A stretch of 64,000 nt of DNA from Aestuariivivens sediminicola. GTDB taxonomy: Bacteria; Bacteroidota; Bacteroidia; Flavobacteriales; Flavobacteriaceae. Location: NCBI RefSeq assembly GCF_022662015.1, contig NZ_JAKMCM010000002.1, positions 372,001 to 436,000 of the forward strand, written 5' to 3'. The notes beneath the pieces were generated by a model. That model saw nothing but the letters and a program-made list of their open reading frames with translations, had not been told where the DNA came from and did no database searches. The position numbers and the translations under genes are program-made. Of this stretch, positions 1-64,000 are shown piece by piece; the first letter of the stretch is position 1; the number at the start of each line of letters is the position of its first letter.

Positions 1-1051
1 GTTTGGTTAGTTCATATCCGATATTTTTTGCACGATATGCCAAGGCGGCTCTTCCGCTCCTCGCGGTTAATACAATGGCCGATTCTGTGACCCCGACTTC
101 CTTGGGATCGATAATCTCATAGGTTTCACGATTCTTAATGACGCCATCCTGGTGTATACCCGAACTGTGGGCAAAGGCATTTGCTCCAACTATAGCTTTA
201 TTGGGCTGTGTATATATACCCATACTGTCCGAAACCAACTGGCTAATACCATATAGCATTTCCGTCTGAATACCTGTATCTAAATTTAAATAGGGATGCT
301 GCTTCAAAATCATGACCACCTCTTCCAAAGCGGTGTTTCCAGCCCGTTCACCAATACCGTTGATCGTACACTCGATTTGGCGAGCACCATTTATAACACC
401 TTCAATTGAATTCGCGGTGGCCAGACCTAAGTCGTTATGGCAGTGACAGGATAAAATTGCTTTGTCAATACCCTTCACATTTTCTTTAAGGTATTTTATT
501 TTTGCCCCGTACTCATGTGGTAAACAATAACCTGTGGTGTCAGGGATATTCAATACCGTCGCCCCGGCCTTGATGACTTCTTCGCAAACACGAGCTAGAT
601 AGTCATTGTCTGTTCTACCCGCGTCTTCAGCATAAAATTCAACATCTTCCACGAAAGATTTTGCATAGCGTACTGCCTTTATTGCACGCTCAATTATGGC
701 CTCTCTGTTCGATTTGAATTTGTGGGTGATATGCGAGTCGGAGGTTCCTATACCCGTATGAATACGTGCTTTTTTAGCATGTTTTAAGGCTTCAGCAGCT
801 ACTTTTATATCATTTTCTACCGATCTAGTTAAACCGCAGACCGTAGCGTTCTTAACAATTTTGGAAATGGCTTCAACAGAATTAAAGTCGCCAGGACTTG
901 ATACCGGAAAACCAGCCTCTATAATATCCACACCTAAGTTATCCAGTTGTTCTGCAATGACTAATTTTTGTTCAGTATTTAATTTACAACCGGGAACCTG
1001 TTCGCCATCCCTTAGCGTAGTATCAAAAATTTGGACTCTATTACTAGACAT
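1..1051 (-). CDS. leuA: 2-isopropylmalate synthase, C-terminus cut by window edge
   Basis: The enzyme condenses 2-ketoisovalerate with acetyl-CoA, the first committed step of leucine synthesis. Translating the minus strand from the ATG at 1051 gives 350 codons with no stop before the window edge. The HMGL-type TIM barrel is clear: DTTLRDGEQ begins near residue 10 and the metal-binding HCHNDLG lies near residue 203, followed by [14 protein letters not shown]. The gene is truncated at its 3' end, so I cannot tell whether a C-terminal leucine-sensing domain exists. It is transcribed away from the next gene. A homocitrate or citramalate synthase is a weaker alternative. Confidence 0.93.
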
Positions 1052-1164
1052 TTATTCAAATATATTTTCTTATTGTATTACGAATGTATATTTTGGTTTC
1101 GTAAAAACAGAATTAATCGTATGTTTATTACGATGTTTAAATCCATAATACTTTACTTAAGTAA

Positions 1165-1194
1165 TTGTAAATCAAATAAATGGTATTGATTTTG
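1165..1194 (+). promoter_or_regulatory. Candidate Bacteroidota promoter for the 1200 gene
   Basis: TTG at 1165-1167, 19 nt, then TGATTTTG at 1187-1194, one mismatch from the TAnnTTTG consensus. The box ends only 5 nt before the ATG, so the transcript would be almost leaderless. Inferred from motif and spacing only. Confidence 0.35.
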
Positions 1195-1199
1195 TAACT

Positions 1200-2750
1200 A
1201 TGACAAGAGAGCAAAAAGATAATTTGTTTGTACTGGTTAAGTCCTTATCGAAGTCCGAAAAAAGACAATTCAAGCTTTATGTAGGTAGACTGGGCGTTAA
1301 CGAGGATTCAAAGTTCTTAACCCTATTCAATATAATGGATAAACTTTCAGTTTATGACGAGACCGCTATATTGAAAAAAGGGATTGTTAAAAAGCAGCAA
1401 TTATCGAATTTAAAAGCCCATCTCTACAAACAGATATTGATTAGCTTAAGGCTAAATCCATCACATCAGAATATTCGAATTCAGATTCGTGAACAACTCG
1501 ATTTTGCTACTATTCTTTATCATAAGGGCTTGTACAAGCAAAGTCTTAAAATTTTGGATAAGGCCAAAAATTTAGCTATCGCCAATGAAGAGAAGAATGT
1601 AGCCTATGAAATTGTTGAGCTCGAAAAGGTTATTGAATCTCAATATATTACAAGAAGTATAAGTAATCGCGCCGACGAACTCACTATTCAGGCCAAGGAA
1701 CTGAGCCTGCAGAACGTGCTGGCCAGTAAATTATCGAATCTTTCCTTACAACTCTACGGTTTGTTTCTTAAAACGGGCTATGTAAAGAATGATACAGAAC
1801 ATCAGATAATTACCAAATACTTTAATAACCGGCTTCCGAAATACGATATCAATAAATTGGGTTTTCGCGAAAAATTGTGGTTGTATAAATCGTACCTCTG
1901 GTACAGTTTTTTAACTGTCGATTTTCTGTCATGCTATAAATACGCTTCCAAATGGGTTGATCTCTTCTATGAGAATCAGGATATGATTGTACTAAATCCA
2001 GTTTTTTTCCTCAGAGGTAACCATTATTTATTGGAAGCCCTGTTTTATCTGAGGCAATATGAAAAATTTAAAAGTACCTTAACCCGATTAGAAGAAGTTA
2101 CAAAAGAAAAATGGTTTCCCTTAGATGACAATAATGAAAGCTTAGCGTTTTTATACGTTTACAATAACAAATTTAATTTGCATTTTATTGAAGGTAGTTT
2201 TAAGGAAGGTCTGCCCCTTATTGACGAACTTCTAAAGCAGCTCAAGAATTACAACGATAGAATAGACGAGCACCATATAATGGTATTTTATTATAAAATC
2301 GCCAGTATGTATTTTGGTGCGGGAGACACCAAAAAATGCATTGTATTCCTGGACAAAATAATTAGCAATAAGTCACTGCAAATGCGCGAAGACTTATTGT
2401 GCTTTTCGAGGATATTGAATTTGGTGGCACATTACGAAGCGGGGTTGGACTACAATCTGGATGTACTCATAAAGAGTACCTATAAGTTTTTAATTAAGAT
2501 GGAAGACTTATACGAGGTCCAAAAGGAGATTATTAGATTCTTAAGAGGTTTAGGAGATATATACCCACATGAGGTCAAAGGTGCATTCATTGCTTTACAT
2601 AAAAAGTTAAAGACTTTTGAAAACGATCCCTATCAAAAAAGGCCGTTTTTATATTTAGATATTATCTCATGGTTGGAGTCGAAAATTGACAATCAGCCGA
2701 TAGCTCAAGTGATAAGGAATAAATTTTTGAAAACTCAGGAAATGAAATAA
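1200..2750 (+). CDS. Conserved flavobacterial hypothetical protein, helical repeat type
   Basis: A 516-residue protein of unknown function. It has no signal peptide or membrane segment. It opens with a basic SLSKSEKRQFKLYV block that I recognise from flavobacterial hypotheticals. The rest is a run of amphipathic helices with TPR-like spacing (for example LYHKGLYKQSLKILDKAKNLA near residues 107-127 and MYFGAGDTKKCIVFLDKII near 365-385), which suggests a superhelical protein-binding scaffold. It is divergent from leuA. The ATG at 1200 is chosen because the conserved N-terminal block starts right there. I do not assign a function. Confidence 0.85.
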   Translation: MTREQKDNLFVLVKSLSKSEKRQFKLYVGRLGVNEDSKFLTLFNIMDKLSVYDETAILKKGIVKKQQLSNLKAHLYKQILISLRLNPSHQNIRIQIREQLDFATILYHKGLYKQSLKILDKAKNLAIANEEKNVAYEIVELEKVIESQYITRSISNRADELTIQAKELSLQNVLASKLSNLSLQLYGLFLKTGYVKNDTEHQIITKYFNNRLPKYDINKLGFREKLWLYKSYLWYSFLTVDFLSCYKYASKWVDLFYENQDMIVLNPVFFLRGNHYLLEALFYLRQYEKFKSTLTRLEEVTKEKWFPLDDNNESLAFLYVYNNKFNLHFIEGSFKEGLPLIDELLKQLKNYNDRIDEHHIMVFYYKIASMYFGAGDTKKCIVFLDKIISNKSLQMREDLLCFSRILNLVAHYEAGLDYNLDVLIKSTYKFLIKMEDLYEVQKEIIRFLRGLGDIYPHEVKGAFIALHKKLKTFENDPYQKRPFLYLDIISWLESKIDNQPIAQVIRNKFLKTQEMK

Positions 2751-2775
2751 AATTTTCGAATTTTTCAATAAAATA

Positions 2776-2808
2776 TTTGGATATTAAATTTTTCTAACCG
2801 AATATTTG
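2776..2808 (+). promoter_or_regulatory. Promoter of the metX-thrA fusion leader
   Basis: TTTG at 2776-2779, 21 nt, then AATATTTG at 2801-2808, one mismatch from TAnnTTTG. This places a start near 2815, just upstream of the SAM-I aptamer. Assignment is by motif. Confidence 0.5.
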
Positions 2809-2838
2809 CAGAGACAACGATCACAATACTTATTGAAA

Positions 2839-2962
2839 TGTTATCAAGAAAGGTGGAGGGATTAGACCCTTTGAAACCTTAGCAACCCTCTAATCTATCT
2901 AGAGAAGGTGCTAAATTCTACCCTGTTCTGAAGGTGTTTCAGAATGTAATGGATAGATAACA
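2839..2962 (+). promoter_or_regulatory. SAM-I (S-box) riboswitch upstream of the metX-thrA fusion
   Basis: The S-box core is readable: TTATCAAGAAAGGTGGAGGG, TTAGACCC, TTGAAACCTTAGCAACCC, then GAAGGTGCTAAATTC. The P1 helix is formed by TGTTATC at 2839-2845 and GATAACA at 2956-2962. SAM binding to this family normally shuts off methionine genes. Downstream lies an AT-rich hairpin (2965-2973 with 2977-2985, followed by T residues) and an exact 10-base complement of the 3' P1 strand at 3003-3012. These form a plausible expression platform. Confidence 0.92.
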
Positions 2963-3067
2963 GTAAAATTACACACTGTAATTTTTGCGATTCTTTTTAA
3001 CATGTTATCTATAAGTACACCTAAGTTAGGGTGATGGACTTGTTTACAGTGTTAATGAGAATAAAAA

Positions 3068-6000
3068 TTGGTGAAAGCACAACTGAAGCATATCATTATA
3101 AAAGACTTTACGACCCACGGTAAAGCGTTAATTCCTGAGATTAAGTTAAGTTATCAATTATTTGGTCAGAAACTGGGAACAGCACCAGTTGTTCTGGTAA
3201 ATCACGCCTTGACTGGAAACAGCAATGTGGCGGGTAAAGATGGATGGTGGCAGGATTTAATTGGAGTCAATAAGGTAATCGATACCAAGCTGTATACCAT
3301 TTTAGCATTCAATATTCCCGGGAATGGCTATGATGGGTTTATTATCGATAATTATAAGGATTTTGTAGCGCGTGATGTAGCCAATTTGTTTTTAATTGGT
3401 TTAGACCGCCTTCATACGGGTAAACTTTTTGCCATCATAGGTGGCTCGTTGGGTGGTGGAATAGCATGGGAAATGGCCGTTTTAAAGCCTGATGTCACTG
3501 AACATTTGATACCCGTAGCAACCGATTGGAAATCTACCGATTGGTTGATCGCTAATTGCCAGATTCAGGAACAGTTTCTTTTAAACTCGAAAAATCCGGT
3601 GCATGATGCGCGCATGCATGCCATGTTGTGTTACAGGACACCTGAGTCTTTCAAGGCGCGTTTCCAGCGTTCTAAAAATGAAGACCTTGAGATTTTTAAT
3701 GTGGAAAGTTGGTTGTTGCATCACGGTAAAAAATTACAGGAGCGGTTTCAGCTTTCGGCTTATAAACTAATGAATCAATTATTAAAAACAATTGATGTCA
3801 CCAAAGATCGGAACCCCGATTTTAATGTCCTGGAGCGTATTGAAGCAAATATACATATTGTAGGTGTCGATTCGGATTTGTTTTTTACAGCTGAAGAAAA
3901 CAGACAAACCCATAAGCAATTGGCGGTTACGCATGCCAATGTTACGTATAACGAAATTCACTCATTACACGGGCATGATGCATTTCTCATGGAATATGAA
4001 CAGCTCGAAAAAATTATAGAAGGTATTTTCGTGCCTCACTCTAAAAAGAAAAGAATGAAAGTATTGAAATTTGGAGGTAAATCATTAGCAAATGGAAAAG
4101 GTCTGGAAAAGGTGGTTTCCATTATCGAAAATAAAGTCAATCAGGGCGAACGTATAACGGTGGTGGTTTCAGCCCGCGGTAATACTACGGATGAATTGGA
4201 ACGCATTTTAGATGAAGCCTTAAGAGGAGAGGATTATAAAAATTCGCTCGACACCTTCAAGGATTATCAAATAGAGCCTTTAAAGGGGATCGATTATGCT
4301 CTGGAATTTTCCATTTTAAACAAATTGTTTGAAGGCGTGAGTCTGCTGAGGGACTACAGTAAGAAAACCAAGGATGAAATCCTGGCACAAGGGGAACTAT
4401 TATCGGTTAAAATGGTTTCTGCTTTATTGAATGAACGCGGTATAAAAGCCATAGCAACAGACTCCCGTGAACTTATTAAAACAGACAATGTATTTGGGAA
4501 TGCCCAGCCCATTTCCCAGCCGTCAAAAGAAAATATCAAGCAGTACTTTAAGAAAAATAATGGAGACACCGTGCATATTGTTACCGGATTCATAGCCTCC
4601 AATCTAAAGAATGAAACAACCACCCTGGGGCGAAACGGGAGTAATTATACTGCAGCACTTTTAGCCAATTATTTAGATGCTGAGGAATTACAAAACTACA
4701 CCCATGTAAATGGCATTTATACGGCGAATCCTGATTTAGTTGAAGATGCCAAAAAAATAAAGGAATTATCCTTTAGTGAGGCCAATGAGTTGGCCAATTT
4801 TGGAGCACATGTGTTGCATGCCAAAACCATTATCCCTCTGGTGGAGAAGAACATCAACTTAAGGATATTGAACACATTTAATGCCGATGATGAAGGCACT
4901 TTGATAACGGCAAAGCCGAGTTCCAAAGAAGTCACTTCTCTATCCGTTTTAGATAATGTAGCCCTCTTAAATCTTGAGGGACGCGGACTGTTAGGGAAAA
5001 GTGGTGTTGATGCTCGAATATTTGGTGCTCTGGCGAATAAAGATATCAGCGTGAGTATCATTTCTCAGGGCTCTTCAGAAAGAGGAATAGGATTTATAAT
5101 CGATGCCGATAAAGCAACCCAGGCTGTGGTTGCATTAGAACGTGAATTTGAAAAAGATTTTTATTCCCAGGATGTCAACAAAATTGATGTGGTTGATGAT
5201 GTGTCAGTTATTTCGATAGTGGGTATAGAATTGAGTTCCTTTCATAAGCCATTCAACGCGCTCATCAAGAATCAGATCACACCGTTGCTGTTTAACAATA
5301 CCGTTACGGGTAGGAATGTGAGTTTGGTGGTTAAGAAAGACCAGTTGCATAAGGCATTGAATGTAATTCACGGTGAAATATTTGGTGTTTCTAAAAAAAT
5401 AAATATCGCTATTTTCGGTCATGGAGGCGTCGGTGGTGCTTTAATCAATCAGATTTTGAAATCAAAAGATGAGATTGAAAAACGCAAGGGAATCAATTTA
5501 AATGTTTTTGCGATCGCAAATTCCAGAAAGTTGTTACTCCATAAGAAAGGTGTTGGAACCGATTGGCGAGACCATATTGAAAGTTCGCCCTTAAAAAGTA
5601 ATATTGACGAGGTCATTGCCTTCGCCGAAACACATCATCTGGAAAACCTGATTGCGGTAGATAATACCTCGAGTGAAGAATTTCATAAAAACTATGTCCC
5701 ACTTGTCGATGCGGGATTCGATCTGGTGTCGTCGAATAAAATTGCGAATACCATATCTTACAATTACTATAAAGACCTAAGGGTCCATCTAAAGGATCAT
5801 AATAAGCAGTATTTGTATGAAACAACAGTTGGTGCAGGGCTGCCATTGATAGATACAATCAAGCTTCTGCACGAATCCGGTGAAAACATAACAAGAATTC
5901 GGGGGGTATTTTCAGGGACCTTGAGTTATTTATTTAATAATTTCTCAGTGCAGGACAGGCCATTTAGCGCGATAGTGCGAGAGACCATAGATAAGGGATT

Positions 6001-6472
6001 CACAGAACCGGACCCGAGGGAGGACTTTTCCGGAAACGACGTCGCCAGAAAACTGTTAATCTTGGCAAGAGAGTTGGATTTGCAGAACGAGTTTAGTGAT
6101 GTTTCTGTTCAGAACTTAATTCCTGATGCTTACCAGGGCATTTCCGTTGAAGCATTTTTATCCCAACTCGATGAATTGAACGAGGAATTTCAAAAAATTA
6201 AAGCGCATCAACAACCAAATCACGTGTTGCGTTACGTCGGAGATTTATCGGGCGATTTATCTCAGGACAAGGGGAATTTAGAAGTGAAATTGATATCGGT
6301 TCCCGGGGAGAGTACTTTGGGGCATGTCAAAGGCAGCGATGCGATATTTGAAATATTTACCGAGAGCTATGGCGCACAGCCTATTGTTATTCAAGGTGCC
6401 GGTGCAGGTTCCGAAGTTACTGCAAGAGGGGTATTCGGTGACATCTTAAGGTTGTCCAAACATATAAATTAA
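3068..6472 (+). CDS. thrA: Trifunctional homoserine O-acetyltransferase / aspartokinase / homoserine dehydrogenase fusion
   Basis: One 1134-residue frame carries three enzymes of the aspartate-to-methionine branch. Residues 1-325 are a MetX-like alpha/beta hydrolase: nucleophile Ser127 in GGSLGG, Asp270 in VDSD, and His303 in HGHDAFL. Residue 330 begins an aspartokinase (MKVLKFGGKSLANG) with ACT-like regions to about 770. Residues from about 776 are homoserine dehydrogenase, with Rossmann motif FGHGGVGG and the GVFSGTLSYLFN block. An in-frame TAA at 3062 means the start must be TTG 3068 or GTG 3071; no nearby ATG exists. It lies behind a SAM-I riboswitch and 50 nt before metZ, so this aspartokinase is probably methionine-responsive. 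MetX acyl specificity (acetyl versus succinyl) is inferred. Confidence 0.92.
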   Translation: MVKAQLKHIIIKDFTTHGKALIPEIKLSYQLFGQKLGTAPVVLVNHALTGNSNVAGKDGWWQDLIGVNKVIDTKLYTILAFNIPGNGYDGFIIDNYKDFVARDVANLFLIGLDRLHTGKLFAIIGGSLGGGIAWEMAVLKPDVTEHLIPVATDWKSTDWLIANCQIQEQFLLNSKNPVHDARMHAMLCYRTPESFKARFQRSKNEDLEIFNVESWLLHHGKKLQERFQLSAYKLMNQLLKTIDVTKDRNPDFNVLERIEANIHIVGVDSDLFFTAEENRQTHKQLAVTHANVTYNEIHSLHGHDAFLMEYEQLEKIIEGIFVPHSKKKRMKVLKFGGKSLANGKGLEKVVSIIENKVNQGERITVVVSARGNTTDELERILDEALRGEDYKNSLDTFKDYQIEPLKGIDYALEFSILNKLFEGVSLLRDYSKKTKDEILAQGELLSVKMVSALLNERGIKAIATDSRELIKTDNVFGNAQPISQPSKENIKQYFKKNNGDTVHIVTGFIASNLKNETTTLGRNGSNYTAALLANYLDAEELQNYTHVNGIYTANPDLVEDAKKIKELSFSEANELANFGAHVLHAKTIIPLVEKNINLRILNTFNADDEGTLITAKPSSKEVTSLSVLDNVALLNLEGRGLLGKSGVDARIFGALANKDISVSIISQGSSERGIGFIIDADKATQAVVALEREFEKDFYSQDVNKIDVVDDVSVISIVGIELSSFHKPFNALIKNQITPLLFNNTVTGRNVSLVVKKDQLHKALNVIHGEIFGVSKKINIAIFGHGGVGGALINQILKSKDEIEKRKGINLNVFAIANSRKLLLHKKGVGTDWRDHIESSPLKSNIDEVIAFAETHHLENLIAVDNTSSEEFHKNYVPLVDAGFDLVSSNKIANTISYNYYKDLRVHLKDHNKQYLYETTVGAGLPLIDTIKLLHESGENITRIRGVFSGTLSYLFNNFSVQDRPFSAIVRETIDKGFTEPDPREDFSGNDVARKLLILARELDLQNEFSDVSVQNLIPDAYQGISVEAFLSQLDELNEEFQKIKAHQQPNHVLRYVGDLSGDLSQDKGNLEVKLISVPGESTLGHVKGSDAIFEIFTESYGAQPIVIQGAGAGSEVTARGVFGDILRLSKHIN

Positions 6473-6522
6473 ACTGTAAAGGTCGGGTGAACTAGGGCCT
6501 GGACCAAATTAAATAGGATGAG

Positions 6523-7695
6523 ATGAGCAAAGGAAAGAAACATATTGAGACGGAAGCTATTCGTAGCCAATTGGATCGTACCCAATTTTTAGAACATTCC
6601 AGTCCACTGTATTTAACATCAAGTTTTGTATTCGAGGATGCTGAGGATATGAGGGCGTCGTTTACGGAAGAAAAGGAGCGTAATATTTACAGCCGTTTTA
6701 CCAATCCGAATACTTCTGAATTGGTTGAAAAGGTATGCCTCATGGAGGGTGCCGAAAGCGGATATGCCTTTGCAACGGGAATGGCCGCAATTTATTCGAC
6801 ATTTGCAGCGCTGTTGGAGAGCGGAGACCATATTGTCTCTGCCCGGTCGGTATTTGGATCAACCCATACGTTATTTACCAAGTATTTTCCCAAGTGGCAG
6901 ATTGATACGACCTATTTTGATGTCACCAAACCCGAAACGATTGCATCCTGTATTAATCCTAAAACAAAGATTCTTTATGCTGAATCTCCGACCAATCCGG
7001 CAGTAGATATTATAGATTTAGATCTTTTGGGCGCCATTGCCAAAGCACACAACCTGATCTTAATAATAGATAATTGTTTTGCCACACCCTATGTTCAGCA
7101 ACCTATGAAACACGGGGCCCATTTGGTGATTCATAGTGCTACAAAACTCATGGATGGTCAGGGACGCGTTTTGGGTGGGCTCACCGTGGGTAATGCCGAT
7201 TTGATTCGAGAAATCTATTTATTTGCCAGAAACACTGGACCTGCCTTGTCTCCATTTAATGCATGGCTATTATCAAAGAGTTTGGAAACCCTGCCTGTTC
7301 GGGTAGACAGGCATTGTGAAAATGCGTTAAAAGTAGCTGAATTTTTGGAAAATCATGCAAAGGTGAATTGGGTAAAGTATCCATTTTTAAAGTCGCATCC
7401 GCAGTATGATGTGGCCAAAAGGCAAATGAAATTAGGCGGAAATATCGTTGCTTTTGAACTTAAGGGAGGAGTGGCGGCCGGTCGACAGTTCCTGGATGGC
7501 ATAAAAATGTGTTCCTTGTCGGCTAACTTGGGCGATACGCGCACCATTGTGACGCATCCTGCAAGTACAACCCATAGTAAGCTCTCGGAAGCTGATCGTT
7601 TGGAAGTAAGCATTACTGATGGTCTGGTTAGAATATCGGTTGGTTTGGAGCATATTGACGATATCATTGCAGATTTGGAACAAGCATTAAATTAA
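6523..7695 (+). CDS. metZ: O-acyl-homoserine sulfhydrylase, PLP-dependent
   Basis: A cystathionine-gamma-synthase family enzyme of 390 residues that joins sulfide to O-acetyl- or O-succinylhomoserine to give homocysteine. The PLP lysine is Lys208 in HSATKLMDGQGRVLGG. The substrate-phosphate loop YSRFTNPNT and the motif ATGMAAI are present. It follows the MetX-AK-HSD fusion by 50 nt, so the operon runs from aspartyl phosphate formation to homocysteine. The N-terminus matches the MetZ subgroup more than cystathionine gamma-synthase. Direct sulfhydrylation also fits the sulfide supply made by the genes downstream. Confidence 0.9.
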   Translation: MSKGKKHIETEAIRSQLDRTQFLEHSSPLYLTSSFVFEDAEDMRASFTEEKERNIYSRFTNPNTSELVEKVCLMEGAESGYAFATGMAAIYSTFAALLESGDHIVSARSVFGSTHTLFTKYFPKWQIDTTYFDVTKPETIASCINPKTKILYAESPTNPAVDIIDLDLLGAIAKAHNLILIIDNCFATPYVQQPMKHGAHLVIHSATKLMDGQGRVLGGLTVGNADLIREIYLFARNTGPALSPFNAWLLSKSLETLPVRVDRHCENALKVAEFLENHAKVNWVKYPFLKSHPQYDVAKRQMKLGGNIVAFELKGGVAAGRQFLDGIKMCSLSANLGDTRTIVTHPASTTHSKLSEADRLEVSITDGLVRISVGLEHIDDIIADLEQALN

Positions 7696-7708
7696 TTATA
7701 TTAGCATA

Positions 7709-8131
7709 ATGCTATCCAAAAAAACGAAATATGGTTTAAAGGCGCTCACCTATATCGCCCGACATAAGGGCGATACTCCTGTTCAGGTAGGGGAGATAGC
7801 CAAAAGCGAGCAGATACCGCAAAAGTTCTTGGAGAGTATTTTATTAACCCTGAGAAAAGCTGGAATTTTAGGTTCTAAAAAAGGAAAGCATGGGGGTTAC
7901 TATCTTCGTAAGACCCCTTCAGATATTAAAATGACCGAGGTTATGCGTGTGCTTGAAGGCCCTATCGCAATGGTACCCTGTGTAAGCCTGAATTTTTATG
8001 AAAAGTGCGATGACTGTCCCGACGAGAACTTATGTAGCGTGCATCGACTCATGGTCCAGGTTCGGGATAACACACTTTATGTGCTGAGAAGCACCACTTT
8101 GGAGGACCTTTCAGGTAAAAAGTACGTGTAG
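7709..8131 (+). CDS. Rrf2-family transcriptional regulator
   Basis: A 140-residue winged-helix regulator of the IscR/CymR/RirA class. Residues 1-65 form the HTH (EIAKSEQIPQKFLESILLTLRKAG), followed by the family signature KGKHGGYYL. The C-terminal part has four cysteines (91, 100, 103, 109), more than the three of IscR, which suggests an iron-sulfur cluster or thiol sensor. It sits 13 nt after metZ and directly before the sulfate assimilation genes. By analogy with CymR of Bacillus I infer that it regulates the cys genes. Paired CCTA...ATAGG palindromes around the next promoter are candidate operators. Confidence 0.9.
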   Translation: MLSKKTKYGLKALTYIARHKGDTPVQVGEIAKSEQIPQKFLESILLTLRKAGILGSKKGKHGGYYLRKTPSDIKMTEVMRVLEGPIAMVPCVSLNFYEKCDDCPDENLCSVHRLMVQVRDNTLYVLRSTTLEDLSGKKYV

Positions 8132-8196
8132 AATCCTCAAAATTTGGTTACAATTACTTCACTTTTTGCATTTAACCTGTAAAAATGTACCATTTT

Positions 8197-8215
8197 CCTA
8201 AAAAATCACGATAGG
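8197..8215 (+). promoter_or_regulatory. Candidate operator 1, CCTA...ATAGG palindrome
   Basis: CCTA at 8197-8200 and ATAGG at 8211-8215 enclose AAAAATCACG. The site lies directly upstream of the -33 box of the cys promoter and shares CCTA, ATC and GATAGG with a second site at 8252-8270. It may be an Rrf2-regulator site. The arm spacing differs by 2 nt between the two copies, which weakens the case. Confidence 0.35.
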
Positions 8216-8217
8216 GG

Positions 8218-8247
8218 TTTGTAGTCTCACAAAAAGTATTACTTTTG
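8218..8247 (+). promoter_or_regulatory. Promoter of the DUF2061-cysH-cysD-cysN operon
   Basis: TTTG at 8218-8221, 18 nt, then a perfect TAnnTTTG box (TACTTTTG) at 8240-8247. This is one of the two best matches to the Bacteroidota sigma-A consensus in the window. Confidence 0.65.
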
Positions 8248-8251
8248 TAAT

Positions 8252-8270
8252 TCCTATTAAATCGATAGGA
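8252..8270 (+). promoter_or_regulatory. Candidate operator 2, TCCTAT-N7-ATAGGA palindrome
   Basis: A perfect 6-bp inverted repeat with a 7-nt spacer (TAAATCG), placed at the expected transcription start just after the -7 box. A repressor bound here would block the cys operon. The neighbouring Rrf2 gene is the obvious candidate protein. Inferred from symmetry, position and similarity to the 8197-8215 site. Confidence 0.45.
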
Positions 8271-8291
8271 TTAATAATAAAAATAATCAAC

Positions 8292-8588
8292 ATGTTTATT
8301 GATGCCATATTAAACAGAACAAACAAGGAGGTTAAAGTTATTAATATCAATCATCCTGCAGAAGAAAACGCGACCCATCATGACGGCACATCAGAAAAGG
8401 TAAAGCGCAGTTTAGCTAAGACGATAAGCTGGAGGGTTATAGGCACTCTGGATACCTTAATATTATCGTGGATTATTGTTGGAGAAGTTTCAACCGCCGC
8501 GGCCATTGCTTCTGTTGAGTTTGTTTCGAAAATGATATTGTATTTCTTTCATGAGCGTGCTTGGAATACTATAAAATGGGGAAAATAA
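8292..8588 (+). CDS. DUF2061 membrane protein of the sulfur assimilation operon
   Basis: A small protein of 98 residues. The C-terminal 60 residues form a DUF2061 domain: KRSLAKTISWRVIGTLDT, a hydrophobic stretch with ILSWIIVG, then SVEFVSKMILYFFHERAWNTIKWG, giving two likely membrane helices. Its stop codon overlaps the cysH ATG by one base (TAATG), so the two are translationally coupled. The family has no established biochemical role that I know of. Its fixed place ahead of PAPS reductase suggests a membrane role in sulfate uptake or reduction. That is inference from neighbours only. Confidence 0.88.
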   Translation: MFIDAILNRTNKEVKVININHPAEENATHHDGTSEKVKRSLAKTISWRVIGTLDTLILSWIIVGEVSTAAAIASVEFVSKMILYFFHERAWNTIKWGK

Positions 8589-9208
8589 TGTTTACGGAAG
8601 GTCACATAGAAGAGTGGAATCTAGCTTATAAAAATGCCACTCCCGAAGTTATTGTAAGGAAAGCGTTAGAGCTTAACGAATCGGCTGTTGTCACTACGAA
8701 TTTCAGGCCTTATGAGGCAGCCATTTTACATGCTGTAAGTCGTGAGGAGTCTCAAATTCCGGTTGTTTGGTGTGATACCGGTTATAACACCCCGCAAACC
8801 TATAGACATGCAGAAAAGGTGATCAACGATTTGAAATTGAATGTCTTTTTGTATGTACCCAAACAAACCGCGGCGCATAGGGATGTCGTTATGGGTATCC
8901 CAAGTATTGATGATCCCCAACATGCCTTGTTTACTGAACAAGTCAAGCTGGAACCCTTCAGACGAGCCATGGAAGAACACCAGCCAAAAATATGGTTTAC
9001 CAATTTGCGTAAAGGTCAAACAGCGTTTAGAGATAGCATAGATATTTTTAGTCTTAGCAAGGATGGCGTGCTTAAAGTTAGCCCCTTTTACCATTGGTCT
9101 GATGAGAAATTGGACTTATATTTGGAGGAAAATAATCTGCCAAACGAATTTAAATATTTCGATCCCACAAAAGCTCTGGAAAATAGAGAATGTGGTTTGC
9201 ACGCTTAA
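8588..9208 (+). CDS. cysH: Phosphoadenylyl-sulfate (PAPS) reductase family protein
   Basis: A 206-residue reductase that makes sulfite from activated sulfate. It has the adenylyl PP-loop-like fold (TTNFRPYEAAILHAV, VVWCDTGYNTPQTYRHAE) and ends in RECGLHA, the catalytic cysteine motif of the CysH family. The paired cysteines that bind the 4Fe-4S cluster of APS reductases are absent, so the sequence looks thioredoxin-linked and PAPS-specific. An ATG at 8561 is in frame, but 8588 is preferred: it overlaps the DUF2061 stop and removes nine residues read from that gene in another frame. No APS kinase gene is present in the window. Confidence 0.9.
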   Translation: MFTEGHIEEWNLAYKNATPEVIVRKALELNESAVVTTNFRPYEAAILHAVSREESQIPVVWCDTGYNTPQTYRHAEKVINDLKLNVFLYVPKQTAAHRDVVMGIPSIDDPQHALFTEQVKLEPFRRAMEEHQPKIWFTNLRKGQTAFRDSIDIFSLSKDGVLKVSPFYHWSDEKLDLYLEENNLPNEFKYFDPTKALENRECGLHA

Positions 9209-9221
9209 TTTAAAAGATATT

Positions 9222-10139
9222 ATGAGTAATTTATTCAAAACGGATACATCGCATATTAATTCGCTCGAGAACGAAGCGATCTATATTATGAGAGAGGTGG
9301 CAGCACAGTTTGAAAGACCCGTGTTGTTGTTCTCAGGAGGTAAGGATTCCATAACCTTGGTTCAATTAGCTGTCAAAGCGTTTTATCCTGCCAAAATCCC
9401 CTTTCCATTAATGCATATCGACACAGGACATAATTTTCCTGAAACCATTGAGTTTAGAGATCGTCTTGTCAAGGAACTCGATTTAGAACTGATTGTGAGA
9501 CATGTTCAGGATTCTATTGATGAGGGTAAGGTAAAGGAAGAATCAGGACGCTATGCAAGTCGAAATATATTGCAAACCACAACTCTGTTGGATGCTATAG
9601 AAGAATTCAAGTTCGATGCTTGTATTGGAGGCGCACGTCGGGATGAAGAAAAGGCGAGGGCCAAAGAACGTATTTTTTCAGTTCGGGATGATTTTGGTCA
9701 GTGGGATGAGAAGAATCAACGTCCGGAATTGTTCGATATGCTTAACGGTCAGATAGAACATGGACAAAATGTACGGGTGTTTCCGATTTCAAACTGGACC
9801 GAATTGGATGTTTGGTCCTATATAGAAAAAGAAAGAATTGAAATACCATCCATCTATTTTGCCCATACCAGGGCTACATTTTTGCGTGATGGATTAATAT
9901 GGTCTGCCGATGATGAGGTGGTTTACAGAGATGATCATGAAGAGGTGGTGGAGCGCATGGTCCGTTTCAGGACAGTAGGGGATATGAGCTGTACGGCTGC
10001 TGTACTTTCCGAAGCGACGACCATTTCAAAAGTTGTTGAAGAAATTAGAGAAAGTTCGATCTCTGAACGCGGGGCCCGAATTGATGACAAACGTTCGGAA
10101 GCCGCTATGGAGAAGCGAAAACAACAAGGATATTTTTAA
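9222..10139 (+). CDS. cysD: Sulfate adenylyltransferase subunit 2
   Basis: The catalytic subunit of ATP sulfurylase, 305 residues, which forms APS from ATP and sulfate together with the CysN GTPase. The PP-loop SGGKDS lies near residue 37, followed by MHIDTGHNFPETIEFRD and CIGGARRDEEKARAKERIFS. The C-terminus KRKQQGYF is typical of CysD. The open frame extends upstream to 9063, but that part overlaps cysH and is unlike any CysD; the ATG at 9222 gives the usual N-terminus. It lies 13 nt after cysH and 120 nt before cysN. Confidence 0.95.
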   Translation: MSNLFKTDTSHINSLENEAIYIMREVAAQFERPVLLFSGGKDSITLVQLAVKAFYPAKIPFPLMHIDTGHNFPETIEFRDRLVKELDLELIVRHVQDSIDEGKVKEESGRYASRNILQTTTLLDAIEEFKFDACIGGARRDEEKARAKERIFSVRDDFGQWDEKNQRPELFDMLNGQIEHGQNVRVFPISNWTELDVWSYIEKERIEIPSIYFAHTRATFLRDGLIWSADDEVVYRDDHEEVVERMVRFRTVGDMSCTAAVLSEATTISKVVEEIRESSISERGARIDDKRSEAAMEKRKQQGYF

Positions 10140-10232
10140 GATTAGAGATAACGAATAAATCAGTTTATTGCCCTTGGGGCGGTCATTGAGTGCTTATGAA
10201 CCGTGATTTCAGGGTATTAATAAAACAAAAAT

Positions 10233-10249
10233 CCTTCAATTGATGAAGG
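10233..10249 (+). other. Small hairpin between cysD and cysN
   Basis: CCTTCA at 10233-10238 and TGAAGG at 10244-10249 form a 6-bp stem with a 5-nt loop, 11 nt before the cysN ATG. The 120-nt cysD-cysN spacer is long for this pair. The hairpin could affect cysN translation or processing of the message. No T-run follows, so it is not an intrinsic terminator. Confidence 0.3.
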
Positions 10250-10259
10250 TGGGTAAAGA

Positions 10260-11507
10260 ATGGAAGTATTAAAAATAGCAACAGCAGGAAGTGTAGACGA
10301 TGGTAAAAGTACCTTGATTGGACGAATACTTTATGATACCAAGTCATTAACTACAGATAAACTTGAGGCGATAGAAAAAACGAGTAAGCAACTCGGTTAT
10401 GATTATTTAGATTTTTCTTTGGCAACGGATGGTCTGGTGGCTGAAAGAGAGCAAGGTATAACCATTGATGTTGCGCATATCTATTTTTCGACAGCAAAGA
10501 AGAGCTATATCATAGCAGATACACCGGGACATATAGAATATACCAGGAACATGGTTACCGGAGCTTCTACGTCTCAAGCCGCCATTATCTTAATTGATGC
10601 CAGGAAAGGGGTTATTGAGCAGACCCACCGGCATTTTTTCATAAATAATTTATTGCGGATCAAAGATATTGTCGTTGCTATAAACAAAATGGACCTGGTC
10701 GATTATTCTGAGGAGGTTTACAATAAAATTAAGGCCGATTTTGAAGAGCTGATGAGCAAACGTGATTATCAGGACCAGAAAATCACTTTTATTCCTGTAA
10801 GTGCCTTAAAAGGGGATAACGTTGTTCACTTATCCGAAAACACGCCCTGGTATCATGGGGAGGCCTTATTAGAGCACCTTGAAAAATTAGATAAAGCGGA
10901 TATCTTTAATGTGGGAACCCCGCGTTTTCCTGTGCAATATGTTATTCGCCCGAAGACTGAAGAATTTCATGACTTTAGAGGTTATGCCGGCAAGGTCTAT
11001 GGGGGAAATTTGAGTGTAGGTGATGACATTGTTGTGTTACCAACACAGACAAAATCAAAAATTAAGGAAATTTATTTTTACGATAAAAAGTACGATACGG
11101 CCTCAAGACGGTCGTCCGTTACCATAACCCTGGAAGATGATATTAATGTAAGTCGCGGCGATATGATCGTCAAGGAAGGTGATCTTCCGACCATCGACAA
11201 GCAATTCACAGCCAATGTGTGCTGGATGGATTCAAATGCTTTAAGGCCAGGAGGAAAGTACATTGTACAGCACGGTATAAATAAGGTATTGGCAAAAGTA
11301 GATCAGATTCATCACAAGATACATCCGGATTATTCGGGAATAGATGCGGATGTCTCAAGTTTGAGTATGAATGATATTGCTACGGTAACTTTCAAACTGA
11401 ACAAACCCATTTTTTACGATCAATTTAAAAATCACAGAACGAATGGATCGTTTATTTTAATCGATACCCAGTCGAATAGTACTGTAGGAGCTGGCTTTAT
11501 CCAGTAA
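10260..11507 (+). CDS. cysN: Sulfate adenylyltransferase subunit 1 (GTPase)
   Basis: An EF-Tu-like GTPase of 415 residues that couples GTP hydrolysis to APS synthesis by CysD. The G1 motif GSVDDGKST is at residues 10-18, the G3 motif DTPGHIEYTRNM near 88, and the G4 motif NKMDL near 142, followed by two beta-barrel domains (EEFHDFRGYAGKVYGG). It ends at the barrel and has no C-terminal APS kinase domain, unlike the NodQ/CysNC fusions. APS kinase must be encoded elsewhere if PAPS is the reductase substrate. Confidence 0.95.
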   Translation: MEVLKIATAGSVDDGKSTLIGRILYDTKSLTTDKLEAIEKTSKQLGYDYLDFSLATDGLVAEREQGITIDVAHIYFSTAKKSYIIADTPGHIEYTRNMVTGASTSQAAIILIDARKGVIEQTHRHFFINNLLRIKDIVVAINKMDLVDYSEEVYNKIKADFEELMSKRDYQDQKITFIPVSALKGDNVVHLSENTPWYHGEALLEHLEKLDKADIFNVGTPRFPVQYVIRPKTEEFHDFRGYAGKVYGGNLSVGDDIVVLPTQTKSKIKEIYFYDKKYDTASRRSSVTITLEDDINVSRGDMIVKEGDLPTIDKQFTANVCWMDSNALRPGGKYIVQHGINKVLAKVDQIHHKIHPDYSGIDADVSSLSMNDIATVTFKLNKPIFYDQFKNHRTNGSFILIDTQSNSTVGAGFIQ

Positions 11508-11571
11508 ATGAGGTGCAGTACAACAGTATAATTTAAACATAAGAACTTCACTAGAGGGAGATCAGTAGAGC

Positions 11572-13674
11572 ATGCAAAGTTTTAGAACAGAAATAGAAAA
11601 TCCAATTGTCGAAAAAGATATTATTGAATTAGCGAATAAGATTGAGCTATTCAATAAGGGAAAAATAGATGAGGAGAAATTCAGAAGCCTTCGTTTGGCT
11701 CGCGGTGTTTACGGACAGCGCCAGGAAGGTGTGCAAATGATTCGTATCAAATTGCCTTACGGTAAGGTGAAAAGTAATCAGCTGAGAAGAATTTCAGATG
11801 TCTCCGATGAATATTCCCGAGGTCGTTTACATATCACCACACGACAGGATATTCAAATCCATCATGTCGATTTAAATAGAACTCCGGAACTGTGGGCAGA
11901 ATTGGAGCAGGATGACATTACGCTTCGCGAAGCCTGCGGTAATACGGTACGCAATGTAACGGCAAGTGAAACTGCAGGTATCGACATTAATGAACCCTTT
12001 GATGTCTCACCTTATGCCGATGCACTTTTTCGTTTCTTTTTGAGAAACCCGATATGTCAGGAAATGGGACGTAAGTTCAAGGTCTCATTTTCATCATCAG
12101 ATGAAGATACGGGACTGGCCTACATGCATGACATCGGTTATATTGCAAAAGTTAGACATGGTGTTCGTGGTTTTAAGGTTTTGATAGGTGGCGGACTGGG
12201 GTCGCAACCACGACATGCCGATGTATTGTATGATTTTGTGACTACGGATAAGATCATACCGATTATGGAAGGTGTCCTCAGGATTTTTGATCGTCATGGA
12301 GAACGTCGGAGTCGGGCTAAGGCACGGATGAAATTCCTAATAAAGGATATTGGTCTGGAGGCCTTTAAAGCCCTGGTCGATGCAGAGCAAAACGCTATCG
12401 CTATGCAATCTGTGCCGATCAATGCAGATACTTATGAACCCTGCACGCCTGTTGAGATTACTCATATTCCCGATACCCATATCAAGAATTTAAGTGCTTT
12501 CGAAACCTGGAAATCGACCAATCTTATTCCACAAAAACAAAATGGATATGTGGCAATCGGTATTAAGGTGCTTTTGGGAGATTTTTACACGGATAAGGCC
12601 CGATTATTGGCTGATTTGGTGGAAGATTATGCGGCAGGTGAAATCCGATTGACCTTGCGTCAGAATATTGTGATTCCTTTTGTAAAGCGCGAGTTGGTGC
12701 CATTTTTCTATGCCGAATTAGAAAAATTGGGCTTTACGGAGGTCGGTTACAACAAAGCTGTCGATATTACAGCTTGCCCGGGTACCGATACCTGCAATCT
12801 TGGTATTGCCAGTAGTACCGGTATTGCGGATGAATTAGAGCGGGTCATAAAAGCCGAATACCCCCAATATTTACAAAATGAAGACCTCGTCATAAAAATT
12901 AGTGGTTGCATGAATGCCTGTGGTCAGCACAGTATGGCGAATATTGGTTTCCAGGGCATGTCTGTCAGAACACCTGATAAAATGGTCGCCCCCGCATTGC
13001 AGGTGTTATTGGGAGGTGGAAATTTAGGTGATGGTCATGGTGTATTTGCCGACAAAGTTGTTAAAGTTCCGAGCAAGCGTGGTCCGGAAGCTTTACGGCG
13101 TATATTGAATGATTTTGAAGCCCATGCCAATGGACAAAAGTTTGTGCATTATTACAAGGAAAAGGGTGAGCGCTATTTTTACGATCTCCTGCAGGACCTT
13201 CAGGATGTTACGAATTTAACCCAGGATGATTTTATAGATTGGGGCAATACGGAAAAATACCAGAAGGAGATTGGTATAGGCGAGTGTGCCGGAGTAGTTA
13301 TCGATTTGGTGTCTACTTTATTTCTTGAGAGTGATGAAAAAATTGAAAATGCGAATGCCGCTTTTTCTAATGAAGTGTATTCTGGGGCCATTTATCATGC
13401 TTACAGTGCCATGGTAAATTCAGCAAAGGCCTTATTACTGGCCGAGAATAAAAGAACAAACACGCATGCAGGTATTATCAGTCAATTCGATGAGGTGTTC
13501 ATCTCAACAGAAAAAATTAACCTGGACACCGCTTTCTCTGAATTAATTTATCAAATTAAGCATGTAGCCCCTTCGAAGTCATTTGCTGCATCCTATATAG
13601 CTGAAGCAAAACAATTCACCGAAAAAGCCAAAGCCTATCGTGCTACTGAAACCGGATTAAAAAAAGCGGTTTAG
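11572..13674 (+). CDS. Siroheme sulfite (or nitrite) reductase with C-terminal HEPN domain
   Basis: A 700-residue ferredoxin-type siroheme reductase; context points to six-electron reduction of sulfite to sulfide. Two ferredoxin-like halves and the siroheme/4Fe-4S cysteines are visible: Cys402 and Cys408 (TACPGTDTC), Cys446 and Cys450 (SGCMNACG). RLHITTRQDIQ near residue 81 is the usual siroheme-binding region. Residues from about 560 to 690 form an added alpha-helical HEPN-like domain (YSGAIYHAYSAMVNSAKALL, then NKRTNTHAG), absent from the classical enzyme. siroheme genes follow at once, 4 nt downstream. Nitrite reductase is the alternative, but no nitrate genes are nearby. Confidence 0.88.
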   Translation: MQSFRTEIENPIVEKDIIELANKIELFNKGKIDEEKFRSLRLARGVYGQRQEGVQMIRIKLPYGKVKSNQLRRISDVSDEYSRGRLHITTRQDIQIHHVDLNRTPELWAELEQDDITLREACGNTVRNVTASETAGIDINEPFDVSPYADALFRFFLRNPICQEMGRKFKVSFSSSDEDTGLAYMHDIGYIAKVRHGVRGFKVLIGGGLGSQPRHADVLYDFVTTDKIIPIMEGVLRIFDRHGERRSRAKARMKFLIKDIGLEAFKALVDAEQNAIAMQSVPINADTYEPCTPVEITHIPDTHIKNLSAFETWKSTNLIPQKQNGYVAIGIKVLLGDFYTDKARLLADLVEDYAAGEIRLTLRQNIVIPFVKRELVPFFYAELEKLGFTEVGYNKAVDITACPGTDTCNLGIASSTGIADELERVIKAEYPQYLQNEDLVIKISGCMNACGQHSMANIGFQGMSVRTPDKMVAPALQVLLGGGNLGDGHGVFADKVVKVPSKRGPEALRRILNDFEAHANGQKFVHYYKEKGERYFYDLLQDLQDVTNLTQDDFIDWGNTEKYQKEIGIGECAGVVIDLVSTLFLESDEKIENANAAFSNEVYSGAIYHAYSAMVNSAKALLLAENKRTNTHAGIISQFDEVFISTEKINLDTAFSELIYQIKHVAPSKSFAASYIAEAKQFTEKAKAYRATETGLKKAV

Positions 13675-13678
13675 ATAA

Positions 13679-14440
13679 ATGAGCTTAAAAACACCAACAT
13701 TAACGGTCGTAGGTGCTGGTCCCGGCGATGAAGATTTAATTACCTTGAAAGGTATTAAAGCGATCGCCTCGGCAGATGTTATTTTGTACGATGCACTTAT
13801 TAACGAAGCCCTATTAAACTATGCTTCTAAAGCTGCCGAACTCATTTTTGTCGGTAAGCGTCGTGGGTGTTATGCATTTCAACAGGAACAGATTAATGAA
13901 CTCATTGTTTCCAAGGCAATAGAAAAGGGTCATGTGGTGCGTTTAAAGGGAGGAGATCCCTTTATTTTCGGGCGGGGTGCCGAAGAGATAGATTATGTAA
14001 AGCCATTTGGGTTAAAAACCTTTGTTGTGCCCGGAATTTCATCCGCATCGGCAGTACCGGCATATCAGGGCATTCCGTTAACCAAGCGCGGTGCATCCGA
14101 AAGTTTTTGGGTGATTACGGGAACAACGAAAAACCATCAGCTTTCCGTGGACATAGCCTGTGCAGCTAAATCTACAGCAACCGTTGTTATTTTAATGGGC
14201 ATGCATAAATTAGACGAGATAGTGCACCTGTACACACAGGAACAGAAGCAGGACATGCCCGTAGCCATCATTCAGAATGGAACGACCAAAGATGAAAAGG
14301 TGGGTATAGGTACCATAAAGTCCATTCAGCATATTGTAAAAGAAGAGGCCTTAGGTGCTCCGGCTATCATTGTCATTGGAGAAGTGGTAAAACAACGGGC
14401 TTCTCTCAGTTCAATTTCCCGAGAAGTCACTTTCGCTTAA
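13679..14440 (+). CDS. cobA: Uroporphyrinogen-III C-methyltransferase
   Basis: SUMT, 253 residues, which uses SAM to methylate uroporphyrinogen III twice to precorrin-2, the first step of siroheme synthesis. Motifs: VVGAGPGDEDLITLKG at the N-terminus, VGKRRG, RLKGGDPFIFGRGAEE, VPGISSASAVPAYQGIPLTKRG and VILMGMHKLDEI. It starts 4 nt after the sulfite reductase stop, so it supplies that enzyme's cofactor within the same operon. The domain is separate here, not fused to dehydrogenase/ferrochelatase as in CysG. Confidence 0.94.
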   Translation: MSLKTPTLTVVGAGPGDEDLITLKGIKAIASADVILYDALINEALLNYASKAAELIFVGKRRGCYAFQQEQINELIVSKAIEKGHVVRLKGGDPFIFGRGAEEIDYVKPFGLKTFVVPGISSASAVPAYQGIPLTKRGASESFWVITGTTKNHQLSVDIACAAKSTATVVILMGMHKLDEIVHLYTQEQKQDMPVAIIQNGTTKDEKVGIGTIKSIQHIVKEEALGAPAIIVIGEVVKQRASLSSISREVTFA

Positions 14441-14443
14441 CCT

Positions 14444-15028
14444 ATGGAAAGGAACAATTTATATCCCATTTTTTTAAAGGCCAAACATCTGAACATACTC
14501 ATCGTGGGTGGGGGTTATGTCGCGGAGGAAAAACTAACTTTTTTGTTAAAATCGAGTCCTGACGCCTCCGTAACCATGGTGTCACCTCTATTTAGAGAAG
14601 ACACATTGGCCTTATCGAAAAAAGGGGACGTGACCTTAATACAGGACGATTACAAAAAAAGGTATCTGAAAGGAAAGCATATTGTGATTGCAACGACCAA
14701 TGTTCCGGAAGTTAACATGAAGGTTTATAAACATTGTAGAAAACGCAGTATATTGGTTAATGTTGCTGATAATCCGCCTTACTGCGATTTTTATATGGGA
14801 GGTATTGTTACAAAAGGCAATGTGAAATTGGGCATTAGTACCAATGGAAAATCACCAACAACAGCCAAGCGGTTGCGCCAGTTTTTTGAAGATGTGATTC
14901 CCGACAATGTTGATGATTTGGTTAAAAATTTAAACACTTACAGAAAAACTATAAAAGGGGATTTCGAGCATAAAGTTGAGACTTTGAATGAATTTACCAA
15001 GGGATTAATAGAAAAACAAAAACCATGA
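14444..15028 (+). CDS. Precorrin-2 dehydrogenase / sirohydrochlorin ferrochelatase
   Basis: A 194-residue protein matching the N-terminal part of CysG and yeast Met8p. It oxidises precorrin-2 with NAD and inserts iron to give siroheme. The Rossmann motif is IVGGGYVAEEK, followed by VIATTNVPEVN, VNVADNPPYCDFYMGGIV and LGISTNGKSPTTAKRLRQFFE, which are typical. It starts 3 nt after the methyltransferase gene. With that gene it completes siroheme synthesis from uroporphyrinogen III. A SirC-type dehydrogenase without chelatase activity cannot be excluded. Confidence 0.91.
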   Translation: MERNNLYPIFLKAKHLNILIVGGGYVAEEKLTFLLKSSPDASVTMVSPLFREDTLALSKKGDVTLIQDDYKKRYLKGKHIVIATTNVPEVNMKVYKHCRKRSILVNVADNPPYCDFYMGGIVTKGNVKLGISTNGKSPTTAKRLRQFFEDVIPDNVDDLVKNLNTYRKTIKGDFEHKVETLNEFTKGLIEKQKP

Positions 15029-15103
15029 CGTTTTAATTGTGTAATTTCGTATTTAATTCGAGCCTTGATAACAAAAGAATCCAACTTTATAAAATGCTAA
15101 CCT

Positions 15104-15847
15104 GTGAAAAGTTATAATGTTTGCCTTAAGGATACCGTAAAACTCTTTACAAAGCGTCTGTTTTATTCACTCTTTGATGAGGAACAAAAAAACGAACACG
15201 ACAGCTATTTAAAAAATACATTTCTTAAGATCCTTTCCAGACTTTCTATATCCGATGCCGAGGCACTATGGCATAGTTTCAAAGCGAAGCTTCCTGAAAT
15301 TAGAAGAAAATTAGATCTGGATGCCATCGCGTTTGAATGTAATGACCCGGCGTCGTACAGTTTGGATGAAATCTATTTGGCCTATCCCGGATTTCATGCC
15401 ATTTCGATCTACAGGCTGAGTCATGAACTGTATAAACAAAAGGTGCATATTCTTCCCCGTATGATGAGCGAGTACATTCATGGTATCACGGGTATCGACA
15501 TCCATCCCGGGGCCACCATTGGCGAATCTTTTTATATTGATCATGGAACAGGTATTGTTATTGGTGAAACCTCGATTATCGGAAACCATGTTAAGATCTA
15601 TCAGGGGGTTACCCTCGGAGGTATCTCTGTAGCCAAAAGTCTGGCTTCTACGAAGCGCCACCCTACGATTGAAGATAATGTCTGTATCTATGCAAACGCC
15701 ACCATTTTAGGAGGCGACATTGTCATTGGCGCCAACAGCATCATTGGTGCTAACGTCTGGATTACCCAGTCGGTTCCGGAAAACTCCTTAGTCACATATC
15801 AAACTGAAATAAAAATCAGACCAAAAAAAAATGGCATTCGAAAATAG
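15104..15847 (+). CDS. cysE: Serine O-acetyltransferase
   Basis: A left-handed beta-helix acetyltransferase of 247 residues that makes O-acetylserine for cysteine synthesis. The hexapeptide repeats start at [20 protein letters not shown] and include [20 protein letters not shown] and [21 protein letters not shown]; the catalytic His lies in IDHGTG. The start is GTG at 15104, since an in-frame TAA at 15098 leaves no upstream start. The 3' end overlaps cysM by 17 nt in another frame. The long N-terminal helical part resembles the EpsC-type enzymes of Bacteroidota. Confidence 0.92.
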
Positions 15848-16721
15848 CATTATTGGTCAAATAGGAAATACACCATTGGTAGAAGCAACCCATCTCATTT
15901 CTAAAAAGGGGGTCAGGTTGTTTTTAAAATTGGAAGGCAATAATCCGGGAGGAAGTGTCAAGGATCGACCTGCCTTCAACATGATTTATGAAGCCTTGAA
16001 GCGGGGTGAAATAAAAAAGGGGGGCACTTTGGTTGAGGCTACGAGTGGGAATACGGGAATTGCACTGGCCTTCATTTCAAAGTTATTAGGTTTGAACATG
16101 GTGTTGATTATGCCCGAGAATTCTACTGAAGAAAGGGTAAAAACCATGAGGGCCTATGGTGCGCAGGTCATTTTGACACCTGCCGATATCGGTATAGAGG
16201 GCTCGCGCGATTTGGCTTTTAAATTAAGAGACGAAAAAGGGTATACCCTGCTGAATCAGTTTGAAAATGACGATAATTGGAAAGCGCATTATAAAACAAC
16301 AGGCCCTGAAATCTGGGAGGCCACCAAGGGGCAGATCACACATTTTGTTTCAGCCATGGGAACCACCGGAACCATAACCGGTGTCTCACGCTACCTCAAA
16401 GAAAAAAACAAAGCCATCACCATTGTTGGAGCCCAGCCGGCCGATGATGCCAGAATTCCGGGCATTAGAAAGTGGCCACCGGAATATATCCCTAAGTTCT
16501 TTGAACCTGATCGTGTTGATGTCATTGTGGACGTTTCGGAAGAAGATGCCAAGGAAACAACACAGAAACTGGCTAGGGAAGAAGGTGTTTTTGCCGGAAT
16601 GAGCAGCGGAGGCTCTGTTTATTGTGCGCTGCAAATTGCTAAGCAGATAGAGCATGGTGTTATTGTGGCTATTATCTGTGATCGGGGTGATCGTTATTTA
16701 TCCTCCGAATTATTTGAATAA
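15831..16721 (+). CDS. cysM: Cysteine synthase B (O-acetylserine sulfhydrylase)
   Basis: A fold-type II PLP enzyme of 296 residues that replaces the acetyl group of O-acetylserine with sulfide or thiosulfate. The PLP lysine is Lys44 in [11 protein letters not shown]. Other motifs are [31 protein letters not shown] and CDRGDRYLS. The KDRPA form of the lysine motif and the length fit CysM better than CysK. It overlaps cysE by 17 nt, so the two enzymes that make cysteine are translationally linked. Confidence 0.93.
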
Positions 16722-16753
16722 TTTTTTTAAGAATCTAATGAAAGGGCGTTAAG

Positions 16754-17650
16754 ATGCGGTATTCTTTTTTATGTCTCGTTCTCCTTTTTATGGCATGCAA
16801 GCCAGGTGAGAAGAAGTCTTCAGGGTATTTTGATGTCGGTATTATTGCCGATTGCCAATATTGCGATTGCGATGCCTCCGGCATTCGATATTACAGGACT
16901 GCTTCAGGAAGACTTCAGGAAGCGGTGAATGTTTTTAATTCTAAAGAATTGAAATATGTTGTTCATTTAGGTGATTTTATAGATCGGGAGTTTTCCAGTT
17001 ACAATGCCGTTGTACCCATTTGGAATACCTTAAAGGCAGACAAAAAGCATGTTTTAGGGAACCACGATTTTAGTGTTGCAGATACTTTAAAACCCCAAGT
17101 ACCTTCTAAATTAGGATTAACGAACAGATATTACAGCTTTAAAGTAAATTCCTGGCGCTTTATTGTCCTTGATGGAAATGATTTGAGTGCCCATGGGGCC
17201 ATCTCAGCAGTAAAGAAAAAAGAAACAGATTCCCTCTTTAAGGTGTTACAAAGAGACAGCTTACCAAATTTAAAACCGTGGAATGGTGGTTTAAGCAGGG
17301 ATCAGTTGGCCTGGGTTAAAGGTGAATTGGATGACGCCCTTCGAAACGATGAACGCGTTGGCTTTTATTGCCATTTTCCTGTAGCGCGGCCCTTAGAGAT
17401 GCATAACCTATGGAATGATTCCCAGTTCTTAAATCTCATAGACGGGTATCCCAATGTTAAATTTTACTTCAATGGACACAATCATAATGGCGATTACACA
17501 GAGAAAAATGGGGTGCATTTCCTTACCTTCAAGGGCATGGTCGACACACCCGATACATCGGCTTTTTCCATCGCACGAATCACTGAAGACTCCATACTGA
17601 TTAAAGGTTACGGAAGAGAGAGGTCCCGAAGATTAAAAATAAAGGAATAA
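16754..17650 (+). CDS. Metallophosphoesterase lipoprotein, ADP-ribose/CDP-alcohol diphosphatase-like
   Basis: A 298-residue calcineurin-like phosphoesterase. Residues 1-15 are a lipoprotein signal ending at Cys15 (LLFMAC). Metal motifs in order: DCQYCDCDASG near residue 29, HLGDFIDRE, GNHDF, CHFPVARP and NGHNHNGDY. The D-x-Q-Y start and the RYYRTASGRLQEAV segment match the Mn-dependent ADP-ribose/CDP-alcohol diphosphatase group more than generic phosphatases. It follows cysM by 32 nt. A role in scavenging nucleotide diphosphates at the envelope is inferred; no link with sulfur metabolism is visible. Confidence 0.85.
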   Translation: MRYSFLCLVLLFMACKPGEKKSSGYFDVGIIADCQYCDCDASGIRYYRTASGRLQEAVNVFNSKELKYVVHLGDFIDREFSSYNAVVPIWNTLKADKKHVLGNHDFSVADTLKPQVPSKLGLTNRYYSFKVNSWRFIVLDGNDLSAHGAISAVKKKETDSLFKVLQRDSLPNLKPWNGGLSRDQLAWVKGELDDALRNDERVGFYCHFPVARPLEMHNLWNDSQFLNLIDGYPNVKFYFNGHNHNGDYTEKNGVHFLTFKGMVDTPDTSAFSIARITEDSILIKGYGRERSRRLKIKE

Positions 17651-17737
17651 CAATTCAACATATAAAAGTTACATTTCTTTTAATGTTATTCTAAAAATAA
17701 AGTGTTAATTTAGCGCACTAGTTCATAAACGTAATAT

Positions 17738-17855
17738 GTTATCAAGAAAGGCAGAGGGAATAGACCCAATGAAGCCTTGGCAACCCTTTTCCTTTTAACT
17801 CTTGGGATAAGAAGGTGCTACATTCTACTAACACCAATGGTGTTGGAAAGATAAC
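17738..17855 (+). promoter_or_regulatory. SAM-I (S-box) riboswitch upstream of split metH-metF
   Basis: A second S-box: GTTATC (17738-17743) pairs with GATAAC (17850-17855) as P1. Inside are AGAAAGGCAGAGGGAATAG, ACCCAATGAAGCCTTGGC, AACCC and GAAGGTGCTACATTC. A hairpin of GAAAAGT (17856-17862) with ACTTTTC (17872-17878) follows immediately and probably forms the expression platform. It differs in its P2-P4 loops from the copy at 2839, so the two are not a recent duplication. Confidence 0.91.
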
Positions 17856-17910
17856 GAAAAGTGTTTCCTAAACTTTTCTTGATGACATATCGATATAAAA
17901 AATATCAAAC

Positions 17911-18924
17911 ATGTCAAGTTTTATAGCGGCATTACAAGAACGTATTTTGGTGTTAGATGGTGCCATGGGTACCATGCTACAACAATATAAATTTACCGAA
18001 GAGGACTATAGGGGACAACGCTTCAAAGATTATCCCATAGCCCTAAAAGGGAATAACGATTTGCTCTCCATCACCCAGCCTGAAGCCATCAAGACCATTC
18101 ATGCCAAATATTTTGAAGCTGGAGCCGATATTATTGAAACAAACACCTTTTCGGCCACTACCATAGCGATGGCCGATTATAAAATGGAAGATTTGGTCTA
18201 CGAGTTGAATTATCAATCGGCCAAACTGGCCCGTGAGGTCGCCGAAGCCTATACGGCGAAAGAACCGCATAAACCACGATTTGTTGCCGGTTCCATGGGA
18301 CCAACAAACCGCTCTGCGAATATGTCACCCGATGTGAACGATCCCGGTTACCGGGCTATTACCTTTGAGGAATTGCGAATAGCCTACAAAGCGCAGGCCG
18401 AAGCCTTAATAGATGGGGGTGTTGATGTCTTGTTGATAGAAACCGTTTTCGATACACTTAATGCCAAAGCCGCCCTATTTGCAATCGAACAGATAAAAGA
18501 AGAACGTCATCTCGATATCCCGATAATGCTGAGTGGTACCATTACCGATGCCAGTGGACGTACCTTGTCCGGTCAAACGGCCGAGGCTTTTTTGATATCA
18601 GTGTCGCATATTCCATTGTTATCTATAGGATTTAATTGTGCATTGGGTGCTAATTTATTGCAACCGCACTTGGAAGCCATTGCAGGTAAAACCGATTTTG
18701 CCGTATCGGCGCACCCTAATGCCGGTTTACCCAATGCCTTTGGCGCTTATGATGAAACACCTGAAGAAATGGGAGAACAGATAGAAGCCTATTTAAAAAA
18801 GGATTTAATCAATATCATTGGTGGATGTTGTGGGACAACACCTGAGCATATTAAAGTGATTGCCAATCTTGCAGCCAAATACAAACCGCGTAATTGTGCT
18901 GCATTAAGCGGAGTGGAAGGATGA
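17911..18924 (+). CDS. metH: Methionine synthase, homocysteine S-methyltransferase part
   Basis: The N-terminal catalytic module of cobalamin-dependent methionine synthase as a separate 337-residue protein. It binds zinc and activates homocysteine. Motifs: [28 protein letters not shown], zinc cysteine in GFNCALGA and the cysteine pair in [12 protein letters not shown] near the C-terminus. In E. coli this module is fused to the pterin, B12 and activation domains; here those are in the next gene, 147 nt away. The split arrangement is usual in Flavobacteriaceae. Both halves follow the same SAM-I riboswitch. Confidence 0.93.
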
Positions 18925-19071
18925 TAAAGATCGTAACTACGACACAGGACGCATTGAAATGAGAAAGAGAAGTACAACATATGAACAGGAACCTGGTTAA
19001 AAGTGAATATCATTTCGCATGAATGCACATCTAAAAGAGGTTGAATTGAAAAGCTGTTGTAAAGTCTTTAA

Positions 19072-21747
19072 ATGAAAGCTACACAAAAAAAATACATGAA
19101 ACTGTCTGGACTGGAGCCGCTGGTCCTGAATGAGAACAGCAATTTTATAAACATTGGTGAGCGTACCAATGTGGCCGGTTCTCGTAAGTTTTTGAGATTG
19201 ATCAAGGAGGACAAGTTCGATGAGGCATTGGATATAGCGCGTCATCAGGTAGATGGAGGAGCGCAGATTATTGATGTTAACTTCGACGACGGACTTATAG
19301 ATGGGAAAGCGGCTATGGTCAGGTTTTTAAACCTCCTTGCAGCAGAACCCGATATCTGCCGGGTACCCATTATGATAGACAGCTCCAAATGGGAGATTAT
19401 TGAAGCCGGTTTGCAAGTCGTTCAAGGGAAATGTGTGGTAAACTCAATTTCGCTCAAGGAAGGCGAAGACACATTTATCTGGGAGGCCAGGCAAATAAAG
19501 CGCTATGGTGCCGCCGTAATCGTTATGGCTTTTGATGAGGTAGGACAGGCCGATAATTACGAGAGAAGGATAGAAATTGCCAAACGTTCGTACGATATTT
19601 TGGTGAATAAGGTCGGGTTTCCCTCTGAGGATATTATTTTCGATTTGAATGTTTTTCCGGTAGCTACGGGAATGGAAGAACATCGAAGGAATGCCCTTGA
19701 TTTTATAGAAGCGACGAAATGGGTGCGCGAAAATTTACCCAACGTTAATGTGAGTGGAGGGGTGAGTAATGTATCGTTCTCGTTTAGAGGGAACAATGTG
19801 GTGCGCGAGGCCATGCACTCGGTTTTTTTGTACCATGCCATCCAGGCCGGTATGAACATGGGTATTGTTAACCCGGCCATGCTCGAAGTCTATGATGACA
19901 TACCAAAAGATCTGTTAGAACATGTCGAAGATGTAATTTTGGATCGACGCGATGATGCCACGGAGCGCCTGCTTGAATTTGCGGAAACGGTAAAAGGGGT
20001 TTCCAAAGAAAAAACAGTGGATTTATCATGGCGTCAGGGATCCTTACAGGACCGCATTACGCATGGGTTGGTCAAAGGAATAGATGCCTTTATAATAGAA
20101 GATGTTGATGAAGCGCGATTACAGGCCAACAAGCCCATTGAGGTTATTGAAGGTCATCTTATGACGGGAATGGATGTTGTGGGGGACCTGTTTGGTTCAG
20201 GAAAAATGTTTTTGCCCCAGGTAGTAAAATCGGCGCGCGTTATGAAAAAGGCTGTAGCCTACCTGAATCCCTTTATCGAAGCGGAAAAATCTGAAGGGCA
20301 GGAGCCCATGGGTAAAATATTAATGGCCACGGTTAAGGGCGATGTGCACGATATTGGGAAAAACATTGTAAGTGTGGTTTTGGCCTGTAACAACTATGAG
20401 ATTGTCGATTTAGGTGTTATGGTACCGCCTGAAAAAATCATTGAAACGGCTATCAAGGAGCGGGTCGATGCCATTGGGCTTTCAGGATTGATAACGCCAT
20501 CGCTCGATGAGATGGTGTATCTGGCAAAGGAAATGCAACGCCAGAATTTCGAATTACCCTTGCTCATAGGTGGAGCGACGACTTCCAAAGCCCATACGGC
20601 TGTTAAGATTGACACGGAATACGAAAATGCGGTGGTACACGTGAATGATGCTTCACGAGCGGTAACCGTGGTAGGTGATCTGCTGAATAAGAAGACCGCG
20701 CATGACTATGTGGCTAAACTGAAAGCGGACTATGAAGATTTTAGAACAAAATTTTTAAGACGCGGTAAGGAAAAAACCTATATTTCATTGGATGAGGCGC
20801 GCGAAAAGAAATACCGTATAGCCTGGGAAACAGGAGCTATAGTAAAGCCCAGGGAATTGGGAGTTCAGGTATTGCTCCAATTGAGTTTGAAGGATTTGCT
20901 GCCCTATATCGATTGGAGTCCGTTTTTTAGAAGTTGGGATCTGCATGGTAGATTTCCGGATATTTTAAAGGATGATGTCGTGGGCGAGCAGGCCTCCCAT
21001 CTGTTTGAAGATGCCCAGGTCATGATACAAAAGATGATCTCGAAGCAGTTGCTGAAGCCAAAAGCCGTATTCGGTTTGTTTGAGGCCAATACGATCAACG
21101 ACGATGATATTTCAGTGAGGAAAAGAGGAAAGGAAGTGGCTGTATTCAGAACCCTGCGTCAACAATTGAAGAAAAGAGAAGGAATTCCTAATTTAGCGCT
21201 GGCCGATTTTATAGCACCAAAGGAAACAGGTAAAACCGATTATATTGGTGCGTTTTGTGTTGGTATTTTTGGGGCACAGGAAGTGGCAGAAGCTTACAAG
21301 GAAGATAATGACGACTACAATGCCATTATGGCTCAGGCCATAGCAGATCGGTTTGCAGAGGCTTTTGCCGAATATTTGCACAGGCAAATACGCACGAAGC
21401 ATTGGGGCTATGCCAGTGATGAGGCATTGACAAACGATGATTTAATCAAAGAGCATTATAGGGGAATTCGCCCGGCTCCGGGTTATCCTGCCTGTCCCGA
21501 CCATTTGGAAAAGGAAACGATTTGGGAATTGTTGGACGTCGAATCCGCCATCGGGGTGAAATTAACTGAAAGTCTGGCCATGTGGCCTGCCGCAGCTGTT
21601 TCAGGGTATTATTTTGCGCATCCGGAATCGAAGTATTTTGGATTGGGCAAGATTACTCAGGATCAGGTTGCGGATTACGCCCACCGTAAAGGAATTACTT
21701 TGGAAAAAGCTAGAAAATGGTTACATCCAAATATTGCTGATCAGTAG
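19072..21747 (+). CDS. metH: Methionine synthase, pterin/B12/activation part
   Basis: An 891-residue protein holding the remaining MetH domains. Residues 20-290 are the methyltetrahydrofolate (pterin-binding) barrel: [32 protein letters not shown]. The cap and Rossmann B12 domain follow, with the lower-ligand motif DVHDIG at residues 424-429 (His426) and [13 protein letters not shown]. The C-terminal activation domain binds SAM ([13 protein letters not shown] near residue 802). It transfers methyl from methyl-folate via cobalamin to homocysteine held by the upstream protein. Confidence 0.94.
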
Positions 21748-21852
21748 CAGTGAGGCTTTTCGCTTTCAATTTCAATCCTATGTAATTGGAAAGGAAACGC
21801 CATAAGAAATAAAAGAATAACGAATAGGAAGTCCGTCATAGGACCAAGCTAA

Positions 21853-22809
21853 ATGAAAGTAACAGAACATATAAAAAGAGCACAGGGTAAAACCTTGTTT
21901 TCATTTGAGGTCATACCACCAAAAAAAGGTATGCATATCCAGGATTTGTATAACAATATTGATCCCTTAATGGAGTTTAAACCACCATTTATTGATGTGA
22001 CCACATCGCGCGAGGAGTTTGTTTATATTGATAAGGGGAATGGCCTCCTGGAAAAGCGTATTACCAGAATGCGCCCGGGTACGGTAGGCATCTGCGCTTC
22101 CATAATGCACAAATACAAAGTGGATGCCATTCCGCATTTACTTTGCGGTGGATTTACCAAGGAAGAAACGGAATACGTTCTGGTAGATTGCCATTATTTG
22201 GGTATCGATAACGTTGTGGCCTTACGAGGCGATGCGAGAAAGGATGAACCGTATTTCGTACCTACGGAAGGCGGTAATGTCTATGCCAGTGATTTGGTAA
22301 AACAGATTGCAAATTTGAATAAAGGGCAGCATTTACACGATAGTGTGGAAGCCGATCACAATTATGATTTTTGTGTCGGTGTAGCGGGTTATCCCGAAAA
22401 GCACATGGAAGCACCGTCGATGGCCAGCGATTTAAAACGGTTGAAAGAAAAGGTCGATGCGGGTGCGGATTATGTGGTAACTCAAATGTTTTTTGATAAT
22501 CAAAAGTATTTTGAATTTGTAGATAAAGCCCGGGAAATAGGGATTACCGTACCCATTATTCCAGGGATCAAACCCATTGCAGTAAAACGGCATTTGCAAA
22601 TTTTACCACAGGTCTTTAAGATAGATTTACCTCAGGAACTTATTGAAGCGGTCGAAGCCTGTAAAGACAATAAGGCGGTAAGACAGGTAGGTATCGAGTT
22701 TGCCATACAGCAATCTAAGGAATTAAAAGATGCGGGTGTCCCATTTTTACACTACTATTCAATGGGTAAAAGTGATAACATTAAGGCCATAGCCTCAGCG
22801 TTATTCTAG
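21853..22809 (+). CDS. metF: Methylenetetrahydrofolate reductase [NAD(P)H]
   Basis: A 318-residue flavin TIM-barrel enzyme that reduces methylene-THF to methyl-THF, the methyl source for MetH. Motifs: FSFEVIPPKKG, DVTTSREEF, VVALRGDARKDE, VGVAGYPEKHMEAPSMASDL, GADYVVTQMFFDNQKYF and PIIPGIKPI. It is the last gene of the riboswitch-controlled methionine synthase group, 105 nt after metH. Two ATAGGA hexamers lie just before the ATG (21820-21845), but I attach no function to them. Confidence 0.94.
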   Translation: MKVTEHIKRAQGKTLFSFEVIPPKKGMHIQDLYNNIDPLMEFKPPFIDVTTSREEFVYIDKGNGLLEKRITRMRPGTVGICASIMHKYKVDAIPHLLCGGFTKEETEYVLVDCHYLGIDNVVALRGDARKDEPYFVPTEGGNVYASDLVKQIANLNKGQHLHDSVEADHNYDFCVGVAGYPEKHMEAPSMASDLKRLKEKVDAGADYVVTQMFFDNQKYFEFVDKAREIGITVPIIPGIKPIAVKRHLQILPQVFKIDLPQELIEAVEACKDNKAVRQVGIEFAIQQSKELKDAGVPFLHYYSMGKSDNIKAIASALF

Positions 22810-22869
22810 TGTGGTAGCAACTAAGATTGTTGCCGTGATTCAGGTTTTACGGTTTATGCGATAAGTGAA

Positions 22870-22899
22870 TTTGCAAATGAAATAAATCATGTACTTTTG
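22870..22899 (+). promoter_or_regulatory. Promoter of the PagL-like gene
   Basis: TTTG at 22870-22873, 18 nt, then a perfect TACTTTTG box at 22892-22899. Spacing and -7 box are identical to those of the cys promoter at 8218. The box also shows that the in-frame TTG at 22897 is promoter, not start codon. Confidence 0.65.
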
Positions 22900-22917
22900 C
22901 TGCATAACCCATTCTGC

Positions 22918-24015
22918 ATGAGGCTACTGATTTTAAGTCTTTTTTGTGTCTTTTGGAGCGCCTGTATCGCGCAGGAAAAACAGCATACCTCTTATGTAGA
23001 TCTGCATTATTTTAAAGGCAATATCGCCCTGCACAACAATGACATCCTTCACCTCATTCAAGGGCATCCCGAAGGGGTGATTTTAGGATGGAACAGAAAA
23101 ACCTATGGCTTCAGTGCATGGGAACAACGTTATAACTACCCTGATTATGGCCTGTCTCTTGCCTATCAAAATCTGAAGAATAACGTACTTGGGAATGTCA
23201 TCTCTGCCTATGCCCATTATAATTTTTATTTTTTTAAAAGAAAATTAATGTTTCGTATTGGTCAGGGCCTGGCTTACACGAATTATCCTTATGACAAGGT
23301 GGACAATTTCAGGAATAATGCTTTTGGAAGTCATGTAATGAGCAGTACCTACGCTTTGCTCAATTATAAAAAGGAACGGGTATTCCATAATTTTGGTTTC
23401 CAGGTTGGGGTGGCCCTATTACATTATTCCAATGCCAATGTAAAGGCGCCAAACACGAGTATAAATTCAGTAACCCTTAACCTGGGTGTCACATACCATT
23501 TAGACGAGGACGAACCGGAATATCAATATACACTCCCCGACGATGACAGAAGGTATACGCAACCTGTGAAGTATAACATAGTATTCAGGTCGGGGATTAA
23601 TGAAAGTGATATTGTTGGCAGCGGACAATTTCCGTTTTACGTCATTTCGGCTTATGCCGATAAACGCATTAACCGAAAGAGTGCCCTGCAGTTAGGTACA
23701 GATGTATTTTTTTCCAATTTTTTAAAGGAGCTTATCTATTACAGGGCGGTAGCATTTCAGGAAGAAGATGTTTCCGGGGATGAGGATTTTAAGCGTGTCG
23801 GTATTTTTGCGGGACATGAATTATTTGTGAACAAGATATCCTTTGTCACCCAGTTGGGGTACTATCTTTATTATCCCTTTGATTTTGAGGGGAGGACCTA
23901 TTTCAGAGTAGGTTTAAAACGTTATTTTAACAAGAGCTGGTTTGGTGCACTTAGCCTTAAATCGCATGGTGCCAAGGCAGAAGCGGTCGAGTTTGGAATC
24001 GGTATCAGGATCTAA
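22918..24015 (+). CDS. Acyloxyacyl hydrolase / PagL-like lipid A 3-O-deacylase
   Basis: An outer-membrane beta-barrel protein of 365 residues with a signal peptide (MRLLILSLFCVFWSACIAQ, cut after an A-x-A-like site). The PagL catalytic signature His-x-Ser-Asn appears in LLHYSNANVKAPNTSIN, and alternating aromatic strands with GIGIRI at the C-terminus fit a barrel. The family removes the 3-O acyl chain from lipid A; here the barrel is longer than the 8-stranded PagL because of an added C-terminal half. The ATG at 22918 starts the signal peptide; the upstream in-frame TTG lies inside the -7 box. Confidence 0.82.
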   Translation: MRLLILSLFCVFWSACIAQEKQHTSYVDLHYFKGNIALHNNDILHLIQGHPEGVILGWNRKTYGFSAWEQRYNYPDYGLSLAYQNLKNNVLGNVISAYAHYNFYFFKRKLMFRIGQGLAYTNYPYDKVDNFRNNAFGSHVMSSTYALLNYKKERVFHNFGFQVGVALLHYSNANVKAPNTSINSVTLNLGVTYHLDEDEPEYQYTLPDDDRRYTQPVKYNIVFRSGINESDIVGSGQFPFYVISAYADKRINRKSALQLGTDVFFSNFLKELIYYRAVAFQEEDVSGDEDFKRVGIFAGHELFVNKISFVTQLGYYLYYPFDFEGRTYFRVGLKRYFNKSWFGALSLKSHGAKAEAVEFGIGIRI

Positions 24016-24026
24016 ATTAAAGCCTT

Positions 24027-24791
24027 ATGGAACAAAGATCAACTATAATAAAATTGTTAGGTGTATTTTTATTTTTTCTTCTCATTGCCTGCAATAGTGA
24101 GAATGCCAACGATTGTCTTCAGAAGGCCGGACCCTTAGTTCGGGAGGAGATCACTGTTGATGCATTCGATAAGATATTGGTGAACAGGGATATAGAATTA
24201 ATTGTTAAGGAAGGAGCCGAGCAACGTGTCGTTATTGAAACGGGAACTAATTTACGTGGTGATGTGGATGCCATGGTGTTTGATGGCCAATTAAGATTAA
24301 CTGACCGAAATACCTGCAACTTTATAAGAGATTACGGTGTCACCAAGGTGTATATCACATCACCCAATATTACAGAAATAAGAAGTTCTACACAATACGA
24401 TATCAGATCGGACGGTGTCTTGTCCTATCCGAGTTTAACACTGTTCTCTGAAGATTATAATGCGCCGGATACCTTTACGAATGCCGATTTTAAACTGCAA
24501 ATAGATAATGGCACGCTGAGCTTGGTTTTTAATAATCTGTCCAATGCCTTTATTTCAGGAAGAACCAATAACCTAAGCGTGGTCTTTGCCGCTGGGACCT
24601 CGCGTTTTGAAGGACGGGACCTGGTGGCACAGAAAGTTACCTTTTGGAACCGCAGTGCCAATGACATGATCTTAAACCCCCAGGAGTCCTTAAAGGGTAC
24701 CATTTCAGGCACCGGGAACGTAATTTCTGTTAACCAACCACCGGTAGTTGAGGTAGAGGAACTCTATAAGGGAAAATTAATTTTTGAATAA
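24027..24791 (+). CDS. GIN-domain (DUF2807) lipoprotein
   Basis: A 254-residue lipoprotein with lipobox LLIAC at Cys22. The body is a DUF2807 / putative autotransporter adhesin head GIN domain: FDKILVNRDIELIVKEGAEQRVVIETG followed by short beta repeats (VYITSPNITEIRSS, TLSLVFNNLSNAFISG, DLVAQKVTFWNRSANDM). Such domains form right-handed beta-helices on the cell surface and their function is largely unknown. It starts 12 nt after the PagL-like gene and is probably co-transcribed. It converges on ackA. Confidence 0.83.
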   Translation: MEQRSTIIKLLGVFLFFLLIACNSENANDCLQKAGPLVREEITVDAFDKILVNRDIELIVKEGAEQRVVIETGTNLRGDVDAMVFDGQLRLTDRNTCNFIRDYGVTKVYITSPNITEIRSSTQYDIRSDGVLSYPSLTLFSEDYNAPDTFTNADFKLQIDNGTLSLVFNNLSNAFISGRTNNLSVVFAAGTSRFEGRDLVAQKVTFWNRSANDMILNPQESLKGTISGTGNVISVNQPPVVEVEELYKGKLIFE

Positions 24792-24938
24792 GATCTGCTT
24801 TTCCAGTTCGATATATTTAAGTTGTCGTTACTGTCAAGCGACCTTTTTTGTGAGCAAAAGAGACTGGTTCTTTAAGTTGTAAGCAGGAGGCGTTTGTAAT
24901 CTGGTTATGCGTATCTCAATTTATAAGCATCAACCATC

Positions 24939-25000
24939 AAAATTGTCCTGTGAATTTTTGAAATTGTCCTGTGAATTTTCAAAATTCACAGGACAATTTT
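24939..25000. repeat. Three-copy repeat: two direct copies plus one inverted copy of a 20-mer
   Basis: The 20-mer at 24939-24958 recurs, shorter by one base, at 24961-24979, and its exact reverse complement is at 24981-25000. Copies 2 and 3 make a 19-bp perfect stem with a one-base centre (24980); copy 1 can pair equally with copy 3 around a 22-nt loop. It lies between convergent genes, so a two-way transcription terminator is the simplest role. The rest of this 337-nt spacer shows nothing I can name. Confidence 0.85.
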
Positions 25001-25128
25001 GTTATAACCTGCTTGCAAAATGGTGAAGACCTAAGCAGGGCTTAAATACATTGTGACCGGGAAAAAAAAATGAAGTAGTCAAATTTGCTTCACTTCGTTC
25101 CACAAATTCTCTCAAAGGGACGATTGAG

Positions 25129-26310
25129 TTACTGATATAAGGCCATAGCCTGTTTTGCAATTTCTAATTCCTCATTGGTGGGAATGACCAGAATTTTGGC
25201 GCTGGAAGTATCTGTGTTAATTTCTCTGATATGTTTTGACCTCTTTTCGTTTCTAATCTCGTCTAAGGCAATACCTAAATAATCCAAATCCTCACAGACC
25301 ATTTGTCTCATTAAAGAAGAGTTTTCACCAATACCTGCCGTGAACACAAGTGCATCTAAACCATTTAAAATAGCGACATAACTTCCAATGTATTTTTTAA
25401 TGCGATAGGCATTCATTTCCAGGGCCAGTTGACAAGCCTTGTTACCATTTTGAGCTTGGGTTTCAATATCTCTTAAATCGCTGTAGCCCGTTAACCCGAG
25501 CATACCACTTTTTTTCTGCAGCAGATCACTGATTTCAGATAAACTCAAATGTAATTTGTTGGCCAGATAAAAAATAATGGAGGCGTCTATATCTCCCGAA
25601 CGTGTTCCCATGATCAGTCCCGTATTGGGTGAGAACCCTAAAGAGTGATCAATGCTTTTGCCCTCTTTAACGGCGGTTATACTACACCCATTTCCCAGGT
25701 GAATGGTAATGATTTTGGAATGGGCCTTGTCCAGATATCTTATTGCTTGCTCGGAAACGTACTTATGACTTGTTCCATGAAAACCATACTTACGTATATT
25801 ATAGTCCTCCGAATAGCGCTTAGGAATGGCATATCTATAGGCGTACTCCGGAATGGTTTGATGAAATGCGGTATCGAAAACAGCCACCTGCCTTGCTTCG
25901 GGGAATATGGACTCTGCAACTTCGATACCTTCTAAATTAGCCGGATTATGCAGAGGCGCCAAAGACGACAAAGCTTTGATTTTGGCTTTAACGGCGGTGG
26001 TGATTTCGGTGGTATCACTGAAATGTTTTCCCCCATGAACTACACGATGACCAACAATGTCAATGGCATTTGCAGATGCTATTAACCCGGAGGCATCCAG
26101 AAGATGATGTGCCACTAATTCCAATCCTGATTTGTGATCCGGAATGGATTGAACGGTTTCTATGGTTTCTTTTCTGGTTTTAAAGATGAATTTAGCATCT
26201 TCAAAGCCTATACGCTCTACCATGCCTGAACACATAATATTAGCATCCGGCATTTCAAAGAGTTGAAATTTTAAGGACGAACTTCCTGAATTAAGTACGA
26301 GCACCTTCAT
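25129..26310 (-). CDS. ackA: Acetate kinase
   Basis: An ASKHA-fold kinase of 393 residues that interconverts acetyl phosphate plus ADP with acetate plus ATP. Motifs: VLNSGSSSLKFQLFE at the N-terminus, VGHRVVHGGKHF, FDTAFHQTIP, YGFHGTSHKYV, HLGNGCS, GLIMGTRSGDID and FTAGIGENSS. It is the second gene of a pta-ackA operon with a 3-nt gap. The pair produces ATP by overflow acetate formation and also permits acetate activation. Confidence 0.96.
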   Translation of the reverse strand: MKVLVLNSGSSSLKFQLFEMPDANIMCSGMVERIGFEDAKFIFKTRKETIETVQSIPDHKSGLELVAHHLLDASGLIASANAIDIVGHRVVHGGKHFSDTTEITTAVKAKIKALSSLAPLHNPANLEGIEVAESIFPEARQVAVFDTAFHQTIPEYAYRYAIPKRYSEDYNIRKYGFHGTSHKYVSEQAIRYLDKAHSKIITIHLGNGCSITAVKEGKSIDHSLGFSPNTGLIMGTRSGDIDASIIFYLANKLHLSLSEISDLLQKKSGMLGLTGYSDLRDIETQAQNGNKACQLALEMNAYRIKKYIGSYVAILNGLDALVFTAGIGENSSLMRQMVCEDLDYLGIALDEIRNEKRSKHIREINTDTSSAKILVIPTNEELEIAKQAMALYQ

Positions 26311-26313
26311 GTC

Positions 26314-28404
26314 TTAAAAGTCTTGAGCTTGAATGGCAGTAATAATCACCGTACTGTAAATATCATCCGAAGTGCACCCGCGACTAAGGTCATTGACCGG
26401 TTTGTTAAGACCTTGCAACATAGGGCCTATGGCCAGAGCTCCGGTTTCTCTTTGTACTGCTTTATAGGTATTATTACCGGTATTTAAATCCGGAAATATT
26501 AAAACACTGGCCTGACCTGCAACCTCCGATTCCGGCAACTTACTTTTCCCGATACGCATGTCGACGGCTGCATCATACTGAATGGGGCCTTCAATCTTAA
26601 GGTCCGGCATTTTGGCTTTGGCTATCTCAGTTGCCGTCCGCACCTTATCGACATCGGCACCTTTTCCTGAAACTCCCGATGAATAGGATAACATGGCCAC
26701 TTTGGGTTCAATACCGAAATCCTGCGCAGTAATAGCGGATGAAATGGCAATTTCTGCGAGTTGCTCTGCATTCGGATTCGGGTTAATGGCGCAGTCGCCA
26801 AAGATGCTTACGCGATCTTCCAGACACATAAAAAAAACGGATGAAACAATATTTACGCCAGGTTTGGTCTTAATAAATTGTAGGGCCGGGCGCAGGGTGT
26901 GTTGGGTTGTGTGTACCGCACCGGAAACCATGCCATCGGCATGTCCTTTGTATATCATCATAGTGCCAAAATAAGATACGTCCTCCATCATATCTCTCGC
27001 CATTTGCATATTGACGTTTTTATGCTTTCTCAGTTCGTACAGCGTCCGTGCATAATCTTCGAAATGAGGCGAGGTGGAAGGAGAAACAATATGTATCTTG
27101 GAGAGATCCAAAGGTATATCCAGTTTATCAATTTGTTCTCTGATTTCATCAGCCTCACCTATTAACGTAATCTCTACAACCTGGGCATCCACTAAACGTG
27201 CTGTGGCTCGAAGTACACGCTCATCATAGCCTTCGGGCAAGACAATGTGCTTTTTGTCCTTAAGCGCACGTTGCAAGAGGGTATATTGAAACATTCTTGG
27301 TGTGAATATGTCAGATTGAAAGGTGATCAAATCGTTAGCCAACTTTTCGGTGTCCACATATTTTTCAAAAGTGGCTATAGAGGTTTGAATTTTATCCAGA
27401 TTATCCGCGTAAATTTTTGATTTTATCTTCCCAATTTCATTGGTTATGGCAAAGGTGCCGCCCTTTACTGAAATAATCGGCACAATGCTGGAAAGTCCTT
27501 CAATGAGTTTTAAGATAGGAGGCTCCGGAATTAATCCTCCGGTTAAAATGATCCCGGATATTTTAGGATAGTTTTTAGAGATGTTGGCTTGTAAAGCGCC
27601 TAATATTAAATCGGCACGATCCCCAGGTGTAATGACCAAACCATTCTCTTCGAGATGGGTGAGATAGTTGCGTAACTGCATGGCACCAACGCTAAAACTC
27701 TCAGATTGATTGTTAATTAATTCTTTTCCGAATAAGATCGTTCCCTCCAGTTTTTTTACAATTTCCTTGATCGTCGGATTTTCTAAACTCTTTACTTTGG
27801 GAATAACAGAGATATCGTTGATATCGGAAATACGTTCCCTCAATTGGTTTTTTAATTCGGTTTGCAATGAGGCATCAATTTTGTTCGTCATTATGGATAG
27901 CACATCAACATCTTCCTTGTAGGTGTTAAAGGCTAATTGTACGCTATCTACAATGTCTTCCGGGCTTTTATTGTCGCCATGTGAAACGATAATAACGGGT
28001 AAGCCCAGATTTTTGGAGATGATAATATTGATGTCCAGTTCGAGACTGGAATTTTCATGCGAAAAATCGGTGCCTTCCACAAGAACAAAATCATAACGGT
28101 TTTCAAGCTTTTTGTATTTCTTGATGATTTCATCAATGACATGCCCTGATTTGTCCTGATTGTATAAGTTCAGTGCCTCACTTCTGGTGAAGGCATAGGT
28201 TTTATTATATTCGATATCCATATCAAAATAAGACACTACCGTATTGATATGATTATCGGGTTCACCGTTGATACTGTCTTCAATAATTGGTCGAAAATAA
28301 CCCACTTTGGCCGTTTTCCCCAAAAGCATGCGCATTAAACCCAAGACAACAACAGATTTGCCACTGTTTGGTTCGATGGTCGCTACATAAATTCCTTTAC
28401 TCAT
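26314..28404 (-). CDS. pta: Phosphate acetyltransferase, long form
   Basis: A 696-residue Pta that exchanges CoA for phosphate on acetyl-CoA. Residues 1-220 are a BioD-like P-loop domain (TIEPNSGKSVVVLGLMRML), residues about 215-330 a DRTGG domain, and the C-terminal 330 residues the catalytic PTA_PTB domain (GYDERVLRATARLVD, SYFGTMMIYKGHADGMVSGAVHTT, YSSGVSGKGADVDKV). The domain order matches the regulated E. coli-type enzyme. It is transcribed ahead of ackA. Confidence 0.96.
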   Translation of the reverse strand: MSKGIYVATIEPNSGKSVVVLGLMRMLLGKTAKVGYFRPIIEDSINGEPDNHINTVVSYFDMDIEYNKTYAFTRSEALNLYNQDKSGHVIDEIIKKYKKLENRYDFVLVEGTDFSHENSSLELDINIIISKNLGLPVIIVSHGDNKSPEDIVDSVQLAFNTYKEDVDVLSIMTNKIDASLQTELKNQLRERISDINDISVIPKVKSLENPTIKEIVKKLEGTILFGKELINNQSESFSVGAMQLRNYLTHLEENGLVITPGDRADLILGALQANISKNYPKISGIILTGGLIPEPPILKLIEGLSSIVPIISVKGGTFAITNEIGKIKSKIYADNLDKIQTSIATFEKYVDTEKLANDLITFQSDIFTPRMFQYTLLQRALKDKKHIVLPEGYDERVLRATARLVDAQVVEITLIGEADEIREQIDKLDIPLDLSKIHIVSPSTSPHFEDYARTLYELRKHKNVNMQMARDMMEDVSYFGTMMIYKGHADGMVSGAVHTTQHTLRPALQFIKTKPGVNIVSSVFFMCLEDRVSIFGDCAINPNPNAEQLAEIAISSAITAQDFGIEPKVAMLSYSSGVSGKGADVDKVRTATEIAKAKMPDLKIEGPIQYDAAVDMRIGKSKLPESEVAGQASVLIFPDLNTGNNTYKAVQRETGALAIGPMLQGLNKPVNDLSRGCTSDDIYSTVIITAIQAQDF

Positions 28405-28569
28405 AATAATGTGTATTCAAGAATGATTTACCGTTCTTTTATGTAAATCAGCTATGCAATTTCTATACAGTGCAAAATTAAGGTCTTATAGTAAAAGCGA
28501 AGATGATAATTGTCATGCATTTTTTTCAAATAAATAAACCGTGTTACGGTTTGGCTTGTTCTCCAACGA

Positions 28570-29466
28570 TCAATTTACAGTCAAATCTCTGAACAATCGC
28601 TCCAGGCTGGCATTTTTCTGATTTAATTGAAGAATTTTTAATTGGTTGTCATGTGCAAAATCGAAAACATGTGAACGCATATCTTCCGATGTTTTAAAGG
28701 TGATTTCGTAAACAAAACCGCGCGTATTGTTTACATGATCTGCCTTTGGGATCTGTAATAGAAAGGCGTCCTCGACCCGGTAATCGAATTCTACAATTAC
28801 CGTTTGTTTCTTTTCGGTCTGAAGGTCACTTAATGTTCTGTCGGCAACAATTTCTCCTTTGTTTATAATGATTACCCGCTCGCACATCGCTTCAACCTCC
28901 TGCATAATGTGAGTTGATAAAAATACCGTTTTGGTTTTTCCTATTTCCGTAATGAGATGCCTTATATCGACCAGTTGATTGGGGTCCAGGCCGGTTGTAG
29001 GTTCATCCAGAATAAGGACATCGGGATCGTGTAATAGGGCATTGGCCAATCCAACTCTTTGGCGATACCCTTTGGACAATTCACCAATTTTTTTTTGTGA
29101 TTCCGGTAGTAACCCTGTACGTTCAATAACCTCATCAATACGCTGTCTTCCTATGTTAAAAATAGAAGCACTGAAATTCAAATATTCTTTAACGTATAAA
29201 TCCAGATATAATGGATTGTGCTCGGGCAGATAACCAACACTGTTCTGAACCATTTTAGTATCGGTGGTGACATCAAACCCGTTAACTTTTATCTGTCCTT
29301 CGTCAGCGGAAATATAAGTTGTTAAAATTTTCATCATAGTGGATTTCCCAGCGCCATTAGGCCCTAAAAAACCAACAATTTCAGGTTTATTCACCTTAAA
29401 GGAAACATTATTCAGAGCCCTTTGAGAGCCATAAAATTTCGAGACACCAATAACCTCTATTGACAT
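28570..29466 (-). CDS. gldA: Gliding motility ABC transporter ATP-binding protein GldA
   Basis: An ABC ATPase of 298 residues. Walker A is GFLGPNGAGKST near residue 32, the signature LSKGYRQRVGLANALLHDP near 133, and Walker B VLILDEPTTGLD near 152; the switch His is in FLSTHIMQEVEAM. In Flavobacterium johnsoniae GldA pairs with GldF and GldG, which are not in this window. The C-terminal 80 residues are the extension typical of GldA. A multidrug-type ATPase is the alternative, but the start ISVIGVSKFYGSQRALN-like region and the gld context favour GldA. Confidence 0.85.
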   Translation of the reverse strand: MSIEVIGVSKFYGSQRALNNVSFKVNKPEIVGFLGPNGAGKSTMMKILTTYISADEGQIKVNGFDVTTDTKMVQNSVGYLPEHNPLYLDLYVKEYLNFSASIFNIGRQRIDEVIERTGLLPESQKKIGELSKGYRQRVGLANALLHDPDVLILDEPTTGLDPNQLVDIRHLITEIGKTKTVFLSTHIMQEVEAMCERVIIINKGEIVADRTLSDLQTEKKQTVIVEFDYRVEDAFLLQIPKADHVNNTRGFVYEITFKTSEDMRSHVFDFAHDNQLKILQLNQKNASLERLFRDLTVN

Positions 29467-29712
29467 AGGAACGATATTTATTCAAAAGTACATGAATTTT
29501 TTTACTTAAAAATTCAGAATGATAAAAGAGACGCCTCTTAGAGGTATGGTGACACGGACAGATCTGAACAGGATAATAGAGAGAATTTAGTTTTCAAAGG
29601 CGAAAGATAACGATTGTATAAGATAAGCTATGGTTTGGTGTAAAATTGATAAAATTTGATAAAAATTATAAAAAAAAGGATTTTAAGTGTTTTTATATTT
29701 TAAAATATTAGT

Positions 29713-29720
29713 TACTTTAG
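29713..29720 (+). promoter_or_regulatory. Candidate -7 box of the aromatic operon leader
   Basis: TACTTTAG, one mismatch from TAnnTTTG, 10 nt before the leader peptide ATG. No clear -33 TTG is visible at the right distance; the upstream DNA is A/T-only. Confidence 0.3.
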
Positions 29721-29730
29721 CCACCTAATA

Positions 29731-29790
29731 ATGACTATGACAGCGTATTATACATATTTTAACAACTGGTTTTATTTCTTTTTTAGATAA
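29731..29790 (+). CDS. Aromatic leader peptide (attenuator) of the phe/tyr operon
   Basis: A 19-codon reading frame encodes MTMTAYYTYFNNWFYFFFR. Ten of nineteen residues are aromatic (5 Phe, 4 Tyr, 1 Trp), with an uninterrupted Trp-Phe-Tyr-Phe-Phe-Phe run just before the stop. Such composition is the hallmark of ribosome-stalling leader peptides. An AT hairpin (29813-29829) and an intrinsic terminator (29839-29865) follow, then pheA. I infer that low charged Tyr or Phe tRNA stalls the ribosome and lets RNA polymerase read into the operon. The alternative helix that would prevent the terminator is not obvious by eye. Confidence 0.8.
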   Translation: MTMTAYYTYFNNWFYFFFR

Positions 29791-29838
29791 AGAAACGGGG
29801 CGTTGTATGTATAATTTATAAGATAAATTGAATATAGG

Positions 29839-29865
29839 GTCTCGATGAAAATCGGGACTTTTTTT
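29839..29865 (+). terminator. Attenuator terminator before pheA
   Basis: GTCTCGAT (29839-29846) pairs with ATCGGGAC (29851-29858), eight pairs with one G-T, closed by a GAAA tetraloop and followed by seven T. It lies 49 nt after the leader peptide stop and about 100 nt before pheA, where only a regulated terminator makes sense. Confidence 0.85.
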
Positions 29866-29962
29866 ATGTGTTAAACTAGTTTTTAGTGTTGACGGTGCAA
29901 TTAAAATTAAATATGGAAGCCATCTGGAGTAGTTTCAGGTTCTCAATTTGTTATGAACGTAC

Positions 29963-30790
29963 ATGATTAAAACAGTAGCCATACAGGGTGTAAAAGGGTC
30001 CTTTCATCACATTGTCTCCCAGGAGTTTTTTAACAGTGATGTAGAGGCGATCGAGTGCCTGACTTTCGACAGGGTAGTTGATGCACTGATTCATGAGGAA
30101 TGCGATGCGGCTATCATGGCTTTAGAGAATTCGATTGCCGGTTCCATTATTCCCAATTATGCATTACTGGACCATTATAACTTACATATGGTCGGAGAGC
30201 ATTATATTGACATTCAACACAATCTAATGGTCCTTCCGGGACAGACCATTCAGGATGTAAGAGAAGTCTATTCTCATCCTATGGCCCTGTTGCAATGCAA
30301 GGAATTTTTTAAAACCTATCCTCATATTAAACTGGTAGAGGATAAAGATACCGCAGAAGTGGCCAAACGGATAAATGAAGGACAATTAAAGGGAATAGGA
30401 GCTATAGCAAGCATTATGGCCGCCGACATATTTGAATTGGATATTCTGGCACATAGCATTCAAACCATAAAGCACAACGAAACCCGTTTTGCAATAGTCA
30501 AGCGAACCAATTCGGAAGTGCCGGAAAACGAAATCAACAAGGCCTCCATAAAGTTTGAAACCGATCATAAGCGGGGCAGCCTGGCCACCATTCTTAACGT
30601 TATGAGTGATTGCAAGCTGAATTTGACCAAAATACAATCGATGCCTATAATTGAAACACCCTGGAAATATTCGTTTTTCGTCGATGTTACTTTTGCTACC
30701 TATATGGATTTCAAAAAGGCAAAATCGGTAATAGAAATCATGGGTCATAATTTAAAGGTGTTGGGGGAATATAAAAATGGAAAGTTATGA
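29963..30790 (+). CDS. pheA: Prephenate dehydratase
   Basis: A 275-residue monofunctional enzyme that makes phenylpyruvate from prephenate. The catalytic part has VAIQGVKGSFHHIVSQEFF, DAAIMALENSIAGSI, VYSHPMALLQCKEF and NETRFAIVKR (the TRF motif with catalytic Thr). An ACT domain for phenylalanine sensing follows (FETDHKRGSLATILNVMSD, LNLTKIQSMPI). There is no chorismate mutase domain; that activity is fused to DAHP synthase downstream. First gene of the attenuator-controlled operon, overlapping the aminotransferase by 4 nt (ATGA). Confidence 0.95.
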   Translation: MIKTVAIQGVKGSFHHIVSQEFFNSDVEAIECLTFDRVVDALIHEECDAAIMALENSIAGSIIPNYALLDHYNLHMVGEHYIDIQHNLMVLPGQTIQDVREVYSHPMALLQCKEFFKTYPHIKLVEDKDTAEVAKRINEGQLKGIGAIASIMAADIFELDILAHSIQTIKHNETRFAIVKRTNSEVPENEINKASIKFETDHKRGSLATILNVMSDCKLNLTKIQSMPIIETPWKYSFFVDVTFATYMDFKKAKSVIEIMGHNLKVLGEYKNGKL

Positions 30791-31932
30791 TTGATGTAGC
30801 CAAACGTCTCCATTCGGTCGAAGAGTATTACTTCTCAAAAAAATTAAGAGAAGTAAACTTGCTTATTGCAAGTGGTAAACCTGTCATCAATTTGGGTATT
30901 GGCAGTCCTGATCTAAGTCCGCCACAAAAAGTTGTGGATACCATAGCGAACAGTTTATTTGATTCTAATGCCCATAAATATCAGAGTTACCAGGGGCTTC
31001 CGGAACTTCGGGATGCCATGGCCGGTTTTTACAAAGAACATTACCAGGTTAACCTGAGTCCGAAAACAGATATCTTACCGCTCATTGGCAGTAAGGAAGG
31101 TATTATGCATATTTCTCTGGCCTATTTGAATGAGGGTGATGCCGTTTTAATACCAAACCCGGGTTACCCTACCTACCAATCGGTGACCAAATTAGTGCAG
31201 GCAACACCTATATTTTACGATTTGGATAAGAGGAACAATTGGTTGCCCGATATAAAGGCTTTGGAACAACTAGATTTGAGTAAGGTAAAATTAATGTGGG
31301 TTAATTATCCTCATATGCCTACCGGTGCCGTTCCTACGGCCATGGCATTTCGAGAATTGGTCGAATTCGCAAAGCGCCATCGTATTTTAATTGTGAACGA
31401 TAACCCCTATAGCTTTATCTTGAACGACTCCCCAATGAGCATTTTAAGTGTGGAAGGCGCCAAAGACGTCTGCCTGGAGTTAAACTCATTGAGTAAAACC
31501 TTTAATATGGCCGGATGGCGTGTGGGTATGGTGGTTGGACAAAGCGAACATATCAACAATATATTAAAAGTAAAAAGCAATATGGATTCGGGGATGTTCT
31601 ATGGCATTCAGAAAGGCGCCATAGAAGCGCTTAAATGCTCGAAGATGTGGTATGTTACTTTGAATAGTGTTTACAAAAAACGACGTGAATTGATCTGGCA
31701 ACTAGCGGAATCTTTAAATTGCACCTACGATGTGAAGGCGACTGGTCTTTTTGTTTGGGCCAAATTACCGGCCTATCTCAAGGCCGAAGAGTTTATAGAT
31801 TTGGTACTCAAAGAACACCATATATTCATTACCCCGGGTACGATTTTTGGCAGCCAGGGCGAAGGGTATATCCGATTTTCTTTGTGTGCACAAACCGAAG
31901 ATATCGAAGAGGCAATTGCCAGAATAAAATAA
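30787..31932 (+). CDS. Aromatic-type PLP aminotransferase, class I
   Basis: A 381-residue fold-type I aminotransferase. PLP lysine lies in LNSLSKTFNMAGWRVGMVVG; other motifs are INLGIGSPDLSPP, YQGLPELRDAMAGFY, NPGYPTYQSV, NYPHMPTGAV and NDNPYSF. It starts inside the pheA stop (ATGA overlap) and precedes tyrA. The position between the two enzymes that make phenylpyruvate and hydroxyphenylpyruvate indicates that it forms Phe and Tyr. By sequence alone it could also be an aspartate or diaminopimelate-type aminotransferase. Confidence 0.88.
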   Translation: MIDVAKRLHSVEEYYFSKKLREVNLLIASGKPVINLGIGSPDLSPPQKVVDTIANSLFDSNAHKYQSYQGLPELRDAMAGFYKEHYQVNLSPKTDILPLIGSKEGIMHISLAYLNEGDAVLIPNPGYPTYQSVTKLVQATPIFYDLDKRNNWLPDIKALEQLDLSKVKLMWVNYPHMPTGAVPTAMAFRELVEFAKRHRILIVNDNPYSFILNDSPMSILSVEGAKDVCLELNSLSKTFNMAGWRVGMVVGQSEHINNILKVKSNMDSGMFYGIQKGAIEALKCSKMWYVTLNSVYKKRRELIWQLAESLNCTYDVKATGLFVWAKLPAYLKAEEFIDLVLKEHHIFITPGTIFGSQGEGYIRFSLCAQTEDIEEAIARIK

Positions 31933-32019
31933 TTGAGCAATGAATAGCATGGTATCCGAAACTTTAAAGTTAACAGTAATTAATAAAAGCCCTCTCCAAT
32001 GGCGGGGGTTTGTAGTGGT

Positions 32020-32871
32020 ATGAAACAGATATACGCAATAGGAATTGGATTAATCGGTGGAAGTTTGGCTAAGGATATCAAGAGGCTTGATCCGGAAGTG
32101 GTTATTCACGGTATAAGTAGAAAAGAGGCTACACTTAATGAGGCTTTAGCCTTGAATTTAATCGATAAGAAAGCCACATTAGACGATATACATAAAGCCG
32201 ATCTGGTTATTGTATCGATTCCGGTAGATGCCACTGTAGCCTTATTACCAACCATTTTAGACAAGATTTCAGATCATACTTTGGTTGTTGATGCGGGATC
32301 GACAAAGGAAGCCATTTGCAAATCGGTTGAAGACCATCCAAAACGCCGAAATTTTCTGGCTATGCATCCTATTGCGGGCACAGAATTCTCTGGACCCAGT
32401 GCTGCTATAGATAATTTGTTCTTAGGGAAGACGAATATCATATGCGAAGTCGAAAAGACGGCTTTTAAGCTGCAGGAAAAAGCCTTGAAACTGTTTGAGG
32501 GCATTGGGATGCGTATGCGTTACATGCATCCGGTGGCGCATGACAAGCACATTGCCTACGTGTCGCATCTGTCGCATATCAGTTCCTTTATGTTAGGGAA
32601 AACCGTTATAGAAAAGGAGAAGAATGAACGTGATATTTTCGACATGGCCAGCAGTGGATTTGCCTCGACGGTGCGTTTAGCGAAAAGTTCGCCCGAAATG
32701 TGGACGCCAATTTTTAAGCAAAATAAGGATAATGTTATTGAAACATTAGAGGAATATATAAATAACCTCATTCAATTCAAGGCGCTCATGGAAGGCGATA
32801 ATTTTGAGGCTGTTTTTAAAGAAATGAAAGATACGAACCACATTAGGGATATTTTAAACGGAATTATTTAG
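32020..32871 (+). CDS. tyrA: Prephenate dehydrogenase
   Basis: A 283-residue NAD-dependent enzyme that makes 4-hydroxyphenylpyruvate. The Rossmann motif AIGIGLIGGSLAKDI starts at residue 5; further motifs are VSIPVDATVALLP, DAGSTKEAI and AMHPIAGTEFSGPSAA (catalytic His). An in-frame ATG at 31999 would add seven residues; 32020 is preferred because the Rossmann strand then begins as usual. No ACT or mutase domain is attached. It is third in the aromatic operon. Confidence 0.93.
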   Translation: MKQIYAIGIGLIGGSLAKDIKRLDPEVVIHGISRKEATLNEALALNLIDKKATLDDIHKADLVIVSIPVDATVALLPTILDKISDHTLVVDAGSTKEAICKSVEDHPKRRNFLAMHPIAGTEFSGPSAAIDNLFLGKTNIICEVEKTAFKLQEKALKLFEGIGMRMRYMHPVAHDKHIAYVSHLSHISSFMLGKTVIEKEKNERDIFDMASSGFASTVRLAKSSPEMWTPIFKQNKDNVIETLEEYINNLIQFKALMEGDNFEAVFKEMKDTNHIRDILNGII

Positions 32872-32926
32872 ACATCACAGAACCAATTATAAGGTATTTA
32901 ATATTAAAATAAATTTAAAAATAGAT

Positions 32927-32943
32927 TTTTCCCGCCGGGAAAA
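32927..32943 (+). other. Short palindrome before the DAHP synthase gene
   Basis: TTTTCCC and GGGAAAA form a 7-bp inverted repeat around GCC, ending 20 nt before the ATG. It could be a 5' UTR hairpin or a protein site. No T-run follows, so it is not a terminator. Confidence 0.3.
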
Positions 32944-32963
32944 GTTAGAAAGACAAAAGGGAT

Positions 32964-34046
32964 ATGGAAAATAAGAAAGACATGAGAAACTGGTTAGATG
33001 ATTTAAAATTAGATCATCCACTGGTCATTGCGGGACCATGCAGTGCTGAAACGGAGGAACAGGTATTGAAGATTGCACATGAGTTAAAGGATACCGATGT
33101 GAATTATTTTAGGGCCGGTATTTGGAAACCCAGGACCCGACCAGGAAATTTTGAAGGTGTCGGTTCTCTAGGCTTAAAGTGGCTCCAGAAGGTTCAAAAG
33201 GAAACCGGTATGAAGGTGTGCACCGAGGTGGCCAATGCGGCTCATGTAAAACTGGCCTTGGAGCACGATATTGATATGCTCTGGATTGGGGCCCGATCGA
33301 CGGTAAGTCCGTTTATCATGCAGGAAATAGCCGATGCATTGGAAGGTACCGATAAGCCTGTTCTTATTAAAAATCCTGTAAACCCGGATTTGTCCTTATG
33401 GTTAGGAGGCATTGAACGCATTTACAGTTCCGGAGTAAAGAATATAGGAGCCATACACAGAGGATTTTCAACTTACCAGAAGACCAAATATCGCAATATA
33501 CCGGAATGGCAGTTGGCCATCGAGTTTCAAAATAAATTTCCGGACATTCCATTAATTAACGATCCGTCCCACATCACGGGTAAACGCGATATGATTTTTG
33601 ATGTCTCTCAGGAGGCCCTGGATTTAAATTTTGATGGTTTAATGATTGAAACACACCATGATCCGGATAATGCCTGGAGTGATGCAGCACAGCAGGTAAC
33701 CCCTTCAACACTGGTACAAATTATGAGAGATTTGAAAATAAAAAAGGAAACCGATGCAGAAGCGGAATACGTGAGCGCCTTGAGTAATTTAAGGGCACAG
33801 ATTGATGTGGTGGACAATCAAATTATTACCTTGTTAGGGAAACGTATGGAGGCCGCCGACGGTATAGGTGCTTTAAAGAAAAGTAGAAATGTCGCCGTTT
33901 TGCAGTCCAAAAGATGGAACGAAATTTTGGGAAAAATGGTGTTGGAAGGTGAGCAACACGGGTTGAGTGAGGAATTTGTCTTGCGTATGTTTAAGGCCAT
34001 TCACCAGGAATCTATCAACCATCAGGAAAAGATTATAAATGGATAA
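32964..34046 (+). CDS. Bifunctional DAHP synthase / chorismate mutase
   Basis: A 360-residue fusion of the first shikimate-pathway enzyme with the branch-point enzyme to Phe and Tyr. Residues 15-255 are a type I-beta DAHP synthase barrel (VIAGPCSAET, FRAGIWKPRTRPGNFEG, KNPVNPDLSLWLG, DPSHITGKRD, ETHHDPDNAWSDAAQQ). Residues from about 275 are an AroQ chorismate mutase (LRAQIDVVDNQIITLLGKRM). In such Bacteroidota fusions prephenate bound at the mutase inhibits the synthase; that is family knowledge. It supplies prephenate to PheA and TyrA of the same operon. Confidence 0.94.
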   Translation: MENKKDMRNWLDDLKLDHPLVIAGPCSAETEEQVLKIAHELKDTDVNYFRAGIWKPRTRPGNFEGVGSLGLKWLQKVQKETGMKVCTEVANAAHVKLALEHDIDMLWIGARSTVSPFIMQEIADALEGTDKPVLIKNPVNPDLSLWLGGIERIYSSGVKNIGAIHRGFSTYQKTKYRNIPEWQLAIEFQNKFPDIPLINDPSHITGKRDMIFDVSQEALDLNFDGLMIETHHDPDNAWSDAAQQVTPSTLVQIMRDLKIKKETDAEAEYVSALSNLRAQIDVVDNQIITLLGKRMEAADGIGALKKSRNVAVLQSKRWNEILGKMVLEGEQHGLSEEFVLRMFKAIHQESINHQEKIING

Positions 34047-34050
34047 TGGA

Positions 34051-34082
34051 TAAAAAAAGGCCCCGGGATACGGGGCTTTTTT
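34051..34082. terminator. Bidirectional terminator between DAHP synthase and a convergent gene
   Basis: GCCCCG (34060-34065) pairs with CGGGGC (34071-34076) around GGATA. A run of seven A precedes and six T follow, so it can end transcription from both the aromatic operon and the convergent gene at 34098. Confidence 0.9.
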
Positions 34083-34097
34083 GTTTCTCGGGTAAGA

Positions 34098-34547
34098 TTA
34101 CTTGTTTCTTTTAAAAATATAACGGGTTATAAAAATACCTTGATTATCGTCTTTCCCGGCATCACTTTCCACAGCACTGGTTACGAAGGCCAGTTCCCAA
34201 CCTTCTGCGATCATCGCATTAATTTTAGAACCAACGACAGCATCATTGGCAGCGATGTTCTGAAAACGGATGCCTCCTATGTTGTAAAAGTTGAGCAATT
34301 TGGTTTCCTCGAAATCCTTAACGCGGATATCACTTCGTTTTGACTTGTTCCTCGTGTTATCTTCTTCAGTTTGCTCGGAGGTAAAATCCTCATAATCCCG
34401 CTCATCTTCAGCGGATATGATACGCGACCTGCCCAAACCACTTGGTACAATCGATTCAACCGTTGTAATAATCTTATATTCAATTTGAGCGTAGGAATCT
34501 ACAAATGCGAAAAGCCCCATCAGGAGCAGCAGTAATAATTTTTTCAT
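34098..34547 (-). CDS. Secreted hypothetical protein
   Basis: About 149 residues with a clear signal peptide (MKKLLLLLLMGLFAFVDSYA, cleaved before QIEYK). The mature part is polar with an acidic, charged middle (EDERDYEDFTSEQTEED) and ends in a compact part with NIAANDAVVGSKINAMIAEGWELAFVTSAVES and GIFITRYIFKR. The last segment resembles DUF4177-like domains (whole-protein EGWELV... F.R pattern), but I do not assign it firmly. An ATG at 34556 adds three residues; 34547 starts the signal peptide directly. It is a lone gene behind a shared terminator. Confidence 0.75.
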   Translation of the reverse strand: MKKLLLLLLMGLFAFVDSYAQIEYKIITTVESIVPSGLGRSRIISAEDERDYEDFTSEQTEEDNTRNKSKRSDIRVKDFEETKLLNFYNIGGIRFQNIAANDAVVGSKINAMIAEGWELAFVTSAVESDAGKDDNQGIFITRYIFKRNK

Positions 34548-34620
34548 ATGGTACACAATTTTTAAAATTTAAGGCCTAATATAGATATTTTCTGTTCAGT
34601 AATAATAACTTTTTTTGAAC

Positions 34621-34628
34621 TATTTTTG
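34621..34628 (+). promoter_or_regulatory. -7 box directly before rsgA
   Basis: TATTTTTG matches TAnnTTTG and ends 4 nt before the rsgA ATG, which would give an mRNA with almost no leader. No good -33 TTG lies at 18-21 nt, so confidence is limited. Confidence 0.35.
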
Positions 34629-34632
34629 AAGT

Positions 34633-35583
34633 ATGACAGGCATCGTTTACAAATCAACCGGAAGTTGGTACACGGTTAAAACCGAGCTGGGTCATCTATA
34701 CGAGTGTCGGATAAAAGGCAAGTTTCGTATTAAAGGGATTAAAAGCACCAATCCTATTGCTGTAGGCGATATCGTTGATTTTGAGCTGGAGTCCGGCAAC
34801 GATATGGATTCCGGGATCATACATAATATTCATGACAGGAAGAATTATATCGTAAGGAAGTCGGTTAACCTCTCGAAACAAACACATATTATAGCGGCAA
34901 ATTTAGACCAGGTTTTTTTAATGATAACCATTAATAATCCGCCAACACTTACCAGTTTTATCGATCGGTTTCTGGTTACCGCAGAGGCCTATTCTATAAA
35001 GTCCATACTGCTTTTCAATAAAATAGACAGCTATGATGAAGAGACACTGATGGAAGTAAAATATCTGGCACATGTGTATAGGAATATAGGGTATGAATGT
35101 ATTGGTATTTCGGCAAAGACAGGAAAAAATTTAGAAAAGGTAAAAGCACTGATGACCGGGAAGGTGAGCATGTTCTCGGGACATTCCGGTGTTGGGAAAT
35201 CGACACTCATCAATGCCCTGGAACCGTCTTTGGATTTAAAGACTAAGGAAATTTCCAATTTGTACATGCAGGGGCAACATACTACTACCTTTGCTGAAAT
35301 GTTCGATACTGGTTTTGGTGCCAAGATTATAGATACCCCCGGAATAAAGGGATTTGGGATAGTCGATATGGATAACGAGGAAGTTGGCGATTATTTCCCT
35401 GAAATTTTTAGGTTGAAACAGGATTGTAAGTTTAACAATTGTTTACACCTTCAGGAACCCAAGTGCGCCGTAAAAAAAGCTCTGGACCAGGACCAGATCG
35501 CTTATTCGCGATATAGAAGCTATGTACAGATTCTACAGGGTGAAGATGACACCTACAGAACTGATAATTGGGATAAGGCATGA
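34633..35583 (+). CDS. rsgA: Ribosome small subunit-dependent GTPase A
   Basis: A circularly permuted GTPase of 316 residues that checks late 30S subunit maturation. The order of motifs is permuted as expected: an OB fold first, then G4 LLFNKIDSYD near 125, G1 GHSGVGKST near 184, G2/T QHTTTFAEM and G3 DTPGIKGFG. A C-terminal zinc site is seen as C-x4-C-x-H-x5-C (CKFNNCLHLQEPKC). It overlaps dtd by 4 nt (ATGA-type). Confidence 0.95.
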   Translation: MTGIVYKSTGSWYTVKTELGHLYECRIKGKFRIKGIKSTNPIAVGDIVDFELESGNDMDSGIIHNIHDRKNYIVRKSVNLSKQTHIIAANLDQVFLMITINNPPTLTSFIDRFLVTAEAYSIKSILLFNKIDSYDEETLMEVKYLAHVYRNIGYECIGISAKTGKNLEKVKALMTGKVSMFSGHSGVGKSTLINALEPSLDLKTKEISNLYMQGQHTTTFAEMFDTGFGAKIIDTPGIKGFGIVDMDNEEVGDYFPEIFRLKQDCKFNNCLHLQEPKCAVKKALDQDQIAYSRYRSYVQILQGEDDTYRTDNWDKA

Positions 35584-36032
35584 GAGTCGTTATTCAGAGA
35601 GTGTCTCAGGCACAGGTTATTATTGAAGGGAATGAAGTCGCTTCGATAGGTAATGGGCTTTTGGTCTTTTTAGGTATTGTAAATGACGATACAAAGGAGG
35701 ATATCGAATGGCTTAGCAACAAAATAATCCATCTGCGCATTTTTAACGATGCCCAGGGGGTGATGAACAGATCTGTGAAGGAGACCAGTGGCGATATTAT
35801 CGTGGTGAGCCAGTTTACGCTGCATGCCTCCACCAGGAAAGGGAATCGCCCAAGTTATATTAAAGCTGCCAAACCGGACTATGCTATACCCATGTATGAG
35901 TTGTTTGTAAAGCAGTTGGAAAGTCATCTGGGTCGCCCAGTGCAAACCGGACGGTTCGGGGCCGACATGAAAGTGCAATTGCTCAACGACGGACCTGTAA
36001 CAATACTAATAGATTCTAAAATAAAGGAATAA
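35580..36032 (+). CDS. dtd: D-aminoacyl-tRNA deacylase
   Basis: A 150-residue homodimeric enzyme that removes D-amino acids (and glycine from tRNA-Ala) using an RNA-based mechanism. Motifs: MRVVIQRVSQAQV at the start, SQFTLHASTRKGNRPS (containing the SQFTL and cross-subunit Gly-cisPro-type region) and the C-terminal NDGPVTILID. Length is normal for the family. It overlaps rsgA by 4 nt and precedes the MazG-like gene by 8 nt. Confidence 0.95.
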   Translation: MRVVIQRVSQAQVIIEGNEVASIGNGLLVFLGIVNDDTKEDIEWLSNKIIHLRIFNDAQGVMNRSVKETSGDIIVVSQFTLHASTRKGNRPSYIKAAKPDYAIPMYELFVKQLESHLGRPVQTGRFGADMKVQLLNDGPVTILIDSKIKE

Positions 36033-36040
36033 TTAATAAC

Positions 36041-36376
36041 ATGGATATTCAAAATGCTCAAAAGGTAGTAGACCAATGGATTAAAACTCACGGGGTACGG
36101 TATTTTAATGAACTGACCAATATGGCCCAGCTCACTGAAGAGGTGGGAGAGGTGGCGCGGATTATAGCGAGGCGTTATGGTGAACAAAGTGAAAAGGAAA
36201 GCGATAAGGACAAAGACCTGGGAGAAGAATTAGCGGATGTACTCTTCGTATTATTGTGTTTGGCCAATCAGACCGATACCGATTTGCAGAAGGCTTTTAA
36301 CAAGAGAATGGAAAAAAAAGCAAAACGAGACCATGACAGACACCATAGCAATGAAAAATTGAAAGGACCTTCCTAG
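36041..36376 (+). CDS. MazG-like nucleotide pyrophosphohydrolase
   Basis: A short all-alpha NTP pyrophosphatase of 111 residues. The metal-binding pattern is EEVGEVARIIAR followed by EELADVLFVLLCLANQ (E-x-x-E...E-x-x-D). The single domain matches the house-cleaning MazG-like group rather than two-domain MazG. The C-terminus is very basic (KKAKRDHDRHHSNEKLK). Substrate cannot be told from the sequence. It is 8 nt after dtd. Confidence 0.9.
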   Translation: MDIQNAQKVVDQWIKTHGVRYFNELTNMAQLTEEVGEVARIIARRYGEQSEKESDKDKDLGEELADVLFVLLCLANQTDTDLQKAFNKRMEKKAKRDHDRHHSNEKLKGPS

Positions 36377-36485
36377 TCGGCAGATCTTAAAATTTTTGGG
36401 ACAGTCCCAAAAAAACAAGAAATTCCGTAGCATTACTCTCCATTATCGCATAAATTTGTCAGCTTTAAAAGCAAGACCCTCTACA

Positions 36486-37718
36486 ATGGATATTACGCTT
36501 CATAAATCGCATATTAATAGCCGTCAATCCCATATAACTATAACGGGATCGAAGAGCGAATCGAATCGCCTATTGCTGTTGCAGGCCTTATATCCGCAAA
36601 TAGAATTACGCAACGTTTCGAATTCTGATGACAGCGATTTAATGGCCGAGGCTTTGAAGTCTTCGTCTCATCGTATCGATATTCACCATGCCGGAACGGC
36701 CATGCGCTTCCTGACCGCATATTTTGCCATTCAGGAAGGGCGGGAGGTAACGCTCACCGGATCGAAACGAATGAAAGAACGGCCTATTAAAATCTTGGTG
36801 GAAGCCCTAAAGGATTTGGGAGCTGATATTACCTATTTGGAAAATGAAGGTTTTCCGCCTTTAAAAATAAAGGGGAAGCACCTTACAAAACATAAGATCG
36901 CCTTGCAGGCAAATGTCAGCAGTCAGTATATTTCGGCCCTATTGTTAATTGCCTCTCGATTGGAAAACGGAATTGAATTGCATTTAGAGGGTGATATCAC
37001 ATCCGTACCTTATATAAAAATGACCCTGAGTTTATTGGAGGACATCGGCATAAAAACAGCTTTCTCAGGCAATACCATTAAGGTCGACCCGAAGGTAGAT
37101 GATCCAACACCAAAGACCCTGACAGTCGAGTCCGATTGGTCTTCGGCCTCCTATTTTTTTAGTATCGTAGCCCTATGTGATGTCGGGACTGAAATCACAT
37201 TAGCCTCCTACAAGGAAAATTCGCTACAAGGCGATTCCTCCTTAGTTGAATTTTACAAACAGTTTGGAGTAGAGACCACCTTTGCAAAACACAGTATAAC
37301 GCTTTTAAAATCGGAGCATGTCAGCCGGGAATCCTTAATTGAGTTCGATTTGACAAATGCTCCTGACATTGCGCAAACCATAGCTGTGAGCTGTTTTGCT
37401 CTTGGTTTGGCTTGTCATTTAACCGGATTGCATACCCTGAAGATCAAGGAAACCGATCGATTGGTTGCCTTAAAAAATGAGATCGAAAAACTGGGTGGTA
37501 AGGTGGAAATCACGGAAAATGCCTTACATCTCTCAGCTTCAGACCATATGAATGAAGGGGTGTCCATCGCTACCTATAATGATCATAGAATGGCCATGGC
37601 CTTTGCACCTCTAGCCTTGAAAATCCCGATCATTATTAAAGATGCGATGGTTGTTACGAAATCTTATCCAACATTTTGGATGGATCTGGAATCCATCGGA
37701 TTTCGCATTGCCAAATAA
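36486..37718 (+). CDS. aroA: 3-phosphoshikimate 1-carboxyvinyltransferase (EPSP synthase)
   Basis: A 410-residue enzyme that joins PEP and shikimate-3-phosphate. Motifs: TGSKSESNRLLLLQAL (Lys of the active site), HAGTAMRFLTAYFA, TGSKRMKERPI, VSSQYISALLLIA, DWSSASYFFSI, KETDRLVALKNEIEKLGG and YNDHRMAMAFA. The frame is open to an ATG at 36396, but 36486 gives the normal start and the extra 30 residues look random. It is separate from the pheA operon but lies close by, so most of the aromatic pathway is clustered. Confidence 0.93.
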   Translation: MDITLHKSHINSRQSHITITGSKSESNRLLLLQALYPQIELRNVSNSDDSDLMAEALKSSSHRIDIHHAGTAMRFLTAYFAIQEGREVTLTGSKRMKERPIKILVEALKDLGADITYLENEGFPPLKIKGKHLTKHKIALQANVSSQYISALLLIASRLENGIELHLEGDITSVPYIKMTLSLLEDIGIKTAFSGNTIKVDPKVDDPTPKTLTVESDWSSASYFFSIVALCDVGTEITLASYKENSLQGDSSLVEFYKQFGVETTFAKHSITLLKSEHVSRESLIEFDLTNAPDIAQTIAVSCFALGLACHLTGLHTLKIKETDRLVALKNEIEKLGGKVEITENALHLSASDHMNEGVSIATYNDHRMAMAFAPLALKIPIIIKDAMVVTKSYPTFWMDLESIGFRIAK

Positions 37719-37733
37719 AAATCACCCATTTAC

Positions 37734-37765
37734 TTGACAACCCCTACCTTCACATTGTATATTTG
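37734..37765 (+). promoter_or_regulatory. Promoter of queA
   Basis: TTG at 37734-37736, 21 nt, then a perfect TATATTTG box at 37758-37765. It implies a 5' UTR of about 95 nt that contains the palindrome at 37791-37808. Confidence 0.55.
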
Positions 37766-37790
37766 CACCTTGCAAAAAAAATAATAAATA

Positions 37791-37808
37791 AACATTCGTA
37801 TGAATGTT
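37791..37808 (+). other. Palindrome in the queA 5' UTR
   Basis: AACATTC and GAATGTT are perfect 7-bp inverted arms around GTAT, about 26 nt after the -7 box. It may be a repressor site or an RNA hairpin. It does not look like a preQ1 riboswitch. Confidence 0.45.
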
Positions 37809-37866
37809 ACAGGCTTATGCTGAGTGAATACTACGCATGACCATTAAAAAAAATAACCTAAGACAC

Positions 37867-38916
37867 ATGAAATTATCAAACTTTGGTTTCAATTTACCGA
37901 ACGACCTTTTAGCAGAATATCCATCGGAAAACAGAGATGAGTCTCGCTTAATGGTTCTAAACAGGAAAGAACAAACCATAGAACACAAACAGTTTAAAGA
38001 TTTAATAGATTATTTTAATGAGGAAGACGTGTTAATTTTAAATAACACCAAGGTTTTTCCTGCCAGACTTTATGGAAATAAGGAAAAAACAGGAGCGCGA
38101 ATTGAAGTGTTTTTGTTGAGGGAGTTAAATGAAGAACAACGTCTGTGGGATGTTTTAGTGGACCCTGCTCGCAAAATACGTATTGGAAATAAGCTGTATT
38201 TTGGTGATGATGATACCCTGGTGGCTGAGGTTATTGATAACACGACCTCCAGAGGAAGAACCTTAAGATTTCTATACGATGGATCATACACGGAATTTAG
38301 AAATAAACTTAAGGAATTGGGTGAAACGCCCCTTCCAAAATACATTAAACGCAGTGTAGAGCCGGAAGATGAAGAGCGGTATCAAACCATTTTTGCAAAG
38401 AATGAAGGTGCTGTCGCGGCACCAACAGCGGGTTTGCATTTTTCTAAACATTTATTAAAGCGATTGGAAATCAAAGGGGTTAACTTTGCTGAAGTGACTT
38501 TGCATGTTGGACTGGGAACCTTTAATCCGGTTGAGGTAGAAGACTTGTCCAAACATAAAATGGATAGTGAACAACTGACCATTGATGCCAAAGCAGTGGA
38601 TATAGTGAATACGGGTATTTTAAACAAGAAACGGGTATGTGCTGTTGGCACAACTGTTATGCGGGCTATTGAGAGCGCTGTCTCATCGAATGGTATGCTA
38701 AACGAAATGGACGGTTGGACCAATAAATTTATTTTCCCACCATACGATTTTAGTATTGCGAACTGCATGGTGACGAATTTTCACACGCCAAAATCCACTT
38801 TACTCATGATGGTATCTGCTTTTGCAGGTCATGACTTTATAAAACGCGCCTACGATGAGGCAATAAAGGAGCAGTATAGATTTTACAGCTATGGCGATGC
38901 CATGCTCATTTTATAA
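37867..38916 (+). CDS. queA: tRNA preQ1(34) S-adenosylmethionine ribosyltransferase-isomerase
   Basis: A 349-residue enzyme of queuosine synthesis that transfers and rearranges the ribose of SAM onto 7-aminomethyl-7-deazaguanine in tRNA. Motifs: [68 protein letters not shown] and [19 protein letters not shown]. An in-frame ATG at 37837 adds ten residues ([10 protein letters not shown]); 37867 matches the family N-terminus. A strong terminator follows the stop. Confidence 0.94.
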
Positions 38917-38940
38917 TTTGAAATGTATAAAAGTTTATAT

Positions 38941-38966
38941 AAAAGCCTTGTTTTCAAGGCTTTTTT
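38941..38966 (+). terminator. Intrinsic terminator after queA
   Basis: AAAAGCCTTG (38941-38950) pairs with CAAGGCTTTT (38955-38964) around TTTT, and T residues continue to 38966. It lies 25 nt after the queA stop. Confidence 0.9.
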
Positions 38967-39105
38967 ATTTAAAGGCCGCGTTGCATACATTTTAAAAGTT
39001 TAATAGACGTATAGCGAATTCACCTACACCATCTCCTATGGATTATCAGGAAGTGGATAACCGACTATTTAAGAGAGCTCATTTTTAACTATTTTTACAA
39101 GACTC

Positions 39106-40146
39106 ATGGTAACAGACAAAAAGGATATTCGTGCACTGAGCAAGGAACAGTTAAGAGATTTCTTTGTAAGCAAAGGAGATAAGGCCTTTCGTGGTAACCA
39201 GGTCTATGAATGGCTCTGGCAGAAGGCTGCGCATGATTTTGAGGATATGACCAATATTTCGAAGGAAACACGACAAATGCTTGACGCTCATTTTGTGATC
39301 AACCATATAGAGGTCGACAGCATGCAGCGCAGTAACGATGGGACCATAAAGAATGCGGTGCGCTTGCATGATGGCCTAATTGTGGAATCGGTACTCATAC
39401 CTACTGCTACCAGAACTACCGCCTGTGTATCGAGTCAGGTGGGCTGCAGTTTAGATTGCAAATTTTGTGCAACGGCCCGATTAAAACGCATGCGGAACTT
39501 AAATCCTGATGAAATTTATGATCAGGTCGTGACTATAGACAAGGAAAGCCGACATTATTTCAACAGACCCTTAAGCAATATTGTATTCATGGGAATGGGA
39601 GAGCCACTCATGAATTATAATAATGTCATTAAGGCGATCGAGAAAATCACCTCACCTGAAGGATTAGGAATGTCTCCGAAACGCATAACGCTCTCCACAT
39701 CTGGAATACCTAAAATGATAAAGAAAATGGCGGATGATGGGGTAAAATTTAATCTGGCCGTATCCCTGCATTCGGCTATTGATAGTGTTAGAACTTCGAT
39801 AATGCCCTTTAACGAAACCTTTCCCTTACAAGATCTTCGGGATGCACTGGAATATTGGTATGCCAAGACCAAGCGAAGAATAAGTTATGAGTATGTGGTT
39901 TGGAAGGGTATTAATGACACGGACGAGCATATTGAAGCTTTTGTGAAATTCTGTAAATATGTACCTTGTAAGGTTAATATTATCGAATATAATCCTATTG
40001 ATGATGGACATTTTCAGCAAGCGGCATCGGAGGTACTGGACAGGTACATTCGTGTTCTTGAAGATAACCATATTGTTGTTAATGTGCGTAGAAGCAGGGG
40101 GAAAGATATAGACGCAGCTTGTGGCCAGCTGGCTAATAAGAGCTAA
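39106..40146 (+). CDS. rlmN: 23S rRNA/tRNA adenine-C2 methyltransferase (radical SAM)
   Basis: A 346-residue radical SAM enzyme that methylates A2503 of 23S rRNA and A37 of some tRNAs. The 4Fe-4S motif C-x3-C-x2-C is in GCSLDCKFCATARL. Other motifs: FRGNQVYEWLWQKAAHDFEDMT, NIVFMGMGEPLMNYNNV, TLSTSGIPKMI and the C-terminal VNVRRSRGKDIDAACGQLA, which carries the second catalytic cysteine. Length is normal. It stands alone between queA and the polyprenyl synthase. Confidence 0.95.
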   Translation: MVTDKKDIRALSKEQLRDFFVSKGDKAFRGNQVYEWLWQKAAHDFEDMTNISKETRQMLDAHFVINHIEVDSMQRSNDGTIKNAVRLHDGLIVESVLIPTATRTTACVSSQVGCSLDCKFCATARLKRMRNLNPDEIYDQVVTIDKESRHYFNRPLSNIVFMGMGEPLMNYNNVIKAIEKITSPEGLGMSPKRITLSTSGIPKMIKKMADDGVKFNLAVSLHSAIDSVRTSIMPFNETFPLQDLRDALEYWYAKTKRRISYEYVVWKGINDTDEHIEAFVKFCKYVPCKVNIIEYNPIDDGHFQQAASEVLDRYIRVLEDNHIVVNVRRSRGKDIDAACGQLANKS

Positions 40147-40250
40147 ACCGTGATTTCTATTCCGCTACCTGAAAGGTTATAATCAGACGACCTTTTATAA
40201 AGGACACCTGACTTGTGTAGAGCCATAGAAACCCATTTAGCAGGGATTTA

Positions 40251-40282
40251 TTGAAATTTTAAGGTGCTAAAACTTATCTTTG
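40251..40282 (+). promoter_or_regulatory. Promoter of the polyprenyl synthase gene
   Basis: TTG at 40251-40253, 21 nt, then a perfect TATCTTTG box at 40275-40282, 20 nt before the TTG start codon. Confidence 0.55.
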
Positions 40283-40301
40283 ACAACTCATAGTTAATGT
40301 A

Positions 40302-41279
40302 TTGAAAATAGTAGAGCAAATAAAACAGCCCATTGCGTTTGAAATGGATCTTTTTGAACAAAAGTTCCGCTTATCCATGTCCAGTCGGGTGGCCCTGTTG
40401 AATAGAATCACACATTATATTGTGAATCGAAAGGGCAAGCAAATGCGACCCATGTTTGTGTTTTTGGTTGCCAAAATGGTGTCCAATGGTGAGGTGTTGG
40501 AACGAACCTATCGAGGCGCATCCGTAATTGAATTGATCCATACAGCTACCCTTGTGCACGACGATGTGGTAGACGACAGTAACCGGCGTCGCGGTTTTTT
40601 TTCGGTCAATGCCCTGTGGAAAAATAAAATAGCCGTTTTAATAGGAGACTTTCTGCTTTCGAAAGGCTTATTATTGTCTATTGATAATAACGATTTCGAC
40701 CTCCTAAAGATCATATCGGTAGCGGTTAGGGAAATGAGTGAAGGGGAATTGCTTCAAATTGAAAAAGCGCGAAAACTGGATATTACCGAAGCGATATACT
40801 ATGATATTATACGTAAAAAAACGGCTACCCTCATTGCTGCCTGTTGCAGTTTGGGTGCCGCATCTGTAAAACCGGATTCTCAGGATGTCGAACAGATGCG
40901 GAAGTTCGGAGAGCTCATAGGTATGGCATTTCAAATCAAGGATGATTTGTTCGATTATGGTGAAACCCAGATTGGTAAACCCACAGGAATTGATATAAAA
41001 GAACAAAAAATGACCTTGCCTCTTATTTATGTCTTGAATACCTGTTCACCTAAAGACAAAGAATGGTTAATAAACTCCATAAAAAACCACAACAGAAATT
41101 CAAAACGCGTCAAGGAAGTTATTGCGTTCGTTAAGCGGAATGGGGGTTTGGATTATGCCATTGCAAAGATGAAGTTATTTCAGAATGAAGCACTGCAGTT
41201 GCTTGAAACCTATCCGGAAACCGCATATAAAAATGCCCTAAAACTTATGGTTAATTATGTTATAGAGCGCAAGAAATAG
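40302..41279 (+). CDS. Polyprenyl diphosphate synthase
   Basis: A trans-isoprenyl diphosphate synthase of 325 residues. The first Asp-rich motif is LVHDDVVDDSNRRRG near residue 84 and the second is IKDDLFDYGE near 212; GKQMRPMFVFL is the usual substrate-binding block. Small residues before the first motif suggest a long product, such as the octaprenyl side chain of menaquinone; chain length cannot be fixed by eye. The start codon is TTG at 40302, which gives the family's MKIVEQIKQPI N-terminus. Confidence 0.9.
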   Translation: MKIVEQIKQPIAFEMDLFEQKFRLSMSSRVALLNRITHYIVNRKGKQMRPMFVFLVAKMVSNGEVLERTYRGASVIELIHTATLVHDDVVDDSNRRRGFFSVNALWKNKIAVLIGDFLLSKGLLLSIDNNDFDLLKIISVAVREMSEGELLQIEKARKLDITEAIYYDIIRKKTATLIAACCSLGAASVKPDSQDVEQMRKFGELIGMAFQIKDDLFDYGETQIGKPTGIDIKEQKMTLPLIYVLNTCSPKDKEWLINSIKNHNRNSKRVKEVIAFVKRNGGLDYAIAKMKLFQNEALQLLETYPETAYKNALKLMVNYVIERKK

Positions 41280-41348
41280 GTGTAGTAGGGTTGCCTTTGG
41301 AAAGCAATACCCATACCTTGTGTGTGCAAAAAACGCTGCTTATTTGAT

Positions 41349-42305
41349 CTATTGCTGCTGCTGCTGCTGCACTTGCTGAATAATTTCCTGATTTTTACGA
41401 TAGCTGTTGATCGTTTTATCCTTTTTATTTAGAGGGAATACCAGGTCTTCGGTTGTACTTTTAACGGAGCCGACTTTAACTTTAACATAAAGGTCGTCTT
41501 TGGCATTTCCTTTGTAGACCCCTTTTACCGGAGCACAATCGTGATAATCCCGACCTGAAGCCAATTTTACGTGGTATTGATTGGCAATGGTATTATTGGT
41601 TGGATCGATGCCCAACCAACCATAAAATGGAATATATACTTCAATCCAGGCATGAGTGGCACCTTCACCTCTTGTGTTTTCGTCACTCGGACAAATATAA
41701 CCACTAACATAACGTGCAGGTATACCAAGCATTCTCACCATTTGAAGCAAAATATTAGTGAAATCCTGGCAAACGCCTGCTTTTAATTTCCATACCAGAT
41801 CCAATTTGGAATCTACTGCAGTGATACCCTGGATGTACTTGAAATTTGTGTTTATATAAGAACTAAATTCCAGTACCATCTGAAAGGGGGTTAACTCATT
41901 GCCGTTTTTGGATCGGATCATATCCAATATCTCGGGCGTACCATCAAAGGTTTTAAATCTTAGAAAATCGAAGAATTCCGTGTGGGATGCGATCGATTTT
42001 AATTCGTCCCATTGCTCCTTTACTGATACGGCATCTTCAGGATACCCCCTCTCGGTAGTTTCTATCTCGACCTCCGAGGCAATAGAAAGAAAGTTGTGAG
42101 GCTCGATGACCATAAATGTGCCAACGGTGTTCCCAAAAGCATCCTGATAGGTTTCGATTTTAGGATTGCTACTAATGGTAATGTTATGTGATGATACGTT
42201 TTGAAATTCATTTTCAATGGGATACAACATAATCTGGTTGGCTCCGTCGATAACAAAATCAGTATAAGTGTATTTTGTTAAATGTTTAATATAAAACCGT
42301 GGCAT
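41349..42305 (-). CDS. Transglutaminase-like cysteine protease-fold protein with poly-Gln tail
   Basis: A 318-residue protein with an N-terminal bacterial transglutaminase-like domain (YTYTDFVIDGANQIMLYP) and a transglutaminase core. The catalytic triad is visible as Cys in GVCQDFTN, His in GATHAWIEVYIP and Asp in GIDPTNN. It ends in a glutamine-rich tail (QQVQQQQQQ) encoded by CAG repeats. It is the last gene of a three-gene operon with an alpha-E protein and a circularly permuted ATP-grasp, a recurrent set proposed to modify or ligate peptides. Protease versus amide-forming activity is not decidable here. Confidence 0.87.
   Translation of the reverse strand: MPRFYIKHLTKYTYTDFVIDGANQIMLYPIENEFQNVSSHNITISSNPKIETYQDAFGNTVGTFMVIEPHNFLSIASEVEIETTERGYPEDAVSVKEQWDELKSIASHTEFFDFLRFKTFDGTPEILDMIRSKNGNELTPFQMVLEFSSYINTNFKYIQGITAVDSKLDLVWKLKAGVCQDFTNILLQMVRMLGIPARYVSGYICPSDENTRGEGATHAWIEVYIPFYGWLGIDPTNNTIANQYHVKLASGRDYHDCAPVKGVYKGNAKDDLYVKVKVGSVKSTTEDLVFPLNKKDKTINSYRKNQEIIQQVQQQQQQ
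41352..41376 (-). repeat. CAG trinucleotide run encoding the poly-Gln tail
   Basis: Six near-consecutive CTG/TTG units on the plus strand (CAG/CAA on the coding strand) encode the last glutamines before the stop. Slippage could change the tail length between strains. Confidence 0.7.
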
Positions 42306-42314
42306 GTTCTGTGA

Positions 42315-43241
42315 TTAGCTAATATGGGAAAAGTATACCGTATTAATGCTTAACGAAATACTTCTAATATCCTCTTTAATGTCCTTAATGAAATTTTCAA
42401 GTCCTTGCTCGTAAATACTTTCAATAGTAGTATATTTTATTGTGCTTTCAAGCTTTCCTATCAAAAAATCCAAATTATTTTTTTCCAACTCATGAATATC
42501 GATAAGCATTTGAATATGTCTGTTCAGTTTATCTATACAATATAATACGGAGCGTGGAAATAATTTATCCTGAAACACCATGGTGATCACGTGATTTTCA
42601 TTAAAACTGGATTTGTGTTTTTTAAGGTAAAGTTGGTAACCGCCAATGGATAACAATAGGTTTTTCCAATAATAGGTTTGTTCCAAACCATCTGAAGTTG
42701 TCGCAATTTTAACCAATTTTAAGGCGGTAAAATCTGAAATCTGAATGACCCGTTCCAGAAATTTACCGACATTCATAAAATTATAGGATGCCCCGCGTTC
42801 CTGGGTGGTATCCATGGTTCCCAGATAAATTAAATGGAAGCTTTTTAATTTTTCTAAAAATGCTACCGGATCCTCTTCAATAATGTTTTTATGAAAATTA
42901 TCTTTAGTTAAAAACAAATAATAATTATTGATACACAGCCAAAGTTCTCGAGAGATATGCTCTTGGACACTTCGCGCATTTTCACGTGCTTTTGTTACAA
43001 TGTTTAAAATGGAATTGCTATGATCAGGACTAAAAACCATATAATCGATACATGCGATGGGATCTTCTGTGGTGAAGGTATTGTCAAAATCGGTATAGTT
43101 ATTAATGATAGGTGCCCAGGGAAACAATTCCGGTGAATCCTGATTCGCATAAAAATTTACCTTGAGCAAACTTACAATACTGTTACCGCGTTCCATATAG
43201 CGATCTAACCAAATAAGATTGTTTGCGACTCTACTTAACAT
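42315..43241 (-). CDS. Alpha-E domain protein
   Basis: A 308-residue all-helical protein that opens with MLSRVANNLIWLDRYMERGNSIVSLLKV, the typical start of alpha-E domains. It has no recognisable catalytic motif, signal peptide or membrane segment. It lies 9 nt from the transglutaminase gene and 11 nt after the ATP-grasp gene, an order seen in many phyla. The alpha-E protein has been proposed to be a scaffold or substrate handler for the ATP-grasp; no firm function is known to me. Confidence 0.9.
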   Translation of the reverse strand: MLSRVANNLIWLDRYMERGNSIVSLLKVNFYANQDSPELFPWAPIINNYTDFDNTFTTEDPIACIDYMVFSPDHSNSILNIVTKARENARSVQEHISRELWLCINNYYLFLTKDNFHKNIIEEDPVAFLEKLKSFHLIYLGTMDTTQERGASYNFMNVGKFLERVIQISDFTALKLVKIATTSDGLEQTYYWKNLLLSIGGYQLYLKKHKSSFNENHVITMVFQDKLFPRSVLYCIDKLNRHIQMLIDIHELEKNNLDFLIGKLESTIKYTTIESIYEQGLENFIKDIKEDIRSISLSINTVYFSHIS

Positions 43242-43252
43242 GTTCTAATAAT

Positions 43253-44698
43253 TTATTGTTGAATGACCCATGTGTCTTTACTTCCTCCGCCCTGTGAGCT
43301 GTTAACCACCAGTGATCCTTTTTTGAGTGCTACCCGCGTTAAACCACCCGGGGTGATGTCGATACCATCTCGCCCTGATAGTGCAAATGGCCTTAAATCG
43401 ACACAGCGCGGGGAGAGCATGCCATCAATACAGCATGGTGCGGTTGACAGCTTCAGAATGGGTTGAGCGATAAAATTTGAAGGGTTTTCACGCACGGTTA
43501 CCAGGTAATCCTCGATCTCCTTTTCAGAGGCCTCATGTCCCATCAGCATGCCATAGCCACCACTCCCATCGGTCTTCTTTAAAACCATTTTGGTTATGTT
43601 TTTAACCACGTAGTCATGGTCTTCGGGCTTCGCCATCTGATAGGTCTCAATGTTCTTTAAAATGGGTTCCTCATTTAAGTAATACTTTATCATATCAGGC
43701 ACATGCACATAGGTGGCTTTGTCGTCTGCTACGCCCGTACCCGGAGCATTCACTATATTGACGTTGCCTTTTCTGTACGCGGCCATTATGCCTGCTACAC
43801 CAAGTGTACTTGCAGCATTGAACTCCAAAGGATCTAAAAAGGCATCATCAACACGTCTGTAGATCACATCAACTCGTTTTAGCCCATTTGTCGTTTTCAT
43901 ATATACGAAATGATCCTTAATAACCAAATCACTACCTTCAACCAATTCAATACCCATCAATCGGGCTAAAGTCGAATGCTCGTAATAGGCAGAATTATAT
44001 ATGCCCGGAGTCAACAGCACCACATTGGGATTATTTTGATCGGAGAGTTCACTTAATTTTTTATACAGGACATTCGGGTAATTCGATACTGCTCTGATGC
44101 CATTCTTGGGGAGAACACCCGGGAAAATACGTTTGGAAATTTCTCTGTTTTCCAGCATATAGCTTACCCCGGAAGGGGTTCTTAAATTATCCTCCAGAAC
44201 ATAAAATTCACCGTCACTATTTCTGATCAGGTCTACTCCGGCAATGTGGACATAGACATCATAGGGCACATTCACGCCCACCATTTCCCTGAGGTAATTT
44301 GGACAGGAATAAATAAGATCAGAAGATATGATACCATCTTTCAGTATAAACTGATCGTGATATATGTCCTTGATAAATAAATTAAGTGCTTTTAAACGTT
44401 GTTTAATACCACGGTCTATTTTATCCCATTCTTTTGATGTTATTATTCTTGGAATAACATCAAAGGGAAATATCTTTTCAATGCCCTGGCTGTCATTATA
44501 GACCGTAAACGTTACGCCCTGACTCATAAACAGTTGCTTAGAGAGTTCCTCTTTTTTATAGAGTGCTTCCGGAGATGTATTCTTTAAGAATGAGTTAATT
44601 AAATCGTATTGCTGCCTAATTGAAGTCTCACTGGAATACATTTCATCCCAGGTATCAGGAAGTAAACTATAGGAAGAAAATAATGCGTCATTGGTCAT
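43253..44698 (-). CDS. Circularly permuted type 2 ATP-grasp protein
   Basis: A 481-residue ATP-grasp ligase in circularly permuted order. Recognised blocks are GVDLIRNSDGEFYVLEDNLRTPSGVSY, VLLTPGIYNSAYYEHSTLARLMGIELVEG, VNAPGTGVADDKATYVHVPDM and LKKTDGSGGYGMLMG. The family is predicted to form amide bonds, probably between amino acids or peptides, using ATP. An in-frame ATG at 44776 would add 26 AT-rich residues; 44698 gives the family N-terminus MTNDALFSSY. It is the first gene of the operon with the alpha-E and transglutaminase genes. Substrate unknown. Confidence 0.9.
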   Translation of the reverse strand: MTNDALFSSYSLLPDTWDEMYSSETSIRQQYDLINSFLKNTSPEALYKKEELSKQLFMSQGVTFTVYNDSQGIEKIFPFDVIPRIITSKEWDKIDRGIKQRLKALNLFIKDIYHDQFILKDGIISSDLIYSCPNYLREMVGVNVPYDVYVHIAGVDLIRNSDGEFYVLEDNLRTPSGVSYMLENREISKRIFPGVLPKNGIRAVSNYPNVLYKKLSELSDQNNPNVVLLTPGIYNSAYYEHSTLARLMGIELVEGSDLVIKDHFVYMKTTNGLKRVDVIYRRVDDAFLDPLEFNAASTLGVAGIMAAYRKGNVNIVNAPGTGVADDKATYVHVPDMIKYYLNEEPILKNIETYQMAKPEDHDYVVKNITKMVLKKTDGSGGYGMLMGHEASEKEIEDYLVTVRENPSNFIAQPILKLSTAPCCIDGMLSPRCVDLRPFALSGRDGIDITPGGLTRVALKKGSLVVNSSQGGGSKDTWVIQQ

Positions 44699-45020
44699 AA
44701 TGTTATCCCTTTTTTTAAATATAACATTTTTTATTAAAAATTCAATAATATTCTTATTTCTAAACAGATAAATCAAGGTATCTTAATTTTTGTTGCATTT
44801 AATTTTATAATTAAATGAAATCAAACCCTTTAATTATATTTTGTTCAATGTGTTGGTCTTTTAAAAGTGAGGGTGTGGAATATAAAATGTCCATCAGTTT
44901 GTTTCTCAGGAATAGGTCAAACCCATGTTTTGAGTTTTACACGTGTGAACACCTTTGTATGGCAATGACGCGTTCGCAGGTGAAACCATACTAAGCTTAT
45001 ATTGGATAAATTTTTGAAAT

Positions 45021-45058
45021 AAAAAAGCAGGTCCCGAAGTGAATTCCGGAACCTGCTT
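45021..45058 (-). terminator. Minus-strand intrinsic terminator in the dnaG upstream spacer
   Basis: Read on the minus strand, AAGCAGGT.CCG (45058 downwards) pairs with CGG.ACCTGCTT with one mismatch and a 10-nt loop, followed by six T (45026-45021). It would end a minus-strand transcript coming from 45.1-45.3 kb, where a small open frame is present. Neither annotated neighbour is oriented to use it. Confidence 0.6.
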
Positions 45059-45083
45059 AATGCTATTGATCAGAACTTATGAG

Positions 45084-45224
45084 TTAGTCAAGTAATGGTT
45101 TGTTTTTGTCCTTAATCAAATAACGGTTATACATTATAAGTGTTGGTAAAGATACTTGAAGGCCGTTTAGAAAAATATGATTATTGTCATGTATATTGGT
45201 GTTGGAGATGATTTTTAATACCAA
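45084..45224 (-). CDS. Possible 46-residue small protein
   Basis: A minus-strand frame from a TTG at 45224 to a TAA at 45084, with a terminator 26 nt further on. An in-frame TAA lies three codons upstream of the TTG, and the first ATG (45134) would give only 16 residues. The predicted peptide mixes hydrophobic and polar segments (IFLNGLQVSLPTLIMY, then KDKNKPLLD) and has reasonable codon usage. No family is recognised and no clear promoter is seen. The terminator is the main support. Chance is quite possible. The rest of the 44699-45389 spacer shows no other feature I would defend. Confidence 0.25.
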   Translation of the reverse strand: MVLKIISNTNIHDNNHIFLNGLQVSLPTLIMYNRYLIKDKNKPLLD

Positions 45225-45389
45225 TAGATTGTCTTAACTTTACACGGTTATTCCTGCCTGATATTATAGCAACCCCATTCCGTGTGAATGAAACAGGTTT
45301 TAAATCAGGAATGCACTAAAAAAATATTAAATTTATGGGCTTCGGCATTTGTCTCTTTGGAGATAAGACATGCCCTAAGAACAAGTAAT

Positions 45390-47348
45390 TTGATTTCACA
45401 AACTACCATAGACCAAGTTTTCGAAACCGCTCGTGTTGAGGAGGTGATAGGCGATTTTGTTCAATTAAAGAAATCAGGTAGTAATTATAAAGCCTTAAGC
45501 CCTTTTAGTGATGAAAGGACACCAAGTTTTATGGTGTCTCCCGTCAAACAGATTTGGAAAGACTTTTCGAGTGGGAAAGGGGGAAATGTCGTTGCCTTTT
45601 TGATGGAACATGAACATTTTACCTATCCTGAAGCAATTAAATATCTGGCAAAAAAATATAATATAGAAATAGAGGAGACCGAGCGGACCGATGCGCAGAA
45701 GGAAGCAGCCAATGAGCGTGAAAGTCTCTATTTGGTAACTGAATATGCCAATACCTATTTTCAAAAGATACTTCAGAACACCGATCAGGGAAAGTCGATA
45801 GGTAAAAGTTACTTCAGGGAACGCGGATTTACGGAAGAGACCATAAAAGAATTTAATCTGGGATATGCCTTAAACGAATGGCAGGCCTTTACGGATGACG
45901 CTTTGAAAAATGGCTATAATATTGATTTCCTGGAAAAGACGGGATTGACCATAGTCAAGGATGACAAGCGCTATGACAGGTTTAAAGGACGCGTGATATT
46001 TCCTATTAAGAGTATGAGCGGTCGTGTGTTGGGTTTTGGCGGACGTATTCTTATAAATGATAAGAAGGCTGCCAAGTATGTCAATTCGCCGGAAAGCGAT
46101 ATTTACCATAAAAGTAAAGTCCTCTATGGCATTTATCATGCGAAACAGAGCATTGCCCGGGAGGATAATTGTTTTCTTGTGGAAGGTTATACCGATGTCA
46201 TTCAGCTGTATCAAAAGGGCATAAAGAATGTCGTGTCCTCCTCCGGTACGGCATTAACTCCGGAACAGATCAGGTTAATTAACAGGCTCACAAAAAACAT
46301 AACGGTTTTATTCGATGGCGATGCGGCGGGTATGCGCGCCTCCCTTCGCGGCATTGACCTTATTTTGGAGCAAGGTATGAATGTTAAGGTGTGCTCCTTT
46401 CCGGAGGGTGAAGACCCGGATAGTTTTGCCAGGCAAAATTCACTGGAGGAACTCTCAGGTTTTTTAGAGGAAAATGCCCGTGATTTCATTCAGTTTAAAG
46501 CTTCGGTCCTATATGAAGATTCAAAGAACGACCCCATTAAAAAGGCCAATGTCATTAGGGATATTGTGAACAGTATCTCAAAAATACCGGATCGTATTAA
46601 AAAAGAAATCTATATCCAGGAATGTGCCAGGATAATGGATATTAGCGAAGCCGTTTTGTTTAGCACTTTGGCTCAAATTAATCGAAAGGAATTTCAGGAG
46701 GCGAATAAGAAATATAAAGAAACTCAAAAGGCCTTTCAGGTTATAAGACAGGAACAATCTGTCAAGAAAGTTAATTTACAATATGAATTGGAAAGGAAAA
46801 TCATTGAAATCCTGCTTCTCTATGGAAATAAGACGGAAGATTTTGAAGATCTAATCCTTAAGGAGAATGAAAATAGTGAATTGATCCTGGAGCCCATTAT
46901 TCATAAGATAAAAGTATTTGAAAAGGTGTTTCTGGATCTTCAGGATGATGAAATGGAATTTACCGATGAAAAGTTTAAAAGTTTGTATTATACGATAATA
47001 GATGCACTCAATCAGAACCCGGAACTCGATTTGAAAACATTTGTTAATTCAGTTGATAAGGAATTGGCGAGTGAAATCACAACAATTTTAATGGATGACG
47101 AGCGGTATAATCTGGACAATTGGCAACGCATGAATATTTATCCAAAAGAGAAACATCATACGGTTGCACAATTGGTTAGTGAAACCATATTGAGTTTGAG
47201 ATGTTTTTTAATTGACCAAAAGGTCAAAGAATTTCAAAAGGAGACGGTACAGAATAAATCGCAATCGAATAAAGATATACTTGAAGAAGTAAAGGATTAT
47301 TCAAGTCTGAAAATGTTATTGTCCAGGAAGCTTAATCGCGTGCTTTAG
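45390..47348 (+). CDS. dnaG: DNA primase with degenerate zinc-binding domain
   Basis: The primase that makes RNA primers at the fork, about 653 residues. After the N-terminal domain come the RNA polymerase/TOPRIM core (FLVEGYTDVIQLYQKG, TVLFDGDAAGMRASLRG) and a helical C-terminal part for DnaB binding. In the N-terminal CHC2 domain every zinc ligand is replaced: Ser37, Ser40, Asp58 and Ser61 stand where E. coli has Cys40, His43, Cys61 and Cys64, though flanking residues (DERTPSF, GGNVVAFLM) are conserved. The frame is open from an ATG at 45288, but TTG 45390 gives the N-terminus MISQTTIDQVFETARVEEVI expected for flavobacteria. Confidence 0.92.
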   Translation: MISQTTIDQVFETARVEEVIGDFVQLKKSGSNYKALSPFSDERTPSFMVSPVKQIWKDFSSGKGGNVVAFLMEHEHFTYPEAIKYLAKKYNIEIEETERTDAQKEAANERESLYLVTEYANTYFQKILQNTDQGKSIGKSYFRERGFTEETIKEFNLGYALNEWQAFTDDALKNGYNIDFLEKTGLTIVKDDKRYDRFKGRVIFPIKSMSGRVLGFGGRILINDKKAAKYVNSPESDIYHKSKVLYGIYHAKQSIAREDNCFLVEGYTDVIQLYQKGIKNVVSSSGTALTPEQIRLINRLTKNITVLFDGDAAGMRASLRGIDLILEQGMNVKVCSFPEGEDPDSFARQNSLEELSGFLEENARDFIQFKASVLYEDSKNDPIKKANVIRDIVNSISKIPDRIKKEIYIQECARIMDISEAVLFSTLAQINRKEFQEANKKYKETQKAFQVIRQEQSVKKVNLQYELERKIIEILLLYGNKTEDFEDLILKENENSELILEPIIHKIKVFEKVFLDLQDDEMEFTDEKFKSLYYTIIDALNQNPELDLKTFVNSVDKELASEITTILMDDERYNLDNWQRMNIYPKEKHHTVAQLVSETILSLRCFLIDQKVKEFQKETVQNKSQSNKDILEEVKDYSSLKMLLSRKLNRVL

Positions 47349-47351
47349 CGC

Positions 47352-47981
47352 TTAAATTTGATCTGAAATTTTAGCCTGATTTACCAAATCAACCAAATTA
47401 TTAACCTTAAGTTTTCGCATTAATCGCGCTTTGTATGTGCTAACGGTTTTCTCGTTAATATCTAACTCCTGTGAAATTTCCTTATTCTTTTTGCCAATGG
47501 TTAGCAATTTCAGGACTTCAGCCTCGCGAGTCGATAATTTTTTATAAAACCTGCCTGATCTGTTATTACGAGCTCCAAAGGCCAGCTGCTGGGTTAGTTC
47601 ATTGCTCAAGTGGATTCCACCGTCATAAACTTTAGTAATGGCTTCACTTATGGTAATGATATTTACAGTTTTTGAGATATAACCACAGGCGCCTGCCTTG
47701 ATGGCGTTAATGGCATACACTTCCTCCGGTTCACCACTGAAGATAATGGTCTTGATATCCGGATAGTCATTTTTAAGATACCGTAATACCGTTAGTCCGT
47801 TTAATTTCGGGAAATTGACTTCCGTAATAATAATGTCGACAGGATTATGTTTTACAAATTCAAGTATGGCCTCACCATCATCAACACTTCCGACAATATC
47901 AATATTGGAAGATGATGACAAGAGGAGCTCTAACCCCTTTCTGATAATAGGGTGATTGTCTGCTATTAATAATTTTATCAT
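47352..47981 (-). CDS. NarL/LuxR-type response regulator with Glu at the phosphorylation site
   Basis: A 209-residue regulator: receiver domain (residues 1-120) plus LuxR HTH (STREAEVLKLLTIGKKNKEISQELDINEKTVS... pattern, residues 145-205). The acidic pair (Asp8 region, ADNHP), the beta-5 lysine (GYISKT) and the switch Ser (IIFSGEP) are present. The phosphoacceptor Asp is replaced by Glu54 in DIIITEVNFPKLNG (codon GAA). Such a change often mimics phosphorylation. It converges on dnaG with a 3-nt gap. No histidine kinase is nearby, which suits an orphan or constitutively active regulator. Confidence 0.88.
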   Translation of the reverse strand: MIKLLIADNHPIIRKGLELLLSSSSNIDIVGSVDDGEAILEFVKHNPVDIIITEVNFPKLNGLTVLRYLKNDYPDIKTIIFSGEPEEVYAINAIKAGACGYISKTVNIITISEAITKVYDGGIHLSNELTQQLAFGARNNRSGRFYKKLSTREAEVLKLLTIGKKNKEISQELDINEKTVSTYKARLMRKLKVNNLVDLVNQAKISDQI

Positions 47982-48078
47982 AGTGGTTTAGCTTTTTAGA
48001 ACAGAATTATTTGAGCGAATAATTTTGCGTGATTGAGAGACTTAAGCTATCATGTAAAGATAATACTTTTTTAGCAAA

Positions 48079-48876
48079 TTACAACGCGTTAAGCAACTGC
48101 TCAGGGATATTGCAAACAGGGATTGGAACCATTTTATGTTTGTTGGCACCGTTGTATTCTTTGTAGATTTTAAACACTTCTTTTTCACGTCCGTCAAAAT
48201 CTTCAAGGGTCTTATTTTCGGCATCCATTTTCATGGCCCATTCCAGTTCCGGGTAAGAGGCGCCAATTTGTTCTTCATCCGTTCGGTCGTCGCCCCACAA
48301 GCCATCGGTGGGCGGTGCATCAATAATATCTTGGTTAATGCCGAGAAAATGGGCTAATTCATATACTTGTGTTTTCAATAAGTCGGCAATGGGACTCACG
48401 TCCACACCACCGTCACCGTATTTAGTAAAAAATCCAACACCAAAATCCTCAACTTTGTTTCCTGTTCCGGCAACGAGTAAATTATCCAGTGCTGCAAAAT
48501 AATATAAGGTGGTCATTCTAAGTCGAGCCCTCGTATTGGCCAAGGACATGAACCTGTCTTCTTCATTATCGACTTTAGGCAAAGCCTCGATGAGGCTATC
48601 GAATACCGGGGTTAGATTAATTTGGGTGATACTGACATGTTTAAAATTAGATTGTAACCAATCAATATGTCTTAAGGCTCTGTTAACCTGAGCTTCCGAT
48701 TGATGAATGGGCATCTCCAAACACAAAACCTTTAATCCAGTTTTAGCACAAAGTGTAGAAGTTACAGCAGAATCGATGCCTCCAGAAACGCCAACCACAA
48801 AACCCTGAATTCCTGCTTCGGTGGCATAGTTTTTTAACCAGTCTACAATATGGTTTATTACTTTTTCTGTTTGCAT
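48079..48876 (-). CDS. nadE: NAD+ synthase, ammonia-dependent
   Basis: A 265-residue N-type ATP pyrophosphatase that amidates nicotinic acid adenine dinucleotide. The PP-loop VGVSGGIDSAVTS is at residues 27-40; further motifs are NTRARLRMTTLYYFA, VAGTGNKVEDFGVGFFTKYGDGGVDVSPIADL and LWGDDRTDEEQIGASY. There is no N-terminal nitrilase-like glutaminase domain, so ammonia is the nitrogen donor. It is divergent from gldB; this pairing with gldB-gldC is common in flavobacteria. Confidence 0.94.
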   Translation of the reverse strand: MQTEKVINHIVDWLKNYATEAGIQGFVVGVSGGIDSAVTSTLCAKTGLKVLCLEMPIHQSEAQVNRALRHIDWLQSNFKHVSITQINLTPVFDSLIEALPKVDNEEDRFMSLANTRARLRMTTLYYFAALDNLLVAGTGNKVEDFGVGFFTKYGDGGVDVSPIADLLKTQVYELAHFLGINQDIIDAPPTDGLWGDDRTDEEQIGASYPELEWAMKMDAENKTLEDFDGREKEVFKIYKEYNGANKHKMVPIPVCNIPEQLLNAL

Positions 48877-48904
48877 ATTGGGCTAATTTTAATTATAAGA
48901 ATAG

Positions 48905-48912
48905 TACATTTG
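48905..48912 (+). promoter_or_regulatory. -7 box upstream of gldB
   Basis: TACATTTG is a perfect TAnnTTTG box 60 nt before the gldB ATG. The nearest TTG (48878-48880) is 24 nt upstream, a little far for a -33 element. Confidence 0.4.
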
Positions 48913-48971
48913 CAAACAAAAATAAAAGAAACACCTCAATTTATAAAAGATTATACCGTTTAAGTTGTTGT

Positions 48972-49934
48972 ATGAAAAAAATAGGTTCCCTTTTTATTTT
49001 ACTCGTTGTCTTTCTTTCCTGTAATAAGGAAAACAGGTTAGAGCAAAACATTGACAAAATAAATACCGATATAACGGTAGAGCGGTTTGACAGGTTGTTT
49101 GCCAATGTAGAAATAGAAGCGTTGTCGAAGTTGAAGCAGGACTACCCATTTATGTTTGCCAAAAAGTATTCAGACTCGTTTTGGATTGCGCAGAAAAAGG
49201 ACAGCTTACAGCGGGAACTGTTCTTAGAAGTTGAAAAGGCATTTCCTGATTTTGAGGATGTCGAGCTGGAGATCGAATCCCTTTTTAATCATTTAAAGTA
49301 TTACTTTCCGGAATTTAAACTGCCGCGTGTGATTACGACGACTTCGATGGTTGATTACAGGAACAAAGTCATCCTTACCGATACTATTGTTTTGCTTTCC
49401 ATTGATACCTATTTGGGATCACAGCATAAATTCTATGCCGGTATTCAAAAATATATTGCTTCAAATTTAAGGAAAGAGCAAATTGTGGTCGATCTATCAG
49501 GGGCATACGCCGAAAAATACATCTATCAATCACCGCGAAAAACGCTATTGGATGAAATGATTTATTATGGAAAGGTACTTTATTTTAATGATCTGATGAT
49601 TCCATTCAAAAGCGAATCGGAACGCATCGGATATACCGATGAGGAGCTGCAATGGGCTCAGACCAATGAAGGTTATATCTGGCGTTATTTTGTAGAACGT
49701 GAATTGTTGTACAGTACCGATTCCAAACTGCCAAATCGTTTTATTAACCCGGCACCTTTTACTAAGTTTTATTTGGAAGAAATTGATAGCGAATCCCCGG
49801 GACGACTGGGACAATATATGGGTTGGCAAATTGTAAGGGCCTATATGGAAAACAACGATGTTACACTAAAGGAACTGCTGGTTAACAGCAGTGAGGCTAT
49901 TTTTAATAATTCGAAATTCAAACCCAGGAAATAA
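48972..49934 (+). CDS. gldB: Gliding motility lipoprotein GldB
   Basis: A 320-residue lipoprotein (lipobox LVVFLSC, Cys17) recognised as GldB, a protein required for gliding and for assembly of the type IX secretion/gliding machinery in Flavobacterium johnsoniae. Characteristic blocks are ITVERFDRLFA, LKQDYPFMF, YYFPEFKLPRVITTTS, DTYLGSQHKFY and ESPGRLGQYMGWQIVRAYM. It probably faces the periplasm from a membrane anchor. The stop TAA overlaps the gldC ATG by one base (TAATG), so gldB and gldC are translationally coupled. Confidence 0.93.
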   Translation: MKKIGSLFILLVVFLSCNKENRLEQNIDKINTDITVERFDRLFANVEIEALSKLKQDYPFMFAKKYSDSFWIAQKKDSLQRELFLEVEKAFPDFEDVELEIESLFNHLKYYFPEFKLPRVITTTSMVDYRNKVILTDTIVLLSIDTYLGSQHKFYAGIQKYIASNLRKEQIVVDLSGAYAEKYIYQSPRKTLLDEMIYYGKVLYFNDLMIPFKSESERIGYTDEELQWAQTNEGYIWRYFVERELLYSTDSKLPNRFINPAPFTKFYLEEIDSESPGRLGQYMGWQIVRAYMENNDVTLKELLVNSSEAIFNNSKFKPRK

Positions 49935-50275
49935 TGACAAGACATACAAAATCGAAAATTGAGCTACATGTTGAGTTAGATGAGAATCGTGTGCCTGAAA
50001 AGTTACATTGGTCTGCACAGGATGGCGGTATTGCGAATGAAGAGGCCAAAGCCATGATGTTATCGGTATGGGATGGTGAGTCCAAAGAAACTTTGCGTAT
50101 CGATTTATGGACAAAGGACATGCCGGTGGATGAGATGAAACTATTCTTTCATCAAACATTACGAGCCATGAGTGATACCTTTAACCGCGCTACCCAGGAT
50201 GAAAAAATGACCGCCACCATGAGGGACTTTTGCGATTACTTTGCCGAAAAGCTGGAGTTGAAAAAACCGGAATGA
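49934..50275 (+). CDS. gldC: Gliding motility protein GldC
   Basis: A 113-residue soluble protein without signal peptide. It matches GldC: KSKIELHVELDENRVPEKLHWSA, ANEEAKAMMLSVWDGESKETLRIDLWT and MRDFCDYFAEKLELK. In F. johnsoniae loss of GldC impairs but does not abolish colony spreading. It overlaps gldB by one base. Its biochemical role is unknown. Confidence 0.93.
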   Translation: MTRHTKSKIELHVELDENRVPEKLHWSAQDGGIANEEAKAMMLSVWDGESKETLRIDLWTKDMPVDEMKLFFHQTLRAMSDTFNRATQDEKMTATMRDFCDYFAEKLELKKPE

Positions 50276-50312
50276 GATTCCAGAGGAAGCAGAACAGGAG
50301 TCAATAGACGAT

Positions 50313-51590
50313 TTACCATTCGTTAATTCTGTTCGAGTCCAGTTTAATAAAAATAAAAATTAAAATGGTGAAGGCCCACAAGCCTGAGCCTCCATAACTA
50401 AAAAGGGGCAGGGGTATACCAATTGTTGGAATTAATCCCATTACCATTCCGATGTTAATTAAAAAGTGCATGAATATAATAGCTGCCACACTATATCCAT
50501 AAACACGACTGAACTGAGACTTCTGTAATTCGGCTAAATGAAGGATCCGTAAAATAAGTAATACAAAAATGATTACGACTAAGGTGCTGCCTAAAAATCC
50601 CCATTCTTCACCTACAGTACTAAAAATGTAATCCGTGTGCTGTTCCGGCACAAATTTTCCTGTGGTTCGGGTGCCCTCCAAAAAACCCTTTCCGGTCACA
50701 CCACCGGAACGTATCGCCTTTTCAGATTCGTTGAGGTTATAAGCAAATGTTTTTTTCATTTGCTCCAGTTTTTCAGGATCTTGTTCCAGGCGCAACCACA
50801 GGCTTATTCGATCTTGTTGATGGGGCTTTAATATATCTTGATATACATATTTTATCGCAAATGACAACCCAACACAAAGCAGTAACAACAGAATAGATTT
50901 CAAGATAGAAAGTTTCTTATTCGATAAAAGCGTAAGAACAGTCAAAACCACTGCCGCGAGTAGGGCTGTTATTAAAACACCAAACTTCAATGACATTACC
51001 GATAACACTAGTATCAAAACACCTGAAATCAAATAGATTTTAGGCAGCCCTTCACGATAGAGCACAAAGAAAAACGCTGCATAAACAACGGTGCTTCCCG
51101 TATCGTTTTGCAATAGAACCAACACCGCTGGAACGATAATAATAATAAATGTTCGTATCTGATCTTTTAATCTTTTGATATCCGTATTAAGGTCGCTTAT
51201 ATATTTAGCAACGGCCAGGGCAGTCGCTGCTTTTGCAAATTCACTGGGCTGTAATGTCATGCCTCCGAAGGCATACCAGGAAGTGGCGCCATTAACGTTC
51301 TTTCCAAATAGAAATAGCCCCATAAGGGACAGCATCGAGAGGATATAGATGATACTGGAAAAACGTTCATAAAATTTTGCTTCAATAGATAGTACCAGAA
51401 CAATTAAGCCCAGTGTAAAAAGAATAAATACAAGTTGTTTGCCATAGGGTTGAGAAAAATTAAAGTAATCCAAAGATTCACCCACATGTGAAGCAGAAAG
51501 GATGTTTAACCAACCAAATCCAACGAGCAATAAAAATAGAATAATGGTTATCCAATCAAATTTGAAGTATCTGTTTGTTTCTCTAACCAT
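50313..51590 (-). CDS. rodA: Rod shape-determining SEDS glycosyltransferase RodA
   Basis: A 425-residue polytopic membrane protein of the SEDS family that polymerises lipid II into glycan strands with PBP2. About ten hydrophobic segments are visible. SEDS motifs: YAFGGMTLQPSEFAKAATALAVA, LLQNDTGSTVVY and the C-terminal GLIPTIGIPLPLFSYGGSG. The start overlaps the mrdA stop by one base. Last gene of the mre operon. Confidence 0.95.
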   Translation of the reverse strand: MVRETNRYFKFDWITIILFLLLVGFGWLNILSASHVGESLDYFNFSQPYGKQLVFILFTLGLIVLVLSIEAKFYERFSSIIYILSMLSLMGLFLFGKNVNGATSWYAFGGMTLQPSEFAKAATALAVAKYISDLNTDIKRLKDQIRTFIIIIVPAVLVLLQNDTGSTVVYAAFFFVLYREGLPKIYLISGVLILVLSVMSLKFGVLITALLAAVVLTVLTLLSNKKLSILKSILLLLLCVGLSFAIKYVYQDILKPHQQDRISLWLRLEQDPEKLEQMKKTFAYNLNESEKAIRSGGVTGKGFLEGTRTTGKFVPEQHTDYIFSTVGEEWGFLGSTLVVIIFVLLILRILHLAELQKSQFSRVYGYSVAAIIFMHFLINIGMVMGLIPTIGIPLPLFSYGGSGLWAFTILIFIFIKLDSNRINEW

Positions 51591-53527
51591 TAAACACCCG
51601 GGTTTTCAAGTTCCTTTAATCGTTGTTTCAGATGTTGGTATTCTGATTCATCAACCGGATGAACAATCGTTTTATCATTAATGTTAAACGGTTTGCCAGA
51701 ATAGGGTTTCGCATATTCTTCTTCCAATCCATATCTCAGAAGCCAATCTTCCAAATCCGTTCTGGTTATAAATCCTTTAATATGTTTTTCTATCATTAAA
51801 CTCGCAATTTTACCGGCAAATCTGCTTCCCCAATAACCGTTTTCCACAAAGACCGCCAGTGCAATTTTTGGATTATCTTTTGGTGCAAATGCAACAAATA
51901 TGGAATGGTCCGTCAATTGTGTTTTTTTACCGTCTATGATAGCAAAATTCTCAACGGTACCTGTTTTCCCACAAATGTCGATATCTTTTACCTGCAACAT
52001 TGAAGCTGTACCTTTTTTGTAAACCTGAAACATGCCCTCTATTACGGGTTCGAAATTTTCACGATCTATGGTGGTGTATTTTGGTGCCGTAAATTGTTCT
52101 GGCAATGTTTCTCCTTCAATATTTTTTATGATATGAGGGGTATAGTAAAATCCTCTGTTCGCTATTGCGGCAATCATATTGGCCAACTGTATCGGTGTTG
52201 TGGCTACCTCTCCCTGGCCTATGGCATTCGAGATGGTATAGGTAGAGTAAAATGTTTTCGGATAAACATGTTTATAATAGTCTCGGTCCGGAATCCTGCC
52301 TTTTTGACCCACATACAAGTCGTTGTTTAAAAATTCTCCCAATCCAAAACTTTTGGCATGCGTACTCCAATTGTTGATCCCATCGGATGCATTTCCATTT
52401 TTGTCAAGGATTTTACGATAGGCCGTTGCAAAATAGGCATTACATGAACGCTGGATGCCGGTTATCATATTATTGACCGTTCCGACGTTGCAATGGCATT
52501 TCATGAAGCGATTGCCATAGCGATAACCGCGGTAGCAGGTCACCGTTTCTTTGGGTGTCAAAACCCCTTCCTGAAGGGCTATCAGCGCATTCATCAGTTT
52601 AAAGGGAGATCCAGGTTCATAAACACCTTGAAGACTTCTGTTAAATAAAGGTTTCCCAATGGTGTCTCTAAAAAGTTTGGTAAAATTAGCAGATCGATTT
52701 CGACCCACCAATATATTCGGGTTGTAGGAAGGCGCCGCTATCATGGCCAGAATCTCGCCGGATGATGGTTCAATGGCAATAACACCGCCGCGTTTGTTTT
52801 GCATAAGGAGCTCACCATAAGCCTGCAATTTGGCATCAATAGTTATGGTAATGTCCTTACCTTGCTGAGGAACCGTGTCAAACTTACCCTCTTTATAAGG
52901 ACCAATATCTCTGTTAAATCGGTCTTTCTGAATAAATTTAATCCCTTTTACACCACGTAAGGTGTTTTCATAGGAGGCCTCAACACCTTGTTTCCCTTTT
53001 AAGTCTCCCATAATGTAATAGGGATCGTCCTTGATATCTCTGTAGCCCACTTCACCAATATCTCCTAAAACATTCGCTCCTATGGTTGTCTGGTAATGTC
53101 TTAAGGAACGTTTTTGTATATAAAACCCCTGATATTTTCTCATTTTTTCCTGTAGCACGGCGTAATCTTCTTTAGATAATTGGGCTACAAAAACAGAAGG
53201 TAGGCGTGGTGAATAATGATAGGCTTTTTCGAAGGTCTTTATAAAGGTCGCCTTATCAATTTTTAATAAACTGCAAAATTCTAAGGTGTCTAAAGGCTTT
53301 ACTTCCCTTGGAATGACCATGACATCATATGAAGGCTGATTGGCCACCAAGAGCTGACCATTGCGATCATATACAAATCCCCGTTTTGGATAATCATATA
53401 CCTTTCTAATCGCATTATCCTCAAACAAATTATGCTCGGTTGAAGTGTATACCTGCAAATAAAAGAGTCTGCCAATGAAAATAAATCCAATAAAAATGAC
53501 CGATAAGAAAAGCAAAAATTTTCTCAT
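51590..53527 (-). CDS. mrdA: Penicillin-binding protein 2
   Basis: A 645-residue class B transpeptidase for cell elongation. An N-terminal membrane anchor (FLLFLSVIFIGFIFIGRLFYL) is followed by the pedestal domain and the transpeptidase domain with active-site Ser307 and Lys310 in EPGSPFKL, Ser-x-Asn in QRSCNAYF and CGKTGTVENFA. It works with RodA, encoded next, and with MreBCD, encoded upstream. Its start overlaps the mreD stop by 4 nt. FtsI (septal PBP3) is excluded by context. Confidence 0.95.
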   Translation of the reverse strand: MRKFLLFLSVIFIGFIFIGRLFYLQVYTSTEHNLFEDNAIRKVYDYPKRGFVYDRNGQLLVANQPSYDVMVIPREVKPLDTLEFCSLLKIDKATFIKTFEKAYHYSPRLPSVFVAQLSKEDYAVLQEKMRKYQGFYIQKRSLRHYQTTIGANVLGDIGEVGYRDIKDDPYYIMGDLKGKQGVEASYENTLRGVKGIKFIQKDRFNRDIGPYKEGKFDTVPQQGKDITITIDAKLQAYGELLMQNKRGGVIAIEPSSGEILAMIAAPSYNPNILVGRNRSANFTKLFRDTIGKPLFNRSLQGVYEPGSPFKLMNALIALQEGVLTPKETVTCYRGYRYGNRFMKCHCNVGTVNNMITGIQRSCNAYFATAYRKILDKNGNASDGINNWSTHAKSFGLGEFLNNDLYVGQKGRIPDRDYYKHVYPKTFYSTYTISNAIGQGEVATTPIQLANMIAAIANRGFYYTPHIIKNIEGETLPEQFTAPKYTTIDRENFEPVIEGMFQVYKKGTASMLQVKDIDICGKTGTVENFAIIDGKKTQLTDHSIFVAFAPKDNPKIALAVFVENGYWGSRFAGKIASLMIEKHIKGFITRTDLEDWLLRYGLEEEYAKPYSGKPFNINDKTIVHPVDESEYQHLKQRLKELENPGV

Positions 53528-54030
53528 GTTTTATTCCTACTAAATATTATTGTTAATAATACACATAATAATATAGTAAATATACTAGAGAATAACGCCT
53601 TCTGAAGGATTAAAATTATTTTTGAAACACTAAAAATTTCAAGTGAAAATAGGACTAAATGATGCACAGCAGTTAAAATGGCGATATAGTTTAATTTTGA
53701 GCCAAATTCAACCGTGTTGAATTTAATGGATTGATATTCATAGACCGTACCAAAAGAAGACTTTAAAAATAAGGGCCTGGTATAAGCGACCAAAACAGAT
53801 CCTGCGGCATGAATCCCACCGGAATCCATAAATAGATCTATGGTTAAACCCAATAAAAAACTGAGAAAAATAAAGAGCATTCTATTATTTTTCACCGGAT
53901 ATAAAAGAATGAACAGGATGTATGGATAGGGGTTGATGTACCCCAAAAAATTTATCTGATTAAAAATAAGGACCTGCGTCAAAATAAGAATAACAAAACG
54001 CACAGCATGTATAGAAATAACATTATTCAT
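53524..54030 (-). CDS. mreD: Rod shape-determining protein MreD
   Basis: A 168-residue membrane protein with about five hydrophobic helices (FVILILTQVLIFNQINFLGYI, PYPYILFILLYPV, LFIFLSFLLGLTIDLFMDSGGIHAAG). The last segment is the family signature around D-x-x-G. It overlaps mreC by 8 nt and mrdA by 4 nt, so the five genes are tightly coupled. Sequence conservation in MreD is low, and context supports the call. Confidence 0.88.
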   Translation of the reverse strand: MNNVISIHAVRFVILILTQVLIFNQINFLGYINPYPYILFILLYPVKNNRMLFIFLSFLLGLTIDLFMDSGGIHAAGSVLVAYTRPLFLKSSFGTVYEYQSIKFNTVEFGSKLNYIAILTAVHHLVLFSLEIFSVSKIILILQKALFSSIFTILLCVLLTIIFSRNKT

Positions 54031-54838
54031 TTAACAAATCGGTTATTTCGGGTTTGTCCATATTTTCTATGATATATACATGTTCTAAATTAGTCATATC
54101 ATTGAACAGTTTTACGCTTAGGGTAAAATAATTCTCTGCATCATCTAATCTAAAATCCTGAATAGCACCTACCAAAACGCCTTTGGGAAATATGGAAGAC
54201 CTTCCTGAAGTAATGATGGTATCACCAATGGTCAGATAAGATTCAGCTGCTTTTGGAATGTCAATTAGCTGCATGATCTCAGGAGAATTAGAATTCCAAA
54301 TTAAGGTGCCAAAATGATTCGTATTTTTGAGTTTCGCACTTATTTGACTTGTAGTGTTTAAAATAGAAATCACGGTAGCATAGTTGTTGCTGGTTTTGTT
54401 TATGATTCCAACAATCCCAAGACTGCTTATAACTCCAAAATCTTCACGAATACTGTCGTTTTCCCCTTTATTTACAAGCAGAACATTATTGTTTAAACTG
54501 TATGAGTTTTTTATGACACGGGCATGGGTAAAACGATATAAACTATTGAATTTTAGGCTATCCAGGAAACTGGAGTCCCTCTCCGGCGTATTATACATTA
54601 TTGATTTCAGCCGATTGTTTTCTTCGGCGAGCATCCTGTTCTGTGAATTCAAATTTAAATAAGAACTGATATTGTTTATGGAGTTGTAGATACCACCAGT
54701 AAAAAAGTTGGCAGAATTGATAAACTTACTTTTATGATAAGAGTGAGATTGTATGGTAAATAAAAGGGCAACAGAGAAAAGCAGCAAGAATAACAAAAAG
54801 GTTTTGTTTCTTATAATAAAATTTATAATCTGTTGCAT
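54023..54838 (-). CDS. mreC: Rod shape-determining protein MreC
   Basis: A 271-residue bitopic protein: one N-terminal helix (FLLFLLLFSVALLFTIQ), a short coiled coil (LNSQNRMLAEENNRLKSIM) and a periplasmic beta domain (GIVGIINKTSNNYATVISILN, GDTIITSGRSSIFPKGVLVG). MreC links the cytoplasmic MreB filament to PBP2. It is 22 nt after mreB and overlaps mreD by 8 nt. Confidence 0.93.
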   Translation of the reverse strand: MQQIINFIIRNKTFLLFLLLFSVALLFTIQSHSYHKSKFINSANFFTGGIYNSINNISSYLNLNSQNRMLAEENNRLKSIMYNTPERDSSFLDSLKFNSLYRFTHARVIKNSYSLNNNVLLVNKGENDSIREDFGVISSLGIVGIINKTSNNYATVISILNTTSQISAKLKNTNHFGTLIWNSNSPEIMQLIDIPKAAESYLTIGDTIITSGRSSIFPKGVLVGAIQDFRLDDAENYFTLSVKLFNDMTNLEHVYIIENMDKPEITDLLNE

Positions 54839-54860
54839 GGGTTTTAAACCTATTTATGCT

Positions 54861-55889
54861 TTACTTAATCAATACACTTTTGTATTTAGGTAAGTTTTTA
54901 AGTGTAATACCGGTTCCCCGAACAACAGCTCGCAAAGGATCTTCAGCAATGTATACAGGCAAATCCGTTTTTTGTGATAACCGCTTGTCCAATCCCCTTA
55001 ACATCGAACCGCCACCGGCCAAATAAATACCGGTATTGTAGATGTCGGCAGCTAATTCAGGAGGGGTTTGTGATAAGGTTTCCATAACGGCATCTTCGAT
55101 ACGTAAAATGGACTTATCGAGGGCTTTAGCAATTTCTCGATAGGATATAGATACCTGTTTTGGTTTTCCGGTAAGCAAATCACGGCCCTGAACGCTCATG
55201 TCTTCCGGTGGTAAGTCTAAATCCTCTGTTGCAGCACCAATCTGTATTTTTATTTTTTCTGCTGTGCGTTCACCGACATATAAATTATGTTGTGTGCGCA
55301 TGTAATACACAATGTCATTTGTAAATACATCGCCAGCAATTTTCACTGATTTATCACAAACAATACCTCCTAATGCAATGACGGCAATTTCAGTGGTTCC
55401 ACCTCCTATATCAACGACCATATTACCCTTGGGTTGCATAATATCAACTCCAATACCGATTGCGGCGGCCATAGGTTCATGAATTAAATAGACCTCCTTG
55501 CCGTTAACACGTTCAGCACTCTCTTTAACAGCACGCATTTCAACTTCCGTAATTCCTGAGGGGATGCATATCACCATACGCAAGGCCGGGGTAAAAAATT
55601 TCTTTTTCAAGGCCGGTATGTTTTTAATGAACATACTGATCATTTGCTCTGACGCATCAAAATCTGCAATAACACCATCCTTTAACGGTCTGATGGTTTT
55701 AATGTTTTCGTGTGTTTTACCTTGCATTAAGCTGGCTTCCTGACCGACTGCAATAATTTTACCGGAAATTCTATCACGAGCTACTATCGAAGGGGCATCA
55801 ACAACTACCTTATCGGTATGGATGATAAGGGTATTGGCAGTACCTAAATCTATTGCAATATCTTCGGTTAGGAAGTCAAAAAATCCCAT
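54861..55889 (-). CDS. mreB: Rod shape-determining actin homologue MreB
   Basis: A 342-residue bacterial actin that positions cell-wall synthesis. ATPase motifs: AIDLGTANTLI (phosphate 1), VVDIGGGTTEIAVIALGGIV (phosphate 2) and GIYLAGGGSMLRGLD (adenosine). The N-terminal amphipathic start MGFFDFLTEDIAID is typical. It is first in mreB-mreC-mreD-mrdA-rodA, with a 235-nt spacer before purH. Confidence 0.97.
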   Translation of the reverse strand: MGFFDFLTEDIAIDLGTANTLIIHTDKVVVDAPSIVARDRISGKIIAVGQEASLMQGKTHENIKTIRPLKDGVIADFDASEQMISMFIKNIPALKKKFFTPALRMVICIPSGITEVEMRAVKESAERVNGKEVYLIHEPMAAAIGIGVDIMQPKGNMVVDIGGGTTEIAVIALGGIVCDKSVKIAGDVFTNDIVYYMRTQHNLYVGERTAEKIKIQIGAATEDLDLPPEDMSVQGRDLLTGKPKQVSISYREIAKALDKSILRIEDAVMETLSQTPPELAADIYNTGIYLAGGGSMLRGLDKRLSQKTDLPVYIAEDPLRAVVRGTGITLKNLPKYKSVLIK

Positions 55890-56124
55890 AAGTGTTTTGT
55901 AGTTTAAAAGTTTAAAAAACGAATTTCGTAAATGTAATAAAAGTTAATAATATACTAGGAATTATCCTGCTTAAAATTCTCTCGATTTAAGGTGTATTCC
56001 ACTTATACGCATTTCGTCCGATTTTGGTTGGCTCAGGAATGACTTTTAACAGGAATACACCAAGATGTTAGGACTTGACGATTGCCTTTATTTCAGGTTG
56101 GCAGAATCGACAATAAATCTGTAT

Positions 56125-57657
56125 TTAGTGTTTAAAATGACGGGTTCCTGTCATAACCATCGCTAAATTATTCTCATTACAATAATCAATGCTCAATTGA
56201 TCTTTTATGGACCCACCCGGTTGAATTACGGCTTTGATTCCAGCATTATTGGCAATTTCCACGCAGTCGGGAAAGGGAAAAAAGGCATCACTTGCCATTA
56301 CGGCACCATCCAAATCGAAATTAAAAGCCTGTGCTTTATGTATGGCTTGATTCAATGCATCTACCCGACTGGTTTGTCCGGTTCCGCTGGCGCATAACTG
56401 CTTGTTTTTGGCCAAGACGATAGTATTGGATTTCGTGTGTTTGCATATTTTCGAGGCAAACAACAAATCCTCAATCTGAGCTGTTGTGGGCTTAAGATGG
56501 GTTACATTTTGAAGGTGTTCGACACGATCCGTAACCGCATCCTTGTCTTGAACCAGTACCCCATTTAAACATGTTCTGATGTTTTTGTCAGGTAAATCAA
56601 TTTCTTTTAAAACCAATAGAATCCGATTTTTTTTACCCTTTAGAATATCTAAGGCTGCATTTGAAAAGGCTGGAGCAATAACTACCTCACAGAACAGTTT
56701 GTGAATTTCTTCGGCCGTTGCTTTGTCTATCTCCTTATTACTTATCAGGATGCCACCAAATGCTGAAATAGGATCCCCGGCCACGGCATCTTTATAGGCT
56801 TGTAATAAGGTATCTCGTTGTGCCAAACCACAGGCATTATTGTGCTTTAGAATAGCGAAAGTCGGTGCCTCAGCTTTAAATTCATTCATTAAATTAACGG
56901 CAGCATCAACATCTAACAAGTTATTGTAACTTAATGCCTTTCCATGCAATTTATCGAACATAGCATCAAAATCGCCAAAGAAGACACCACTCTGATGTGG
57001 GTTTTCACCATAGCGTAAGACCTGCCCCTTGGTATCACTTATCTTTAAAACCAATTCGTGGTTGTTTTTATTGAAATAGTTGAAAATAGCTGTGTCGTAA
57101 TGTGACGATATGTTAAATGCCTTCGCTGCAAAACGCATGCGGTCCTCTTCGGATATGGCACCGTTATTCTCCGTTATTAATTCTAAAAATTCCTCGTAAT
57201 CATTGACAGAAGAGACGCAAATGACATCGGCATAATTTTTTGCTGCCGCTCGAATTAATGAAATACCACCTATATCTATTTTCTCAATAATGTCTTGATG
57301 ACTCGCACCCGAAGCTACCGTTTTTTCGAAAGGATAGAGATCCACGATCACGGCATCAATTTGAGGAATGTCAAATTCGTCCAGTTCAGCAATATCCCCA
57401 TCGTGGTCCTGACGATTTAAAATCCCTCCAAAGACTTTAGGGTGCAATGTTTTTACCCGACCACCGAGTATGGAGGGGTAAGAGGTTATATGTTCTACAG
57501 GAATAACATTAACACCTAAATCATTGATATATTTTTGAGTACCTCCTGTAGAATACAGGGTTACACCTTGTTTGTCCAAAGCTTTCACTATCGGCTCCAA
57601 GCCTTCTTTATTAAATACAGATAGTAATGCCGATTTTATGGTTTTTTCGTTGCTCAT
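56125..57657 (-). CDS. purH: Bifunctional AICAR formyltransferase / IMP cyclohydrolase
   Basis: A 510-residue enzyme for the last two steps of IMP synthesis. The N-terminal MGS-like cyclohydrolase has ALLSVFNKEGLEPIVKAL, LYSTGGTQKYI and GGRVKTLHPKVFGGIL. The C-terminal transformylase has KHNNACGLAQ (active-site Lys-His), GDPISAFGG, and KICKHTKSNTIVLAK. The N-terminus and length are normal. It is transcribed toward mreB; a TACTTTTG box on the minus strand at 57744-57737 may be its -7 element. Confidence 0.96.
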   Translation of the reverse strand: MSNEKTIKSALLSVFNKEGLEPIVKALDKQGVTLYSTGGTQKYINDLGVNVIPVEHITSYPSILGGRVKTLHPKVFGGILNRQDHDGDIAELDEFDIPQIDAVIVDLYPFEKTVASGASHQDIIEKIDIGGISLIRAAAKNYADVICVSSVNDYEEFLELITENNGAISEEDRMRFAAKAFNISSHYDTAIFNYFNKNNHELVLKISDTKGQVLRYGENPHQSGVFFGDFDAMFDKLHGKALSYNNLLDVDAAVNLMNEFKAEAPTFAILKHNNACGLAQRDTLLQAYKDAVAGDPISAFGGILISNKEIDKATAEEIHKLFCEVVIAPAFSNAALDILKGKKNRILLVLKEIDLPDKNIRTCLNGVLVQDKDAVTDRVEHLQNVTHLKPTTAQIEDLLFASKICKHTKSNTIVLAKNKQLCASGTGQTSRVDALNQAIHKAQAFNFDLDGAVMASDAFFPFPDCVEIANNAGIKAVIQPGGSIKDQLSIDYCNENNLAMVMTGTRHFKH

Positions 57658-57886
57658 TCCTGATGAATTCTTAGGTTTCCAAAAGAGGGGAAAAGGTTAA
57701 TGTGTATTTTAAGTAAATGTCAATTTTGATAAAATGCAAAAGTAACTATTTAAAGCCAAAATAGATCTGAGATGTTTAAAAAAGCCGTGTTTTTTTTTAA
57801 CTAAAATGGCAAGTTATTAACAGGTGTGATTAATGAAAATAGCACATTGAAATCTGCACTGGAAAATAGACCTCTAAGCCTTAAAA

Positions 57887-58342
57887 CTATAATATATCGG
57901 CTACTTTTGCACAGACGAACTCTAAAAACCGTTCGTCTGCTTCTGAAAATGGATCGGGCGTATTGGAATCAATGTCTATCTGGCCTATATTTTCCCCATT
58001 GACAAAAATGGGAACGACTATTTCGGCTTTAACGGTTAAGCTGCAAGCGATATAATTGTCTTGAGCCGAAACATCTGGTACTACAAAGTTCTGATTACTC
58101 ACTGCTACCTGTCCACAGATGCCCTTTCCGAATGGAATGACCGTATGTTCCGTAGGGGCGCCAACATAAGGACCTAAGATCAACTCCTCCTTTTCCCCAT
58201 TGCGGAAATAGAATCCAACCCAATTGTAGTAGGCGATCTTATTTTCTAAAAGTTGACACAGATCAAATAAACGCTCTTCGATCGATAGCTCACTGCGTGA
58301 AAGTAGGTTTACAACTTTTGGTTTTAAGGATTCGAATATCAT
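57887..58342 (-). CDS. GAF-domain free methionine-(R)-sulfoxide reductase-like protein
   Basis: A single GAF domain of 151 residues of the fRMsr (YebR) type, which reduces free methionine-R-sulfoxide. Recognised blocks are YYNWVGFYF, LILGPYVGAP, PFGKGICGQVA, NYIACSLTVKAEIVVPI and IGQIDIDSNTPDPFSEAD. Cys76 and Cys100 align with Cys94 and the catalytic Cys118 of the E. coli enzyme. The third cysteine (Cys84) is replaced by His66, so the disulfide relay may differ. It is divergent from xrtF. Confidence 0.85.
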   Translation of the reverse strand: MIFESLKPKVVNLLSRSELSIEERLFDLCQLLENKIAYYNWVGFYFRNGEKEELILGPYVGAPTEHTVIPFGKGICGQVAVSNQNFVVPDVSAQDNYIACSLTVKAEIVVPIFVNGENIGQIDIDSNTPDPFSEADERFLEFVCAKVADIL

Positions 58343-58392
58343 GATGACCTAAGTTTTGGTAAAAGTATTTAAAAAGCTGTAATTTGGATCCC

Positions 58393-58400
58393 TATTTTTG
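58393..58400 (+). promoter_or_regulatory. -7 box of the xrtF operon
   Basis: TATTTTTG is a perfect TAnnTTTG box. An in-frame TTG at 58398 lies inside it and is therefore unlikely to be the start codon. A convincing -33 element is not seen. Confidence 0.4.
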
Positions 58401-58433
58401 TGTTTAATTTATACCCAAATAAATTTCAAATTA

Positions 58434-58985
58434 TTGAAATATCTTTTTAGAAAATATAAAAATGTAATCAGGTTTATACTTACTTTTCTTTTGGTGTATG
58501 TGATACTATCACTCACCTATAAATTTTATCTGGAATTTTCTGATGGAGCAAAATTTTATCCGGATTACATGACGCATCTTGTTGGAAGACAAACAGAGCT
58601 GTTATTGAGTGATTTTGGGTATGATGTGCAGGTCGTACCGCACCCCGATGAGCCTTCTTTAAAAGTCATTATCAACACGAAGTATGTGGCTCGTATTGTG
58701 GAAGGGTGTAATGCCGTGAGTGTTATTATTTTATTTATTTCGTTTATAATGGCATTTTCAGGACGATTAAAGGAAACGCTCATGTATATACTTTCTGGCA
58801 GTGTCATGATTTATGTGGTTAACCTTTTAAGAATAACGGTTTTAACCATAGGACTGTATCATTATCCATGGCGACAGGAAGTATTACATACCGTTATTTT
58901 CCCTGCTATTATTTACGGTATGGTATTCTTTCTATGGATGATATGGGTAAACTATTTTGTAAAGCTAAATAGGAGAAATGACTGA
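58434..58985 (+). CDS. xrtF: Exosortase family protein XrtF
   Basis: A multi-pass membrane cysteine transpeptidase-like protein of about 183 residues, the Flavobacteria-specific exosortase. The predicted triad is visible: Cys in IVEGCNAVSVIILF, Arg in VNLLRITVLTIG and His in VLHTVIFPAIIYG, all at membrane edges. Exosortases are thought to cleave C-terminal sorting tags of exported proteins. The start is taken as TTG 58434 (KYLFRKYKNVIRFIL follows); the open frame reaches TTG 58398, but that codon overlaps a -7 promoter box. It overlaps its partner gene by 8 nt. Confidence 0.9.
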   Translation: MKYLFRKYKNVIRFILTFLLVYVILSLTYKFYLEFSDGAKFYPDYMTHLVGRQTELLLSDFGYDVQVVPHPDEPSLKVIINTKYVARIVEGCNAVSVIILFISFIMAFSGRLKETLMYILSGSVMIYVVNLLRITVLTIGLYHYPWRQEVLHTVIFPAIIYGMVFFLWMIWVNYFVKLNRRND

Positions 58986-59406
58986 TTACATTAAATATGC
59001 CCTTTTAATTGTGTTGATTGGGTTTTTGATTTTGATTAGAGTATTCGAGAATGAACTATTCTATGATCCCTATTTGGTGTTTTTTCAAAACGACTATTTA
59101 TATATAGACAACCCGAGACGTGAGGTGTTTAAGTTAACCCTCTTTACCGGCTTGCGGTATTGGCTAAATAGTAGTATCTCGTTAGGGATTATTCATATTT
59201 TTTTTAGAGATAAGAACATGACGAAATTTTCGGCGTTTGTCTATATAATGGCGTTTGTCATACTCGTTTTCATCTATTTGTATTTTGTGATAAACCCGAG
59301 ACAAGAAGATTATTATATGTTTTTTAACGTACGTCGATTTCTTATTCAACCGATTATTTTATTGCTGTTGGTGCCGGCATTATATTACCATAAGTTAAAA
59401 TCCTAA
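58978..59406 (+). CDS. Exosortase F system-associated protein
   Basis: A 142-residue membrane protein with about four helices (YALLIVLIGFLILIRVFE, LNSSISLGIIHIFF, FVYIMAFVILVFIYLYFVI, PIILLLLVPALYY). The block LFYDPYLVFFQNDYL and the ending NVRRFLIQP match the small protein that always follows XrtF in Flavobacteria. Overlap with xrtF by 8 nt supports a joint function. Its role is unknown; it may assist or anchor the exosortase. Confidence 0.9.
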   Translation: MTDYIKYALLIVLIGFLILIRVFENELFYDPYLVFFQNDYLYIDNPRREVFKLTLFTGLRYWLNSSISLGIIHIFFRDKNMTKFSAFVYIMAFVILVFIYLYFVINPRQEDYYMFFNVRRFLIQPIILLLLVPALYYHKLKS

Positions 59407-59452
59407 ATGTTAATCATTTAATAAAGGAGAGGTGACTTCAACGATATTTTTA

Positions 59453-59460
59453 TAATTTTG
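59453..59460 (+). promoter_or_regulatory. -7 box before the HYC_CC_PP gene
   Basis: TAATTTTG matches TAnnTTTG and ends 4 nt before the GTG start, implying an mRNA with almost no leader. No clear -33 element. Confidence 0.35.
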
Positions 59461-59464
59461 TGTC

Positions 59465-59878
59465 GTGACAAAGACGATTTTACATAAAGTTTTTTCAGTT
59501 TTCATGGCCCTGGCGGTATTGTTTTCTACAGTATCCTTTACTGTTGAAAAGCACTTTTGTGGTGATGTTTTAATAGATATGTCCATATTTACCGACGTTG
59601 AAAAATGTGCCATGGCTTCCTTTGAGATGGAAAGGTCGAATATCGCAGAAATGCCATGCTGTAAGGATATCGTCGAGGTTGTAAAAGGTCAGGATGAGTT
59701 AAAGACAACAACCTTTGAGGACTTGAATTTAGCAAAGCAGTTTTTTATTCATTCTTATTTGTATGCCTACCTTAGGCTTTTTGAAGCATTACCCGGGCAA
59801 GTTATTCCGCATAAAGATTATTCTCCTCCTAATTTAATTAAAGACATACAGGTTCTGGACCAGATTTTCATTATTTGA
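59465..59878 (+). CDS. HYC_CC_PP family secreted protein
   Basis: A 137-residue exported protein with a signal-like helix (VFSVFMALAVLFSTVSFTV). It shows the three motifs that name the family: HFC (KHFCGD), CC (MPCCKD) and PP (YSPPNL). The family always lies beside TonB-dependent receptors in Bacteroidota and its cysteines and histidines suggest metal binding. GTG at 59465 is the only reasonable start. The receptor gene follows 97 nt downstream, and an HMA-domain gene after that, so a metal uptake or sensing role is inferred. Confidence 0.87.
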   Translation: MTKTILHKVFSVFMALAVLFSTVSFTVEKHFCGDVLIDMSIFTDVEKCAMASFEMERSNIAEMPCCKDIVEVVKGQDELKTTTFEDLNLAKQFFIHSYLYAYLRLFEALPGQVIPHKDYSPPNLIKDIQVLDQIFII

Positions 59879-59920
59879 TTGTGTTGTTTCTAAATTTCTT
59901 ATGAACATGTGAGACATAAG

Positions 59921-59952
59921 AAATGCTTACTGAAACAGTGTTATAAGCATTT
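59921..59952 (+). other. Stem-loop before the TonB-dependent receptor
   Basis: AAATGCTTA (59921-59929) pairs with TAAGCATTT (59944-59952), with an inner ACTG/CAGT pairing. It lies 24 nt before the receptor ATG. It could tune expression between the two genes or bind a regulator. There is no T-run. Confidence 0.45.
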
Positions 59953-59975
59953 ATAAACGCAAACATTAAATACAA

Positions 59976-62219
59976 ATGAAAATTTTATACTACATCATAT
60001 TACTATTGCCTTCCATTATATATTCACAGGAAAAAATATCAGGGATGATTATGGAGGCCAATGAAAAAAATGAACCTATCGGGTTGGCAGGGGCTAATGT
60101 GTACTGGTTAGATACTGAAATAGGCACTGTTACTGATATTGATGGCGGGTTTAATTTGTCCTACGATCCAAAATTTAAAAAGCTGGTTATAAGTTATGTG
60201 GGTTTTAAAACGGATACACTCACTGTTTCGAATCCCAATCAACCGATTCGACATTGGCTGAGACCTACGGACAATTTGGATGAAGTTACCGTAACGACCA
60301 GAAAGCCATCTACAGCCAGATCATATTTAAAGGCCCAAAATATCATAAATGTAAATAGTGATGAATTACTTAAAGCAGCCTGTTGTAATTTGTCTGAGAG
60401 TTTTGAAACAAACCCGTCTATAGATGTCAACTTTGCTGATGCCATTTCGGGAACCCGACAAATTAAAATGCTGGGTTTAACAAGTCCCTATATTCTCATT
60501 GCTACCGAAAATATTCCATCGATTCGAGGGGCTTCTCAAGCCTATGGTTTGAGCTTTATTCCTGGTACGTGGGTAGAAAGTATTCAGATTACTAAAGGAG
60601 CAGGAAGTGTGGTTAATGGTTATGAAAGTATAGCGGGTCAGATAAATGCGGAACTGTTAAAACCGAGTAAAGATGCTAAATTGTTTGTTAACCTCTATGG
60701 GGCCACCAATGAGCGGTTGGAATTGAACACCCATCTGAATACGTCCGTTGGTAGTAAATGGCATTCAGGACTTTATCTGCATGGCAGTACACTGAACCAA
60801 AAACACGATGTAAACCACGATAATTTTATGGATATGCCCATGTACGATCAAATAAATGTGCTGAATCGTTGGCAATACACGGATACCGAAAATGGATTTG
60901 TAAGCTTTTTGAGCCTGAAGTTTTTAAATGACACCAAACAAACCGGAGAACTTAACTTTAATCCGGACACCGACAAATTAACAACCAATGCCTGGGGTAG
61001 CGAAATAGATACAAAACGCTTTGAGATATCTGGTAAATTCGGCTATGTGAATCCGAATATACCTTGGCAAAGTTTAGGCATACAAACGGCTTATAGCAGT
61101 CATGAACAGAATTCTTATTTTGGCCTAAATATCTACGACATTACACATCATAGTTTGTATGCCAATGCCATTTATAATTCCATAATAAGCGATTCGCGTC
61201 ATAAAATAAAGACGGGATTGAGTTATACTTACGATTACTATGATGAATTCGTTAATACTTTGGATTTTAAAAGAAATGAAAATTCTGTCGGTGCATTTTT
61301 TGAATACAGCTACGATAATTTAGAATTGTTAAATCTCACTGCAGGAGTTCGTGTCGATCATCATAATTTATTAGGTAATTTTATAACGCCCAGATTGCAT
61401 GTTCGCTATTCCCCATGGCGTAAATCCGCATTCAGAGCCTCTTTTGGGAGGGGGAAGCGAAGCGCCAATATATTTGCCGAGAATCAACAATTATTTGCGA
61501 CTTCGAGGGCTATTAATATTATAGGTTCGAGCGGAAGCATATATGGATTACATCCTGAGATTGCCTGGAATTATGGGATGTCTTATTTGCAAGGGTTTAA
61601 TTTATTCGGAAGAAAGGGCGATATCACATTTGATTTTTATAAAACTGACTTTGTAGATCAGGTGGTGGTCGATTGGGAGAATCCTCAGGAAATTAATTTT
61701 TATAATTTGGAAGGCAAGAGTTTTGCCAATAGTTTCCAAACGGAAGTGAATTACAATCCGTTTGAATATTTCGATTTACGGATGGCCTATAAATATTACG
61801 ATGTAAAAACGGATTATAATTCAGGCAGACGTGCCAGACCGTTAACCCCCAAGCATCGTTTTTTTGCCAATGCATCATATAAAACGGAATTAAGAGAGGG
61901 AAAACAAGGGCGATGGAAATTTGATGCAACCTTTAATTGGCTTGGAGAGCAACGATTTGCATCAACTCAGGCTAATCCCGTATCCTATCAGTTGCCGGAT
62001 TATTCACCGACAGTAGCAACACTAAATGCACAGATCACAAAAGTGTTCTCTTCAAAATTTGAAATATATTTAGGAGGTGAAAACATGACAAATGTAAAAC
62101 AGAATAATCCCATCTTGGGAGCGGATGATCCGTTTGGCGCGAATTTTGATTCCACTTTTGTATTCGGCCCTATTTTTGGAAGTATGTACTATGCGGGGTT
62201 GAGGTTTAGAATAGAATAA
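59976..62219 (+). CDS. TonB-dependent outer-membrane receptor, probably for a metal or metal chelate
   Basis: A 747-residue receptor. After a signal peptide (MKILYYIILLLPSIIYSQ) comes a carboxypeptidase-like regulatory domain (IGLAGANVYWLDTEIGTVTDIDGGFNLSY, to about residue 95), then the plug (NINVNSDELLKAACCNLSESFETNPSIDVNFADAISGTRQIKMLGL region) and a 22-strand-type barrel ending in YYAGLRFRIE. No SusD partner follows, so it is not a glycan system. The CC in the plug and the flanking HYC_CC_PP and HMA genes point to copper or another soft metal; the substrate is inferred from neighbours only. Confidence 0.9.
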   Translation: MKILYYIILLLPSIIYSQEKISGMIMEANEKNEPIGLAGANVYWLDTEIGTVTDIDGGFNLSYDPKFKKLVISYVGFKTDTLTVSNPNQPIRHWLRPTDNLDEVTVTTRKPSTARSYLKAQNIINVNSDELLKAACCNLSESFETNPSIDVNFADAISGTRQIKMLGLTSPYILIATENIPSIRGASQAYGLSFIPGTWVESIQITKGAGSVVNGYESIAGQINAELLKPSKDAKLFVNLYGATNERLELNTHLNTSVGSKWHSGLYLHGSTLNQKHDVNHDNFMDMPMYDQINVLNRWQYTDTENGFVSFLSLKFLNDTKQTGELNFNPDTDKLTTNAWGSEIDTKRFEISGKFGYVNPNIPWQSLGIQTAYSSHEQNSYFGLNIYDITHHSLYANAIYNSIISDSRHKIKTGLSYTYDYYDEFVNTLDFKRNENSVGAFFEYSYDNLELLNLTAGVRVDHHNLLGNFITPRLHVRYSPWRKSAFRASFGRGKRSANIFAENQQLFATSRAINIIGSSGSIYGLHPEIAWNYGMSYLQGFNLFGRKGDITFDFYKTDFVDQVVVDWENPQEINFYNLEGKSFANSFQTEVNYNPFEYFDLRMAYKYYDVKTDYNSGRRARPLTPKHRFFANASYKTELREGKQGRWKFDATFNWLGEQRFASTQANPVSYQLPDYSPTVATLNAQITKVFSSKFEIYLGGENMTNVKQNNPILGADDPFGANFDSTFVFGPIFGSMYYAGLRFRIE

Positions 62220-62292
62220 TAATACAATTAAAATCAATGTGTCATTAAACAGTGATATAAAATAAAATTAATTAAACGAAAAAATTTAGATC

Positions 62293-62655
62293 ATGAAACA
62301 AATAATATGTATCGTACTTATGCTCACCGGATCAACGCTGGTGGCTCAAAATAAAAATGCCAAGGGCAGTATGGAAGTAGATGGCGTCTGTATGATGTGC
62401 AAATCGAGAATCGAAAAGGCCTGTTTAAATACCAAAGGTGTTAAATATGCCCAATGGAATGTCGATACCCATCAATTAAGTGTGATCTATGACGAGCGAA
62501 AAACCAATTTAGAAGCAATAGAAAGTCGCATATTGGCAGCCGGACATGATACCAAAAATGCTAAAGCAACTGATGAGGCTTATGCCAAAGTACATGATTG
62601 CTGCAAGTATCGTGAACAAGTTGTTCATGATGCGCATGATATGCATAAGGAGTAA
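62293..62655 (+). CDS. Secreted heavy-metal-associated (HMA) domain protein
   Basis: A 120-residue exported protein: signal peptide ending at VAQ, then an HMA fold. The metal site is C-x-x-C in DGVCMMCKSRIEKACLNTKGV, followed by the usual VDTHQLSVIYDE and ILAAGHDTKNAKA. A C-terminal extension adds HDCCKYR and a His-rich HDAHDMH tail, giving further soft-metal ligands. HMA domains bind copper or zinc; here it would act in the periplasm. It is 73 nt after the receptor and ends with a strong terminator. Confidence 0.9.
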   Translation: MKQIICIVLMLTGSTLVAQNKNAKGSMEVDGVCMMCKSRIEKACLNTKGVKYAQWNVDTHQLSVIYDERKTNLEAIESRILAAGHDTKNAKATDEAYAKVHDCCKYREQVVHDAHDMHKE

Positions 62656-62678
62656 AACATTATTTCATACATTGTAAA

Positions 62679-62708
62679 GCCCGAGGTTATTGCTTCGGGT
62701 TTTTTTTT
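62679..62708 (+). terminator. Intrinsic terminator after the HMA gene
   Basis: CCCGAGG (62680-62686) pairs with CTTCGGG (62693-62699), seven pairs with one G-T, around TTATTG, followed by nine T. It ends the receptor-HMA transcript. Confidence 0.9.
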
Positions 62709-62927
62709 CATGAGATACCAAAATGGTATACCATCCTTCGACAGCTCCAATTTTTTTAGGAATAGTTTAATTACAATTTTTAAATTTATACTATCGGTGT
62801 TATCTTGAAAATGATCGGATAGGACAAAAATAGTGTTGTACAACTACAGAGGTTTGAATGGATCGCACTGATTAGCGATATAAAATAAATCTCAAAAATA
62901 GAATTGACGAATTAAAAATAGAATAGA

Positions 62928-63563
62928 ATGAAGCAATCGAAGAGTGCTCCAGTTTTTAAAACCAAATCTTATCTCTACGTCCTGGCATGGTTATTATTGA
63001 TGGTATTTTCAGCCAAATTTATTATTAAGAATGCCTTGCCTTATTTCGGTTTTGACGAAGCGGTATTTGGAAAACTGTGGGATTATAAATGGTCTTTAAT
63101 TGCACATGTTTCAGGGGGTATTTTAGCCATAATCATAGGGCCATTTCAGTTTTGGAAATCGTTTCGAAACAAATTCCTAAGAATTCATAAGCTGTTAGGA
63201 CGAATATACTTAATTGCTATTCTGATCGGAACCCTGTCTGCAATTCATTTAGCATGGACCAGTGCTTTGAAAATTCACTGGACTTGGGCTATGTCGCTAC
63301 AAGGTTTAGCTTTTGCATGGATGGTCACGGCAGGTATGGCTTATATTTCGGTAAGGCGTAAACGCATCCAACAACATCGCGATTGGATGGCTAGAAGCTA
63401 TGTGGTGACCTTCGCATTTGTTACCTTCCGATGGTTATATGAATTGCCTATGCTCCAAGATTTAGGAACTTTCATAGAACGAGGACCAACAACCATCTGG
63501 GTCTCGTGGACCGTACCGCTGCTCATTACAGAAATTTTCATTAGTTGGAATAAGAAGAAGTAA
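62928..63563 (+). CDS. DUF2306 membrane protein
   Basis: A 211-residue protein with about six hydrophobic helices. Family features are HVSGGILAIIIGPFQFWKSFRNKFLRIHKLLGRIYL near residues 61-97 and HRDWMARSYVVTFAFVTFRWLYE near 151-173, with conserved histidines that could bind heme or metal, as in cytochrome b-like membrane proteins. The function of DUF2306 is not established. It stands alone, 272 nt after the HMA gene. Confidence 0.85.
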   Translation: MKQSKSAPVFKTKSYLYVLAWLLLMVFSAKFIIKNALPYFGFDEAVFGKLWDYKWSLIAHVSGGILAIIIGPFQFWKSFRNKFLRIHKLLGRIYLIAILIGTLSAIHLAWTSALKIHWTWAMSLQGLAFAWMVTAGMAYISVRRKRIQQHRDWMARSYVVTFAFVTFRWLYELPMLQDLGTFIERGPTTIWVSWTVPLLITEIFISWNKKK

Positions 63564-63634
63564 TGGGTATTCTCTAAGATAACGGTTGTCTGGACGTTTT
63601 TTTCTTCAGCAAGCCAAATTTTGGTCATACAAAT

Positions 63635-64000
63635 TTAATACTGATTTAAAACGCTAAGCAGACTGTCACAACTTTTTATACCTTTCTCAGAAGCTTGCTT
63701 CTTCATGTTAAAAGATCCCGCCATGCTCTGTAATATGTTTTTGAGCAGCGCCTCGTTTTCAAATGCAAATCCACCATTTCGCATTTTGTCATAATTGGCA
63801 TAATGAATCAGATAGTCTCCTAAATAGTCCTTATGTATAGTTTCCTGACGGGTATAATCCTTTAGGATTGTTTTGTAATTTGCATAATGTTCTTCAATTG
63901 CAGTTTTCAATCTAAAATCATCGATTAATTTCAAATCACCCGAATTAATCATAGTTTGGTAGGTTATGTCCTTTGGATAGAATTCAGTTAAATTAAAGGT
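63635..64000 (-). CDS. C-terminal part of a DUF6090-like flavobacterial protein, cut by window edge
   Basis: The reading frame is open to the right edge, so the 105 residues after the internal ATG at 63952 are only part of a longer protein; 16 further codons are open (TFNLTEFYPKDITYQT). The visible blocks ITYQTMINSGDLKLIDDFRLKTAIEEHY and SEKGIKSCDSLLSVLNQY resemble the C-terminal halves of flavobacterial DUF6090-type proteins, which carry an N-terminal membrane helix. That helix would lie outside the window. Function unknown. Confidence 0.7.
   Translation of the reverse strand, partial: TFNLTEFYPKDITYQTMINSGDLKLIDDFRLKTAIEEHYANYKTILKDYTRQETIHKDYLGDYLIHYANYDKMRNGGFAFENEALLKNILQSMAGSFNMKKQASEKGIKSCDSLLSVLNQY

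Follow-up and report, generated by a model that had tools for sequence, protein, structure and literature searches.

The pheA operon of Aestuariivivens sediminicola is very probably preceded by a ribosome-mediated transcription attenuator, predicted from sequence to sense charged tRNA-Phe and tRNA-Tyr through one leader peptide that across the family often carries a Trp codon too. In the window, the whole 64,000-nucleotide stretch of DNA that was analysed, clustered control codons are followed by an intrinsic terminator ahead of pheA and by an operon making the amino acids that those codons specify, and computation found an antiterminator that excludes the terminator and is free to form with a ribosome on the control codons. 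The leader, terminator and antiterminator, together with their conservation, covariation and spacing, were established by sequence and computation. The layout of ribosome-mediated attenuation proposed in the initial annotation is thus supported by a conserved aromatic run and terminator and by a covarying antiterminator.

The leader peptide gene lies at positions 29731-29790 of the window, on the forward strand, and translates to MTMTAYYTYFNNWFYFFFR, in which 10 of the 19 residues are aromatic. Codons for Y, Y, Y and F, with one Thr between them, fall within 29746-29760, and a run of W-F-Y-F-F-F spans 29767-29784, with a single Arg codon separating it from the stop codon at 29788-29790. Translation therefore confirmed the 19-codon frame with ten aromatics, including Trp-Phe-Tyr-Phe-Phe-Phe near its stop, that had been described initially. 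A possible -7 promoter box, TACTTTAG, is located on the same strand at 29713-29720 and matches seven of the eight positions of TAnnTTTG, given as the flavobacterial -7 consensus in passages of PMC9723704. An eye count in the alignment showed TTACTTTAGC to be retained in 25 of 32 close genomes. If 29713-29720 is the -7 box, the transcript could possibly start a few nucleotides 5' of the leader ATG. Scanning the leader region for E. coli-type sigma-70 promoters gave no match.

Alignment of 32 close genomes (one of 33, L022, was left out because its loop differs) showed gap runs of 3 nt (38), 6 nt (6) and 2 nt (1) within the leader, so that 44 of 45 were 3 or 6 nt long, and of 1 nt (36), 2 nt (24) and 3 nt (4) after the leader stop, where 60 of 64 were 1-2 nt long; the runs are not independent events, because many of the 3-nt runs are one insertion in one genome. 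This conservation of the frame points to translation of the leader. Gaps in multiples of three and the keeping of the aromatic codons also argue against a protein- or metabolite-bound RNA switch in which the short frame is incidental. Such a switch would suit the strong conservation of the RNA segments and the presence of a terminator, but the leader region has no Rfam riboswitch or T-box match and the position of the antiterminator tracks where the aromatic run ends, and we regard this explanation as very improbable.

Downstream of the leader and on the same strand, Pfam confirmed the gene order pheA-aminotransferase-tyrA-DAHP synthase that the initial annotation had given. The first gene, pheA (29963-30790), encodes a prephenate dehydratase (Pfam PDT, with a sub-threshold ACT match) and is followed by a class I/II aminotransferase (30787-31932, Aminotran_1_2), the prephenate dehydrogenase tyrA (31999-32871, PDH_N and PDH_C, with NF006307 above cut-off) and a DAHP synthase-chorismate mutase fusion (32964-34046, DAHP_synth_1 and CM_2). 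The best NCBIfam models for the aminotransferase are LL-diaminopimelate aminotransferases, below cut-off; judging its substrate from the operon, the enzyme is presumably an aromatic aminotransferase. Together these genes cover the pathway entry and both the Phe and the Tyr branch.

A scan of 29600-29970 returned a single terminator-like site, compared to a mean of 0.0 in shuffles. Its stem pairs 29838-29846 with 29851-29859 around a GAAA loop, and its T-run occupies 29859-29865, in agreement with the previously described intrinsic terminator with a GAAA loop and seven T, now placed at about 29838-29865. By scan and fold, the terminator 5' arm (29838-29846, forward strand) is segment 3, which is also the 3' partner of segment 2, and 29851-29865 on the same strand holds segment 4 and the T-run. 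Segment 2 (29796-29808, forward strand) forms the 5' side of the antiterminator, with 29796-29801 paired to 29839-29844 and 29803-29808 paired to 29832-29837 in the fold. The apical AT hairpin (29812-29830, forward strand) pairs 29812-29819 with 29823-29830; the AT hairpin reported initially is real, as the tip of this longer antiterminator. The competing helix had been called not clear by eye, and it does exist: folding pairs 29796-29801 with 29839-29844, and this pairing covaries across the family. Together the three antiterminator helices reach -15.5 kcal/mol in a fold of 29785-29846 and a z of -5.5 against shuffles in the window, where the leader region overall is also more stable than shuffles (z -2.5). 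Because the first helix takes six bases of the terminator 5' arm, antiterminator and terminator are mutually exclusive. Segment 1 (29747-29757, forward strand), which falls within the codons Tyr-Tyr-Thr-Tyr, forms in the fold an 11-pair 1:2 helix with 29805-29815. In near relatives, segment 2 (often CGAGAC or CGAGGC) is nearly identical to segment 4 (CGAGAC or CGGGAC), and both compete for GTCTCG.

In the mechanism that we propose, RNA polymerase would transcribe the leader gene with a translating ribosome following closely. A shortage of charged tRNA-Phe or tRNA-Tyr, and perhaps also of charged tRNA-Trp, would stall this ribosome in the aromatic run. There it would block the pairing of segments 1 and 2 and end just short of segment 2, which would then be free to capture the emerging segment 3 as the antiterminator and allow transcription of the pheA-aminotransferase-tyrA-DAHP synthase operon. 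When the amino acids are plentiful, the ribosome would reach the stop and either cover part of segment 2 or leave and let the 1:2 helix form; with segment 2 unavailable, segment 3 would pair with segment 4 to make the terminator. We infer the stalling, the tRNA sensing, the read-through and the coupling of transcription to translation. This arrangement is like that of the E. coli trp and Salmonella his attenuators, which have codons for the product in the leader and 1:2 and 3:4 helices opposed to an exclusive 2:3 helix.

One genome per genus was drawn from the family, 199 in all with that of the window among them; 178 of these had a pheA match, and 147 were examined. The remaining 31 pheA-bearing genomes, including G035, G048 and G067 (G035 and G048 near a contig end), fell outside the examined set. 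An aromatic leader was found in 146 of the 147, in 143 by a fixed criterion and in three more by eye that the automatic call had missed: L052 and L102, with leaders more than 400 nt upstream, and L123, with a leader of six aromatics. By eye, L129 had no leader, and its pheA stands without the other three genes within 5 kb. All 30 of the closest genomes, window included, carried the leader. A lack of conservation of the aromatic run or terminator in related genomes had been named beforehand as refuting the attenuator reading; both proved conserved, with the leader present in these 146 genomes and a terminator in all 143 that were scored. In 113 of the 147 loci pheA is followed on its own strand by the genes for the aminotransferase, tyrA and DAHP synthase (in a different order in L132), and 29 further loci have the aminotransferase and tyrA downstream, these loci being shorter so that a fourth gene would fall past their end.

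The density of aromatic codons was compared with controls. Counting the window, 139 of 147 family genomes have a short frame with at least 8 aromatics in 14 residues in the 330 nt before pheA. The corresponding counts in the controls were 16 among 2940 stretches of the same length taken beyond the start of pheA, 1 among 147 reverse-strand stretches and 3 among 735 shuffles. These numbers bear on whether the hairpin could be a plain terminator of an upstream transcript accompanied by a chance frame, as a T-rich region easily yields Phe codons. The 139 of 147 genomes set against 16 of 2940 controls, the conservation of the frame, and the nearest long upstream frame being on the opposite strand (28570-29466) make this the least credible of the explanations, at a probability close to nil. 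A chance frame as such was rejected on frame conservation and on an aromatic density far above controls.

Codons for both Phe and Tyr were present in 143 of 143 scored leaders, with means of 5.4 and 3.7, respectively. Trp codons were found in 93 of the 143, as a single codon in 90 of these 93, suggesting that the sensed signal may be all three aromatics. The initial annotation had called the sensing of Phe and Tyr by one peptide unusual, which is fair but not unprecedented, as the ilv leaders of E. coli sense several amino acids. A peptide this rich in aromatics could alternatively act by nascent-peptide arrest, in which the peptide in the exit tunnel stalls the ribosome on free Phe, Tyr or another small molecule and throws the same RNA switch; TnaC is an example of small-molecule-responsive arrest of this type. 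The run is near invariant among close relatives, where it is often WFYFFF, and across the family Y-F-F-F predominates at its positions -4 to -1, both of which would fit arrest. An arrest peptide is expected to keep specific residues, however, and here Phe, Tyr and Trp interchange at run positions, codons come and go, and the run differs elsewhere in the class (for example, GYFYYF, FYFYFF, YFFCFF) with its density kept. The interchange of Phe, Tyr and Trp fits charged-tRNA sensing better than a specific arrest peptide, and the logic of starvation fits as well, since the operon makes what the codons need; we give arrest a small probability.

Segment 2 was found to start 9-11 nt past the last aromatic codon in 104 of 129 genomes in which at least 60% of the terminator 5' arm is paired upstream, compared to 55 of 815 shuffles reaching the same pairing. 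A ribosome with an E. coli-like footprint and a codon in its A site ends ~9-10 nt beyond that codon, so the start of segment 2 lies at about the expected edge of a ribosome stalled at the last aromatic codon. Between the last aromatic codon and the end of the terminator 5' arm, the RNA was also more stable than shuffles, with a median z of -3.4 and 123 of 143 leaders below -2.

Pairing between segments 2 and 3 was then assessed by a swap test that uses no structure-fitted alignment. The best 6-mer core in a 24-nt stretch was taken alike for own and swapped combinations in 135 genomes with a definable core (8 of 143 were dropped). Own cores paired at all six positions in 108 genomes and at five in the other 27, and cores swapped between genomes paired at all six positions in 24% of cases. 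At core pair 3, 77 genomes have T-A, 53 have C-G, five have T-G and none has a mismatch. In the 92 model-aligned rows of alignment A3, which derives from 86 of 147 family loci and includes seven weak antisense rows, 236 double-change cells were counted against a shuffle mean of 86, with none of 500 shuffles as high and slid versions giving 35-61, although this count leans towards structure because A3 was fitted to the model's structure. Double changes occurred at all six core pairs, and 96.7% of core cells pair. Less favourably, among 21 close genomes the antiterminator had no double changes and did not beat shuffles, and the 1:2 helix was marginal, with 46 of 500 shuffles pairing as well and 44 of 500 covarying as much. 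The MAFFT alignment A1 shifts segment 2 by one column between clades and was unused for pair counts.

A covariance model made from 21 leaders gave matches with E no higher than 0.001 in 49 of 100 family genomes, some of them by construction because it was built from members of the same family, and missed 51, many of which have a leader by frame search. Of its 50 matches, 49 were located 2-515 nt upstream of pheA on the same strand, and the 50th lies at the end of a contig, and its genome has a further copy linked to pheA; in these 100 family genomes no match was seen before any other gene. The distance of 515 nt belongs to locus L262 (G013:C21), where a tandem repeat of ~110-nt units (235-653) sits between the attenuator and pheA.

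Folding of both states, which the initial annotation had suggested as a check, was performed with ribosomes placed along the leader in 142 genomes, one of 143 being left out for its distant terminator. Both structures fold, but the equilibrium fold of the full leader shows no switch: the terminator was preferred at every ribosome position, with a probability in the window of 0.87-0.98 at all positions but one (lowest, 0.67), and its family mean dipped only to 0.77 in the run, the stop exceeding the run in 112 of 142 genomes. Equilibrium favours the terminator because the apical hairpin can coexist with it, and the switch must consequently be decided during transcription. A switch did appear, by computation, in a co-transcriptional fold restricted to the RNA exposed before segment 4, with a ribosome footprint of +9. 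In the 142 genomes, segment 3 was held upstream with a mean probability of 0.75 when the ribosome was on the last six codons of the run, falling to 0.49 one codon past the run, 0.30 two codons past it and 0.41 at the stop; the family mean was 0.61 when no ribosome was placed. This fall in segment 3 capture coincides with the end of the aromatic run and shifts by at most one codon with a footprint of +7 or +11. Capture was higher in the run than at the stop in 130, 130 and 127 of 142 genomes for footprints of +7, +9 and +11. In the window itself the co-transcriptional contrast is modest, at 0.67 in the run, 0.43 at the stop and 0.57 with the ribosome absent.

The window's genus differs from most of its family in where the leader ends. 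In all four Aestuariivivens genomes the leader stops right after the run, before segment 2, whereas in most close relatives it continues with residues like SKRNEALYV into segment 2, and in 120 of 129 family genomes the stop codon comes no earlier than the start of segment 2. Three congeners of the window's genome were compared; the named species closest to it are Aestuariivivens sediminis, A. insulae and A. marinum, with PheA identities of 92, 90 and 88%. Unlike the stops of E. coli trp and Salmonella his, the usual family stop corresponds to one of two low-basal designs in PMC1183508, passages of which propose that placing the stop well downstream within region II is one way of keeping basal read-through low, and attribute the high basal level of trp to ribosomes being released early at its stop codon. 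Applied to Aestuariivivens, this model predicts higher basal expression, which the genus-wide early stop may cause. The genomes thereby offer a natural series of stop-codon positions as a test of the published model that stop placement sets basal read-through.

The kind of regulator is already known; what is new is the anatomy, the covariation, the spread, the ribosome "ruler" and the genus-wide early stop. The enterobacterial pheA leader likewise has a Phe-rich leader, alternative hairpins and a terminator, and controls the same gene, with E. coli pheL sensing Phe alone. Here, by comparison, all 143 scored leaders have Tyr codons, and tyrA and the DAHP synthase gene belong to the operon as well. 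The enterobacterial family, RF01859 Phe_leader, was the best Rfam match to the window leader, on the same strand and over model positions 1-125 of 125, but at 21.4 bits against a gathering score of 55 (E 0.27) the window leader is not a member. A T-box or known riboswitch was rejected as the identity of the leader, there being no such Rfam match in the leader region.

Closer to the window, passages of a 2021 study of Flavobacterium psychrophilum report strong signs of attenuation by leader peptides ahead of amino-acid operons, as well as 5' elements preceding pheA and hisG that have no Rfam hits and are found in other genera (PMC9723704). The pheA element there concerns the same gene in the same family and is likely the attenuator described here; in the main-text passages neither a peptide nor a structure is given, nor the amino-acid specificity or any occurrence outside the family. 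The uORFC-13-1 motif before aroF of Acholeplasma, as described in parts of PMC8632094, likewise combines a frame with one or more Phe codons and a terminator before a DAHP synthase gene, but it is limited to Acholeplasma and environmental sequences and has a U run coding at least one Phe. Passages of PMC4833913 survey leader genes in several phyla including Bacteroidetes and do not mention the pheA attenuator, and passages of PMC7366714 mention leader-like short frames in Bacteroides thetaiotaomicron. Among the matches listed (open papers, by titles and abstract starts), none treated the peptide or structure of this attenuator; a 2010 comparative attenuation paper cited in PMC4833913 may overlap.

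Outside the family, 23 of 24 pheA-matching genomes were examined in the same order, 23 of 24 in the class outside the order and 28 of 127 elsewhere in the phylum. In the order, such leaders were seen by eye in 9 of 23 loci, and three further loci (L232-L234) have a shorter leader with five aromatics in the counted stretch; none was seen in L250-L254 (five divergent pheA of one family), L239, L241-L243 or L238, and L248 is a partial gene. L239 and L241-L243 are from 0.6-Mb genomes that retain pheA, the aminotransferase and tyrA with no recognisable leader, and the attenuator was apparently lost along with genome reduction. Of the 23 genomes examined in the class outside the order, 20 have a frame with at least 7 aromatics in 14; the three lacking a leader are of one genus (L167-L169), in which pheA directly follows another coding frame, one resembling aroA. 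Leaders were present in 4 of 28 genomes examined elsewhere in the phylum (L172, L179, L184 and L190, in G327, G349, G215 and G264). These four have a class-like pheA of ~42-46% identity, the other 24 having identities of ~30-39%, and it is possible that pheA and the attenuator were transferred as one unit.

These distributions describe a regulatory RNA family that, across a large class, appears to govern the synthesis of aromatic amino acids; its copy in the window reaches the threshold of no Rfam family. Attenuation works only if the first ribosome closely trails the polymerase, and a leader in 146 of 147 family genomes with ribosome-edge geometry makes coupling in this phylum directly testable. 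More tentatively, and with somewhat less than even confidence, we suggest an old, class-wide Bacteroidia attenuator family in which one peptide would read all three aromatics, initiation would proceed independently of a Shine-Dalgarno sequence, and the antiterminator would have been selected to sit where a ribosome on the last aromatic codon has its leading edge, itself evidence of tight transcription-translation coupling in the phylum. Stop placement would then tune basal expression, and Aestuariivivens would have moved from a low-basal to a higher-basal design.

Two other amino-acid operons in the same genome have comparable leaders, which we count as support for the attenuation reading at pheA. 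A His-rich leader, MNFIHTHHHSLICTQAK, lies upstream of hisG (L255, G000:C15, locus bases 1190-1243) and is followed by a terminator-like hairpin, making it a likely his attenuator. A Trp-rich leader, MTILNTIWWWCFRN, stands before the anthranilate-synthase gene trpE (L256, G000:C19, ~1270-1314 on the gene strand), again followed by a terminator-like hairpin, and is likely a trp attenuator. By eye in the short-frame list, no leader was evident at ilvD, at two homoserine dehydrogenases or at a second chorismate-binding gene of this genome. Away from the leader, the window also contains two SAM riboswitches above the Rfam gathering score, at 2838-2963 and 17736-17857.
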